This document shows positions 1-54,812 of a stretch of 54,812 nucleotides of DNA, one piece after another. Made by a program: the position numbers and the translations under genes. This DNA is from Dehalococcoidia bacterium (lineage in GTDB: Bacteria > Chloroflexota > Dehalococcoidia > Dehalococcoidales > W111): the NCBI GenBank assembly GCA_011191985.1, contig DUEU01000080.1, positions 1-54,812 on the forward strand. The letters are read 5' to 3'. How positions within the stretch are numbered: position 1 is the first letter of the stretch; each line of letters opens with the position of its first letter. The notes under the pieces are model-generated. The model did not search any database, was not told the origin of the DNA, and worked only from the letters and a program-made list of their open reading frames with translations.

Positions 1-2
1 AG

Positions 3-407
3 ATGGCTGAAAAAGGCGAAATATCAACAAGAAAAGCTTGGACAATTGTACTATTATCGTTGATAGATGATATCGTCATACTGGCAGTGGTCATCGGGAT
101 ACTGTGGTATTTCAAGGTGGAACTTCCACTATGGGCGATGATAGCCATCGGGTTGGCCCTCGGCAGTTATATTTTTTTCAGGACATGGGCGGTATTGCCT
201 AGCGTACGCCGCAGAAAGATAACTGGCTCTGAAGGGATGATTGGCATTGTAGGTGAGGTTACAAAGTCTTTGAAACCCACCGGCGTTATCCGAGTTGCCG
301 GTGAGAGCTGGCAGGCCGAGTCTATTGAAGGGCAGATAGAGGTCGGGGAGGAAGTCGAAGTTCTCGCTATATACCGTTTAAAACTAGAGGTTAAACGCAA
401 AATATAG
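3..407 (+). CDS. NfeD-like membrane protein (TM helices plus C-terminal OB-fold-like domain)
   Basis: N-terminal hydrophobic helices followed by GSEGMIGIVGEVTKSLKPTGVIRVAGESWQAES..., typical of the NfeD C-terminal domain. Confidence 0.75.
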   Translation: MAEKGEISTRKAWTIVLLSLIDDIVILAVVIGILWYFKVELPLWAMIAIGLALGSYIFFRTWAVLPSVRRRKITGSEGMIGIVGEVTKSLKPTGVIRVAGESWQAESIEGQIEVGEEVEVLAIYRLKLEVKRKI

Positions 408-643
408 GAACAATAGAGAAAGTTATATTGCGCTTTACCAGTCGATAAAATTGGGGTACCACATCTCACGTGCTACCCGTATCCCCGAACTGCCCGAAGG
501 ACGTAAAATACATGATTCTAAGAAAGCGGATTATCAAGCGTCCCCGAAGGAGAAAGCGAACAGAAAAGAGGGAAATTCAACCTGCTTTAGCGGGGGTTAA
601 ATGTTAGCTATGTCACCAACCACTTCGGAGAAAAACCGCCTAG

Positions 644-769
644 AGCTATGATTTCGTGATGGACAGGACTGCCAATGGCAGAGCCTTAAAGATACTGACC
701 ATTGATGAATATACCCGGGAGTGCCTTAGCTTTGTGGTGAAGATGATGAAATCATTGCTCTTATTTTGA
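644..769 (+). pseudogene. IS3-family transposase (OrfB, integrase core) relic
   Basis: Reads SYDFVMDRTANGRALKILTIDEYTRECLSFVVK, characteristic of the DDE region of IS3 OrfB; no intact flanking ORF. Confidence 0.7.
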
Positions 770-819
770 AGATCACCATATGCGATCTGAATAATAGCAA
801 ACAATAAGGAGGAATAGAA

Positions 820-2235
820 ATGGTAAATGAAGTTGACCAGGAGAAATACCTCAGGCTCAGCCCGTATGTGCCATATGACTCTAGCCTAGAAGTCTATGTG
901 CAAAGTGAAGGGCACTCAGCTGTTTCGCCTACTGCCGGAGGGGTTCACCCTTTTGAATATACCGGATGGTGTGATGAGGAGCTATCCTGGCATAATTATT
1001 GCTACCTCCATGCCGGTTTAAATCCCACCGGCACTTATCACATTAAGGGCCCCGATGTTCTCAAAGTATTCTCCAGTCACTGCGTCAATAGTTTTGCGAA
1101 CTTCCCGGTGGGTAAGGGTAAACACGGTATCATGTGTAATGAAGATGGATATATTGTGCAGGATGGTATGGTGCTGCGGCTCGGTGAAGATGAATTTATC
1201 ACTTACTGGATGTTTCCATACATCGCATATGCCTTACAGAAAGGAAATTGTAACGTTAGGGGTGAACTTCTAACAGGCAAGGTCTTCCTTTATCAGTTGG
1301 CTGGCCCCCGGTCGCTGGAAGTAGTCGAGGCAGCCACCGGAGAAGACCTCCGTGATATTAAATTTATCCATTTTCGTGATAGCCGCATCGATGGCCGGAA
1401 AGTCACTATTCTCCGCATGGGCATGGCAGGCACACTGGCTTATGAAGTTCACGGTCAGATACAGGATGCTATCCTGGTCTATAATGCACTCCTTAAAGCC
1501 GGTAAGGCATTCGGAATCCGTAGACTGGGCAGACATGCCTATCGCAATGCTCATACCGAAGGCGGTTTCCCCCAGATGTCAATTCATTACCAGGGTAGCT
1601 ATGATAAGGGTTTTATAGAGTTCTTACAGAAGGCGGAAAAAGAGGCACCTGTATTTGGGCTTGGAAGACATACATTTACAGGTAGTCTCGAACCAGACAT
1701 ACGGCTGCACTGGCGCAATCCGGTGGAGGTTGGCTGGACCGGCATGATCAAGTTTGACCATGACTTCATCGGCCGTAAAGCCCTCGAAAAAGAGATGGTA
1801 AACCCAAGACGGCAGATGGTGACCCTGGTCTGGAACGCTGAGGATTGCCTGGATGTTTATCGCTCACAATTCCAACCCGGTGAGCCATACAATCATATGG
1901 AACTAGTAGAGGACTATTCATATCTAATTGGTAGCGCCGAATATCATGCTGATAAGGTGTTGATGGATGGCCAGTTCATTGGAATCAGCTCAGGCCGCAT
2001 GTTCAGTCCTTACTACCATGAGATGATTTCCTTATGCTCCATTAATACTACCTTCAGTGGTCTAGGCACAGAAGTTACTGTGCTCTGGGGGAACCGTGGA
2101 ACAAGGCAAAAGGAAATCCGGGCGACCGTCTCCCGCTTCCCGTATATAGATAAGGATCGCAATGAGCATTTCGATGTCAACCAGATCCCACGTCCAGATG
2201 TGAGAAGTAATTCTGAGAGCAATCAGAAGCTATAA
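820..2235 (+). CDS. GcvT-family aminomethyltransferase/tetrahydrofolate-dependent demethylase-like protein
   Basis: 471 aa; GcvT-fold segments (GPRSLEVVEAATGEDLRDIKF, AYEVHGQ, VGWTGMIKFDHDFIGRKALEKE); AAGGAGG RBS upstream. Confidence 0.75.
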   Translation: MVNEVDQEKYLRLSPYVPYDSSLEVYVQSEGHSAVSPTAGGVHPFEYTGWCDEELSWHNYCYLHAGLNPTGTYHIKGPDVLKVFSSHCVNSFANFPVGKGKHGIMCNEDGYIVQDGMVLRLGEDEFITYWMFPYIAYALQKGNCNVRGELLTGKVFLYQLAGPRSLEVVEAATGEDLRDIKFIHFRDSRIDGRKVTILRMGMAGTLAYEVHGQIQDAILVYNALLKAGKAFGIRRLGRHAYRNAHTEGGFPQMSIHYQGSYDKGFIEFLQKAEKEAPVFGLGRHTFTGSLEPDIRLHWRNPVEVGWTGMIKFDHDFIGRKALEKEMVNPRRQMVTLVWNAEDCLDVYRSQFQPGEPYNHMELVEDYSYLIGSAEYHADKVLMDGQFIGISSGRMFSPYYHEMISLCSINTTFSGLGTEVTVLWGNRGTRQKEIRATVSRFPYIDKDRNEHFDVNQIPRPDVRSNSESNQKL

Positions 2236-2339
2236 GCAAGCATTATTTCAGGTAGAGACAGGGCCTGCTTGAACTCCCCGTTCACTTTAGTTAATTTACT
2301 CCATAATGTCACAGTAGCTTATTTTGTGCAAATAAAAGA

Positions 2340-2369
2340 AGGGCCTAGAGTAGTTTCACTCTAGGCCCT
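2340..2369. terminator. Strong hairpin between convergent genes, likely bidirectional terminator
   Basis: AGGGCCTAGAGT-agtttc-ACTCTAGGCCCT, 12 bp perfect stem, A-rich before and T/A-rich after. Confidence 0.8.
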
Positions 2370-2386
2370 AATAGATAATAATTGCC

Positions 2387-3364
2387 CTATTTCTTTAGGT
2401 TCAACCGGTCCAGTGGTGAAAACTTCTGGTGCTGTATAGCTATGTGGCTTGATGCCAGATTTACATAGTGCCTCACCATTTCTAGTGTGGAGTGCCCCAG
2501 TATCTGCTGAAGACTAAATACATCACCGCCATTAATCAGAAACCTTGTAGCAAAAGTATGCCTACAAAGGTGAGCGTGAAGCCTGTAAACCCCTGATCTC
2601 TTTCTTAGCCTGGTAAACATTAATTTCATACTATTCTCGGTCAATGGTTGGCTACTAGTAGATAGGAATACATTATTAGTAACAGGATTATTCGGTTTGG
2701 GCCTAAAACGGAACAAGTAGCGCTGTAGCACCCTTTGGGCATTATTACCAATAGGCACGATACGCTCCTTTTTACCCTTACCCATCACCTTAAGGTATCC
2801 CTCATCCGTGTGAACATCATCCATCTTCAAATTAACAATTTCGCCTATCCTGAGTCCGGTGTCAAGCAGAATCATAAATAGAGTCTGGTTCCTGGCATGA
2901 GAGGGTGATGTACTAAAAGTGTTGAGTATTGCCCCTATTTCTTCATCTGACAGCGTAGAAACGACTTTCCTGCTGACCTTTGGTGTCTTTAGATCTTTGG
3001 CTGGGTTATTTTGAGCCAATCCTTCTTCTACTAACCAATTAAAGAAGGCTCTTAGGGTTCTGACATGGCCATGAATGGTTGCCGATGACAATAACTCTAT
3101 TTTTGCTGGGGTGTAGGGGTGGCCGCTGTATCTAGTTCTCCTCATGAGATAGAGAACATACTCCCGAAGTAGTTTTGTATAAATAGTATCCAATGAATAG
3201 GGAAGCTGCCTGCTTTTTACGTAGTTATGAAGACTCTTTAAGTTTGCCGAATACCAGCTAATCGTTTTTGGGCTCTTACCCTCGGCCCTGTTACAAACCT
3301 CATAGTATTCTATGAGTTCAGATAGCTTATATTCCTTCTCTGGGGTATTTACCACAGTTGTCAT
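2387..3364 (-). CDS. Tyrosine recombinase/integrase (XerC/D-like)
   Basis: 325 aa with SAM-like N-domain; catalytic motifs DTGLRIGEIVNL, HLCRHTFATRFL, LGHSTLEMVRHYV. Confidence 0.93.
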   Translation of the reverse strand: MTTVVNTPEKEYKLSELIEYYEVCNRAEGKSPKTISWYSANLKSLHNYVKSRQLPYSLDTIYTKLLREYVLYLMRRTRYSGHPYTPAKIELLSSATIHGHVRTLRAFFNWLVEEGLAQNNPAKDLKTPKVSRKVVSTLSDEEIGAILNTFSTSPSHARNQTLFMILLDTGLRIGEIVNLKMDDVHTDEGYLKVMGKGKKERIVPIGNNAQRVLQRYLFRFRPKPNNPVTNNVFLSTSSQPLTENSMKLMFTRLRKRSGVYRLHAHLCRHTFATRFLINGGDVFSLQQILGHSTLEMVRHYVNLASSHIAIQHQKFSPLDRLNLKK

Positions 3365-3424
3365 GCTGGATCTTAGCCTCCATTATTTTATTTTGTCGGT
3401 TAGACCCAGCGCTTGACGAAATAG

Positions 3425-3517
3425 TCAGGGTGTCAAGCCGAATCAGGGTGTCAAAACTAGCCATTTCACCTCCTTTCCTATCTGATTTGACACTCCATGA
3501 CTTTTAATCAGGGTGTC
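3425..3517 (+). repeat. Three direct copies of TCAGGGTGTC upstream of the integrase gene
   Basis: Exact decamers at 3425-3434, 3443-3452 and 3508-3517. Confidence 0.8.
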
Positions 3518-3545
3518 GCAGGTTCGAGACCTGCACGGCCTACTA
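3498..3545 (+). other. tRNA-Lys(UUU)-like 3' fragment, probable attachment-site remnant
   Basis: TGA-CTTTTAA-TCA anticodon-like segment, then T-arm GCAGG-TTCGAGA-CCTGC and acceptor-like ACGGCCT-A-CTA; no matching 5' half upstream. Confidence 0.65.
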
Positions 3546-3792
3546 GCTAAATTCCCTTGTCTTCTAACGGATTTCTAACGAATACTTCTCCAATCAGCTT
3601 TTGCGACGTTTCCTCCAGTATCTAGTCCATGGCATCGACAGGGGCTCGGAAATCGCCCTACTACTGCATCTTTATACCATTTATCAAAGTCATCCCCTAA
3701 GTAAAAAACTGTGATTCAACTTGCTTCCGGTGCGTCCTTAGGGCTATAGACAGGGAAATGAGGATGTGTCTCCAACCATATACATATTCAGA

Positions 3793-3821
3793 TTGACAAC
3801 TCTATCATACTCTATTATTCT
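3793..3821 (+). promoter_or_regulatory. Sigma70-like promoter upstream of the DUF35-thiolase operon
   Basis: TTGACA-N17-TATTCT. Confidence 0.5.
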
Positions 3822-3937
3822 AAATTAAGGCATTAACAAATAATAGAATATATCTATCAGGAATAACCGCTGGTCATCGGCAAGAAGTGAGTAAATTGAT
3901 CAGTATTTTTTAATTTAATAAAGAGAGGGTTAGACGA

Positions 3938-4378
3938 GTAAAAGAGTACATAGACTTTCCAAACAGGCCATTACCCGACGTCGATAACAAAGAAGGGGCA
4001 CCTTTCTGGGAGGGAACACGTAAAGGAGAGATACGCTTTCCCTATTGCCGTAGTTGCAGCCGATTTCATTGGTATCCGTCTATGCTATGTCCGTTCTGCC
4101 ATTCACCGGATACTGAGTGGCGAGCAATTACACAACGGCCTAAGGTGTATACCTGGACTTACGTAAGACGTCCCCTTAGCCCTCTTTTTGCCATCCTGGG
4201 CCCACACATTGTAGCCCTGGTGGAATTTGACAAAACTCCAGGCATTTACCTTGTAACCAACCTTGTTGACTGCCAGCCCGAGGAGGTGTATATCGGGATG
4301 CCTTTAGAAGTCGTTTTCCAGAGGATCAATGATAAGCTTACGATGCCGCTCTTCAAGCCACAAAGGCCCCGTCATTAA
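3938..4378 (+). CDS. DUF35 (Zn-ribbon plus OB-fold) acyl-CoA-associated protein; coding clearly extends upstream of the tracked ATG at 4082
   Basis: Upstream in-frame translation ...PLPDVDNKEGAPFWEGTRKGEIRFPYCRSCSRFHWYPSMLCPFCHSPDTEWRAI completes the rubredoxin-like CxxC...CxxC; exact start uncertain. Confidence 0.75.
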   Translation, partial: VKEYIDFPNRPLPDVDNKEGAPFWEGTRKGEIRFPYCRSCSRFHWYPSMLCPFCHSPDTEWRAITQRPKVYTWTYVRRPLSPLFAILGPHIVALVEFDKTPGIYLVTNLVDCQPEEVYIGMPLEVVFQRINDKLTMPLFKPQRPRH

Positions 4379-4406
4379 AACCCAGTGCTAGAGAAAGGGT
4401 ACCGAC

Positions 4407-5579
4407 ATGGAGAACTTGCGTGACAAAATAGCCATCGTCGGCATAGGAGAAACTGAATATGTTCGCAGTTCCGACCGGGGAGTTAAGGCACTTATAATTG
4501 AAGCCGTTCAAAAGGCGCTTGACGATGCCAAGATTACTCCCCGGCAGGTAGATGGAATTGTTACCGAGGGGCTGATTGTGCCCAATCTGCTCACCCATTT
4601 GGAACTGGCTTATAACCTTGGGATACATCACCGCTTCAGTGCCACCATATCGGGCAGTGGTGGGGGTAATGTAGGTTTAGCTTTGGTTGCTGCCCAAGCT
4701 ATCGCTTCAGGGCAGGCCGATGTTATCCTGACGTATTACAGCAATAACTTTGGGTTGCGAGGCCGGCAGCTTTTTCACGAGGGCGGTCTCGACACCAATA
4801 ACTTAAAAGCGGTTTTTGAGACACCATATGGTGCCAGCGGCCCGCCTGTTCACCTCGCCATGGTCGCCCATCGCTACATGCATGAGTACGGTCTTACCAC
4901 CCGGCAGCTTGCCTCTATTGCAGTAAACCAGCGTCGTAATGCTGTTCTCAATGGCAAAGGGGTAATGAAAAAGCCTCTCAGCTACGAAGACTATGAGAAC
5001 AGCCCGATGGTAGCAGATCCGTTAAGGATTCCTGATTGCTGCCTTATGAATGACGGGGCCTGTGCCTGGGTAATGACCTCCGCCGAGCGAGCCAGGGACT
5101 GTCCTAACGTACCGGTATATGTCATGGGAGCCGGCTTTGACAGTTTCCCGATGGCTGATGCCGATGCCTTTACCCAGGGGGGGGCGCATTACCTCAATAA
5201 GCCAAACGAACGTATTGCCTTAGAGAGGGCGCTGAAGATGGCGGGCATTACTCGAGATGACCTGGACTTTGCCGAGATATACGACGCCTTTACCATTATG
5301 CTGGTGCGTTTCTTTGAGGACCTTGGCTTTTGTAAGGTAGGTGAGGGCGGGGCGTTTGCCGAGAGCGGGGTTATCAGCCTCGAAGGGGCACTTCCGGTAA
5401 ATACGCACGGTGGCCACCTCTCTCACTCCTATCTGAATTGTGCTACTCATGTGGTTGAGGCGGTCCGGCAGCTACGAGGTGAGGCCGGTGCTTGCCAGGT
5501 ACGGGATGCCAAGGTCGGTTTAGTCCATGGTGGTACGGCTATGGGCGATGCTGCCAGTTTAATTCTGAGAAGAGACTAG
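4407..5579 (+). CDS. Thiolase family protein (SCP-x/acetyl-CoA acetyltransferase-like)
   Basis: IVGIGETEYVRS start, DLDFAEIYDAFTIM, NTHGGHLSHSY, GLVHGGTAMGDAASLIL; adjacent to DUF35. Confidence 0.9.
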   Translation: MENLRDKIAIVGIGETEYVRSSDRGVKALIIEAVQKALDDAKITPRQVDGIVTEGLIVPNLLTHLELAYNLGIHHRFSATISGSGGGNVGLALVAAQAIASGQADVILTYYSNNFGLRGRQLFHEGGLDTNNLKAVFETPYGASGPPVHLAMVAHRYMHEYGLTTRQLASIAVNQRRNAVLNGKGVMKKPLSYEDYENSPMVADPLRIPDCCLMNDGACAWVMTSAERARDCPNVPVYVMGAGFDSFPMADADAFTQGGAHYLNKPNERIALERALKMAGITRDDLDFAEIYDAFTIMLVRFFEDLGFCKVGEGGAFAESGVISLEGALPVNTHGGHLSHSYLNCATHVVEAVRQLRGEAGACQVRDAKVGLVHGGTAMGDAASLILRRD

Positions 5580-5604
5580 GTGATTACGTTACTAAGGAGG
5601 GAAT

Positions 5605-6825
5605 ATGGAGGGACTGTCTCCGGTACTCGATGGTATAAGGGTCATTGATGTAACACAGCACGGGGCCGCTCCTATGGCCAGTTGTCTGCTGGCACAGTGG
5701 GGAGCTGAGGTAATCCACATTGAACATCCAGTAAAAGGCGACGGCGGACGGGGGCTCCAGGCGGGAGGGGCCGTCAGCATTCAACAGCATAAGATTAACT
5801 ATGTTTGGGAACTTGTTAACTTAAACAAAAAAAGCCTGACGGCTGACCTAGCTCAGCAGGAGGGGAGGGAGATAATATACCGGCTGGCGGCCAGGTCTGA
5901 CGTTTTCCTGTCTAACCTGAGGCCCCGCGAAGTAGAGAAATTCGAAATGCATTATGAGACGCTGAAGAAGAGAAATCCTGAAATTATCTATGCCAATCTC
6001 ACTGGCTACGGACCCAAGGGCCCCGATGCTAATTCTCCGGGCTGGGACGATAGTGCCTATTTCTCCAGAGCCGGCATAATCCATACCATGTCGGAGGAAG
6101 GAGAGGTACCTGTTTCGTCGCGCCCCGCTCTTGGTGATTTCCCTACCGGGATGGCATGTGCCTTCGGTATTATGATAGCCCTCTTCGCGCGCCAGAGACT
6201 GGGTATCGGACAGGAATTATACACATCTCTGTTCAACAGTGGCGTTTGGGCGTCTATGTTCGATGTCCAAGGGGCGCTGCTTACCCATCAGGACCCTCCG
6301 GAATATAGAAGAGATTCAGTACCTAATCCACTGGGTAATACCTATAAGACAAAGGATGGCCGGTGGATAAGACTGACCATGTTGCAGCCGGACCCTTATT
6401 GGCCCGGCTTTTGCCAAGCGATAGGCCAGGAAGAATTGCACAACGATCCGCGCTTCGATTCAATACAAAAAAGAGCGGAAAATAACGTTGCCTTGATTAA
6501 AATCATTGAGGAAGCTATTGCCAGGAGGACCGCGGAGGAATGGACGGTACGGCTTAGTGAGTTCGGGCTCAGTTTCGGACTGATACAGAAACCTTCCGAG
6601 GTGGCCCACGACCCTCAGGCCCGGGCCAATGAATTTTTCACACCGGTGAACCACCCGAACTATGGCCCCACTGAGCTGGTGCTGGCCCCCGTCAAGTTCA
6701 GCAAGACGCCGGGCGCGTTCCGGACACCGGCCCCCGAGTTTGGACAACATACCGAAGAAATATTACTTGAGATGGGTTATAGCTGGGACGATATTGGCCA
6801 TCTCAGGGATAAAAAAGCGATATAA
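5605..6825 (+). CDS. CaiB/BaiF family (class III) CoA-transferase
   Basis: LDGIRVIDVTQHGAAPMASCLLAQWGAEVIHIEHP; VNLNKKSLTADL; retained Asp in PALGDFPTGM. Confidence 0.92.
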   Translation: MEGLSPVLDGIRVIDVTQHGAAPMASCLLAQWGAEVIHIEHPVKGDGGRGLQAGGAVSIQQHKINYVWELVNLNKKSLTADLAQQEGREIIYRLAARSDVFLSNLRPREVEKFEMHYETLKKRNPEIIYANLTGYGPKGPDANSPGWDDSAYFSRAGIIHTMSEEGEVPVSSRPALGDFPTGMACAFGIMIALFARQRLGIGQELYTSLFNSGVWASMFDVQGALLTHQDPPEYRRDSVPNPLGNTYKTKDGRWIRLTMLQPDPYWPGFCQAIGQEELHNDPRFDSIQKRAENNVALIKIIEEAIARRTAEEWTVRLSEFGLSFGLIQKPSEVAHDPQARANEFFTPVNHPNYGPTELVLAPVKFSKTPGAFRTPAPEFGQHTEEILLEMGYSWDDIGHLRDKKAI

Positions 6826-7038
6826 GCTGAGAGCTGAAAATTAGCCAAATTAATGCTATTGTTTTATCTGTTTATACCTATACAATGTGGGCATAACTAT
6901 AAAAAGGTCTGCCACATCTCAAAGCTAAATCCTCAAGGCTAAGGCATTAACTATAACAAAGAACTATCTATATAATGTAATGTTGTTGTAGCATTGATTT
7001 GATACTATGAGAAAAAGGGATGAATAACAAGGAGGGAA

Positions 7039-7587
7039 ATGGAAGTGAAAGTGAATGAGCAAACGAGGAAGAAAAGTGAGGAAGACAAACACATTAGCCT
7101 CGTAATCAATGGGAATCAATATTCTCTGGAGGTGGGGTATGGCTCTTATCAAGTCAAACCGTCAGACACACTGGCCTATACACTTAGAGAGACACTCGGC
7201 CTTACCGGTACCAAGGTATCCTGCGATGATGGTGCCTGTGGAAGCTGTACCGTCCTCATGAGCAGCAAGGCGGTTCCTTCCTGCATGATCCTTACTGTTG
7301 AGTGTGCAGGCAAAGATATTACCACCATTGAAGGACTCGGCGACCCAAAAACGGGGACACTGGATCCGCTTCAGCAGTCTTTTGTTGACCATACCGCCTT
7401 TCAGTGCGGCTTTTGCACCCCGGGCATGATCATGAGTGCGAAGGCACTCCTCAATGAAAATCCTCACCCCACTGAGGAAGAGATCAAAGAGGCCCTTTCG
7501 GGGAATTTCTGCCGGTGTATCAGCCATTACCAAGTCCTGGAAGCTGTTCTGGCTGCTTCTGAAAAGGATGGCGGAGACAATGATTGA
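7039..7587 (+). CDS. (2Fe-2S) small subunit of xanthine dehydrogenase-family molybdenum hydroxylase
   Basis: DDGACGSCTVLM, FQCGFCTPGMIMSAKALL, EALSGNFCRCISHYQ. Confidence 0.95.
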   Translation: MEVKVNEQTRKKSEEDKHISLVINGNQYSLEVGYGSYQVKPSDTLAYTLRETLGLTGTKVSCDDGACGSCTVLMSSKAVPSCMILTVECAGKDITTIEGLGDPKTGTLDPLQQSFVDHTAFQCGFCTPGMIMSAKALLNENPHPTEEEIKEALSGNFCRCISHYQVLEAVLAASEKDGGDND

Positions 7588-9850
7588 TTCTTACAGATAC
7601 ATTGGAAAGGAAACACCAAGGAGGGACGGGGCAGAGGTCGTCACTGGAAGTGCGGAATATGTTGATGATATCAGGTTCACCAATTTGCTTTATGGGGAGG
7701 TCCTCCGCAGCCCGCATCCCCATGCGCGTATCAAGCAGATTGAAAAGAGTAAAGCGGAGGTACTTGGCGGGGTTGAAGCAATACTTACCTGGGAGAATGT
7801 ACCTGACTGGAAATTCGGTACCCCGACTATTTTCCGCATCCTCGACCGCAAGGTCCGATTTGTCGGGGACGCGGTAGCTATTATTGCCGCGAGGACCAAG
7901 GATATAGCGAGGGAAGCAGCCAGGCTCATTGAGGTTGAATATGAAGTTCTACCGCCTGTTTTTGACATGGAGGCGGCGATGAAGCCTGGTGCTCCTCAGT
8001 TATATGAAGAGTTACCGGGCAATAAACTTCCCCTCTACGCTCCTGTTCTCGGGCCTAAGTCTCTAACCGAAATAGTCATGGGGGATGTGGAAAAGGGCTT
8101 TGCCGAAGCCGATGTCATAGCAGAAGGAACCTTTGGGTATGAAAATATCCCTAATCCCCTCCCACCCGAACCCCCGAGCGCAGTAGCTCTATGGCAGGAG
8201 CCTAACAAGGTGACAGTCTGGGTCTCCAACCAACAAGTATGGCTCAACAGGAAAATCCTGTCCGAGATATTTGGAGACAACGTTGAGGTGAGAGCGATTG
8301 GGGGTCCCTGTGGTGGAAGCTACGGATCAAAGGTTATGTCATGGCAGGTCCAGTGTTACGCGGCCGCATTAAGCAAGGCCACGGGCAAGCCGGTAAAGGT
8401 ATGTTTTTCCAAGGAAGAGCATCTTGCTGCCTTTGTCCTGCGTCCTGAAACACGTATCCATGCCAGAGTGGGCATGAAGAAGGACGGTACCGTAACGGCA
8501 ATTTCTGGCAAGTGGCTCCTTGGTACCGGATACTATTCCATGACTACCCAGGCACAACTTTCAGTCGGCGCCGGCGAGGCTCAGATTGCTGTTCGTTGTG
8601 CTAACTGGGATGTGAAACCCACGATTGTATGTACCAACAGGAACGCCTCGGGTATTGTAAGGGGTTTTGGCGGCCAGGAGCTGAAGTGTGCTCTTATACC
8701 CTTGTTGAGTCTAGCCATGGAAAAGGCGGACCTCGATCCTTTCGAGGTTTTAAAGAAAAACTACCTGAAACCCGGTGATGGATATTACTGGCGTGACGGA
8801 AACTGGTACAGCTATCGGGGCGTCGATTATACAAAGGCCATGGAGAAAGGTGCCCAAACCTTTGGCTGGAAAGCCAAGTGGAAAGGGTGGCTTAAGCCTA
8901 CTGCGCTGAATGGCACAAAACGAACGGGGGTTGGGGTTGGGATTCATGGAAATGCGGATATAGGGGAGGATGTATCGGAAGCGTACGTGCGTCTCGACCC
9001 TGAGGGACGCGCCGTAATCTACTCCAGTGTCACGGAACACGGGACCGGGCAGAGGAGCAACTGCATTAAGGTTGTTGCTGAGGTCCTTCAATTACCTTTG
9101 GAGGCGGTATCTATTACCCCAAGTGACACGCTTATCACTCCTGTCGAGTGGGGGCCAGCGGGCTCAAGAGGGACATATGCCATTTTAAGCGCCGCTATTG
9201 CGGCGGCCGAGGATGCGAAGCAAAAGCTGCTCCAGTTTACCGCTCCTTTGCTTGGGGTAGGTATGGGGGACCTAGAAACTGAGGATGGCTTCATATGGGT
9301 TAAAAACCGTCCAGATAATCGCATAACATGGAAAGATGCGCTGGAATTGCGGACCGTTCTGGGCCACGGACGTTTCAACCCTGACTATAGCTTCGCAAAC
9401 TGCATGATGAGCTTTGTTGAAGTTGAGGTTGATACAGAGACAGGGAAGGTTACCTTACTGCGTGTTGTCAACGCTACGGATGTAGGCCAGATTATAGACC
9501 CGCCGGGTATTCGAGGACAACTTAACGGATGTCTGGGCACAGCCGGTATAGACAGTGCCCTCTTCGAGGAGACTGTCCTGGACCGGGCCACGGGTTGTGT
9601 ACTTAATGCCAACATGATTGACTATAAATGGCGTACCTTTTCAGAGTTGCCGCCGATTGACAATGTAATCATGGAAACCCCTTTCCCCTCCCACCGGTTT
9701 GGTGCTGTCGGCATTGGTGAAGTAGCAACCTCGCCAGGTCCTTCAGCAGTGCTGATGGCCACATCAAACGCCATCGGTGTCTGGCTCCATGAATATCCGG
9801 TCACACCACAGAGAGTACTGGAGGCACTGGGTAAGGTTGGCTCAAAATGA
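7568..9850 (+). CDS. Molybdopterin-binding large subunit of xanthine dehydrogenase-family hydroxylase
   Basis: Start MAETMIDSYRYIGKETPRRDGAEVVTGSAEYVDDI (ORF-track start at 7436 is too early, inside the small subunit); GGSYGSK, RGFGGQE, VGIGEVATSPGPSA. Confidence 0.92.
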   Translation: MAETMIDSYRYIGKETPRRDGAEVVTGSAEYVDDIRFTNLLYGEVLRSPHPHARIKQIEKSKAEVLGGVEAILTWENVPDWKFGTPTIFRILDRKVRFVGDAVAIIAARTKDIAREAARLIEVEYEVLPPVFDMEAAMKPGAPQLYEELPGNKLPLYAPVLGPKSLTEIVMGDVEKGFAEADVIAEGTFGYENIPNPLPPEPPSAVALWQEPNKVTVWVSNQQVWLNRKILSEIFGDNVEVRAIGGPCGGSYGSKVMSWQVQCYAAALSKATGKPVKVCFSKEEHLAAFVLRPETRIHARVGMKKDGTVTAISGKWLLGTGYYSMTTQAQLSVGAGEAQIAVRCANWDVKPTIVCTNRNASGIVRGFGGQELKCALIPLLSLAMEKADLDPFEVLKKNYLKPGDGYYWRDGNWYSYRGVDYTKAMEKGAQTFGWKAKWKGWLKPTALNGTKRTGVGVGIHGNADIGEDVSEAYVRLDPEGRAVIYSSVTEHGTGQRSNCIKVVAEVLQLPLEAVSITPSDTLITPVEWGPAGSRGTYAILSAAIAAAEDAKQKLLQFTAPLLGVGMGDLETEDGFIWVKNRPDNRITWKDALELRTVLGHGRFNPDYSFANCMMSFVEVEVDTETGKVTLLRVVNATDVGQIIDPPGIRGQLNGCLGTAGIDSALFEETVLDRATGCVLNANMIDYKWRTFSELPPIDNVIMETPFPSHRFGAVGIGEVATSPGPSAVLMATSNAIGVWLHEYPVTPQRVLEALGKVGSK

Positions 9851-10839
9851 GGACATTTACCCACATAAACGCACATACCGTTAATGAAGCTTGTGAATTA
9901 CTGGGGCAATATCGGGGCAAGGCAAGACTTAATGCGGGAGGTACCGACTTACTCGCAATGCTTAAGGGAGATATTTGGCCGGAATATCCTGAAGCCGTAA
10001 TAAATGTCAAGACGATTCCGGGGCTCGATTCTATAACTGAGAATGATAACGTATTGAAGATAGGTGCCTTGGCACTACTTTCCGATGTGGCCAAGTCGCC
10101 CACTATAAAAGAGAAATGCGGTGTGTTGGCCAAGGCAGCTCTTTCGGTGGGAAGTCCGCTGATACGCAATGTAGCTACCATAGGGGGAAACCTTTGCCAG
10201 GCCCCACGTTGCTGGTATTACCGATACCCCCGCCGTTTGGGAGGACCTTTGCCATGCTTGCGGAAAGGAACCGGCCCCTGCCTCGCCGTGAAAGGCGATA
10301 ACCGGTACCATGCAATCCTGGAGGGTAAGGGATGTTTTGCCGTCTGTACCTCTGATATTGCTGTTGCCCTTGCGGCTCTTGATGCAAAGATCACGATTGC
10401 CGGTCCGAAAGGTGAGCGCAGTATATCGGTAGTAGATTTCTTCCAACCACTCGGTAATACACTTAAAATAGATGAAATGATAAAGGACTTCCAGATTCCC
10501 GCTACCATGTTATCCATGGAACAGAGGTTTCTCAAGTTTACACTGAGAAAGCCAATTGATTTTGCTATCGTAAGCGTGGCTGCTAGCATTGGTCTCAACA
10601 ATGGGGTATGCACTGACGCTCGTATTATTCTTGGTGCTGTTGCTCCGATGCCCTTTAGAGCAAAGGCAGCCGAGGAGAAAATCGTTGGTCAGCCCATAAG
10701 CGATAACGTTGCCGCAGAGGCAGCAGAAAAAGCGCTGGCAAATGCAAAACCGCTTAGCATGAACGCATACAAAGTTGAAATTGCCAAGACTCTGGTAAGA
10801 AGGGCAATCAAAGGTTCTACAGCGGGACTGGGTGAATAA
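9847..10839 (+). CDS. FAD-binding subunit of molybdenum hydroxylase, with HcrB-like Cys-rich insertion
   Basis: CO dehydrogenase medium-subunit type FAD motifs (ARLNAGGTDLLAMLKG, NVATIGGNLCQ) plus CQAPRCWYYR...PCLRKGTGPCLAVKGDNRYHAILEGKGCFAVCTSD; overlaps the large subunit by 4 nt. Confidence 0.9.
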   Translation: MRTFTHINAHTVNEACELLGQYRGKARLNAGGTDLLAMLKGDIWPEYPEAVINVKTIPGLDSITENDNVLKIGALALLSDVAKSPTIKEKCGVLAKAALSVGSPLIRNVATIGGNLCQAPRCWYYRYPRRLGGPLPCLRKGTGPCLAVKGDNRYHAILEGKGCFAVCTSDIAVALAALDAKITIAGPKGERSISVVDFFQPLGNTLKIDEMIKDFQIPATMLSMEQRFLKFTLRKPIDFAIVSVAASIGLNNGVCTDARIILGAVAPMPFRAKAAEEKIVGQPISDNVAAEAAEKALANAKPLSMNAYKVEIAKTLVRRAIKGSTAGLGE

Positions 10840-11030
10840 GCATCTGGTGTTAGCGATCACCCAAAACTGGCCAGGGAGTAGCACTTTAAAACCAGTTGCC
10901 AGTTCCTGTCCCGTTTTTAATTGTCGTAACCATATTCTGCGCGTTAAAAAATAACTTCACTTGGGATTATTGACAAAGTCGGCTATTGAGATATACATTA
11001 GAGTAAAATAAAAAATAATAAGGCAATAAT

Positions 11031-11339
11031 ATGCCAATCAGACCGATAGAGCACTGGCAAAAAAGAAAGAAGCAGAAGCTATTTCAGCAATGGGTGGAGA
11101 AGGCCGAGTTACCCCGGGAAGAGATTCCGCCCGATTTGCTGGATGAACATCCTGAGGCAGAAGCCGGTATAGGAGCGGGTGATATGTCTAACGAGGGAGC
11201 TCACATATATACCGCATCTGTAGAATTGGATAGAGGGATGGTTCGCCTACCCTTTCGATATGTGATAATTGGATTATCCATAATGGCGTTTTTACTAATA
11301 CTATCAGCAGTATTATTAACGATTTTAATTACGCGTTAA
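11031..11339 (+). CDS. Small hypothetical protein with one C-terminal TM helix
   Basis: 102 aa, charged N-terminus and terminal hydrophobic helix FRYVIIGLSIMAFLLILSAVLLTILI. Confidence 0.5.
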   Translation: MPIRPIEHWQKRKKQKLFQQWVEKAELPREEIPPDLLDEHPEAEAGIGAGDMSNEGAHIYTASVELDRGMVRLPFRYVIIGLSIMAFLLILSAVLLTILITR

Positions 11340-11469
11340 TCGAAAAGCCCAACAAAAACAACCATATCCTGAAAATCCACAAAATCATTATGAACGTATA
11401 GAGTAAATTCTAACGTTCTTACCACCTCCCTCTACCCTGCATTCAAACCATTGTGCCATATCATAGTAG

Positions 11470-11536
11470 GTGTGATAGTGTGGGTGACCAGCACTATCAC
11501 ACGGATAGGAGCAGGGCTAGACTGGCTCTGCTCCTA
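11470..11536. other. Two consecutive perfect hairpins (possible structured RNA)
   Basis: GTGTGATAGTG/CACTATCACAC (11 bp) at 11470-11502 and TAGGAGCAG/CTGCTCCTA (9 bp) at 11506-11536. Confidence 0.6.
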
Positions 11537-11579
11537 CCTGTTTTCAAAGACAAAGCCCCACCCTTGTTTGGCCGATACT

Positions 11580-11607
11580 GTTGGTTCGAATCCAACACCC
11601 TGCTACT
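11580..11607 (+). other. tRNA-like T-arm/acceptor 3' fragment
   Basis: GTTGG-TTCGAAT-CCAAC then ACCCTGCTACT; partial match to GCAGGGC at 11511 but no D-arm or canonical anticodon arm. Confidence 0.4.
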
Positions 11608-11655
11608 ATTGTTTTTCGGCCATAATTTCAAGCGTCTGCGAACGTGAAATCCTGG

Positions 11656-12183
11656 TTAGAACTTCTGCCAGCCAATGCCTTGACGCATACCCCGGATGTA
11701 AGCTGCCTGCCCAGCATGTTGCAAGCAGTCATCCAGTATTATCATGAGCAGCACTCCAGCTGTTGGTGGCGGCTGGAAAGGCATACCCTCAACAACCTTA
11801 TCTAGATCTGTCTTTGATAAGGTTGGTAAACGCTGCTTTGTCCTTTCCAATACCGCTCGGTGGTAACCGAGCAGGGTCTCACTATCTGGAGATTTAAATG
11901 CAGCTAGATCTTGCGGGGTATGTCCGGCACCACTGTCCATAGCCTCTGGTGGTCGGCCGAACTGTTTATGCCAGCCGTCCTTAATCCATAGCTGCTCCTC
12001 TCCTAGAATATTTGAGATAACACTGTCTTGTGCCCGTGTCAAATGCCAAACTAACCAACCAATGCTGTTACAATCTGGATTGGGCTGCCAGGCTAAATCC
12101 TCCTCTGAAAGTCCATCCAAGGTGCGTTCCAATGCCCTAAGAATCCCTTTATAACCAACCAATATTGCTTCTTGTGACTCCAT
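11656..12183 (-). CDS. DinB/DUF664-like four-helix protein
   Basis: GYKGILRALERTLDGLSEEDLAWQPNPDCNSIGWLVWHLTRAQDSV ... DDCLQHAGQAAYIRGMRQGIGW. Confidence 0.85.
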   Translation of the reverse strand: MESQEAILVGYKGILRALERTLDGLSEEDLAWQPNPDCNSIGWLVWHLTRAQDSVISNILGEEQLWIKDGWHKQFGRPPEAMDSGAGHTPQDLAAFKSPDSETLLGYHRAVLERTKQRLPTLSKTDLDKVVEGMPFQPPPTAGVLLMIILDDCLQHAGQAAYIRGMRQGIGWQKF

Positions 12184-12268
12184 GATAATCCTCCTCTATT
12201 GATGACTACTGACTTTCTTTGTAGATGTTTATCTTTAAGGTATATCATAGCTGTCTTGAATTATGCCT

Positions 12269-13501
12269 TCAGTCGAATACGCCGTCTTCCATCAACTGGA
12301 CAAACTCTTCATCAGAAATACCGAGTATTTCAGTGTATACATACTCGTTATGCTCCCCGAGCAAAGGTGGTCGGTGTCGTTCATATGAGACCTTGGATAA
12401 GGTAAAGCCGGGCGGTTGATACAGTGATAACTTGCCCATCTCCGGATGGTCCAGTTCTTGAAAGCAGCGATCGTGTTCGAGTTGCGGGTTCTCGTATAGG
12501 TCTTTAAGATTTAATGCCACCCCGGCACCAACTCCCTCCCCCTGCATCAGAGCCATCACCTCTTCAGGCGAATGTTTACTTGTCCATGCCTCCACCAGAT
12601 TGTCGAGTTCATCCTCATTTTGCTTCCGGCCCGATATCGTGGCGAACTTGGGGTCTTTTGTCCAGGCCGGGTTCCCGATAACCTTGCCAAAGCTAAGCCA
12701 CTCATCATCAGTGAATACCGCAATAGCGCACCACCGGTCATCACCTTTACACCGGTATATCCCGTGTGGGGCGGCGTAGTCGAGACGGTTACCTTTCGTC
12801 TTTGGCTCTCGGCGATTCACGTCATAATCAAGAATAAGAGGAGCTATAGAATGCATGCTTACCTCATGTTGTGATAAGTCCAGAAGCTGTCCCTTACCCG
12901 TGCGGCGCCGATAGTCAAGGGCCGTGATAAGGTATAAAGCGTTAAATAAAGGCACCACCGAATCAGTGAAAGCGTCGTATAGACCACAGGGGGGACGGTC
13001 GGGCCAGCCGGTAATAGCGGCAAAGCCGGAGAGGGCCGTTAATGTAAAGCCGGTCCCGGGAATTTTAGCCAAGGGGCCCGTTTGCCCATGCATACATGTC
13101 CTTAGCATAATAATATCCGGCTTTATTTTCTTTAGGTCCTCATAGCCCATACCCCATTTCTCCATCGTCCCCGCAGTGTAGCCATCAGCCACAACGTCGG
13201 CCCAGCCAACAAGTCTCTTGGCTATCTCTACCCCTTTAGGGTGGTTCAGGTTGAGGGTTATATCGTAGCTTTTTACCGGGTGCAGGTAAGCAAAGCGGTA
13301 GCTACGTTCTAGCCCGTAGATACCGTCCTTGTATGGTGTCGCATGTCTCACCGCATCGGGGCGCAAGGCTGATTCTACCTTAATCGCCGTTGCCCCATAA
13401 TAGAGGAGATAGCTAATACTACGCGGACCTACCCCAATCCAGGTAAAGTCCAGGACCTTCACTCCTTCAAACGGTTTTTTTATCATCTCTAAAATACTCA
13501 C
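12269..13501 (-). CDS. CaiB/BaiF family CoA-transferase, putative catalytic subunit
   Basis: VLDFTWIGVGPRSISYLLYYGATAIKVES; Asp in GLYDAFTDSVVPLFNAL. Confidence 0.9.
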   Translation of the reverse strand: MSILEMIKKPFEGVKVLDFTWIGVGPRSISYLLYYGATAIKVESALRPDAVRHATPYKDGIYGLERSYRFAYLHPVKSYDITLNLNHPKGVEIAKRLVGWADVVADGYTAGTMEKWGMGYEDLKKIKPDIIMLRTCMHGQTGPLAKIPGTGFTLTALSGFAAITGWPDRPPCGLYDAFTDSVVPLFNALYLITALDYRRRTGKGQLLDLSQHEVSMHSIAPLILDYDVNRREPKTKGNRLDYAAPHGIYRCKGDDRWCAIAVFTDDEWLSFGKVIGNPAWTKDPKFATISGRKQNEDELDNLVEAWTSKHSPEEVMALMQGEGVGAGVALNLKDLYENPQLEHDRCFQELDHPEMGKLSLYQPPGFTLSKVSYERHRPPLLGEHNEYVYTEILGISDEEFVQLMEDGVFD

Positions 13502-13508
13502 ATTTCGG

Positions 13509-14837
13509 TTATATAACTTTCGCCTGTTTCAAAATTGAAAGGTCGTGCCTGGACAGGCCAAGTTCCCCAAGGTAGACTTCTTCGTTATGCTCACCGATAA
13601 ACGGGGCACGGCGATTTGCTGCGCGAGGCGCCCCCACTGCTGCCATAAAAGGACCAGGATGAGTGACAGCAGCCTCCCCCTCAGGGTACTCAACCTTTAC
13701 CCAGTAGTTCCTGGCAGCAAGCTGGCTAAACTCTAGCATATCCTTGGGGGTAAACACGGGGTAGATCATTATTCCCCTTTCTTGTGCTCCCTCGAATAGC
13801 TCTGCCTTGGTATGCGCCTTGAAAAATCGGTTAAAATCTTTGGTGATTTCATCGACCACATCCTGAGTGACTGTCTGCCATTCAAATTCCATCCAGTCGA
13901 CGGCACCAAGTGTTTCCCCGACCATACCCTCGCTCGCCATCCACCTGGTAAGTGCCGCCGTACTCTCACCCACACCAGGGCCGGCAAACGCAACGAAGGA
14001 TATATCGCCGTCCTGGCATTCATAGAGCATCGGGGCATCTACCCAGGCCGCTTTCCCGGCGGCACTAGCCCCCTGATAGCGTCTTAAAAACCGGCCCTGG
14101 CGAGCGATAATCGTTTTATCTTGCTCCCACAATGCCGGTGGTTCCGGGCCCAAAAACGGAACCAAGGACAGCTGCGCTGATACATCAACCTGTTGCCCCT
14201 CCCCGGTAATGCCCCGATGAAAAAGCGCCACCATCGTGCCGATAGCCGCCTGCATGGCCCCGGCCACAATATACGATATGGGAAAGCTTGGTGAAAGTGG
14301 GCCCCGGTCAGGATCACCGGTTAAGTAGGCTTCACCTGCTAGAGCCCAGACTACAATGTCAGGCGCTTTGTAGTCTTTGTAAGGTCCGGTTTTCCCAAAA
14401 CCACTCAGAGAAGTCATAATTACCTGTGGTTTTATCTGAGCCAACGCTGAGTATCCCAGTCCCAGTTTATCCATATAATCAGGGTCAAATGACTCCAGGA
14501 CAACATCTGCATCCTTGAGCAACTTCTTGAAGATTGCCTGCCCATCGGCAGTTTCAATATCCAGGGTTATGCCCCGCTTGTTAATATTGAATGCCCACCA
14601 GTAGAGGCTTTTCTCTGGATCAGGAATATCGTGGTAGAAAGGGCCAATGCTTCGGGCGGGGTCTCCCCCTGGTTTCTCAATCTTTATCACATCGGCACCC
14701 AGATCACCCAACAGTTTGCCACAAATAAAGCCACGCTCATTGGTCAGGTCCAACACCCGATAAGGGCTAAGCATACCTTCGTTTATTGCCACCTTTATCT
14801 CCCCTCTAGTAGCCAGGCTTACTAAGGATTCATTCAA
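13509..14837 (-). CDS. CaiB/BaiF family CoA-transferase, second subunit apparently lacking the catalytic Asp
   Basis: YRVLDLTNERGFICGKLLGDLGADVIKIEKPGGDPAR; catalytic region reads SFPISYIVAGAMQAAIGTM. Confidence 0.9.
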   Translation of the reverse strand: MNESLVSLATRGEIKVAINEGMLSPYRVLDLTNERGFICGKLLGDLGADVIKIEKPGGDPARSIGPFYHDIPDPEKSLYWWAFNINKRGITLDIETADGQAIFKKLLKDADVVLESFDPDYMDKLGLGYSALAQIKPQVIMTSLSGFGKTGPYKDYKAPDIVVWALAGEAYLTGDPDRGPLSPSFPISYIVAGAMQAAIGTMVALFHRGITGEGQQVDVSAQLSLVPFLGPEPPALWEQDKTIIARQGRFLRRYQGASAAGKAAWVDAPMLYECQDGDISFVAFAGPGVGESTAALTRWMASEGMVGETLGAVDWMEFEWQTVTQDVVDEITKDFNRFFKAHTKAELFEGAQERGIMIYPVFTPKDMLEFSQLAARNYWVKVEYPEGEAAVTHPGPFMAAVGAPRAANRRAPFIGEHNEEVYLGELGLSRHDLSILKQAKVI

Positions 14838-14954
14838 GGTCTCAGGATGTCACTTGATGAGTGTTTGTGACCGGTCAGAGCAAGACCCCTAAGTGTCCTT
14901 TAACTTACGTCTTCTAACCGTCCCACTTTTGCTGACTACATATATGTGTAGATA

Positions 14955-15176
14955 TTACCACCAGCTTTGCGCGATCGGCGCATACCGGTAGGGTGAGACA
15001 TATATGGCCTCTTCAGGGCATTCATATTCGCAAAAGGCGCAACACATACATTCATCAGGATATTTAATGACGGCTTTTTTGCTTTGATCATCCATCCTTA
15101 TCACATCCACGGAACAAGTATCAATACAAATCCCACAGCCATTGCATAGCTCTCGGTCAATACGTTCAATGACCAT
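14955..15176 (-). CDS. 2x[4Fe-4S] ferredoxin (AprB-like N-terminal type)
   Basis: CNGCGICIDTCSVDVIRM and CMCCAFCEYECPEEAI. Confidence 0.9.
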   Translation of the reverse strand: MVIERIDRELCNGCGICIDTCSVDVIRMDDQSKKAVIKYPDECMCCAFCEYECPEEAIYVSPYRYAPIAQSWW

Positions 15177-15257
15177 AAGGTTTACCTCCTGATAATCGTG
15201 AGATTAAGCTTATTTTTCGCAAGGTCTTCGTCGACCCACTTAATCAGACAAACAAAT

Positions 15258-16919
15258 TCACTCCCCAGGAAATTTCTTATGATACCTCTCTTCGTATGGC
15301 TTTGACAGGTCCGGCCACCATTTCTCGGGGATGGATTCCTTCCAGACCTTCATCTGGCCCTGCTCCTCTTTCAGCCTCACCCAGGCTAACCAGGTGGGAT
15401 CATCCCTTCGGGGATAGTCCTCACGATAATGCCAGGCCCGGCTTTCGGTTCTAAAAAGCGATGCCCTGAGCATCATTTCAGCATTAAGCACCATGTTTTT
15501 AGTCTCATGGGCCAAACGCAACTCGTGACTATCCCTAGACAGCAGTTTGGGGACATACTGATCCCTAAAGAACTCAACCATTGTTAGCGCTGCCTGCAAT
15601 CGCTTCCCATGTTGAACAATGAGAATATAATAGGGGACTATCGTGTGTAGCAGCATTTGAGTTACCCACCTCGGGCTGAAGCCGTTCTTACGTTCGACGG
15701 GCCCATACATAATCTTCTTAAACTTGGCTAGCTCCTCCTCGTCAATGACTAGCTTTTTTATCTGTGAAGCATACTCGGCAGCACCTAGTCCAGCCCTCAT
15801 ACCGGTAATGCCACCAGGAACGATACCTCCCCACCAGAATGCCATATGACCTAAGCTATCACCAGCAGCATACAGCCCTGGAACTGTTGAGGCACAATTT
15901 TTATCACTCGGCCATATTGCTGAGGCCCCGGTAATATCGGTCAGTCCTCCCCCGGCTAACTGATATTTACCACGTTTGTAGGGGTCATAACCTATTCGCT
16001 CACTCTCCAGGGCATCAGACGTAGCCGTATGCTTGCATATCGCCTCTATCTCCTCGGGAGTAGCTTCGTCAAGGGTATGATATAACGGGCCTCTGCCGGC
16101 ATGGAATGCATATTCCAGTGTAGTATCAGACTCATAACCATGGCCTACTTTTTTGCCTAATGCGTCAATATAATAACGACGATATAATGAACGGCCGGCT
16201 CTACCACCTTTCCAGGAAGGATAAGCAGCTAATGCGGCCTGATTATTATGCATATCACCACCGATAAGTTCAGCACCGGCCCTGTAGGCCATTGCTGGCC
16301 CATCACCGGTCAATTCGTGAACTTCACCGAAAGAATTCCTCATCGAACAAAACCCCGTACTTATAACGGTTGCCTTTGCCCTGAAGATATAGGTATCTAA
16401 GCCATATACTGAAAAGCCGATTGCTCCAGCGATACTCCCCTTCTGCTTCAACAGGTCAGTAACCACAATTTTATCAATTACTTTGACACCGGTCTTGATT
16501 GCCTGCTTCCTCAGCGGAGGCGATACCCCCCTTCGCACTAAGCGAGCCTGTAGAAATGGCGGGTAAAATGTATAAAATCTACCCTCCTTTTCTTGAATAG
16601 GAAACTCGACACCATAGGCGGCAAGGGTCTCGTACAACGCCCAGGATTCCTGCATCATTATCTCAGTCCATTCACGGTTATTGAGATAGTCGCTTTCTTC
16701 AATAGTATGCTTCATATAAGCATTATAATCACTGCCCATATCAGGGTTATAGACAGTGAAGTTCGTCCCAGCACCATAAGTAGCGCCAGTTTTACCGATA
16801 TACCCTTTATCGACAAGGATTACATCAAGCCCTTGTTCTTTTGCCTTTATGGCCGCACAACAACCGGCAATGCCCCCCCCAATAACCAGAACATCGGTTT
16901 CAATCACATTCTCTGACAT
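15258..16919 (-). CDS. FAD-dependent AprA/fumarate reductase-type flavoprotein
   Basis: TDVLVIGGGIAGCCAAIKAKEQGLDVILVDKGYIGKTGATYGAG; GLYAAGDSLGHMAFWWGGIVPGGITGMRAG; partner ferredoxin downstream. Confidence 0.88.
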   Translation of the reverse strand: MSENVIETDVLVIGGGIAGCCAAIKAKEQGLDVILVDKGYIGKTGATYGAGTNFTVYNPDMGSDYNAYMKHTIEESDYLNNREWTEIMMQESWALYETLAAYGVEFPIQEKEGRFYTFYPPFLQARLVRRGVSPPLRKQAIKTGVKVIDKIVVTDLLKQKGSIAGAIGFSVYGLDTYIFRAKATVISTGFCSMRNSFGEVHELTGDGPAMAYRAGAELIGGDMHNNQAALAAYPSWKGGRAGRSLYRRYYIDALGKKVGHGYESDTTLEYAFHAGRGPLYHTLDEATPEEIEAICKHTATSDALESERIGYDPYKRGKYQLAGGGLTDITGASAIWPSDKNCASTVPGLYAAGDSLGHMAFWWGGIVPGGITGMRAGLGAAEYASQIKKLVIDEEELAKFKKIMYGPVERKNGFSPRWVTQMLLHTIVPYYILIVQHGKRLQAALTMVEFFRDQYVPKLLSRDSHELRLAHETKNMVLNAEMMLRASLFRTESRAWHYREDYPRRDDPTWLAWVRLKEEQGQMKVWKESIPEKWWPDLSKPYEERYHKKFPGE

Positions 16920-16936
16920 TAGGCCTTCTCCTTTTG

Positions 16937-17070
16937 TTAAGTCATTACCGCACTTAGAATAGCTCCAGGAGCTGGAGGCTGGTATCCTGGGGCACCATGC
17001 GGACGTACCTGATTATATTCCCTTCGCCATTGCTCTATCAATACTTTAGTTTCCTCATCCAGAGGCCGCA
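16937..17070 (-). pseudogene. IS3-family transposase OrfB C-terminal relic
   Basis: Minus strand reads EETKVLIEQWRREYNQVRPHGAPGYQPPAPGAILSAVMT*. Confidence 0.75.
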
Positions 17071-17075
17071 GGTAG

Positions 17076-17222
17076 TCAACCGGCTAAGCCGGGTAGGAAC
17101 AGGGCATTCTGCGGGAAGGCAATAAGTAAGGCAACGAAACAAGCCTCGATTACTACAAAGGGGATAATACCGTTGAACATGGTCCATATGGGAACATCTA
17201 GAATGAAGCCAGTCAACGAACC
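17076..17222 (-). pseudogene. TRAP transporter large permease (DctM) C-terminal relic
   Basis: Minus strand reads LTGFILDVPIWTMFNGIIPFVVIEACFVALLIAFPQNALFLPGLAG*, resembling DctM C-termini. Confidence 0.5.
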
Positions 17223-17453
17223 TTATTGTTAACCGAGTCTCCCCCCTAGTCGACCAAAATGGAACAAGGCTTACGTGTTTGCCAGAATTGCACACCAATG
17301 GTAACTGTACTAAATTCATCCTAGCAAGCCATTGGTCTAATCTTACGGTTTATGAGGACCTAGTAGTATGTAAAATACATGAAACGGGCGAGCTATACCA
17401 GATAGTATCTGTTTATACCGCCGCTATTTCAAAACCCGGCATCCTCCGCCATA

Positions 17454-18503
17454 TTACCCCTGCTTTATGGAATGTAGTACCCACATCGTCTCAAACTGCT
17501 CGGCAGTAGCGGCCTTAACCGGCACTGTGGTGGCAAGATGGGTCTCCACCAAGACCTCGTCTCTTTGATTGACAACCTGTGTCCCCAGCACCAGGACACC
17601 CCGGTCGGGCTTGGTCTTGGAGACCCGGGCTGATTCAATCTTGAACACATTATAGACAACGTCCCCGATTCTAGCCGGGGCCAGGAAGCTAATTTCGTCG
17701 CCCAGATGCCCGGCGTAGGGCGCGAAGGGCTTTTTGATGTTGAAGTAAGAACCGTCCCGGAGAGAAAGACCGACAAGGTCGGCAACTAACATCGGTGGCA
17801 CGATTTTCTCTCCAAACAAGGTGCCCTTGGCATATTTCGCATCCAGATAGAGGCGGTCGTAATCCCCGACCAGACCCATGTAGTTGACGACGTCAGTTTC
17901 GGTAATAACCCGGCTACCAGTCTTCTCTCCCTTGCCAACCTCGAAGTCTTCGTAGTAATAGATCCGGTTAAAGTCGGGGTTCCACTCCTCGAATTCCCAA
18001 GGTATCCCCGGTGTAAACGTGGGCTTAACATTCTCCTCGGTATTCTTCATCATGACCCTGGTGACCACTGTACCCTCGGCGGCGCTGGCGCCATCCTGGT
18101 TTATAAACTGGAAAAAGGTCCTCACGATGCCAAAACCGGGTAGCTCCGGATCCTCGTTCTTTTCCTGAATGGTCCAGTGGAATTTAACGGTATCGCCTAT
18201 GCGCATACCTGCCGGGAAGTGTGAAGTGAGGCTATGAAGACAGGCTGTCGGCGTGTCCCGTCCTACGATATAGGGGGCATGCCAGGAAAACATTCCGGTA
18301 GCTAGAGAATTAAGGTAGTACCCGTGAGAAATCCTTTCCCCATAAGGAGTGCTCGTCATCATCTGCCGGTCCATATGGGGTGGACAGAAATCCATAGCGG
18401 TGGCGGCAAATTGCACCAGGTCGCCTTCGGTAAAGGTGCGGCCGCATGTCTCACCCTGTTCCCCCACTGGATAGTCCTCATAGTACAGGATTTTATTTAG
18501 CAT
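17454..18503 (-). CDS. Tandem-hotdog MaoC-like dehydratase/hydratase
   Basis: Two MaoC-like halves: YYEDYPVGEQGETCGRTFTEGDLVQFAATAMDFCPPHMD and YYYEDFEVGKGEKTGSRVITETDVVNYMGLVGDYDRLYLD. Confidence 0.85.
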   Translation of the reverse strand: MLNKILYYEDYPVGEQGETCGRTFTEGDLVQFAATAMDFCPPHMDRQMMTSTPYGERISHGYYLNSLATGMFSWHAPYIVGRDTPTACLHSLTSHFPAGMRIGDTVKFHWTIQEKNEDPELPGFGIVRTFFQFINQDGASAAEGTVVTRVMMKNTEENVKPTFTPGIPWEFEEWNPDFNRIYYYEDFEVGKGEKTGSRVITETDVVNYMGLVGDYDRLYLDAKYAKGTLFGEKIVPPMLVADLVGLSLRDGSYFNIKKPFAPYAGHLGDEISFLAPARIGDVVYNVFKIESARVSKTKPDRGVLVLGTQVVNQRDEVLVETHLATTVPVKAATAEQFETMWVLHSIKQG

Positions 18504-18546
18504 TTACCTCTCCTTGCGCATTAAAGTAGTCGCTAATATCCCGACC

Positions 18547-19539
18547 TTACCAGTTCAGGCGGGTCGACAGCAACTTGCGTCCGACAATCATTTCGAGGGT
18601 ACGGCCGATATTGAGGACCTTGTCCACGTCAAGACCGGTTTTAATACCCATGGCATCACATATAGATACAAAATCCTCAGTTGGTATTAGTCCCATTCGT
18701 GGCGCCCCCTGGACATCCAAGGGTGTCCTGACATCAATAGGCATAACTGGGACACGGTCAACGAGTACAGGCTCCGGGCCACCCTGTAACCCGCCGAGGC
18801 AGGTCTCAAATATTATTACCCCTGCCTGCATGGCGGCTATATAACAGGATACTCCCCACCTATACGTATCATGAAGATGAAGGTTATGAAAATTTGGGTC
18901 TGGGTATTTATCCAGCATCCGGCTGAAGTAATCATAAACTGTGTTCGGTGCCGGCTCACCCTTTAGACCACCCTCAGCATGGGTAAGCTTGTCAACACCA
19001 ATGCTTGTCCATCTCCCGGCGAATTCCATGGCTACTTCGGGCGGGAGCTTATCGCCTGTAGCGAGGCAACTAAAAATGCCACCGATACCCCCCATTATCT
19101 TTAACCCGGCATCGCGGGCTTTGTCCACCATCGGTTCAAAGACTTTCCATTGCTCTGCGGTTGTCTTACCCAGGTTGACTTTATTGAAGGCATCGGTGGT
19201 GGCGATAAGAAATTCCACAGTATGCGGCCCGTACCCTGATTTTCTAAGCTCAATCACTCTGTCCAGGGCTCGCATATTGAGTACAGGAGCCTGAAAAGTC
19301 ACCCCTTCTGGATGTCCTATCTGACGGTATACCTCGTCACAATCGCGGAATTGCGGCATAAGTTTCGGGTTACCGAAGTTGCTGACCTGAATGGACCTGG
19401 AGCCGGCTTTGATCATCTCGTTGATAAGCCAGACCTTCGCTCCCGTAGGAATGAAATTGGTCTCAGCGGCAAAACCTTCTCCTACAATCTGCTCGGTGAT
19501 GTTTATTTCGGCGGGTAGTTTCATTTTGCTCTTCCTCAC
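18547..19539 (-). CDS. HMG-CoA lyase-like (pyruvate carboxyltransferase/HMGL family) protein
   Basis: ITEQIVGEGFAAETNFIPTGAKVWLINEMIKAGSRSIQVSNFGNPKLMPQFRDCDEV; NLHLHDTYRWGVSCYIAAMQAGVIIFETCLGGLQGGPEP. Confidence 0.85.
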   Translation of the reverse strand: MRKSKMKLPAEINITEQIVGEGFAAETNFIPTGAKVWLINEMIKAGSRSIQVSNFGNPKLMPQFRDCDEVYRQIGHPEGVTFQAPVLNMRALDRVIELRKSGYGPHTVEFLIATTDAFNKVNLGKTTAEQWKVFEPMVDKARDAGLKIMGGIGGIFSCLATGDKLPPEVAMEFAGRWTSIGVDKLTHAEGGLKGEPAPNTVYDYFSRMLDKYPDPNFHNLHLHDTYRWGVSCYIAAMQAGVIIFETCLGGLQGGPEPVLVDRVPVMPIDVRTPLDVQGAPRMGLIPTEDFVSICDAMGIKTGLDVDKVLNIGRTLEMIVGRKLLSTRLNW

Positions 19540-19875
19540 TAATTAACTTTTTTTCATTATAATATAAACTTCTCTTTGTGTCTTTTTGGAACGCCATTGG
19601 TTATTATTCATCAGCATAAGGTGACTTTTCATGTTATAAGCAGTTTATCATCCTTGCTTCTCATCACAAGATGCCATAGTCCTTGGTACTTGTCAATAAA
19701 CTGTCGGTATCATTTCCGTTCGTTTTTGGTTGATACTTTATTGAAAGGAGTGGCATATTCATCCTGTAAGTTCAGAGAGGATATAAACAACGGTTCTTGT
19801 TGATGGTGTATGATTTTGTTAGGTAGGCAACAAAAAGATAGAGCCCCCGGGTGGTGACCCCTCCAGGTGTATTGG

Positions 19876-19912
19876 GCCTTTCTGCAAAGATATGGCCGAC
19901 CGGCAGAAAGGC
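19876..19912. terminator. Inverted repeat downstream of the MmgE/PrpD gene
   Basis: GCCTTTCTGC/GCAGAAAGGC, 10 bp perfect stem, 17 nt loop; no clear U-tract. Confidence 0.45.
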
Positions 19913-19961
19913 TGTTTTGGCTCCGCATAGCAGAACCTACTCTTAATATTGCCCCTGTGCC

Positions 19962-21374
19962 TCACTTCGGCGTTAGAGGGTCAAGCAGGCTGGCTGCCAC
20001 GTCATCAATCTTCTCCAGGTTCAGAACGGAAGTGATAACCGAGTCAACAGCGGCATCGTCTAACTTGTAAGCTGAGTAGGGAACACACTTTTTAAACTTA
20101 TCAATCAGGTCTTTCTCAGTAAACGGATTTTGATAGTTTCCCTTAGTGTAAAAATACTCGTTCGAATAACTCTTACCGTTTTTCAGTCTGGTGTTAACCC
20201 TTACCGAAAACGGTGGTAAACTTTTGTCTTCCTTGGCTGATATCCTGGTCATTAGTTCACGGACATCTTTTCGCGCCCTTGCCTCGGGAGCAAAGGCTTC
20301 TAAGAAGAAATCCTTATCATAGGCTGCCGTAGCCACAACGTAGGGCAAACTGAACTGGCATTCAGCCATCGTCTGGGGATTCCACCTCTTTTCCCTGGGG
20401 GTGCACGGCACCGACCAGACTAGAGTGCTGGCGTCAATAGCGATACTATCGATATCGGCAACATCAAAGTTATGCTCGGCCATCTGATCCAGTATCCCGT
20501 CAACAGAAGTATGCGTCGCCCCGCAAGAGGTGTACGGTTTCATCAGCAGCTTTAGCATCTCCCATCTCTCACCCAACCCCTCTGTAATCGCGCTCGGGTC
20601 AGTCTCCCACTTGGCAAAAGTGTAATATCCCAGGGGCCCAATCAAAACATCACTAACTCCACCGCGAGGCCCGGTGATGCCCTTCCGGGCGAGAAGGCAA
20701 GCATTTATAGCATCCTGGCAGACAAAACCATGATGCACGCGCACCATGAGCGTGGGAGGAAAATACATCGCCGCATCATGCGGCTGGGTCATGCCACGGC
20801 CTATGCCCTCGGCATTCTCCAATTCCTCCTGGCTTAAACCGATGAGTTTACCCACGGAAGCTATGCAGCCAAAGATATATTGTCCGCCCTGCTGGCCCGA
20901 TATTATGCCTTTGCTAACGAACTTATAGCCTATGCCAATACGAATCAATACTTCCTGACCGAGCACGAAAGAGGTGATAAATTCTTTACCGGATACTTTG
21001 TCCTTCAGTCCAGTAGCGGCCAGCAGTGCCGGGAGGGTATATTCGCTGCAGTGCCCACCCTCATAATGACCACCGGCCAGATCCAGGGCCCGTGTCATCG
21101 GCCCTATAGCCAGTGCTGCCTCTGAAGCCGGTACCTTGCCTCCGTAGAAAGGTATGACCGTCTCCGGTTTTCCCCCTTTCTCCTTAACAAGGTCGACCAC
21201 CGCGGGAATACCCTCCATGGCGGAACCACCGACGGTTACGGCCATGGCTTCCAGGATTGAATGTTTGGCATAATTAACCACCTCGCCTGGCAAATCATCG
21301 TACTGTGTATTTACCACCATCCGACATAAGGTGCTCATAGGGTCTTCTTCGCCGACTCGGATATACTTTGTCAT
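19962..21374 (-). CDS. MmgE/PrpD family protein
   Basis: YAKHSILEAMAVTVGGSAMEGIPAVVDLVKEKGG; ALDLAGGHYEGGHCSEYTLPALLAA; MKPYTSCGATHTSVDGILDQ. Confidence 0.9.
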   Translation of the reverse strand: MTKYIRVGEEDPMSTLCRMVVNTQYDDLPGEVVNYAKHSILEAMAVTVGGSAMEGIPAVVDLVKEKGGKPETVIPFYGGKVPASEAALAIGPMTRALDLAGGHYEGGHCSEYTLPALLAATGLKDKVSGKEFITSFVLGQEVLIRIGIGYKFVSKGIISGQQGGQYIFGCIASVGKLIGLSQEELENAEGIGRGMTQPHDAAMYFPPTLMVRVHHGFVCQDAINACLLARKGITGPRGGVSDVLIGPLGYYTFAKWETDPSAITEGLGERWEMLKLLMKPYTSCGATHTSVDGILDQMAEHNFDVADIDSIAIDASTLVWSVPCTPREKRWNPQTMAECQFSLPYVVATAAYDKDFFLEAFAPEARARKDVRELMTRISAKEDKSLPPFSVRVNTRLKNGKSYSNEYFYTKGNYQNPFTEKDLIDKFKKCVPYSAYKLDDAAVDSVITSVLNLEKIDDVAASLLDPLTPK

Positions 21375-21456
21375 CTTGCTACCCTCCCGTGATATGTTTT
21401 GAAAAACCTCCTGGTTCAGCCGCTCAATGAACAGGTTGTCTCCTCATTTGTACCCC

Positions 21457-22635
21457 TCATAAAGACTCGATAAGAGCTTCGATTCGGGTGCGGAGCGGTC
21501 CGGTTTCAGCGGTATCATAATCCGACATTATCTTGATGAAGGGGAGGCCTTCCTTTTCTGCTATACGCCTGAAGTAGATGCCAGCAATATCATAGGAATC
21601 ACGGTACATCATGGAGTACCAGATTATCCCATCAACCCTGAATTCCTTGGCCAGTCTTAAGAAGAAAGCAACCCTTTCTTCGGTGGCTGGCCTGAAGAAA
21701 GCAGGGGGAGGGGTTCTTTTCCTGAAGTAGCCATCGGCTAACGCTTCTACCAAATCACCATTGTTTTCCACTTCTTGCCAGTATGGCCTCATACCCTCGG
21801 AGAAATCCTCTATAACAACATCGGCGCCAATGGCTTCTAAAATATTATGAACTTTGTAGTCCCCCTCAGCTATAGAGGAACCAATCAATAATATTCTGGG
21901 ACCTTTCCTACCTTCATTCCCTTTTAGTTCTTGAAACATCGATTCCAGGCTCGTTACCATGATATCTCTATCGGTACGAAAGGAGGCATGATGTAATTTT
22001 ATATAATCCTTGCCGCTTATTGGCGGTCGCTCGGACTTCCGCATCTCGCTGATCTGTCGCAGAAGAAGCCGCATCCTGTTCAATACATCGATTTCCTTCC
22101 TTAATTTATCATCGGTAATTGTACTACCAGTCAGCTTTTCTAACGCCTCTTTAAGTAAATGCAGGCCATCGAGGTAATACTTAAAGGCATGGTCACTTTT
22201 ATTATTATGAGGAACACCAAACTTAAAGACCTTTGTCTCAGTCCACATTTCCCAGCCATCGGCGATTACCCCGATATTTCTATCGGTGCAAGGCACAACA
22301 ACTAAGTCAACCATCTGATATAGAGGTTCCTCCCCCATTGCCCAGTAGCCGATCTGAGAGCGGGAGAAGGTATCAATGAATCGGGGAAGATATTCCGCCG
22401 ACTTAAGCACCGCACTAGGGTCTCCGCCTCGATTTAGCCCCACTGGTATCGCCCCGCTGGCCCATACCAGTTCCTCGGGCATAAATCCCCCGGGAACGTA
22501 TCCCACTATTTTCTTGCCCTCTTTCTTCAACTCTCTCAACTCTGAAACTCTTCCTTCCAGAGAAGTTGATAAATCTTTCATCGTTTTCATGACTTCCTCA
22601 CGAAAATTATTTTTTGCCAAGCTCGGCTTGAGCAA
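21457..22635 (-). CDS. 2-hydroxyacyl-CoA dehydratase/benzoyl-CoA reductase-type subunit (HgdB/BcrB-like), module 1
   Basis: KKIVGYVPGGFMPEELVWASGAIPVGL; YWQEVENNGDLVEALADGY; lacks two canonical Cys present in the paralogue. Confidence 0.88.
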   Translation of the reverse strand: MLKPSLAKNNFREEVMKTMKDLSTSLEGRVSELRELKKEGKKIVGYVPGGFMPEELVWASGAIPVGLNRGGDPSAVLKSAEYLPRFIDTFSRSQIGYWAMGEEPLYQMVDLVVVPCTDRNIGVIADGWEMWTETKVFKFGVPHNNKSDHAFKYYLDGLHLLKEALEKLTGSTITDDKLRKEIDVLNRMRLLLRQISEMRKSERPPISGKDYIKLHHASFRTDRDIMVTSLESMFQELKGNEGRKGPRILLIGSSIAEGDYKVHNILEAIGADVVIEDFSEGMRPYWQEVENNGDLVEALADGYFRKRTPPPAFFRPATEERVAFFLRLAKEFRVDGIIWYSMMYRDSYDIAGIYFRRIAEKEGLPFIKIMSDYDTAETGPLRTRIEALIESL

Positions 22636-23386
22636 ATAAGGCGGCTCCTAAGGCACCCATAATCTGCGGTTCTTCCGGAATCACGGTTTCCATCTTGATT
22701 TCGTCTTCCAGAAACTTTTTAACCCCCATGTTTTTAGCCACCCCGCCGGTAAGAACCACCTCTTTTTCATAGCCTACCGTCTTTCCCATAGTTACAACTC
22801 TTGAAGCCGCTGCTTTGTGGATACCGCTAATTAAATCTTCCCTACTCCTCCCCTGGGCACGAAGGGAAACCACTTCTGTCTCGGCAAAAACAGTACAAGT
22901 ACTGCTTATCTGGCAGGGGTTGCTGCTTTTAAGAGCTATAGGCCCCATCTCACTTATATCAAGCCCTAACACCACGGCCATGACCTCAAAAAATCTACCT
23001 GTCCCGGCCGCACACTTATCGTTCATGTTGAAATTAATGACATTGCCTGATTCACCAACCCGAATCACTTTACTGTCTTGACCACCGATATCAATTATTG
23101 TTCTTGCTCTTGGCAATAGAAGGTGCACCCCTTTAGCATGACAGAGTATCTCAGTCAGCGTTTTATTGGCAAAGGGGACAGCACTTCGAGCATAACCTGT
23201 GGAAATAACAAACTCAAGCTCATCTATTGAATGGTCAACCTTCTCCAATGCCAGCCTAGTTACTTCATTGGCGGTGTTAATAACGTCGAAACCGGTAGGT
23301 ATAATGGCATAAGAAAGGATTTTGCCGTCGCGTAAAATCACTACTTTGGCAGTGGCCGCCCCAATATCAATACCGGCAAATAACAC
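22607..23386 (-). CDS. BadF/BadG/BcrA/BcrD-type ATPase activator (HgdC-like)
   Basis: FAGIDIGAATAKVVIL; DIGGQDSKVI; NDKCAAGTGRF; VVLTGGVAKNMGV; likely GTG start at 23386 rather than the tracked ATG at 23443. Confidence 0.92.
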   Translation of the reverse strand: MLFAGIDIGAATAKVVILRDGKILSYAIIPTGFDVINTANEVTRLALEKVDHSIDELEFVISTGYARSAVPFANKTLTEILCHAKGVHLLLPRARTIIDIGGQDSKVIRVGESGNVINFNMNDKCAAGTGRFFEVMAVVLGLDISEMGPIALKSSNPCQISSTCTVFAETEVVSLRAQGRSREDLISGIHKAAASRVVTMGKTVGYEKEVVLTGGVAKNMGVKKFLEDEIKMETVIPEEPQIMGALGAALFAQAELGKK

Positions 23387-23399
23387 CTTTGTCCTTCCC

Positions 23400-24794
23400 T
23401 TATTTTGCTTTAGCCGCCTTGGCAGCTTTGAGTACTTCGGCAAATGTCTCTACCCTGGTCCTCATCGCCTCAGCGCTATAATCGCGGATGTCGCTCGCTT
23501 CACACTCTAATACTAATACCGGAATTCCCAGCTCTTTCGTTATAAGTTCCTTAGCTTTAAGAGGTGCTATAGAAAAACCACGACACGACAACTGATAGTT
23601 TAAAATCGCGCCATCTAAATCCCATTCTTTACATATTTGCTTTAGTTGTGTGGCAAATCCTAAACCACAATAGCACACTCCCTTTCTTAAAAATGATTCG
23701 CCGGCACGCTCCCAAAAATCTTTATGCTTGCTCGGAGCACTTTCCGCTTCTGTAGTTGCATTGGCGTCTACGCGCACTACTAAACCTGATTCTTCTATCA
23801 TTTTTACAATACTTGGCTCGGTCGGAGACATAATTATTGATACCCCTGGTGCCCCCTTCGGGAGTATTCCTTCTCCTCTGCCTATTCTCTCCTTTAACTC
23901 TCCATACAACAAATCTATCATTCCACCTACATCGCCAAATATTGTTGTTGTAGAACTAAATCTTGTTAGCCGGAACATCGTGCCAATATCAACATAGCTT
24001 ATGGGTGCCGGATCAGCATTTTTTACCAGCTCAAGTACCTGATTACCACCCAAAAGAAGATTAATATACCGCCAATTGGCTTCTTGGGATATGTCCTCGG
24101 TCACTGTATAGCCCGTGACCTCTTCAAATTTCGCCAAGACGCCGTTGGTCTCCTGAGCAAGATATTTTACTCTTCTCTCACTGGTTTGTGGCCAATTCTC
24201 CCCCATCTCATCTACCACACTATCCAGATAGGCTACCGGGACGCCATATATCCTGCCAATCAGCTCATCCAGTTCAGGTGCCTGGTCACACAGGACACCA
24301 CTTGGGACGATAAGATCCGGGACTGGAATCACTCCTTTAGTAATTCCTCCTAACATGGTTTGTAGGAGGGAACAATTAGCCAAACCTCGTTGTAATAAGT
24401 CTCCTTCGGCTACTTCAAGGAGGGAGGGCAGCTTGCCGAAGATCATGCCCACCGTATGGACAAGTATTATCTCTGGAGCAGCAACAAATATATCCTCAGA
24501 GACCATTGCCATTGCGTTCGTTAAGGGAGTAAAAGCCGGAAAGCTAGAATAAATTATCTTCTTTCTTTCTTCCCTAGCGAGGGCGAGGTCGATAAGGCAT
24601 TTTACCCAAAGTCCTAACATTTTCCTCACGCCATTTAATTCTATATCAAAATATTGCCTAACCCTTTCCTCTCCCCTGTCTATATCCTCAGGCGTGAGCT
24701 CAAGTTTCTCAAATGCTTTTTCTATTCTCGGCCTTTCCTCCTCTATCTCCTCAGGCTCAAAACCACATAGCCTTAATAGCTCATCATAATACAT
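23400..24794 (-). CDS. 2-hydroxyacyl-CoA dehydratase/benzoyl-CoA reductase-type subunit (HgdA/BcrC-like), module 1
   Basis: 464 aa; three Cys contexts GLANCSLLQ, PSGVLCDQAPE, LSCRGFS; paralogue of 28517-29911. Confidence 0.88.
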   Translation of the reverse strand: MYYDELLRLCGFEPEEIEEERPRIEKAFEKLELTPEDIDRGEERVRQYFDIELNGVRKMLGLWVKCLIDLALAREERKKIIYSSFPAFTPLTNAMAMVSEDIFVAAPEIILVHTVGMIFGKLPSLLEVAEGDLLQRGLANCSLLQTMLGGITKGVIPVPDLIVPSGVLCDQAPELDELIGRIYGVPVAYLDSVVDEMGENWPQTSERRVKYLAQETNGVLAKFEEVTGYTVTEDISQEANWRYINLLLGGNQVLELVKNADPAPISYVDIGTMFRLTRFSSTTTIFGDVGGMIDLLYGELKERIGRGEGILPKGAPGVSIIMSPTEPSIVKMIEESGLVVRVDANATTEAESAPSKHKDFWERAGESFLRKGVCYCGLGFATQLKQICKEWDLDGAILNYQLSCRGFSIAPLKAKELITKELGIPVLVLECEASDIRDYSAEAMRTRVETFAEVLKAAKAAKAK

Positions 24795-24978
24795 ATTGGG
24801 CCCCCTTTATAGATAGCTAAAATATACTCAACTTGGTATGTCCCGTCAAGGCTTCTCACGTTTAGTAAGGTTCCAAATCGGTTGAAGAGGGTTAGAATAA
24901 CAGAAAGGGGGGTGCCTATTATATACGATAGTCATAAAGGCATTAACCGACAAATTATTATCTAATCGAACTTACCTT

Positions 24979-25016
24979 TCCTTTCGTATCTGATTTGACA
25001 TCCATTGACTTTAAAT
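24979..25016 (+). repeat. Second copy of the sequence found at 3471-3508
   Basis: TCCTTTCGTATCTGATTTGACA vs TCCTTTCCTATCTGATTTGACA (21/22), then TCCATTGACTTTAAAT vs TCCATGACTTTTAAT with small indels. Confidence 0.7.
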
Positions 25017-25030
25017 TAAATCCTGTGAAA

Positions 25031-25055
25031 AGACGCCCTAAGAAGTGGGGCGTCT
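25031..25055 (+). terminator. Hairpin AGACGCCC/GGGCGTCT
   Basis: 8 bp stem followed by ATTTAGTTATTT. Confidence 0.55.
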
Positions 25056-25165
25056 ATTTAGTTATTTACCGTGTTATACACTTTTATCTTACGTTTAAAA
25101 TTGTGACTATTTATTACTAGTCTGATGCTCTTCTCTTGAGTTATAAGCAATGTCATAGAAACAAC

Positions 25166-25191
25166 GAGGGAGTCCATGCGGGGACTCCCTC
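25166..25191 (-). terminator. Terminator for the DUF4382 lipoprotein gene
   Basis: GAGGGAGTCC-atgcgg-GGACTCCCTC, 10 bp perfect stem just downstream of the minus-strand stop; minus strand continues GTTGTTTC. Confidence 0.75.
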
Positions 25192-25216
25192 TCTTAGTAA
25201 GCTAGCTTCCGGTTGA

Positions 25217-26614
25217 CTACTCGAGCGGCTCAGACTCGTTATCGGTATCGTCGAAAGTAATCAGGTCAGTCTCAAAAAGGAAGCTCGCTGGCATCCAGTC
25301 GGTGACTTTAAAAGTTTCCGGATTGTAGTAATCGGATGGCACCAGCCAGATCTTGGCACCATGAGCATGAGCATAGTTGTCCGGTTCCCCATCATACGCG
25401 TAGTCCTCAATGTTGCCATCGGGCGGCCAGGGCAAATCAACACCACTCGCTTCTAGATCCTCGCGCAGATTGATTGAGCCTTCTAACTCTAAGTAGCCAT
25501 CACTAGCGAGCCCGCTGGCAATTAACGCTCCTGGATAGTTGCCACCCCAGGTTGTGTACCTATCTTGAGGGTCGTCTTCATAGAAATCAGCATAGTAGAT
25601 CAGGCTCCAGTTACCATCCCCATCCGGATCCAGGAGGTCAAGGTTGAATCCCTGGAAGTCGTAACAGAACACCTCACCTTCAGTACTATAGTGTAGCACA
25701 CCGTAGACATCTTGCTCGTCCTCGTTACCGTATACTTCATCACCGTCTTCGTCAATGATTGCCCAATCACTATCAGGATCTTTGTTCTCTAGAATCAGTT
25801 CAGCATCAGTGTCGCACTCACCGTCTCCCATAGTGACTGTCAGCTTGACCACCGGCTTGACGATAACCTTGGGGTCTTCAGATTGAGTGGCCCCGGTGAA
25901 AACGACCGACTTCTGAAGATCAAAATCAAGTTCGATATCAGTTTTTGCTCCTTCACCTTCTCCGTCATCAGCGGCGGGAAGTACCTCGAAGGGACGGACA
26001 AATTTCAGTGTTTCACTGGGGAGTTTAGCTGGGACTCTTTTTGTGGTTTCAGGATCCGCCGGGTCCGGGAAATAGGAGACCCAGGCTCCAGTTTCTTCAC
26101 CCTCTATTTCTTCTTCGCTCTCCATATAAACGCGAATCTGCGTGTATTTACCCGCCGGTACCTGACCTTGGGCCAGTGTAACATAGCCCATTGTTTCACT
26201 TAAAATTATCTGATAACTATCATCAAAGGTTTGACCGTCAGGAGCAGCGAGCGGTACCTCTATCCACTGTCCACCGCCTTCAGTTCCGTCAGCAGCTTTG
26301 TGAACCTCAACTCCAGAAAAGTGGACCGTGACATTTTCCACTACATAGCTTGGCGCATCGGTCACCAGTATAGTGAGAGTGCCGGTGGCTGATTCCGCAC
26401 GTGGCGACTTCACGGGTGTAGCCGGTGTCGGGTCAGTGCTTGGTGTCTCTTGGTCAGGTGCCGGTGTGGAATCTGGGGACTCTTGACCAGGCGCTGGTGC
26501 GGTAATAGTAGGTGCTGTCTGGTCAGGTGTTTGCGCAGACTCTGATGTAGCACAGCCGGCCAGCAGCATGATCGTAATCGACAACACGGTCATTACTATA
26601 AAGACTTTTTTCAT
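25217..26614 (-). CDS. DUF4382-domain lipoprotein
   Basis: Lipobox MKKVFIVMTVLSITIMLLAGCATSES, P/T/D-rich linker, then GTLTILVTDAPSYVVENVTVHFSGVEVHKA; start at 26614 after aaggaggaattaca, shorter than the ORF track. Confidence 0.85.
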   Translation of the reverse strand: MKKVFIVMTVLSITIMLLAGCATSESAQTPDQTAPTITAPAPGQESPDSTPAPDQETPSTDPTPATPVKSPRAESATGTLTILVTDAPSYVVENVTVHFSGVEVHKAADGTEGGGQWIEVPLAAPDGQTFDDSYQIILSETMGYVTLAQGQVPAGKYTQIRVYMESEEEIEGEETGAWVSYFPDPADPETTKRVPAKLPSETLKFVRPFEVLPAADDGEGEGAKTDIELDFDLQKSVVFTGATQSEDPKVIVKPVVKLTVTMGDGECDTDAELILENKDPDSDWAIIDEDGDEVYGNEDEQDVYGVLHYSTEGEVFCYDFQGFNLDLLDPDGDGNWSLIYYADFYEDDPQDRYTTWGGNYPGALIASGLASDGYLELEGSINLREDLEASGVDLPWPPDGNIEDYAYDGEPDNYAHAHGAKIWLVPSDYYNPETFKVTDWMPASFLFETDLITFDDTDNESEPLE

Positions 26615-26721
26615 TGTAATTCCTCCTTTGCTGATATAAATGGTTTGATAGCATTTATGTATGCTTGCTTGGTTTTCCATACCTCCTTCCAAAGATACAA
26701 CAGGTTTTGTGCCCTTTACCC

Positions 26722-26751
26722 TATATAACGGAATCGCCGCACATGTGTCAG
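26722..26751 (-). promoter_or_regulatory. Promoter for the DUF4382 lipoprotein (minus strand)
   Basis: Minus strand CTGACA-N18-TATATA with TTCCGT before the -10. Confidence 0.6.
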
Positions 26752-26811
26752 GCCAGTAACTCGCATTACTTTAGTACCAGAGACAGTATGCAAGAGGCTG
26801 CGCCTATTTCA

Positions 26812-26841
26812 CTGACATTCATCTTCATTTTCCGTTATATA
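26812..26841 (+). promoter_or_regulatory. Promoter for the ECF sigma operon (plus strand)
   Basis: CTGACA-N18-TATATA with TTCCGT before the -10, matching the divergent promoter. Confidence 0.6.
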
Positions 26842-26928
26842 AGATAGAAAGAGGAGACAGGGGGGACTGCGCTTTAGCGCTTTATCGTAGTATACTTATG
26901 TGAAAGAATTTAGGGTAGATTACGGGAT

Positions 26929-27474
26929 ATGAGCGCTGAAGTGAAGAAGAAGACAGATGAGCAAAGAGAGAAAGAGAGCAGACTAGCCAGTCTTTATGAT
27001 GAATACTTTGACAGGATTGCGCGATACATCTACGCACGTCTCGGCAATAGAAATGAAGCTGAAGACTTGGCCGGGGACGTATTTCTTAAAGCTCTTGAAT
27101 CGCTTAAATCATATAAAGAACGTGGCGTCCCGATGCAGGCCTGGCTATTTCGGATTGCCCACAATGTGTTGGTTGACCGTTTGCGGAAAAGGGGGAAAAC
27201 GGCTACCGTTCCTATTGATAGCGTAACGATAGTAGCCGGGGAGGATCCGGCAGCAATAACCGCGAAGAATATTGAGATGGAAAGGGTAAATGAGGCCATG
27301 CAGAAACTCACACCGGAGCAGAGAGAGGTGGTGCGACTACGTTTCTTTGGGGGCCTGAGCTCTAAAGAGGTAGGGGCTATTCTACGGAAGAGTGATGGGG
27401 CAGTGCGTGAGATGCAGAGTGCTTCTTTAAAGAAATTACGTGGCCTATTGAAAGGCGGAGGGCCAGACTTTTAA
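26929..27474 (+). CDS. ECF-type RNA polymerase sigma factor
   Basis: LYDEYFDRIARYIYARLGNRNEAEDLAGDVFLKALESL; PEQREVVRLRFFGGLSSKEVGAILRKSDGAVREMQSASLKKLRGLL. Confidence 0.93.
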   Translation: MSAEVKKKTDEQREKESRLASLYDEYFDRIARYIYARLGNRNEAEDLAGDVFLKALESLKSYKERGVPMQAWLFRIAHNVLVDRLRKRGKTATVPIDSVTIVAGEDPAAITAKNIEMERVNEAMQKLTPEQREVVRLRFFGGLSSKEVGAILRKSDGAVREMQSASLKKLRGLLKGGGPDF

Positions 27475-27488
27475 AGTCGGATATCGGA

Positions 27489-28400
27489 ATGAAGGATAAC
27501 CTGGACAAAATACTCGACGAATGTATCGACCGCATAAACCGCGGGGAAAGTATTAATGCCTGTCTCGCTGACTACCCTGATTATAGAGAGGAAATACACC
27601 CTCTACTTTCGGCTATGATTGAAACGAAGACTGCCTGCTCCTTTGCACCTTCAACCCAGGCTAAGAGCGTCCATAAGCAACGGTTCAATGTAGCTCTGGT
27701 ATCATCAAGGGAAAAACGTGAGAGAAAGAGTCCGTGGTTTAGCTGGATATTAAGTCGGTCAAAGTTATGGGCTCCGGTTGCTGCCGCTGTCGTCATTGCC
27801 CTGATGGTGGGTTACTTTGGATTGAGACCGTCGCCCACGCCGCCGGTGATGGTTGCCCATCCCAGTCCTGAAGGCAATTTTGCCTTCCTTATAAGCGATG
27901 AGGTCAATAGCATCAGTGACTTTGAGGAGTTGAATATCTCAATATCTAGGGTGGGGATACATCTCACTGGTGAAGGCGAAAAGATAATTGAGTTTGAGCC
28001 AGGGACACAGTCGGTAGACCTGACCGAGTTGCAGGGTAGCCGGGCGCAAGAAATTTGGAGAGGGGATATCCCCGGTGGAGAATATAGCAAGGTGTTTCTG
28101 GAGGTATCGGAGGTTAGCGGCATCCTGGTAGGAAGTGGAAACGAAATAGAAATTAAACTGCCCAGCGGTAAATTACAGATTTCAAAGCCTTTTAAAGTTG
28201 AGAGCGATAAGTTGACTAATTTTGTTTATGACCTGACTGTGGTCAAAGCAGGTAACAGTGGACAGTATATTTTAAAACCACAGGTTAGCCAGAGTGGTGC
28301 TGATCAAGATTTCACTAAGGTTGAACTCAAAGGGCAAACAGAAAATGACGAGAAGTCAAAATGGAACGGTAATGGCAAGAAGTCATCAGGTAATCAGTAA
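27489..28400 (+). CDS. Membrane protein with anti-sigma-like N-terminus and extracytoplasmic DUF4382 domain
   Basis: N-terminal LDECIDRINRGESINACLADYPDYREEIHPLL, one TM helix (LWAPVAAAVVIALMVGYFGL), then DUF4382-like NFAFLISDEVNSISDFEELNISISRVGIHLTGEGE. Confidence 0.8.
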   Translation: MKDNLDKILDECIDRINRGESINACLADYPDYREEIHPLLSAMIETKTACSFAPSTQAKSVHKQRFNVALVSSREKRERKSPWFSWILSRSKLWAPVAAAVVIALMVGYFGLRPSPTPPVMVAHPSPEGNFAFLISDEVNSISDFEELNISISRVGIHLTGEGEKIIEFEPGTQSVDLTELQGSRAQEIWRGDIPGGEYSKVFLEVSEVSGILVGSGNEIEIKLPSGKLQISKPFKVESDKLTNFVYDLTVVKAGNSGQYILKPQVSQSGADQDFTKVELKGQTENDEKSKWNGNGKKSSGNQ

Positions 28401-28516
28401 CTACGTTCAAATCTACCAAGCTATTGACTGTGGCATCTTCTAGGTTCGAATTATTGACTCTTCGTGTCAGATAAAAGGAAATTCGTTAAATCATAAAAAG
28501 GTCCTCACGTGATTTA

Positions 28517-29911
28517 CTACTTGTTTTGCCGGCTTCCTGTTAACATTGCCCTGAATACTTCCAGGCTTTTCTGGTACTGCTGGTGGTTACAAACACGGGG
28601 GTCGAAATCGTCCCTTTCCACCAATAAAACCGGTATGCCCAGTTCCTTTGTTATAGCATCCTTAATCATTAGAGCGTCGGCGGTGACAGTTCGACACCCA
28701 ATGTGAAATCGATCCATCACGCCGTCTACCTTTAACTTCTTACAGCCTTCGGTAATACTGGTAACCCTTCTAGCCAGGCTATTGTGTATTGAAGTCTGTA
28801 CCCCATCCACGGACAGTTTCTCATAAGAGTCTTTAAGGTCTCCAACATCGGATATGGGGAAAGACATATCGGTAGACACTAAAGCCATACCCATTTCCCC
28901 CACCATATAGTCCAGGCTCGGGTCGGTATAGTGTGAGGGAAGAATGGCCACTATCCTCGGGGCTCCCTTCTCGACAACGCCTACTCCGTTGTTGACCCTT
29001 TCCTGCAGTTCCTCGTACAGTGTGTTTATCGCATCCAGCGCCTCGGGCAGCCTGTCCTTGCCCATCGGCAGGAAAAGTAACTGTGTCCACAGGCTCTGGT
29101 GGTTGGCGCTTATTACTAATGGATCGCTGCCGCTGACTAAGTTCTGCACAGCGTCAATAGCTTTACCCAGCTGCCTTCTGGCTTCGTTTGCCTCCCGTAC
29201 CATATCATCGGTTATCTCGAAACCCACTATTTCTTCTATCCTTCGGGTAAGCCGCCGCGAGCTTTTCAGCAGTAAATCGGCAATACGCTTTGTCGCCTCG
29301 GGATACTCCCGGATGTCTCTATCCTGGCAGGTATCATAACAAAACGGGGGTATGCCATAGAGTTCATGCAGCAAATCAATTGTCTTCGGAGCTGTTTCAC
29401 ACAGGACCCCTGAATTAACCAGCAGGTCCGGCTTGGGAATCACATCCAGGGCAATCAGCCCCACAGTGGTCTTAACATTACCGCAATGAGCCACCGCACC
29501 GGCTTTTAACCACCTCTTCTCAGCTGCCTCCAGTATGGGCACAATTTTCTCGAATATAGAACCCAGTACTGTATGATGAAGTGAGTTGAGGCTGCCTACA
29601 TACACTTCTTTAGATTTGGATAATACGGCATAAGCAATGGTATCAAAAAAGCCGGTTGCCATAAACGAGTAGATGAACTTTGTTTTACCTTCCTCTTTTG
29701 CCAGCGTCCAGTTGACCAGCTCCTGTATGCACAGCCGCAAGATTTTTCGCACACCCTTCAGTTCCACACCATAATACTTGTTGAGCCGCTGCTTGGCACG
29801 CTCAATATCCTGGGCGGTTATCCCTAACTTATTAAATGCCTTCTTTACTCTGGGTAACTCCGATTCTATCTCCTGTGCTTCGTAACCACACAACCTTAGT
29901 AGTTCCATCAT
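28517..29911 (-). CDS. 2-hydroxyacyl-CoA dehydratase/benzoyl-CoA reductase-type subunit (HgdA/BcrC-like), module 2
   Basis: 464 aa; AHCGNVKTT, SGVLCETAPKT, IGCRTVTAD; paralogue of 23400-24794. Confidence 0.87.
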   Translation of the reverse strand: MMELLRLCGYEAQEIESELPRVKKAFNKLGITAQDIERAKQRLNKYYGVELKGVRKILRLCIQELVNWTLAKEEGKTKFIYSFMATGFFDTIAYAVLSKSKEVYVGSLNSLHHTVLGSIFEKIVPILEAAEKRWLKAGAVAHCGNVKTTVGLIALDVIPKPDLLVNSGVLCETAPKTIDLLHELYGIPPFCYDTCQDRDIREYPEATKRIADLLLKSSRRLTRRIEEIVGFEITDDMVREANEARRQLGKAIDAVQNLVSGSDPLVISANHQSLWTQLLFLPMGKDRLPEALDAINTLYEELQERVNNGVGVVEKGAPRIVAILPSHYTDPSLDYMVGEMGMALVSTDMSFPISDVGDLKDSYEKLSVDGVQTSIHNSLARRVTSITEGCKKLKVDGVMDRFHIGCRTVTADALMIKDAITKELGIPVLLVERDDFDPRVCNHQQYQKSLEVFRAMLTGSRQNK

Positions 29912-31062
29912 TGTGCTACGCCCCCTTTCACAATCTCGATAAAGGCGTCTATTCGGGTTTTAAGTGGCCCCGTGTCCGCCGTGCCGTAACTCGATTCCAA
30001 GATGAGCATCGGTATATCCCTTTCCCCCATCTTCTGGGCAAAAAAGTACGATTCAGAGTCGTAGGTCTCGCAGTTCAGCAGTTCGTACCATATTATGCCA
30101 GATACATTGAAGTCCTTGGCCAGTTTCAGCGCAAAATCAAATCTCGTTTTAGTCGCGTCTCTCATGAAGGCACAGGGCAGTCTATCCGCCAAATATCCCC
30201 TGGCCAGGGATTGAAATAGGTCGCCTTTATTTTCGATGTCCTGCCAGTAATACCTGACACCTTCGCACAGCTCTTCAATAACAATCTCGCCGCCAGCCGC
30301 CTCGACCAATTCCAGGACCTTATAGTCACCATAACCCATATTTGGCCCGAGCAGCAGCAGCCTTGGAGCATCCCCCTTGCTGACCGGTGGTTTCTCCCTT
30401 AGCTCCTGATAGACAGAATCCAGGAAATCTACCATAAAGACCGGGTCGGCATAAAAAGAGGCATGGTTCAGCTTGACGAAGTCCAGAGCACTGAATAGTG
30501 AATCAGGAGCACGGCGCAGCAGACTTATCTTCCTCAGGAGCCCTCTCATCCTGTTGTAAAGTTCGATCGCCTCGCTGATTTTCCCATCTGTAATTGCGTT
30601 TCCGGTAAATGCCTGCAGTTTGTCCTTCAACACGCCGAGCCTATCAGCATAATATTCCAGCTCAAAGTCACCATTATATTTATGGGGAATACCCAGCTTA
30701 AACATCTCTATATCATCATTGTATTCCCATATCTCGCTTACTTTCCTCAGGTGCTGGCAGGTGATCGGGGCTACCAGCATGTCTATCATGGTGTAGTAGG
30801 GGTCCTTCTTTAATAGCCTCTCGCCAATCTGAGCTCGGGCGAAGGGGCAAATGACGTGTGGTACCACTGATAGCGCGGCTTCGGCCATTTCGGAACTACC
30901 ACCACAGGCCAGGCATATTGGCGCCGCTCCGGAAGCCCAGATTATTTCCTCCGGCACATAGTTTCCTGGAAAGTAGCCTATTACCTTGACACCCTGCCTC
31001 TTGGCTTCTTTCAGTTGTGCTGGTCTATCTCTGAGATGAGCAATTAAACGTTCTTCCTGCAT
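29908..31062 (-). CDS. 2-hydroxyacyl-CoA dehydratase/benzoyl-CoA reductase-type subunit (HgdB/BcrB-like), module 2
   Basis: VKVIGYFPGNYVPEEIIWASGAAPICLACGG; ICPFARAQIG; APITCQHLRK; ELLNCETYD. Confidence 0.9.
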   Translation of the reverse strand: MQEERLIAHLRDRPAQLKEAKRQGVKVIGYFPGNYVPEEIIWASGAAPICLACGGSSEMAEAALSVVPHVICPFARAQIGERLLKKDPYYTMIDMLVAPITCQHLRKVSEIWEYNDDIEMFKLGIPHKYNGDFELEYYADRLGVLKDKLQAFTGNAITDGKISEAIELYNRMRGLLRKISLLRRAPDSLFSALDFVKLNHASFYADPVFMVDFLDSVYQELREKPPVSKGDAPRLLLLGPNMGYGDYKVLELVEAAGGEIVIEELCEGVRYYWQDIENKGDLFQSLARGYLADRLPCAFMRDATKTRFDFALKLAKDFNVSGIIWYELLNCETYDSESYFFAQKMGERDIPMLILESSYGTADTGPLKTRIDAFIEIVKGGVAQ

Positions 31063-31136
31063 AACGTGACTCCCCCCTTTCTATTCTTCAATGGTATCTT
31101 CAAAGTCATTCGGCGGCCGAACATGATCTTTTATGG

Positions 31137-31310
31137 TTATTGCCCTTCTACTTTGTGTCCAAAGTACTTATTGCACTGCTTACAGATAGCCTATTCCAGC
31201 AGTACCTGTACCTTTTCATTGCCAACACACTTCGGCAGAACGTGGCCGATGTCAAACTGGGTATCAGCTTTTTCTTTCAGCCACCAGATGCATCGGTCAG
31301 GAGTAGACAT
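31137..31310 (-). pseudogene. HNH endonuclease N-terminal relic
   Basis: Minus strand MSTPDRCIWWLKEKADTQFDIGHVLPKCVGNEKVQVLLE[TAG]AICKQCNKYFGHKVEGQ*, HNH-like pattern with internal stop. Confidence 0.5.
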
Positions 31311-31477
31311 ATCAACACTTCTTGGTCACGAGCAGTATTCCGGCCCCGTTGACCACACATTGACTACTATAGCGTTCTTTCTACTTTTATTCAAGACGTT
31401 GCTTAGACGATGACTGAACAAACTGACGTAAGGTTAGCAGACTCTCTCCAGAAATATCGGCCGCCCGATTGGAAAGC

Positions 31478-31610
31478 TGTGTGAACCTGAGCCGCGGGTA
31501 GTATGGCATTAATGGCCTGAAAGGCAAGTCCTAATCGGCTCGCCTCATAGAATCTTGGTAGCGTGGGTAAGATTCGAAAGGGACGAGGGGACTAGTAATG
31601 CCCTTGATCG
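31478..31610 (+). ncRNA. Possible group II intron 5' region remnant
   Basis: GTGTGAACCTGAGCCGCGG...GGCCTGAAAGGCAAGTCCTAATCGGCTCGCC with GAATCTT/AAGATTC hairpin; resembles domain I sequence from memory. Confidence 0.3.
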
Positions 31611-31667
31611 CTAACTGAAATCCAACTGCTGCCATGTTTTTAGCTCATAAGCATACCACAAATGGAA

Positions 31668-31892
31668 TTAAAAGCTACCTAACACTATCTCCGGCTTTCT
31701 GGAGTATAGGTCTTCCTTCCCTAGTGAGTTTACTTCGGTAGAGTGGCTTGAGATAATGTGCTCATTCATTTTAATTAATCCCAAGTGCCGGTCATAGTTG
31801 CTAATTTCAAAACCGCATAAAGAACAACGAAAAACGAAGGTCGCTGGTATTATCCTTAGTCTAACCACATCTTTGAATTCCTTGATGCTCAT
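31668..31892 (-). CDS. Small putative zinc-finger protein
   Basis: 74 aa, FRCSLCGFEISNYDRHLGLIKMNEHIISSH (CxxC...HxxxxH-like). Confidence 0.5.
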   Translation of the reverse strand: MSIKEFKDVVRLRIIPATFVFRCSLCGFEISNYDRHLGLIKMNEHIISSHSTEVNSLGKEDLYSRKPEIVLGSF

Positions 31893-32324
31893 GTAATAAC
31901 TACTCCTCCCATTTTATCTCATCTGCGGCATCATAGTACCCACTCCTGATTGGTTAAATTATACTCCTCATTTTTGTCAAAGTGAAACTTTAATTATTGC
32001 ACCGAAAATTGTTGACCTTCTGAACACTAGGGGGAGGCCTTTGCCTAAACAATGGCCGGCATCCAAAGAAAAATGGCTAACATGGGCCCGCGCTGTCCAG
32101 AATAACTCTGAAAATCGATAAACAGTGGCAAAAACGCCCCTCTACTCTTTACCACTGCGTAAAATTCATTCCGTTGGGCAACAAAATAAGCTAATGTAAC
32201 ATCATATTATCATTATTAGCCAATTTGTACTACAATTGCTAGAGAACCATAACATCAATAACGAGGTCATATAACAACTGACCAAAGAAAAGAGGCTTCA
32301 GAAAATGAGAACGAAAGCCGACCG

Positions 32325-32578
32325 ATGGATTTCATGAGTGACACACTCTACGATGTACAGAAAATCAAACTCTTAACGTTAGTGGATAGCTCTGCCAGTG
32401 TGAGTCTAGCAACAGATGTGTTTTAACGCGTCGTTGGCCGAGGAGTTGTTTAAAAGAAACGGTCGCTATCCCCCGGGGGACTAGGAGGAAGGTAGCAGAA
32501 TGGCAGCACCACTATCACCGGGAAAGATATTATGGTTCCTTGGATAATGAGCCACCGCTTGAATTTTTAAGAGCCTGA
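32325..32578 (+). pseudogene. IS3-family transposase OrfB relic
   Basis: MDFMSDTLYDVQKIKLLTLVDSSASVSLATDVF* (32325-32426) then, frame-shifted, ETVAIPRGTRRKVAEWQHHYHRERYYGSLDNEPPLEFLRA* (32456-32578). Confidence 0.7.
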
Positions 32579-32598
32579 ATAACAAAATAAGGAAAGGT

Positions 32599-34176
32599 AT
32601 GTTTATGTGTGAAACAAACAGATGGACAGAAGAAGTCGATGTTATCGTCGTGGGCTACGGTGGCGCTGGGGCAGTTGCCGCCATCGCGGCGCATGATGCT
32701 GGCGCCAAGGTAATCATCCTAGAAAAACAGCCTAAAGATACCACCACTGAGGCTAGGCATACTCCGAACACACGCATGTCTGGCGGAGCTTTTTTCAGCT
32801 ACTCAGACGTAGAAAAGGCTAGACTCTACCTTGAAGGAATGGTGAATGTTGCCAACGAAACCCTGGATACTGAGCGGAAGGAGATACTTGACGTTTTCGC
32901 GCAATACTTGGTGGATAATCGCCGTTGGCTTAGGGACATCGGGGTTGAGACCGGCGATGTTGAGCAGTTTCAACCTATCATCAGGGGGGCGATGATTGAC
33001 AATCCACAGTTTACCCTGGACGGGGCGATGTGTGTCTCGGATTTTTCAGAACTACCAGGGGCTGATTCCTCTTGTGTTTACTTGCCAAAAACTCTAGATG
33101 GATACACGCACGGGGCAGCTTTGCTTAAAGCACTTTCGGCAGCTGTTAATGCGAGGGGTATTGAGGTTCTGTGGGGGTCTCCAGGCGAGCACTTAGCTAC
33201 GGAAAGAGGGCAGATCAGAGGCATCACTGGCAGGTGTGGGACAAGACGTTTTGCTATCAAGGCAAGAAAGGCCGTGGTACTAACCTGCGGTGGCTTCGAA
33301 TTCAATGAGTGGATGAAGGAGAATTATCTGAGGGTTAGTCCTGCCTATTTTATCGGCAATCCCGTCAATACCGGCGATGGCATCAATATGGCCATGGAAG
33401 TGGGGGCAGCACTGTGGCACATGAACTGTGCTTCTTGGCGTGCGGTTATGAAATTCCCCGAATTCCCCATAGCTTTTGCCACGGCGCATCATGAGATGGC
33501 AAGCATCTTCGTTGATAAGACTGGGAGGAGGTTTGCCAACGAGCGGTACCGGATGCACGCTTTCGCCTACCAGCTGACCAACTATGACGATGCTCTCTAC
33601 TATCCCAGGGTACCTTTCTACTGGATATTTGATGAAAGCAGGAGGGCCGATGGTCCACTGGCCAGTGCGCACGGTGCTTGCGCCCAACTAAAGGGCGTTC
33701 CAGGTTCGGCTTACTACGTATGGAGCCAGGATAATCTTGCTGAGATAGACAGGGGGTGGGTAATAAGAGCCGGTTCGCTGGAGGAATTGGTTAAGAAGAT
33801 ACGGGCTGACGCCGATAATAATGACCTGATGCGCCCTTCAGTTCTGGATAAAACTATCAAGAAATACAACCGTTTTTGCCAGAGGGGCAAAGATGCTGAT
33901 TTCCACCGTCCGCCATGGTCACTCACGCCCATTGAAAATCCCCCCTACTATGCCGTAAAGCTCTGGCCAGGGGGGCCAAATACACAAGGCGGCCCAAAGA
34001 GGAATAAGAAGGCTCAGGTAATGCGGCCTGACAATACTCCAGTTCCCCGTCTTTACGCGGCCGGTGAGTTAGGCTCAGTTTGGGGAATGCTCTACCAGGG
34101 TGGCGGTAACATAGCTGAGTGTATTGCTTTTGGACGCATAGCCGGCGCTAACGCCGCTGCTGAGAGAGCCTGGTAG
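32599..34176 (+). CDS. FAD-dependent fumarate reductase/ketosteroid dehydrogenase-like flavoprotein
   Basis: VDVIVVGYGGAGAVAAIAAHDAGAKVIILEKQP; RLYAAGELGSVWGMLYQGGGNIAECIAFGRIAGANAA. Confidence 0.9.
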   Translation: MFMCETNRWTEEVDVIVVGYGGAGAVAAIAAHDAGAKVIILEKQPKDTTTEARHTPNTRMSGGAFFSYSDVEKARLYLEGMVNVANETLDTERKEILDVFAQYLVDNRRWLRDIGVETGDVEQFQPIIRGAMIDNPQFTLDGAMCVSDFSELPGADSSCVYLPKTLDGYTHGAALLKALSAAVNARGIEVLWGSPGEHLATERGQIRGITGRCGTRRFAIKARKAVVLTCGGFEFNEWMKENYLRVSPAYFIGNPVNTGDGINMAMEVGAALWHMNCASWRAVMKFPEFPIAFATAHHEMASIFVDKTGRRFANERYRMHAFAYQLTNYDDALYYPRVPFYWIFDESRRADGPLASAHGACAQLKGVPGSAYYVWSQDNLAEIDRGWVIRAGSLEELVKKIRADADNNDLMRPSVLDKTIKKYNRFCQRGKDADFHRPPWSLTPIENPPYYAVKLWPGGPNTQGGPKRNKKAQVMRPDNTPVPRLYAAGELGSVWGMLYQGGGNIAECIAFGRIAGANAAAERAW

Positions 34177-34385
34177 GATGGCAGTGAGCGAGATAACTAC
34201 CAGGCGAGCTTCGACGAATCGTTAATAATCCCAGTTTCAGGAATTGCTTAAACATTTATGAGAAGAGTATACTAATTTAATCCCTTATATTTCATGCAGG
34301 GCCCACCTGTTCCGGACGCTATAATGCTAAAAACACCTAACTAAAAGACAGACAAGTTAATGGAGAAAAGGCAAGGAGGTTGACT

Positions 34386-35936
34386 ATGGGGAAAGATATA
34401 GTCATAGAGACAGCATATGGTAAGGTGCGCGGAATGGTCGAAAAGGGTGTGTACTCATTCAAAGGCATTCCCTATGGAGGACCAACCGGCGGAGCCAACC
34501 GTTTTATGCCACCAACACCGCCAAAGCCGTGGCCCGGCATAAAGAATGCCACCGAGTATGGCCCAGCGTGTTGGCAGCCCATGGAGTACTTCACAAAGCG
34601 AGAATTCGACCTGCTGGGGCCTTTGGGCATTAATGCGATGAGTGAGGACTGTCTTGTCCTTAACGTGTGGACCCGTGGGGTAAATGACCAGGGCAAAAGG
34701 CCGGTGATGGTGTGGCTCCATGGCGGCGGATTCTTCGCCGGGTCGGGCGAACGTAATCCGCTGACCGACGGAGCTTCTCTGGCGAGGACAGGGGATATTG
34801 TCGTCGTCTCGGTAAATCATCGGCTCGGCGTGTTTGGATACCTTCATCTTGGGGAGATAGCCGGAGAGAATTATGCCGGCTCGGGAAACGCGGGAATGCT
34901 CGATCTGGTAGCCGCACTTGAGTGGATACGTGACAACATCGCGATGTTTGGCGGCGACCCCGGCAATGTCACTATCTTTGGCCAGTCCGGAGGTGGCGCC
35001 AAGGTTTGTATTCTTATGGCCATGCCAGCAGCAAAGGGGCTGTTCCACCGTGCCATAGCAGAGAGCGGCATTTGCCTGAGGGCAAAGACATTAGAGGAAG
35101 CAACCAGTACTGCGCGGGGATTTCTCGACCTGTTGGGAGTGAGCCCCAACAACGTCGGTATTCTCCATGAAATGCGCGCCGACATGATCCACTCTGCATG
35201 GATGGCGCTACCACCGACAGCGTGGATACCGACGGGTAAAGCTCAATTCCACCCTGTAGTCGATGGGAAGACCCTGCCCGCTCATCCTTTCCATCCCGCT
35301 GCCGCGCCGACGGCATCTGACGTGCCCCTCATCGTCGGTACGACAAAAGATGAGATGACCTACATGCTGTACCGGGATCCGCGGTTCGGCAAGTATGACG
35401 AGGCGACCATGCGCGAGGGCATCATAGGATCCCTAAAGGGGCGTAACGTCGAAATAACGCCCGAAAGGGTCGAAGACCTTATTGTGACCTACCGCCGCAC
35501 CCGTCCCGGGGCAACGCCGCACGATTTGCTGATCGCAGTAACCAGCGACATACATCGTAGTGGCTCCATCCAGATTGCAGAGCGGAAGATAGCCGGTGGC
35601 ACAGCCCCGGTTTACATGTACCTGTTCACCTGGGAGAGTCCGGCCCTGAACGGTATGCTCAAGGCCTGCCATGTGCTGGAGATCCCTTTTGCATTCAATA
35701 ACGTCGATCCCCCACCAGGGATTGTCGGAGACACGCCAGAGCGCTTCGAGCTTGCAGAGAAAGTGAGTGGCGCGTGGGCCGCTTTTGCCCGTAGCGGTGC
35801 CCCAAATCATGGAGGAATACCGCACTGGCCTGCTTACACAACCGAAGAGCGTGCCACCATGATCTTTGACACGGATTGCCGGGTTGAGAACAACCCCTAT
35901 AGCGAAGAGCGGAAGGCATGGGACGGGATATTCTAG
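34386..35936 (+). CDS. Type B carboxylesterase
   Basis: GVYSFKGIPYGGPTGGANRF; EDCLVLNVWTRG; VMVWLHGGGFFAGSG; FGQSGGGAKV; strong AAGGAGG before ATG at 34386. Confidence 0.93.
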   Translation: MGKDIVIETAYGKVRGMVEKGVYSFKGIPYGGPTGGANRFMPPTPPKPWPGIKNATEYGPACWQPMEYFTKREFDLLGPLGINAMSEDCLVLNVWTRGVNDQGKRPVMVWLHGGGFFAGSGERNPLTDGASLARTGDIVVVSVNHRLGVFGYLHLGEIAGENYAGSGNAGMLDLVAALEWIRDNIAMFGGDPGNVTIFGQSGGGAKVCILMAMPAAKGLFHRAIAESGICLRAKTLEEATSTARGFLDLLGVSPNNVGILHEMRADMIHSAWMALPPTAWIPTGKAQFHPVVDGKTLPAHPFHPAAAPTASDVPLIVGTTKDEMTYMLYRDPRFGKYDEATMREGIIGSLKGRNVEITPERVEDLIVTYRRTRPGATPHDLLIAVTSDIHRSGSIQIAERKIAGGTAPVYMYLFTWESPALNGMLKACHVLEIPFAFNNVDPPPGIVGDTPERFELAEKVSGAWAAFARSGAPNHGGIPHWPAYTTEERATMIFDTDCRVENNPYSEERKAWDGIF

Positions 35937-36261
35937 TATTGTTTACTCTTGGTTACAAAGTGGCCACGAGATAGCCTACCCCATGTAAAATTATGTATTG
36001 ATATATTGACAATCTTACCAATATGTGATAGATATGCTGTATTGACACGACACGATTAATACGTAGACCGGCATATATTATTCATCCGATAGACGCTGTT
36101 GAAATGGGAACCAGAGAGAAGAGAGTATGGTTAAAGCATGTTAGGGGATGGTCTCTTGTTTGTATTGAAATCCAGATAAGTTTTTCTGATAATTAACGTT
36201 ACGAGGACTTACACTAAAAATCCAACTTTCAGGGAAACAAGGTTCAAGGAGGTGGTAGATA

Positions 36262-36288
36262 ATGGGAAAATATAAAGCCCGTGTTTAG
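36262..36288 (+). CDS. Mini-ORF MGKYKARV preceded by strong SD, possible leader peptide
   Basis: aaggaggtggtagata-ATG GGA AAA TAT AAA GCC CGT GTT TAG upstream of the SBP gene. Confidence 0.25.
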   Translation: MGKYKARV

Positions 36289-36338
36289 TTATCACGGGAT
36301 TCAGGTTACTCTGGATGAAGGAGGACTGATTGAAAGAC

Positions 36339-37970
36339 ATGAAAACTAAAAGGTTATTATTCAGGACTATTCTATTAAGCCTGGCTTTATGTTTGATGCT
36401 TTCGCTGGTAGCAGCCTTTGGCTGTGCTCCAGAGCCGACACCAACGCCAACACCGACACCAACACCAACGCCAACACCAACACCGACACCAACGCCAACA
36501 CCAACACCCGGGCCGGCAAAAGGTGGTACTCTAAAAATTATTTATGGTGTAAGCCCAAACGCACTGGGGTATGGACCGGCAATAACGAGAGACGATGACA
36601 TTTTAGCCGCATCCCCCGCCATCGAGACGCTCCTGAGGGTTGACAAAAGCGGTGCTCTTATACCATGGCTGGCCACGGACGTGAAAGGCGATGCCGAGGC
36701 CAAGACGGTGACGGTGACCCTGAGGAAGGGCGTTAAGTTCCACGACGGCACCGACTTCAATGCCGAGGCGGTCAAGTGGAATATAGAACAACACATAGGC
36801 ATTGACAGGGTCGAGGTCAGGAAAGTAACGTCAATGGATGTCCTTGACGATTACACCCTTAGGATCAATCTATCTGAATTCGACAACAGCTTAGAGTTTG
36901 CCTTCGTCTCATACATCGGTATTATAACGTCACCAACATACTTCGAAACGCATGGCGGCGAGGAAGGGGTGAAAACCGACCCGGTGGGTACCGGTCCCTT
37001 TAAATTCGTTAGCTTCGAACGTGATGTCAGCCTTAAGTACGAGAGGTTTGATGGCTACTGGCAGGAGGGTAAGCCCTATCTTGATGGTGTGGAATTTATC
37101 TATATCGCTGACCCCATGGTAAGCCTGGCCTCTTTCCAGGCCGGTGAGGGGGATGTCCTATTGGGCCTTGAACCCCGAGACGCGGCAAGTCTGGAAGCGT
37201 CCGGCGACTACGACTTCAGCACTTGCATGGGGTCCTTGTGTGGTCTGGCCGGTGATGGCTCCCACCCTGAATCACCCTTTGCCGATATCAGGGTACGCCA
37301 GGCAATAGAATTTGCCCTCGACCGTGAACCCGCTGTCGATGCGATTGGTCTTGGCTACTGGGGAGCTACCGATCAACCATGTGGGAAGGACACCTGGGGC
37401 TACAACCCAACACCGTCGCCCTACTCGCACGACCCCCAGAAGGCACGACAGCTGCTGGCCGATGCAGGCTACCCGGATGGGCTAGGAGTTCCGCTTATTG
37501 TGCGGAATACTCCAAGCTCGTGGGTGGATTTATACACCGCAATTCTAGCCCAGCTTAACGAGGCCGGCTTTGGCCTTACCCTGGATGTAACAGACCCGGC
37601 CGGGTTTCACGAACATGTTATTGTACGTGGTTGGGACAATTCACTATTGGGCTGGAACTTCTCGGAAAATCCAGATTCTAGCCGGACATTAACTTTGGGC
37701 TTTTCGAGCTTCGGTTTCCCTTACCGTAGCCCCTATTATCCTCCGGAAACTGACGAAGTGATTAATCAGATTACTCTCACCGATGACTTCGAGGTAAAGA
37801 AAGCGTTGACGCACCAGGCTAATGCCCTTATCCGGGATAAGTATGCCAATATCACCACCATCTGCAGTACCACTAACATTGCCGCGCGGTATGCGTATGT
37901 CCATGATGATGGGCTTTTTACAACTGTGTCACGTATAGCAACTCTGGAAGATGCCTGGATGGACAAATAA
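36339..37970 (+). CDS. ABC transporter substrate-binding lipoprotein, family 5 (peptide/dipeptide type)
   Basis: Signal and lipobox-like [11 protein letters not shown], (PT)n linker, [53 protein letters not shown]. Confidence 0.9.
36436..36508 (+). repeat. Short tandem repeat (ACACCAACGCC-type) encoding (Pro-Thr)n
   Basis: gacaccaacgccaacaccgacaccaacacc... in the SBP linker. Confidence 0.85.
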
Positions 37971-37977
37971 GTCATAT

Positions 37978-38006
37978 GGGGGTTAGCTGGAAACCAGCTA
38001 ACCCCC
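37978..38006 (+). terminator. Terminator after the SBP gene
   Basis: GGGGGTTAGCTGG-aaa-CCAGCTAACCCCC, 13 bp perfect stem. Confidence 0.8.
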
Positions 38007-38055
38007 ACTAATATCATCAACATTGCCAAGAATACTGTTGAACCCGCAAAATAAG

Positions 38056-38090
38056 GGTAGGCTGTATATCGGGGGAATATACGGCCTACC
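38056..38090 (+). terminator. Second hairpin between SBP and hydrolase genes
   Basis: GGTAGGCTGTATAT/ATATACGGCCTACC followed by TTGTTCTG. Confidence 0.6.
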
Positions 38091-38143
38091 TTGTTCTGTG
38101 TAGATCATTTTTAGCCATTGCTTGTCTTAAAGGAGAAACTTAG

Positions 38144-39889
38144 ATGTTACAACAGGAGTCTATTAAACTCGAAATCAATGCCGCTGTTAAAATGAGAGAT
38201 GGCACTAACCTGTATGCCGATATATACAGACCAGATGACGAAAGCAAGCATCCGGCTATTCTTGCTCGTTTACCTTATAACAAGGACGAGTCGCCGAAAT
38301 CTTTGAGTGGATACATGAATCCTCAAAAGTTCGTTCGCAACGGTTACGCGGTAGTAATACAGGACCTTCGTGGCACAGGCGTCTCCGAAGGTCAGTTCTA
38401 TGCACGTCGAGCAGAGGCTGACGATGGTTACGATACGGTCGAATGGGTAGCGGCGCAACCCTGGTGTGACGGGAACGTGGGCATGTACGGTCTATCGCAC
38501 CTGGGGTTTACGCAATGGGCAGCCGCCAAGGCCCAACCCCCCCACCTGAAAACTATATGTCCCGCCGGAACTCAACATGGTGCCCGACCTTACAAGAACG
38601 GCGCTTTCAGACTGAACCAGACGCTGAATTGGTACTTGATAGTGACCGCATGTGCGCTTCGTAGAAGCACGTTGCCCCCCGAGGAACTAAAATCTCTGCG
38701 GGAGAGTCTTATCTATATGATAGATAATATTGAAGATCAATTGTGCTTTCTACCCTTGAAGGATGTCCCTGCCGCTAAAATAGCCAAAGAGCCCGATATA
38801 ATACCCTTCTATGCCGACTACTTGACATACATCGATGAAGAGAGTTACTGGAAGCAACTCCATACTCCCACTCCTCTCGAAGAAGTAGTCATCCCTACTT
38901 TTCATATATGCAGTTGGTACGACGACTTGGCTAGTGACGTTGTGGTAAGCTACGTGGGGATGAAAAAGAGAGGCGGCTCCCAACTGGCCCGAAAAAATCA
39001 GAAGTTAATTATGGGGCCATGGACTCATTCAACAGAACAGCTGAGTATCTCTGGCGATCTGGATTTTGGGGCTGCTTCGACCGGAACCTCAATTGACGTT
39101 AACGGAATGCATATGCGGTGGTTTGACCACTGGTTGAAAGGTATTGATAACGGCATAATGGAAGAGCCTCGGGTGCGCATATTTGTCATGGGCGATAATG
39201 TCTGGCGGGATGAAAAAGATTGGCCGCTACCGAATACCAGATATACCAAATATTACTTTCACAGTAACGGCCACGCCAACACCCGTAATGGCAACGGGTT
39301 CCTGAGCACCCAACTCCCCGGCGAAGAGCAAACCGATATCTATCTCTACGACCCAAGAAATCCTGCCCCTACTAAAAGTGGCAAGACAGGTCATGCCTGG
39401 ATAGAGGGGGCGCTCGAGCAACGGGAAATAGAAGAGCGAGCTGACGTTCTGATATATACCTCGGCAACCCTGGAAACCGACGTGGAGGTAACTGGCCCAG
39501 TAGAGCTAATACTGTGGGCGTCGTCTTCGGCGGTGGACACAGACTTTACTGGGAAGCTGGTAGATGTATGGCCCGATGGCAAGGCATACAATCTGGTTGA
39601 CGGTATCGTGAGAGCCCGCTATCGCGAATCCGAATACGCGGCAAAGCTTATCAAGCCGGGCAAGGTTTACCAGTACTCAATAGACCTTGGAGTTACCAGC
39701 AACGTATTTAAGGCCGGGCACAGAATTAGAGTTCAGCTCTCCAGCAGTAGTTTCCCAAAGTGGGATCGGAATCTGAACACGGGTCATCCTATCGGTCAGG
39801 ACGCCGAAATTAAGGCAGCTGTCCAGACTATTTACCATAATAAACAATACCCTTCTCATATATTACTACCGGTGATACCTAAGAGGTAA
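38144..39889 (+). CDS. CocE/NonD family hydrolase (X-Pro dipeptidyl-peptidase S15-like)
   Basis: VKMRDGTNLYADIYRPDDESKHPAIL; GLSHLGFTQWAAA; C-terminal jelly-roll-like region RIRVQLSSSSFPKWDRNLNTG. Confidence 0.92.
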   Translation: MLQQESIKLEINAAVKMRDGTNLYADIYRPDDESKHPAILARLPYNKDESPKSLSGYMNPQKFVRNGYAVVIQDLRGTGVSEGQFYARRAEADDGYDTVEWVAAQPWCDGNVGMYGLSHLGFTQWAAAKAQPPHLKTICPAGTQHGARPYKNGAFRLNQTLNWYLIVTACALRRSTLPPEELKSLRESLIYMIDNIEDQLCFLPLKDVPAAKIAKEPDIIPFYADYLTYIDEESYWKQLHTPTPLEEVVIPTFHICSWYDDLASDVVVSYVGMKKRGGSQLARKNQKLIMGPWTHSTEQLSISGDLDFGAASTGTSIDVNGMHMRWFDHWLKGIDNGIMEEPRVRIFVMGDNVWRDEKDWPLPNTRYTKYYFHSNGHANTRNGNGFLSTQLPGEEQTDIYLYDPRNPAPTKSGKTGHAWIEGALEQREIEERADVLIYTSATLETDVEVTGPVELILWASSSAVDTDFTGKLVDVWPDGKAYNLVDGIVRARYRESEYAAKLIKPGKVYQYSIDLGVTSNVFKAGHRIRVQLSSSSFPKWDRNLNTGHPIGQDAEIKAAVQTIYHNKQYPSHILLPVIPKR

Positions 39890-40041
39890 CCACCTGGATG
39901 TGTTTCCTGACTGACCTTACTTAGAAAAACTGGCCCTGTTCTATTGCGACGGTATGGATTATCGCTCCCGGAGCTAGGCAGGAACCGTCGTCAAGCGCAA
40001 CCATGTCCGTCAATCTCTTGATCCTGTAATAATTGAAAGGA

Positions 40042-41025
40042 CTACACTCTGATACAGGCTACCTCGTGGTCGGCACTGATAAACCTCAACGGTGGAATTG
40101 CCTGGCGACAATCTGGTATGGCGATTGGACAGCGGGGATGAAAATTACAGCCCGGTGGTGGATTTATTGGGCTGGGCACGTCGCCTTTCAGGACAATTCG
40201 CTCCCGGCTTGATTCAACAACAGGGTCGGGTATGGGTACCGCCGAAAGCAGTGCCTTGGTATACGGATGAAGGGGATTATCATAGAGCTCTCTCCAGTTA
40301 GTAATCTCTACTATATGACCCAAGTACATAACAGCAACCCTATTACTTATATGTCGTACTACTGATAGGTCATGGGCAATGAAGAGATAGGTCAAACCCA
40401 ACTTCTCTTGTAGTTCCTGCAGTAGATTGATTATCTGGGCTTGTATGGAAACATCCAGAGCTGAAATTGGCTCATCACAGATAATAAAGGAGGGATCACA
40501 GGATAAAGCACGGGCGATCCCGATGCGCTGTCTCTGCCCACCGCTGAATTCGTGAGGGTAACGGCCCACCATCGACGGGTCCAAGCCAACAGTAGCAAAT
40601 AGCTCACTTACCCTTCTCCTATAATCACCATAGCTATTGGTTTTTACCAGATGATGAATCAGCAGCGGCTCACCCACAATGCTCCCGGCACTCTGACGTG
40701 GGTCAAGAGAACCATACGGATCCTGAAAGATAAGTTGCATCTTGCGGCGGAGTGGTCTTATCTTATTTGCTGGCAGTTTGGATATGTCCTCCCCCTCGAA
40801 ATAAATCTGTCCCGCGGTCGGATTATACAAACGCAGCAGGCAACGGCCGACAGTAGTCTTGCCACAGCCACTCTCGCCGACCAGACCCAGCGTTTCGCCG
40901 CGCTTTATTTTAAAGCTAACACCGTCAACCGCCTTTACATCAGCGACCTTCCTCTTAAGAAGACCCTTTGTCATCGGGAAGTACATCTTCAGGTTTTTTG
41001 CTTCGAGCAGGATGTCATTTAGCAT
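40042..41025 (-). CDS. Oligopeptide/dipeptide ABC transporter ATP-binding protein (OppF/DppF-like)
   Basis: [35 protein letters not shown]; likely start [13 protein letters not shown] at 41025. Confidence 0.93.
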
Positions 41026-42019
41026 AGAATTCACGTGATTTCCCCTGAAAATCAATATGGCAAGCCACGAAGTGCTGGTCAGATATCTGCCTGAGCTCGG
41101 GGTATCCTTCACCCGGGCATTGAGTAGCATAAGGGCACCTTGGTCGAAAGGCACAGATATCAGGCATATTAACTAGATTAGGTGGCAGACCAGAGATAGG
41201 CACCAATTTTTTCCCCCGCTGTTCATCAAGTCTTGGGACCGACTTCAGCAAGCCGACAGTATATGGATGGTAGGAGTCGATAAAAATATCTTTCGAGGTA
41301 CCCGACTCTATAATACGACCGGCATACATTACGTAAATGCGTTGAGCGTAACGGGCAACAACACCAAGGTTATGCGTCACAATAATTAGAGAGACATTGA
41401 AGCGCCTGACCATGTCCTTCATGAGTTCCAACAATTGAGCCTGAGTAGTCACATCTACGGCCGTGGTCGGCTCATCAGCTATAACAAGTTTGGGGTTGCA
41501 GGAGATAGCCATAGCAATCATAATCCTCTGGCGCATACCTCCGCTGAATTGGTGGGGATAATTATCAATGCGAGCGCTCGCATCTGGAATGCCAACCATC
41601 TCCAGCAGTTCGACTGCCCTTTTCTCGGCCGCCTGCCGGGGCATTTTAAGGTGTAACTCCAGCATCTCGACTAACTGCTCACCTACGGTCAAAACCGGAT
41701 TAAGCGAGGTCATCGGTTCCTGGAATATCATGCTTATCTTACCGCCACGAACGGAGCGCATTTTCTCACCGTTAGCACCGAACTTTAACAGGTCCTTACC
41801 CTCAAAGATAACCTCACCATCAACTACTTCCCCTGGCGGGTTCGGTATCAACTGCAGTGTCGAGAGCTGGCTCACCGATTTGCCACAGCCACTCTCCCCG
41901 ACCAGACCTATTATCTCCTGCTCATCAACATGATAGGAGATACCGTCGACCGCCTTAACTAAACCGCCCTCGGTTCTGAACTGCGTCTTTAGATTCCTTA
42001 CCTTGAGCAGAGCTGCCAT
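41015..42019 (-). CDS. Oligopeptide/dipeptide ABC transporter ATP-binding protein (OppD/DppD-like)
   Basis: [54 protein letters not shown]-terminal [15 protein letters not shown]. Confidence 0.93.
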
Positions 42020-42031
42020 CCTACTCTCCGA

Positions 42032-42937
42032 CTATATTATACCCCTTAGTCTGGGATCAAGCGCGTCTCTCAATCCGTCTCCTACCATATTGAAGGAGAG
42101 TACCACCAGCATGACAGCAACACCAGGTGCAAATGAAAGTACCGGGTTGGTAAACAGGTATTTGTATCCATCGCTCACCATAGCCCCCCAGGCGGCCGCT
42201 GGCGGTGTTATACCGATTCCGAGAAAGCTGAGAGAAGCCTCAGCCAAAATAGCTATACCCATGTTAAGAGTAATCAATACCAGCAGCGGTGGAAATGAGT
42301 TAGGTAGAAGGTGACGGAGCATTATACGGATATCGCTCGCTCCAATAACATGGGCTGCGGTAATATAGTCGCTTTCTTTAATGGTAAGCACCTGACCACA
42401 CATCAAGCGGCAATACGTTGGTATCAGGGAGATACCAACTGATATCATTACATTAGTGAGCCCACCGCCTAGTAAAGCAGCAATAGCGAGAGACAGCGGC
42501 AGTGGCGGGATGGCCATCATGGCATCAATGATTCTCATGATAATGTTGTTTACCCAGCGACCAAAATATCCGGCAACCAGGCCCAATATAATGCCGATGC
42601 CCCCGGCGATACTAACGGCTATGATGCCCACCCGCAGCGAAACCCAGGCACCGTGGATTATACGGCTCAGCACATCTCTACCGAGGGCATCAGTTCCCAG
42701 AAGGTGTGCACGGGAAGGCTGTTGCAGCGTACTGCTCAGGTCTGGCTTAATAGGGTCATAAGGCGCTATCCAGGGGGCTAAAAATGCTGTCAACACGAGG
42801 AGCAGAACAATAATAGCGCCGAACACGACTACCCATCGGCTGGACATCACCTTGAAGATACGTCGAAACTCGCTAACCTGAGGCGGAGCCTCGGTTATTT
42901 CATTAGTACGGTTATCATATTTCGATTCAAATTGCAT
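42032..42937 (-). CDS. ABC transporter permease (DppC-like)
   Basis: HLLGTDALGRDVLSRIIHGAWVSLRVGIIAV; EASLSFLGIGITPPAAAWGAMVSDG. Confidence 0.93.
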   Translation of the reverse strand: MQFESKYDNRTNEITEAPPQVSEFRRIFKVMSSRWVVVFGAIIVLLLVLTAFLAPWIAPYDPIKPDLSSTLQQPSRAHLLGTDALGRDVLSRIIHGAWVSLRVGIIAVSIAGGIGIILGLVAGYFGRWVNNIIMRIIDAMMAIPPLPLSLAIAALLGGGLTNVMISVGISLIPTYCRLMCGQVLTIKESDYITAAHVIGASDIRIMLRHLLPNSFPPLLVLITLNMGIAILAEASLSFLGIGITPPAAAWGAMVSDGYKYLFTNPVLSFAPGVAVMLVVLSFNMVGDGLRDALDPRLRGII

Positions 42938-42950
42938 GGTCTAACACTCA

Positions 42951-43904
42951 CTAGCCATAGCGTACTCTTGGGTCGAGCCAACCATATGAAATATCAACCA
43001 GCAGATTCGCCAGAAGAACCAGAAGCGCGATTACTAGAATACAAGCCTGAACCATGATGAAATCCTTACCTAAAACAGAATCGACCAGAAGTCTCCCCAT
43101 GCCAGGAACATTAAATACCTTCTCAACAAGCACTGAGCCCCCAACGAGAATACGAAGCTGTATGCCCAGTAGAGTTACTACCGGTATGAGGGCATTTTTC
43201 AGGGCATGTTTCAATACTATAACCCGTTCCTTAAGACCCTTGGCCCAGGCAGTTCGGATGTAGTCCTGCCGGACTACCTCGAGCATGCTTGACCGGGTCT
43301 GCCGTGCCAGAAGCGCCAGAGAGGGAATCGCCAGACATATTACGGGCATAATCGCCTTGCTTGTGCTCAGCCAGAAATCATCAAAGGGAGATGTATATCC
43401 CTGAAGTGGTAGCCACCCCAGTTTCAATCCCAAGGAATAGATGCCTAAAATACCCAGCCAGAAAATAGGTATCGCTACACCGATATTAGCCGCCAGGGTA
43501 ATCACTGAATCCAGAATTCTACCGCGTCTTATGGCACATATTATACCCGCCCCTACCCCTAGAACAGCACTTAAGACGAGGGCCATCAAAGATAAGTGCA
43601 TGGTTACGGGCAAACGAGCAGTAATGAAACCAGTCACATCCTCATCGTAGAGCACTGACTTCCCTAGATCACCCTGAATAGCGTTAGACAACCAGTGCCC
43701 GTACTGCACTACTAGCGGACGGTCAAGCCAAAGTTCCTTCCTTAGGGCTTCAATCTGTTCCGGGCCGGCATCTATACCAAGCATAATAGCAGCCGGATCC
43801 CCCGGCATTATGTGAAGCAAGAGAAAGGTAATGATGGTAATCAGTAAAAGAACAACTATGCTAAGTAACACTCTGCGAACAATATAAGTTCCCATGTTGC
43901 CCAA
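42951..43904 (-). CDS. ABC transporter permease (DppB-like)
   Basis: YIVRRVLLSIVVLLLITIITFLLLHIMPGDPA; RQTRSSMLEVVRQDYIRTAWAKGL. Confidence 0.93.
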   Translation of the reverse strand: MGNMGTYIVRRVLLSIVVLLLITIITFLLLHIMPGDPAAIMLGIDAGPEQIEALRKELWLDRPLVVQYGHWLSNAIQGDLGKSVLYDEDVTGFITARLPVTMHLSLMALVLSAVLGVGAGIICAIRRGRILDSVITLAANIGVAIPIFWLGILGIYSLGLKLGWLPLQGYTSPFDDFWLSTSKAIMPVICLAIPSLALLARQTRSSMLEVVRQDYIRTAWAKGLKERVIVLKHALKNALIPVVTLLGIQLRILVGGSVLVEKVFNVPGMGRLLVDSVLGKDFIMVQACILVIALLVLLANLLVDISYGWLDPRVRYG

Positions 43905-44111
43905 ATCTTACAAGTTTGTACTGGTCAAACCAAAATAAAATCGTAAAATACTAAGTATTTTTTGTTTTAAAAAAGCCAATTTACACAAAAGCCTGTGGCG
44001 AATTATAGCTCTTCCACCAGATGGGTATTTCTTTACAGACCAACAGCAATATTATTGGCGATATTATAATATGAACGTCAAAATAGTACAATAGCAACGT
44101 TCAATATTATG

Positions 44112-44216
44112 ACATGCCCCCCAAAAGGAGTCCGGTTTTCATGTTAGACTGGAATACAAAAGAGGGGGATAAATGGTAAGGAAAAACTATACTCCGGAGC
44201 AAATCATCAAGATGAT
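44112..44216 (+). mobile_element. IS3-type left end plus OrfA N-terminal fragment (truncated)
   Basis: End-like GACATGCCCCCCAAAAGGAGTCC, then ATG at 44173: MVRKNYTPEQIIKMI, which then diverges. Confidence 0.5.
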
Positions 44217-44475
44217 TTGGTCACAACCACCATATCTTCTACAGGTATGCTCCCGGTTAACTCCACGTTTTGGTCGTCTATTCATACCTTGATATTCAGC
44301 ATGTCCAACGCAAGGCGCTTCATATATAGATCCAAGGTAGTCAATTTGTCACTTATGAGCTGAACATACTCCTGAAGTTGGGGAACACTAACTGCCACCT
44401 CACGACTTACCTCAATCTGCCTCTCAAGCTACACCTTTTGTGACTTAACGTTATACTCTTCTTTTATTATCTAAA
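44207..44475 (-). pseudogene. Serine recombinase C-terminal relic
   Basis: Minus strand IIKEEYNVKSQKV[TAG]LERQIEVSREVAVSVPQLQEYVQLISDKLTTLDLYMKRLALDMLNIKV[TGA]IDDQNVELTGSIPVEDMVVVTKSS*. Confidence 0.65.
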
Positions 44476-44677
44476 AAGATGCGCTTTCCAGCTTTCAACT
44501 GAGATTTATCAGGACGGTTGTATCAGTCTTCCCTATTTTTTAGATGAGGTATATAATCAAAAAGCCTCCTCCGGTGCTTGGCTACCTACCAAACGAAATT
44601 ATTGAGGCGCTGCTTAAACGGGAGAATAGCTTCAATAGATCAAAATAAACTGTTGGTTAAGCTGCAGGAGGGATGTA

Positions 44678-45580
44678 ATGATAGATAAGGTTTATGGTGG
44701 CATTGAAGCGGGAGGAACGAAGTTCGTTTGCGCCATTGGTACGTCACCGGATAACCTTGTAAAAACTCAGTTTGCTACAACCAGTCCTGATGAGAGTATC
44801 AGGAAGGCGATCCACTTCTTCAAAGACCATACTCGGCTAAAGCCACTTACCGCAATCGGTATCGCTTCCTTTGGTCCTCTTGATATTGATAAAAATTCTC
44901 CAACTTATGGCTATATTACCAATACTCCAAAGGACTCATGGTCAAACGTTGACATCGCCCAGAAGATACACAGCCAACTCAATGTACCGGTAGCTATTGA
45001 TACTGACGTAAACGGCGCCGCTCTAGGCGAACAGGTCTGGGGAGAAGCACAAGGGCTTGATACTTTTATCTATCTTACGGTGGGGACAGGGATTGGTGGT
45101 GGCGGTATGATAAACGGCAAACTGATGCACGGGCTGTTGCACCCTGAAATGGGACACATACGAATTCCTCATGATTGGCAAAAAGATCCATACAAGGGAT
45201 GTTGTCCCTACCACGTTGATTGTTTAGAAGGTCTGGCATCTGGAAAAGCAATGGAGCTCCGCTGGGGACAATCGCCTGAAAAGCTCCCTTTTGACCATCC
45301 TGCCTGGGAGCTAGAGGCAAGCTACCTAGCGTTAGCGATCAGCAATTTCATATGTACCATATCTCCTCAACGTAACATTGTCGGCGGTGGACTGATGAAA
45401 AATCCCGGTCTCATGCCTGCGGTCCGTCGCAAAGTGGAACTGAACCTAAACAGATATGTCCGTTCAGAAGCTATTACGAAGGACATTGATCGCTATATTG
45501 TCGCTCCAGCATTGGGTGACCTGGCAGGTATAGTCGGAGCGCTAGAGTTAGCGAAGAGAATAAATCAAGATATCTGCTAG
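44678..45580 (+). CDS. ROK family kinase (fructokinase-like)
   Basis: GGIEAGGTKFVCAIG; VAIDTDVNGAALGEQVWG; YLTVGTGIGGGGMINGKLMHGLLHPEMGHIRI. Confidence 0.92.
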   Translation: MIDKVYGGIEAGGTKFVCAIGTSPDNLVKTQFATTSPDESIRKAIHFFKDHTRLKPLTAIGIASFGPLDIDKNSPTYGYITNTPKDSWSNVDIAQKIHSQLNVPVAIDTDVNGAALGEQVWGEAQGLDTFIYLTVGTGIGGGGMINGKLMHGLLHPEMGHIRIPHDWQKDPYKGCCPYHVDCLEGLASGKAMELRWGQSPEKLPFDHPAWELEASYLALAISNFICTISPQRNIVGGGLMKNPGLMPAVRRKVELNLNRYVRSEAITKDIDRYIVAPALGDLAGIVGALELAKRINQDIC

Positions 45581-45628
45581 ATGGGGCAGGGATTTCAGAC
45601 TTACTAATTTGATTTAAAGGAGAATGGT

Positions 45629-46396
45629 ATGAAGAATTACAAGACAATACTAGTTGAGAAGAAGCCGCCCATGGGTAAAATTACCTACAACCAGCCTGAG
45701 CAAAGAAACGCAATGACCATCGAGATGATCGACGAGGCAACCGATGCTTTTCTCAGATTTGATAAAGACGATGAGGTGCGGGTCATTGTTCTAACCCATA
45801 AGGGTCCTGTTTTCAGCGCTGGGATGCCGCAATCATATGTCTTGGGGAAAGACTATGACACGATTTTGGATATGAGCCGTAGGTTTCACAATTACCACCA
45901 GCTGATAGAGCGAGATATCAGCAAGCCAGTAATCGCAGTTACTGACGGCTTTGGGCCAGCCGACGAGGCTGATATCATTATCGCCAGTGATCGTGCCACG
46001 TACGCGATGCCAGCCATAAACATTGGTTTATTCTGAGGCTGCATCCGATCTAACGCGGTCCGCGTTGGCTACAAAAGAAACAAGAGAATGATCCTCTCGG
46101 GCGATCATATCAGTGCCCAACAGGCCTATGAATGGGGCTATTTTGACGAAGTGGTGCCGCCCGAAAAGCTAGAGGAAACGACCATGGTATGGGTTAAGAA
46201 GCTAGCGAGTAAGAGCCCAATAGCTCTGAAACTCGTGAAGAGGCTCTTCTTTGATACACAGGACATGCCCCCAGGACAAGCATGGCCTTACATAGAGGAG
46301 GTTTTTTGTCGTCATCTCGCCAGCGAAGCTGGCCAGACGGCCATAAGAGCATTTGTGGAAAAGAAGAAACCACCCTGGCTTATTGACATGGACTAA
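45629..46396 (+). pseudogene. Enoyl-CoA hydratase/isomerase family protein with single in-frame TGA (codon 46034-46036); pseudogene or candidate selenoprotein
   Basis: Both halves in the same frame: ...ATYAMPAINIGLF[TGA]GCIRSNAVRVGYKRNKRMILSGDHISAQQAYEWGYFDEVVPPEKLEE... Confidence 0.8.
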
Positions 46397-46770
46397 GGTG
46401 GCGCTGGCGTTACCTCTAGTCAATCAGACGTAAACATCCTATTGTTACATAGGGGATTACTTATGGCTTAGCGTATAATCCGCGTTAAACGTGTGCTATA
46501 AAATGCAGGATTGCAGCCCTAAAAGGCGTGTTTATCTTTATACTACCCCTGGGGTTCGGCGCTGGTATTGACAAAGTTGATTATATTATCACGGCCGATC
46601 ATGCCAACGATTTTCCCTTCATATATCCCCGGGCCATGGCTCGGCGTATTCTTCCAGGGAGCCTCGCCACCTGATGTGTTTAATGATAGCCCGCCGCCGG
46701 CCGGGTGGCGCTTTTGAAATTACGCTTAAATAGTCTATAATATACGGAATATACAACGAGGAGAAAAACG

Positions 46771-48048
46771 GTGAGCAAAACAGGGCAAAGGGGCAGTAAG
46801 CCAATAAAGTACCCGGAACTATTTCAACCAATTAAGATTGGCAAGGTTGAGGTGAAGAACCGTATTGTCATGGCAGCAACTCATACTGATGCTGTCGAGC
46901 CAGGGGGGTTCATAGGCGACCGCCTGATATACTTCTACGCGGCTCGGGCGAAAGGAGGGACTGGACTTATTATTACTGGCCCGGCTATTATAGAGCCGAC
47001 TATCATCGGTGTCCCTTATCTTATGCCCTTCCTTTACGACGCCGCCCATATGCCCGGCTGGAGTGAACTGGCCGAGACTGTCCATGCCTGGGGAGCCAAG
47101 GTCTTTGCCCAGGTTGATTCCGGCGGCCCAGGGCGACTGGGGGCATTGCTGGGCAACCCAAATGCCCTGGCGCCCTCGCCGGTACCGATAGAAATGGATC
47201 CTAAATACGTTGTGCAAAAGAGGGCCGAAAAACTGTGGAAAAAGCGGGGCCTTGACCTGGCCAAGCATGACCTGATCGGGAACGAGTTTCCTGTCCCCAA
47301 GGAGATAAAGAACGAAGATATACACCGTCTGGAAGACCAGATAACGCATACCGTAGAAATGGTGAAACGGTGCGGATTTGACGGGGCCGAGTTTCATTTC
47401 GCCCATGGAATTATGGGGGCCAATTTTCTTTCTCCCCGAACTAATTTGCGGACCGACGAGTATGGCGGCAATTTAGAGAACCGCACCCGTTATCTAAGGA
47501 ATATTCTATATAAGGCAAAGCAGAAGGTCGGCCCTGATTTTGCCCTGGGTTTCAAGATAAGTGCCGATGAACACCTGCCCGGCGGCCTTAATGTAGAGGA
47601 GGCTGCCGCGATATGCCAGTATGTAGAGCCGCTGACGGACTTCATCGACATCTCCGCCGGTGCCCACCATGAATCTCAAGCGTTCATGGAGCCAGAGGAA
47701 GACGGTGCCATTATCGAGGATGCGGCCATCATAAAGAAAAAGCTCAGCGTACCGACGATAACGGTATCGGTGCATAACCCTGCCCTGGCCAACAGCGCCA
47801 TAAAGGAAGGGAAAACGGACATGATAGCCTCAAGCAGGGGGCTAATTGCCGACCCTGAGTGGGCCAACAAGGCACGAGAGGGCAAGCCATATGTCAAGTG
47901 TATCAAATGCCTGTTTGGCTGCTGTGGAAGGGTTGACTACGGGCTACCTATCCGCTGCGAGGTCAACCCGAATGTGATGCTCGAGTATCAAATGCCGGAG
48001 TACTACCGGTTCAATGCCCCTTATAAGAGAACCTACTATGTGGAGTGA
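46771..48048 (+). CDS. Old Yellow Enzyme-type FMN oxidoreductase with [4Fe-4S] motif, lacking the C-terminal FAD/NAD(P) domains of 2,4-dienoyl-CoA reductase
   Basis: PELFQPIKIGKVEVKNRIVMAATHTD; CGFDGAEFHFAHGIMGANFLSPRTNLRTDEYGGNLENRTRY; CIKCLFGCCGRVDYGLPIRCEVNP. Confidence 0.9.
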   Translation: MSKTGQRGSKPIKYPELFQPIKIGKVEVKNRIVMAATHTDAVEPGGFIGDRLIYFYAARAKGGTGLIITGPAIIEPTIIGVPYLMPFLYDAAHMPGWSELAETVHAWGAKVFAQVDSGGPGRLGALLGNPNALAPSPVPIEMDPKYVVQKRAEKLWKKRGLDLAKHDLIGNEFPVPKEIKNEDIHRLEDQITHTVEMVKRCGFDGAEFHFAHGIMGANFLSPRTNLRTDEYGGNLENRTRYLRNILYKAKQKVGPDFALGFKISADEHLPGGLNVEEAAAICQYVEPLTDFIDISAGAHHESQAFMEPEEDGAIIEDAAIIKKKLSVPTITVSVHNPALANSAIKEGKTDMIASSRGLIADPEWANKAREGKPYVKCIKCLFGCCGRVDYGLPIRCEVNPNVMLEYQMPEYYRFNAPYKRTYYVE

Positions 48049-48239
48049 GAAAGCGCGGGCCAAGAACCAGTAATTCTAAGCGGCAAAATAGAACTTAACT
48101 CAGGTCGCATTGCCGGTAAAAACATCTTGAAATATATCGGCAAATAGAGCAGCCCCGCGTTAACAGATACTCCAAAGACTCAGTTCTGCGCTTGACAACG
48201 CCTGCTCGCCGCTGTACTTTTATATAAGGTGGGGTAGGG

Positions 48240-49892
48240 ATGCGCCGGAAACAGACAGCGACCCACAGAAATACTAAAAGTCCAGGTTTCAAAATGAACC
48301 TTATGGACGTAGTGGATTCCGTGGAAGACGAGCTTTTAGTTATTGGCCGCGATTACCGCATCCAGTTCGCTAATCTAGCAGTGCGAGCCAGATTCCAGAA
48401 AAAAGCCGAGTCGCTTATCGGCAAGGTTTGCTACCAGGCCCTTCACGACCAGGACAAGCCATGCAGCATGCCTCTGTGGGATTGCCCTATCAACAAGATA
48501 GTCCAGAGCGGTAGCACAGTAACATTTATACATTCTGACCAGACGACCGGAGCTACCAGGTATCTCAAGATCACGGCATATCCTCTTCGTGACCAAAATG
48601 GCAACATCGCGGCTGTGGTCGAACTAAGAAGAGACGTTACCGCCGAAAGAGAGCTGGAGAGCCAGATCCTGAGGCGTCATTACCAGCTTTCAACATTAAG
48701 CCGCATCTCTAGTGTGGTGACCGAGCGACAGGATTTGGATACCATATTGAGGAATGCCCTGGACAGTGTACTGGAACTAATTAATGCCGACATTGGCGGA
48801 ATTCTACTCTGGGATGAGGAGACCAAGACCCTGCGTTACCGGGTGTACCGTGGCTTGTCCCCTAGCCATGCCCAGGAGATACAGCTATCTCCCGGCGAAG
48901 GGGTAGCCGGCAGGGTAGCTCAAACCGGTGAGCCCATCCTCCTGGATGACATTTCCCAGGACCCGCGTAATGCTCGTCCCGTCTCAATACGGGCCGAGGG
49001 TATCAGGGGGTTTGTCAGCATTCCGCTCAAGTCAAAGGCCAAGGTGGTCGGTGTCATGAATGTCGCCAGCCATGCGGTAGGCAAGTTCGGTGCTGACGAC
49101 GTATCCCTGCTGAGTTCCATTGGCGATTATCTGGGCACCGCGGTGGAACAAGCCAGCCTGTACACACGACTGGAAGGGGCGAGAGAAAGATATCAGGCAC
49201 TCCTGCGCTATGCCCTGACTGCCCAGGAGGACGAACGAAAAAGGATTGCCCGAGAGTTGCACGATGACACCAGTCAGGCAATTACCAGTCTGACCCTGAG
49301 CCTGCAGGCTATAACGGCCATGGCGGAAATGAAAGGTATCACCGATGCTGAGTTTATGAACAAGGTTAAAACAACACAGTCCTTTGCGGTTCATACTGGC
49401 TATGAAATAGTCAGGCTTATGAAAGAACTCCGCCCTACCTTATTGGATGAGCTTGGGTTGGCGGCGGCAATTCACCGGTACGCTAAGGATAGCCTTGAAG
49501 CCCAGGGCATCAATGTATCTGCTGAGTTCAGTGAAATGGAAGAGCGACTGCCACCGGAAATCGAGGTAACCCTCTATCGTGTTGCCCAGGGATTAATCGG
49601 CAATATCCTGGAGCACTCAGGAGCCAAGAATGTCTCAATCAAGCTCGAGCGCGACGACAATGAGTGTATATTACGTATCGAGGACGACGGCAAAGGCTTT
49701 GATGTCAGCAAGCTCACGCGGGTGGAGGCTAGCGGTCGGGGTGCCGGCCTGTTCACCATGAGAGAGCGAATGAGCTTGGTAGGCGGCATCGGTATTGTCG
49801 AGTCCAAGCTAGGGCGGGGGACTAGGGCCATAGCGAAAGTGCCTCTGGTTAAGGATGTAACAGATGAAGAAAATAAAGGTGTTAATAGTTGA
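48240..49892 (+). CDS. Sensor histidine kinase (PAS, GAF, HisKA_3, HATPase_c; NarL-system type)
   Basis: ERKRIARELHDDTSQAITSLTLSLQAI; GAF-like LVEDS-type region ISSVVTERQDLDTILRNALDSVLELINADIGGILLWDEE; IEDDGKGFDVSK...GRGAGLFTMRERMSLVGG. Confidence 0.93.
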   Translation: MRRKQTATHRNTKSPGFKMNLMDVVDSVEDELLVIGRDYRIQFANLAVRARFQKKAESLIGKVCYQALHDQDKPCSMPLWDCPINKIVQSGSTVTFIHSDQTTGATRYLKITAYPLRDQNGNIAAVVELRRDVTAERELESQILRRHYQLSTLSRISSVVTERQDLDTILRNALDSVLELINADIGGILLWDEETKTLRYRVYRGLSPSHAQEIQLSPGEGVAGRVAQTGEPILLDDISQDPRNARPVSIRAEGIRGFVSIPLKSKAKVVGVMNVASHAVGKFGADDVSLLSSIGDYLGTAVEQASLYTRLEGARERYQALLRYALTAQEDERKRIARELHDDTSQAITSLTLSLQAITAMAEMKGITDAEFMNKVKTTQSFAVHTGYEIVRLMKELRPTLLDELGLAAAIHRYAKDSLEAQGINVSAEFSEMEERLPPEIEVTLYRVAQGLIGNILEHSGAKNVSIKLERDDNECILRIEDDGKGFDVSKLTRVEASGRGAGLFTMRERMSLVGGIGIVESKLGRGTRAIAKVPLVKDVTDEENKGVNS

Positions 49893-50517
49893 TGACCACA
49901 CGCTGGTGCGAGACGGGATCCGTTCTCTGCTAGCGCTCACCGCCGACATAGAAATAGTGGGTGAGGCCGCAAACGGCCGAGAAGCCCTGGAAAAGGTAAG
50001 GCGGCTCACGCCGGATATAGTGCTTATGGACTTAGCCATGCCTATCATGAGCGGGCTGGAGGCTACTCGCCGGATTCGTAGGGAATTCCCGGCCACGAAA
50101 GTACTGGCGCTGACCCAGTACGATGATAGCGAATATGTGATCCCCGTTATTGAGGCCGGAGCCCGTGGCTTCGTGACCAAGATGTCATCATCTTCGGAGC
50201 TTGCTTCGGCTATCCAGGCTGTCCAAAGAGGGGATTCCTTTCTATCCCCTTCAGCGGCGGCGGCCCTCGTTGACGAGTGTCAGCAAAAAACCGTGGCCGA
50301 AGGGGAACAAGACCCGTACCAGCAGCTGACAGACAGGGAGAGGGAAGTGCTTAAGCTGGTTGCCGAAGGTTACACGGCTCGGGAAATAGCCGAACTGCTG
50401 GTCGTCAGCCCAAAGACCGTTGATTGGTACAAATCCAGTCTAATGAACAAACTGAACATCCACAATAAAATTGACCTCATTAAGTTTGCTATACGCAAGC
50501 GAGTCATAACCCTGTGA
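49864..50517 (+). CDS. NarL/LuxR family response regulator
   Basis: KVLIVDDHTLVRDGIRSLLA; DIVLMDLAMPIMSGLEA; LTDREREVLKLVAEGYTAREIAELLVVSPKTVDWYKSSLMNKL; overlaps the kinase gene. Confidence 0.95.
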   Translation: MKKIKVLIVDDHTLVRDGIRSLLALTADIEIVGEAANGREALEKVRRLTPDIVLMDLAMPIMSGLEATRRIRREFPATKVLALTQYDDSEYVIPVIEAGARGFVTKMSSSSELASAIQAVQRGDSFLSPSAAAALVDECQQKTVAEGEQDPYQQLTDREREVLKLVAEGYTAREIAELLVVSPKTVDWYKSSLMNKLNIHNKIDLIKFAIRKRVITL

Positions 50518-50711
50518 TAGCAAGAGAATTCCCCTTCCTTCAGCTTCCTGAGCTTCCCCTTCAGTGCTTTTCCTGGACATAAATCAGGGTATTCCCTGGC
50601 GGAGATTCCCGAAGTAGCGCTTTGTCTATTCTGGTGGACTTCCTATTGCCCCATTTTGGTATTCAGGTATCATGTAATCATATAGCCATTTTTATCGCTT
50701 AAGGGGGTCTG

Positions 50712-52832
50712 ATGTATGCGCCGGTGAATGACAAGGCCCAGGACTATCCGACTGGTCATGAGAAAAAGTCCCCCGACCATAGCCTGGTGCCTCCCTGCCA
50801 GACTGCCTGCCCCCTGCATATGGATATCAGGGAATATGTTGACCTAGTTGCCCAGGGGAGGATTATGGAAGCGCTACAGGTTATCAGAACCGGCAACCCC
50901 TTCCCTTCCATCTGTGCCTACGTCTGCACCCATCCTTGCGAGGATGCCTGCCGGCGCTCCCAGGTCGATAAACCTATCGCCATCCGGGCGCTGAAAAGAT
51001 TCGCCGTGGAATTCGGTGGTGACCGAATGGTCCAGGCTGAAGCCGAGACAACACACCAGGAAAAGGTGGCTATCGTAGGGTCTGGTCCAGCGGGACTGGC
51101 CTGTGCCTACTATCTGAGGAGGCTCGGCTATCAAGTAACGATCTTCGAGGCCCACTCGGAACTGGGCGGCATGCTCCGGATAGGCATTCCCCAGTACCGG
51201 CTCCCCCGTGAAGTGCTGGACACGGAGGTCGAGAGACTGACCCGGATGGGGGTTGAAATCAGGACAAATACGCGGGTGGTCTCACTGGACCTGATATTTG
51301 AACTAGGCTACCGGGCTATCTTTATAACGGTTGGTGCCCATCAGAGCCTTAGAATGGGCATAGAAGGAGAAGAGAGCCCCGGGGTAATAGATGGGGCAAC
51401 CTTTCTCCGCGAGGTAAACCTCGGGCTCAAGCCATCTCTGGGGAAGAGGGTGGCCGTGGTGGGGGGAGGGAACGTGGCCATTGATGCGGCCCGTACTGCC
51501 GCCCGGCTGGGGACAAAGCAGGTGACTATTTTGTATCGCCGTAGCCGAGCGGAAATGCCCGCGAGTCCCGGGGAAGTGGAACAGGCCCTGGAAGAGGGTA
51601 TAGAGATCCAGTATCTTGTGTCACCGACCAGAATAGAAAGGGGAAAAGCAAGGCTGACAGTAACCTCCGTAAGGATGGAACTGGGCGAGCCAGACGCTCG
51701 TGGACGGCGACAGCCCGTACCGATCAAAGATAGCGAGTTCAGTGAGGAATTTGATACTTTGATCGCCGCCGTGGGACAGGCACCTCAGACCACGAGTGAC
51801 TTTAGAGTTCGCACTGGTAAGGGGAGCACTATTCAGGTTGACCCGGTCACACTTACTACCAATAGGGCTGGGGTCTTTGCCGGCGGGGATGCGGTAACTG
51901 GGCCAGCGACAGTAACCGAGGCACTAGCGGCGGGCAGGCTGGCCGCGTCCCGTATTGATGATTATCTCCAGCACAGATACCCGCTACCTGACAAAGCAGG
52001 GAGAGACAGGCTGACCGGAGACCTGCTGCCCGAAACGATAGAGATGGTGAGGAAAATCGGGCGAGTTGAGCCACCAGTCCTACCACTTGAAGCCAGAGCG
52101 AAAGACTTCGTGCCAGTGGAGCTCGTCTATGGCTGGGAAGAAGCGGTCAATGAAGCTAGAAGGTGTCTGCGGTGCGGTGTAGGTGTTGAAATCCTATTTC
52201 AAGACAAGTGCGCCACCTGCCTTACCTGCCTGAGGGTGTGCCCGTACCACGTGCCCTATTTGGATGCTCACGGTACGATTCAGATACCGGCTGACCAATG
52301 TCAGGCCTGTGGGATATGCGTTGCCGAATGTCCGGCAAAGGCGATAGTCCTGAGAAAACCGTTTGACCGACGACACGTCACTGAGGAGCTTAGTCATATC
52401 ATCAGGTCTACTGCAGAATCAAAGGGCAAGCCACTTATTGTTGGCTTCTGCTGCCAGTATGGGCTATTTGGCACCGGCACTCTGGCCGGTCTGTGGCGAG
52501 GGGCTAAGGCAGGCGTCTGGATAGTACCGGTCCTTTGCATAGCCAAGGTAGAGGCCGATCACATATTGCAGGCTTTCGAGATAGGTGCCGAGGGAGTTTT
52601 CGTCGCCGGGTGCGGGCAACAATGTGCTAGAGAGAATACTACCGACCGGGTTTACCAGCGTGTTGAAAAGGTCAAAAAGGTACTAGCGCCGATCGGTCTT
52701 GAGCCCGAGCGCCTGCAGGCTTTTGCCTTAGAGACCACTGATGAAGACCCTACCGAGGCGTTAGACAGATTCGTTGAAAAAGTTAGCAGTCTCTGTTTAG
52801 CCTCGGTAATATCGCAGGAGGTGAAGAGTTGA
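50712..52832 (+). CDS. GltD-like FAD/NAD(P) oxidoreductase fused to 2x[4Fe-4S] ferredoxin and C-terminal MvhD/FlpD domain
   Basis: CQTACPLHMDIREYVDLVAQGR; VAIVGSGPAGLACAYYL; VAVVGGGNVAIDAARTA; CATCLTCLRVCPYHVPY/CQACGICVAECPAKAI; VGFCCQYGLFGTGTLAGLWRG...VPVLCIAKVEADHILQAFEIGAEGVFVAGCGQQC. Confidence 0.9.
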   Translation: MYAPVNDKAQDYPTGHEKKSPDHSLVPPCQTACPLHMDIREYVDLVAQGRIMEALQVIRTGNPFPSICAYVCTHPCEDACRRSQVDKPIAIRALKRFAVEFGGDRMVQAEAETTHQEKVAIVGSGPAGLACAYYLRRLGYQVTIFEAHSELGGMLRIGIPQYRLPREVLDTEVERLTRMGVEIRTNTRVVSLDLIFELGYRAIFITVGAHQSLRMGIEGEESPGVIDGATFLREVNLGLKPSLGKRVAVVGGGNVAIDAARTAARLGTKQVTILYRRSRAEMPASPGEVEQALEEGIEIQYLVSPTRIERGKARLTVTSVRMELGEPDARGRRQPVPIKDSEFSEEFDTLIAAVGQAPQTTSDFRVRTGKGSTIQVDPVTLTTNRAGVFAGGDAVTGPATVTEALAAGRLAASRIDDYLQHRYPLPDKAGRDRLTGDLLPETIEMVRKIGRVEPPVLPLEARAKDFVPVELVYGWEEAVNEARRCLRCGVGVEILFQDKCATCLTCLRVCPYHVPYLDAHGTIQIPADQCQACGICVAECPAKAIVLRKPFDRRHVTEELSHIIRSTAESKGKPLIVGFCCQYGLFGTGTLAGLWRGAKAGVWIVPVLCIAKVEADHILQAFEIGAEGVFVAGCGQQCARENTTDRVYQRVEKVKKVLAPIGLEPERLQAFALETTDEDPTEALDRFVEKVSSLCLASVISQEVKS

Positions 52833-53512
52833 TAGTTGCCGAGCAAAAGCCTTTCGAAGAAATAAAACAAATGATTTCTCCTTACGGGAGGGTGCTAATC
52901 CTTGGCTGCGGCACCTGCATGACAGTCTGTGATGCTGGTGGCGAACGTGAGGTCTCCTTTCTCCACAGCGCATTACGGCTGGCACAGACAAAGAGCGGCA
53001 ATGGCACTCATAGCTTTTCGGAATATACTTTAAAGAGACAGTGTGACCCGGAATTCCTGGACCTGCTGGTAGACAAAATCGCCGATGTGGATGTAGTCCT
53101 TTCGCTTGGTTGTGGTATCGGGGTGCAGGCTATAGCCGAGCGGTTCCCGGACCTACCGGTGCTGCCCGGTGTTAATACCTCCTTCATGGGTATGACTAAA
53201 GAATCAGGGGTCTGGGATGAACGGTGTGCCGCCTGTGGCGATTGCCGACTGGACGAAACGGCTGGTATCTGCCCTATTACCAGATGTACCAAGGGAATAC
53301 TTAATGGCCCTTGTGCCGGAACCAAAAATGGTAAATGCGAAGCCAATAAGGACATGGACTGTGCCTGGATCTTAATCTACCAGCGCCTGGAAACACTTCA
53401 CCAACTGGAAAGAATGCGCCGATATTACCCTCCCCGGAACTTCCGGACAATTCCCAGACCAAAGAGGATCCTGCGCCAGGCTAGTATCAATGCAGGAGGG
53501 AGTGATGATTAA
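52829..53512 (+). CDS. metV: MetV-type zinc/iron-sulfur subunit of methylenetetrahydrofolate reductase
   Basis: LILGCGTCMTVCDAGGEREV; VVLSLGCGIGVQAIAERFPDLPVLPGVNTSFMG; CAACGDCRLDETAGICPITRCTKGILNGPCAGTKNGKCE. Confidence 0.88.
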   Translation: MIVAEQKPFEEIKQMISPYGRVLILGCGTCMTVCDAGGEREVSFLHSALRLAQTKSGNGTHSFSEYTLKRQCDPEFLDLLVDKIADVDVVLSLGCGIGVQAIAERFPDLPVLPGVNTSFMGMTKESGVWDERCAACGDCRLDETAGICPITRCTKGILNGPCAGTKNGKCEANKDMDCAWILIYQRLETLHQLERMRRYYPPRNFRTIPRPKRILRQASINAGGSDD

Positions 53513-54407
53513 CTCGTTATTTGAAGAGAAACTCTCCTCAGGTGAATTTGTGGTGACAACAGAGGTCGGGCCGGCCAAGGGTGCTGATACTGCCGACTTA
53601 GTTCATCATATAGATTTGCTAAAGGACAGGGTCGACGCTATAAACGTTACCGACCACCAGAGTTCCGTCATGCGCTTTCCCTCGTTAGGTGGCTGCCTGC
53701 TGGTGAAGGAACACGGTGGCGAACCTATCCTTCAGATGACCTGTCGCGACCGCAACCGTCTGGCGCTTCAAGCTGACCTTCTCCTGGCCTACTCCAGAGG
53801 CATCACCAACGTACTCTGCCTTACCGGAGATTCTATTGACGTGGGGGACCATAAGGAAGCGAAGCCTGTTTTTGACCTGGATTCTGTCCAATTATTGAAG
53901 ATGATCAGGACGCTGGAATCGGGAACAGATATAGAAGGAAACGAACTAAAGGGCGTGCCAAGATTCTATATTGGTGCCTCGGTACATCCGGAAGCAGACT
54001 TTGTTGAGCCACAACTCATCAAATTTGAGAAGAAGGTCTCTGCCGGGGCCCAGTTCTTCCAGACCCAGGGTATATTTGACCTGGCAAGCCTGCGCCGGTT
54101 CATGCAATACGCCGCCCAGTTCAACGTTAAAATACTGGCCGGTATTATAGTCCTCGCCTCTGCCAGGATGGCCCGCTACATGAATGACAATGTTCCGGGG
54201 ATAATCGTTTCCCAGGCCATTATCGATGAGCTGGCTGACGTGGAGAAGGGCAAGGGGCTTCAGAAAGGGATCGAGATTGCGGCCAGACTTATAAAAACCA
54301 TAAAGGATGAAAACCTGTGCCACGGTGTCCATATTATGGCAGTGGGCAATGAAGGTGTGGTACCTGATATCCTGGAGGCAGCCGAGCTGGTTAGTGTGTC
54401 CCCATAG
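53505..54407 (+). CDS. metF: Methylenetetrahydrofolate reductase
   Basis: SGEFVVTTEVGPAKGADTADLVHHIDLLKDRVDAINVTDHQSSVMR; RNRLALQADLLLAYSRGITNVLCLTGD; start overlaps the metV stop. Confidence 0.92.
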   Translation: MINSLFEEKLSSGEFVVTTEVGPAKGADTADLVHHIDLLKDRVDAINVTDHQSSVMRFPSLGGCLLVKEHGGEPILQMTCRDRNRLALQADLLLAYSRGITNVLCLTGDSIDVGDHKEAKPVFDLDSVQLLKMIRTLESGTDIEGNELKGVPRFYIGASVHPEADFVEPQLIKFEKKVSAGAQFFQTQGIFDLASLRRFMQYAAQFNVKILAGIIVLASARMARYMNDNVPGIIVSQAIIDELADVEKGKGLQKGIEIAARLIKTIKDENLCHGVHIMAVGNEGVVPDILEAAELVSVSP

Positions 54408-54474
54408 ATGACCTTAGTAAAGCATGGCCATGCCTGACCGGTTAGCCGAATCTATTGTGAGGAGGTAAAGTAAA

Positions 54475-54812
54475 ATGGGCAACGGTAGGTCAACCAAGCC
54501 AGCGAAAACCAATATTAAGAAGAGTGAAAAGATCCTGATTATTGATGACGAGCTCGATTTTGTAGAGGCTTTTCGGCGAATTCTGGAAGCTAAGGGTTAT
54601 AAGGTGATAACGGCATCCGACAAGACACTGGCCCAGGAGATGATGGCACTGGAACCCGCTCTAGTTGTGCTGGGGACGTTAGCCCCGGCCGGACAGGCCT
54701 TCTCCATATATCAATGGCTAGGACAGCACCCCAGATATAAAGACATCCCACTGCTCGTCATTGATGCCCGATACGAGGAACGGCCTATCAAGGGGTGGCG
54801 AAGGTTCGAGGG
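54475..54812 (+). CDS. Receiver-like protein lacking the phospho-acceptor Asp (truncated by window end)
   Basis: MGNGRSTKPAKTNIKKSEKILIIDDELDFVEAFRRILEAKGYKVITASDKTLAQEMMALEPALVVLGTLAPAGQAFSIYQWL; IDDE retained, Asp replaced by Gly in VVLGT. Confidence 0.8.
   Translation, partial: MGNGRSTKPAKTNIKKSEKILIIDDELDFVEAFRRILEAKGYKVITASDKTLAQEMMALEPALVVLGTLAPAGQAFSIYQWLGQHPRYKDIPLLVIDARYEERPIKGWRRFE

Follow-up and report, generated by a model that had tools for sequence, protein, structure and literature searches.

A candidate selenocysteine codon in a divergent crotonase-superfamily gene of a Dehalococcoidia bacterium

We propose that a single in-frame TGA in a crotonase gene of this Dehalococcoidia bacterium encodes selenocysteine (Sec), so that the gene would specify a selenoprotein of the crotonase superfamily, a reading that we consider probable. 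It is supported by a SelB encoded in the genome, three Sec-type formate dehydrogenases, a hairpin downstream of the TGA that resembles those of the formate dehydrogenase genes, and a cysteine column at the TGA position in related crotonases. The original prediction had named the gene a selenoprotein candidate with pseudogenization as the default alternative. The hairpin matches the SECIS elements of the genome's own formate dehydrogenase alpha (FdhA) genes, and this match shifts the balance from pseudogene to selenoprotein.

A crotonase frame with one internal TGA

The gene lies in a contig of 54,812 nucleotides that was analysed over its whole length (the window) and that forms part of a 2.02-Mb metagenome-assembled genome (contig C79 of that assembly), which is estimated to be 95% complete and, judged from its kinship groups and relatives, belongs to the Dehalococcoidales. 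Two neighboring open reading frames had been read as one crotonase gene in a single frame, and translation bears this out: the only internal stop of the 255-residue frame is the TGA, in the context NIGLF*GCIRSN, and PF00378 covers residues 16-250 of the read-through product (E = 1.2e-39). A Shine-Dalgarno sequence, AAAGGAG, is a good match upstream of the start. The gene thus presents what is expected of a bacterial selenoprotein gene, namely an in-frame UGA inside a conserved reading frame. The coordinates of the features discussed here are collected in Table 1.

Table 1. Features of the crotonase gene and its surroundings (positions in the window)
Feature	Position	Strand	Basis
Crotonase (enoyl-CoA hydratase family) gene, 255 codons with the TGA read through	45629..46396	+	ORF translation, PF00378
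Stretch around DGFGPADEAD, with a six-residue deletion relative to homologues	45944..45973	+	Alignment, model; roles from PMC13126182
In-frame TGA, residue 136, proposed to encode Sec	46034..46036	+	Cys column conserved in ECHDC3-like crotonases
Proposed bacterial SECIS: 8-bp stem CTAACGCG/CGCGTTGG, GUC triloop	46050..46068	+	Match to the FdhA SECIS form

Elsewhere in the window TGA is an ordinary stop, ending 11 of the 35 confident open reading frames, and reassignment of the genetic code is therefore ruled out. The same usage would be compatible with the TGA acting as a real stop from which a short N-terminal product is made. We regard this as extremely improbable, since such a product would be a 135-residue half crotonase devoid of the second half of the fold, and since codon usage is maintained downstream of the TGA.

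Probable selenocysteine use by the organism

Searching the genome for the Sec machinery, as had been suggested, gave a divided answer. A full-length SelB is encoded (TIGR00475; 393.9 bits where the cutoff is 242) and is the top-scoring SelB among the 61 genomes examined. Its gene stands alone (G000 contig C59:49216-51078; L021:1495-3396), apart from selA, selD and selC, and neither selA, selD nor tRNA-Sec (selC) was found in the 95% complete assembly. Among 60 relatives, SelA is present in all 29 genomes that have SelB, and SelB never occurs without it; selC, selD, selA and selB are frequently arranged in one cluster there.

Three FdhA genes of this one small genome carry an in-frame TGA exactly within the ARxU-HS motif. 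They lie on three other long contigs, C68, C69 and C72; the loci are L085:2132-4924, L084:1706-4768 and, on the minus strand, L086 around 5503. Two of the proteins were scored against NCBIfam and both exceed the equivalog cutoffs (families TIGR01591 / TIGR01553). Together, SelB and these three genes make Sec use by the organism very likely, and the missing selA, selD and selC are most simply explained as an assembly gap. Tetranucleotide composition, a weak test, is compatible with these contigs having a common origin.

The downstream hairpin has the form of the genome's own FdhA SECIS elements

A SECIS-like hairpin had been predicted shortly after the TGA, and we find it there. Its arms, CTAACGCG (46050-46057) and CGCGTTGG (46061-46068), form a perfect 8-bp stem, one G-U pair included, around the loop GTC (46058-46060). 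The stem begins 13 nt past the TGA, and the spacing from TGA to loop is 21 nt. Two of the three FdhA genes have an element of the same form, with a stem of 8 bp (GGTGGCCG-GTC-TGGTCACC) or 9 bp (CGGTGGCCA-GTC-TGGTCACCG) and the GUC triloop 19 nt after the TGA in both. The candidate differs from them in belonging to another protein family and in its slightly longer spacing, and in the third FdhA gene the loop is another one, GGC, 23 nt after the TGA. The SECIS elements of SelD in relatives are of another loop type (CGGG) and were for this reason set aside as a template.

We defined a strict template: a GUC triloop on a stem of 8 bp or more, at a distance of 16-25 nt from the TGA. In the candidate's own genome it is found at 3 of 6,750 TGA contexts, which are the candidate and the two FdhA Sec codons. 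In other genomes it occurs at 1 of 21,872 TGAs, and at none of the 389 that are flanked on each side by 80 or more open codons. Random-codon sequences produce it in 7 of 200,000 cases and synonymous recodings of the candidate peptide in 199 of 200,000. All of these frequencies overstate the case somewhat, the template having been defined with the candidate already seen and the candidate having been flagged initially in part on account of its hairpin. The match to independent Sec codons in the same genome is independent of this post-hoc choice.

These counts bear on the possibility that the gene is a recent pseudogene, in which a Cys codon (TGC or TGT) of an already divergent crotonase has become TGA and the hairpin is a coincidence. 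A hairpin of the FdhA form at the right distance, absent from every two-sided open context and found at about one in 20,000 TGAs of other genomes, argues against this explanation, which we judge unlikely.

The hairpin also agrees with the published bSECIS model, which specifies a loop of 3-9 nt with G in one of the first two positions, a stem of 4-16 bp, a distance of 16-37 nt and a minimum free energy of at most -7.5 (PMC13188914). The candidate has 8 bp, a GUC loop, 21 nt and -9.6 kcal/mol, its spacing and loop G both fitting the model. This generic model is passed by 33% of TGA contexts and was dropped as evidence, so it is the stricter FdhA-like form that carries weight. Folding energy was likewise dropped as not discriminating: that of the candidate hairpin is not unusual (z = -0.18), and one FdhA hairpin reaches only z = -0.47. 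A scan of the window against Rfam gave no match, and a scan of four other loci returned only a tRNA.

Cysteine at the TGA position in ECHDC3-like crotonases

Aligning the read-through product with its homologues places Cys at the TGA column in 36 of 37 close ECHDC3-like sequences, mostly in the contexts GLFC, GMYC or GWFC that are typical of this subfamily. The original expectation that crotonases often have Cys near GLF thus holds for the ECHDC3-like subfamily, the closest to the candidate, but not for most other crotonases, which have Pro at this column. The candidate shares the fold of the ECHDC3-like proteins (human ECHDC3, PDB 2vx2; best NCBIfam match PRK08139) and, like them, has no Glu164; where they have the Cys of the GLF-C motif it has the TGA, and its helix H3 is shorter by six residues. 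It scores 145 bits against the PRK08139 cutoff of 313 and is about 30-40% identical to its relatives.

The unconstrained tree puts the candidate on a long branch (1.35-1.55 changes per site) that is not part of the Cys clade; a placement inside this GLFC (Cys) clade is not rejected (p-AU 0.26), so that the candidate may belong there. Judged from these sequences, a Cys-bearing ancestor is likely and a Pro-bearing one also possible. Our searches for a TGA-containing orthologue covered the order (156 genomes), the class (393 genomes) and GTDB contigs and recovered none, a result that would fit a pseudogene; Sec-containing homologues in other organisms support a selenoprotein assignment but are not a strict requirement for it. 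Close orthologues were likewise not found in GTDB contigs, viral contigs or plasmids. Another crotonase from the same class of bacteria (G719:C129:1925-2677) has one in-frame TAG.

The TGA could also be a sequencing or assembly error standing for an ordinary Cys (or Trp) codon, as it depends on a single base in a single metagenome assembly. Such an error would leave the SECIS-type hairpin unexplained, and also why the peptide encoded past the TGA does not follow the homologue consensus STPMVALSR just where the hairpin lies, and we consider it very unlikely.

An intact predicted fold with an altered active site

The AlphaFold model of the read-through product (pLDDT 90.9, pTM 0.89) has an intact fold, and its best PDB matches are crotonases, human ECHDC3 among them. 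An ECH_1 domain and a crotonase fold, the two marks of the superfamily, are thus both present. The active site is altered. In rat enoyl-CoA hydratase (ECH), helix H3 bears Glu144 and the oxyanion-hole residue Gly141 (PMC13126182); the six-residue deletion takes out most of this helix in the candidate, and with it the second oxyanion-hole NH and the position of Glu144. The column of Glu164 is occupied by Ala. An enoyl-CoA hydratase has Glu144, Glu164 and both oxyanion-hole NH groups; as the equivalents of both catalytic glutamates and the second NH are gone here, the protein is no ordinary hydratase and is probably not a hydratase at all.

Loss of the oxyanion-hole helix and strong divergence at conserved positions are also what a decaying gene might show. 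Altered residues occupy 10 of 33 conserved columns, the most of any row in the alignment, and by position they amount to 2 of 15 before the TGA and 7 of 17 after it. In simulations of neutral drift without indels, 19% of runs accumulated as many conserved-site changes with at most one stop, so the stop count alone leaves decay possible. The absence of any frameshift argues further against decay, as do the good ribosome-binding site and codon usage that stays native past the TGA (score -1.14 after and -1.12 before, compared with -1.27 and -1.40 in the other frames). The long divergence was most likely built up under selection for a full-length product. A stop can arise in this gene by 91 different single substitutions, of which only 3 convert a Cys codon to TGA.

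Proposed function and relation to known selenoproteins

Under the selenoprotein reading, we infer Sec insertion, SelB binding and any enzymatic activity as follows. During translation, SelB carrying Sec-tRNA would bind to the GUC apical loop of the hairpin, 21 nt downstream of the UGA at 46034, and deliver Sec at position 136. Sec136 would then lie in an active-site loop, adjoining the equivalent of Gly172 of rat ECH, at the place where ECHDC3-like relatives have Cys; alignment of motifs suggests that the counterpart of residue 136 immediately precedes Gly172 in the rat enzyme. In some isomerases the loop at Gly172 holds a catalytic glutamate (PMC13126182). With the usual glutamates gone, a selenolate at 136 may have a nucleophilic or redox role, acting on a CoA thioester or a similar ligand. 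That a crotonase missing its two catalytic glutamates and one half of the oxyanion hole bears an active-site Sec instead, and with it a new selenoenzyme chemistry, is a possibility that we put forward tentatively.

The literature on predicted bacterial selenoproteins yielded no confirmed crotonase selenoprotein. One list of such predictions (PMC9312934) has a crotonase/enoyl-CoA hydratase family entry, PRK06023 (KAA1296466.1), credited to Peng et al. 2016, whose main text does not mention the entry. A 2026 review assigns this entry to a DsbA-like domain with a DxxUP motif (PMC13188914). The entry shares with our candidate a crotonase annotation among predicted selenoproteins; the candidate has no DsbA-like domain.

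If the proposal is correct, the bacterial selenoproteome gains a fold from which Sec is barely known, and a crotonase chemistry that operates without the usual glutamates would be indicated. It would also raise the question of what role Cys plays in ECHDC3-like proteins, the human ones included. Standard pipelines would call a gene of this kind two fragments or a pseudogene.

Neighboring genes

Between the crotonase gene and an FMN oxidoreductase lie about 370 bp without a gene (window 46397-46770); the translation of one frame there, GFGAGIDKVDYIITADHANDFPFIYPRAMARRILPGSLAT, has no match in Pfam. Further downstream (window 50712-54407), an HdrA-FlpD-like protein, a protein with a methylene-THF reductase C-terminal domain (DUF5981) and MTHFR are encoded in a row, probably forming an electron-bifurcating Wood-Ljungdahl module.
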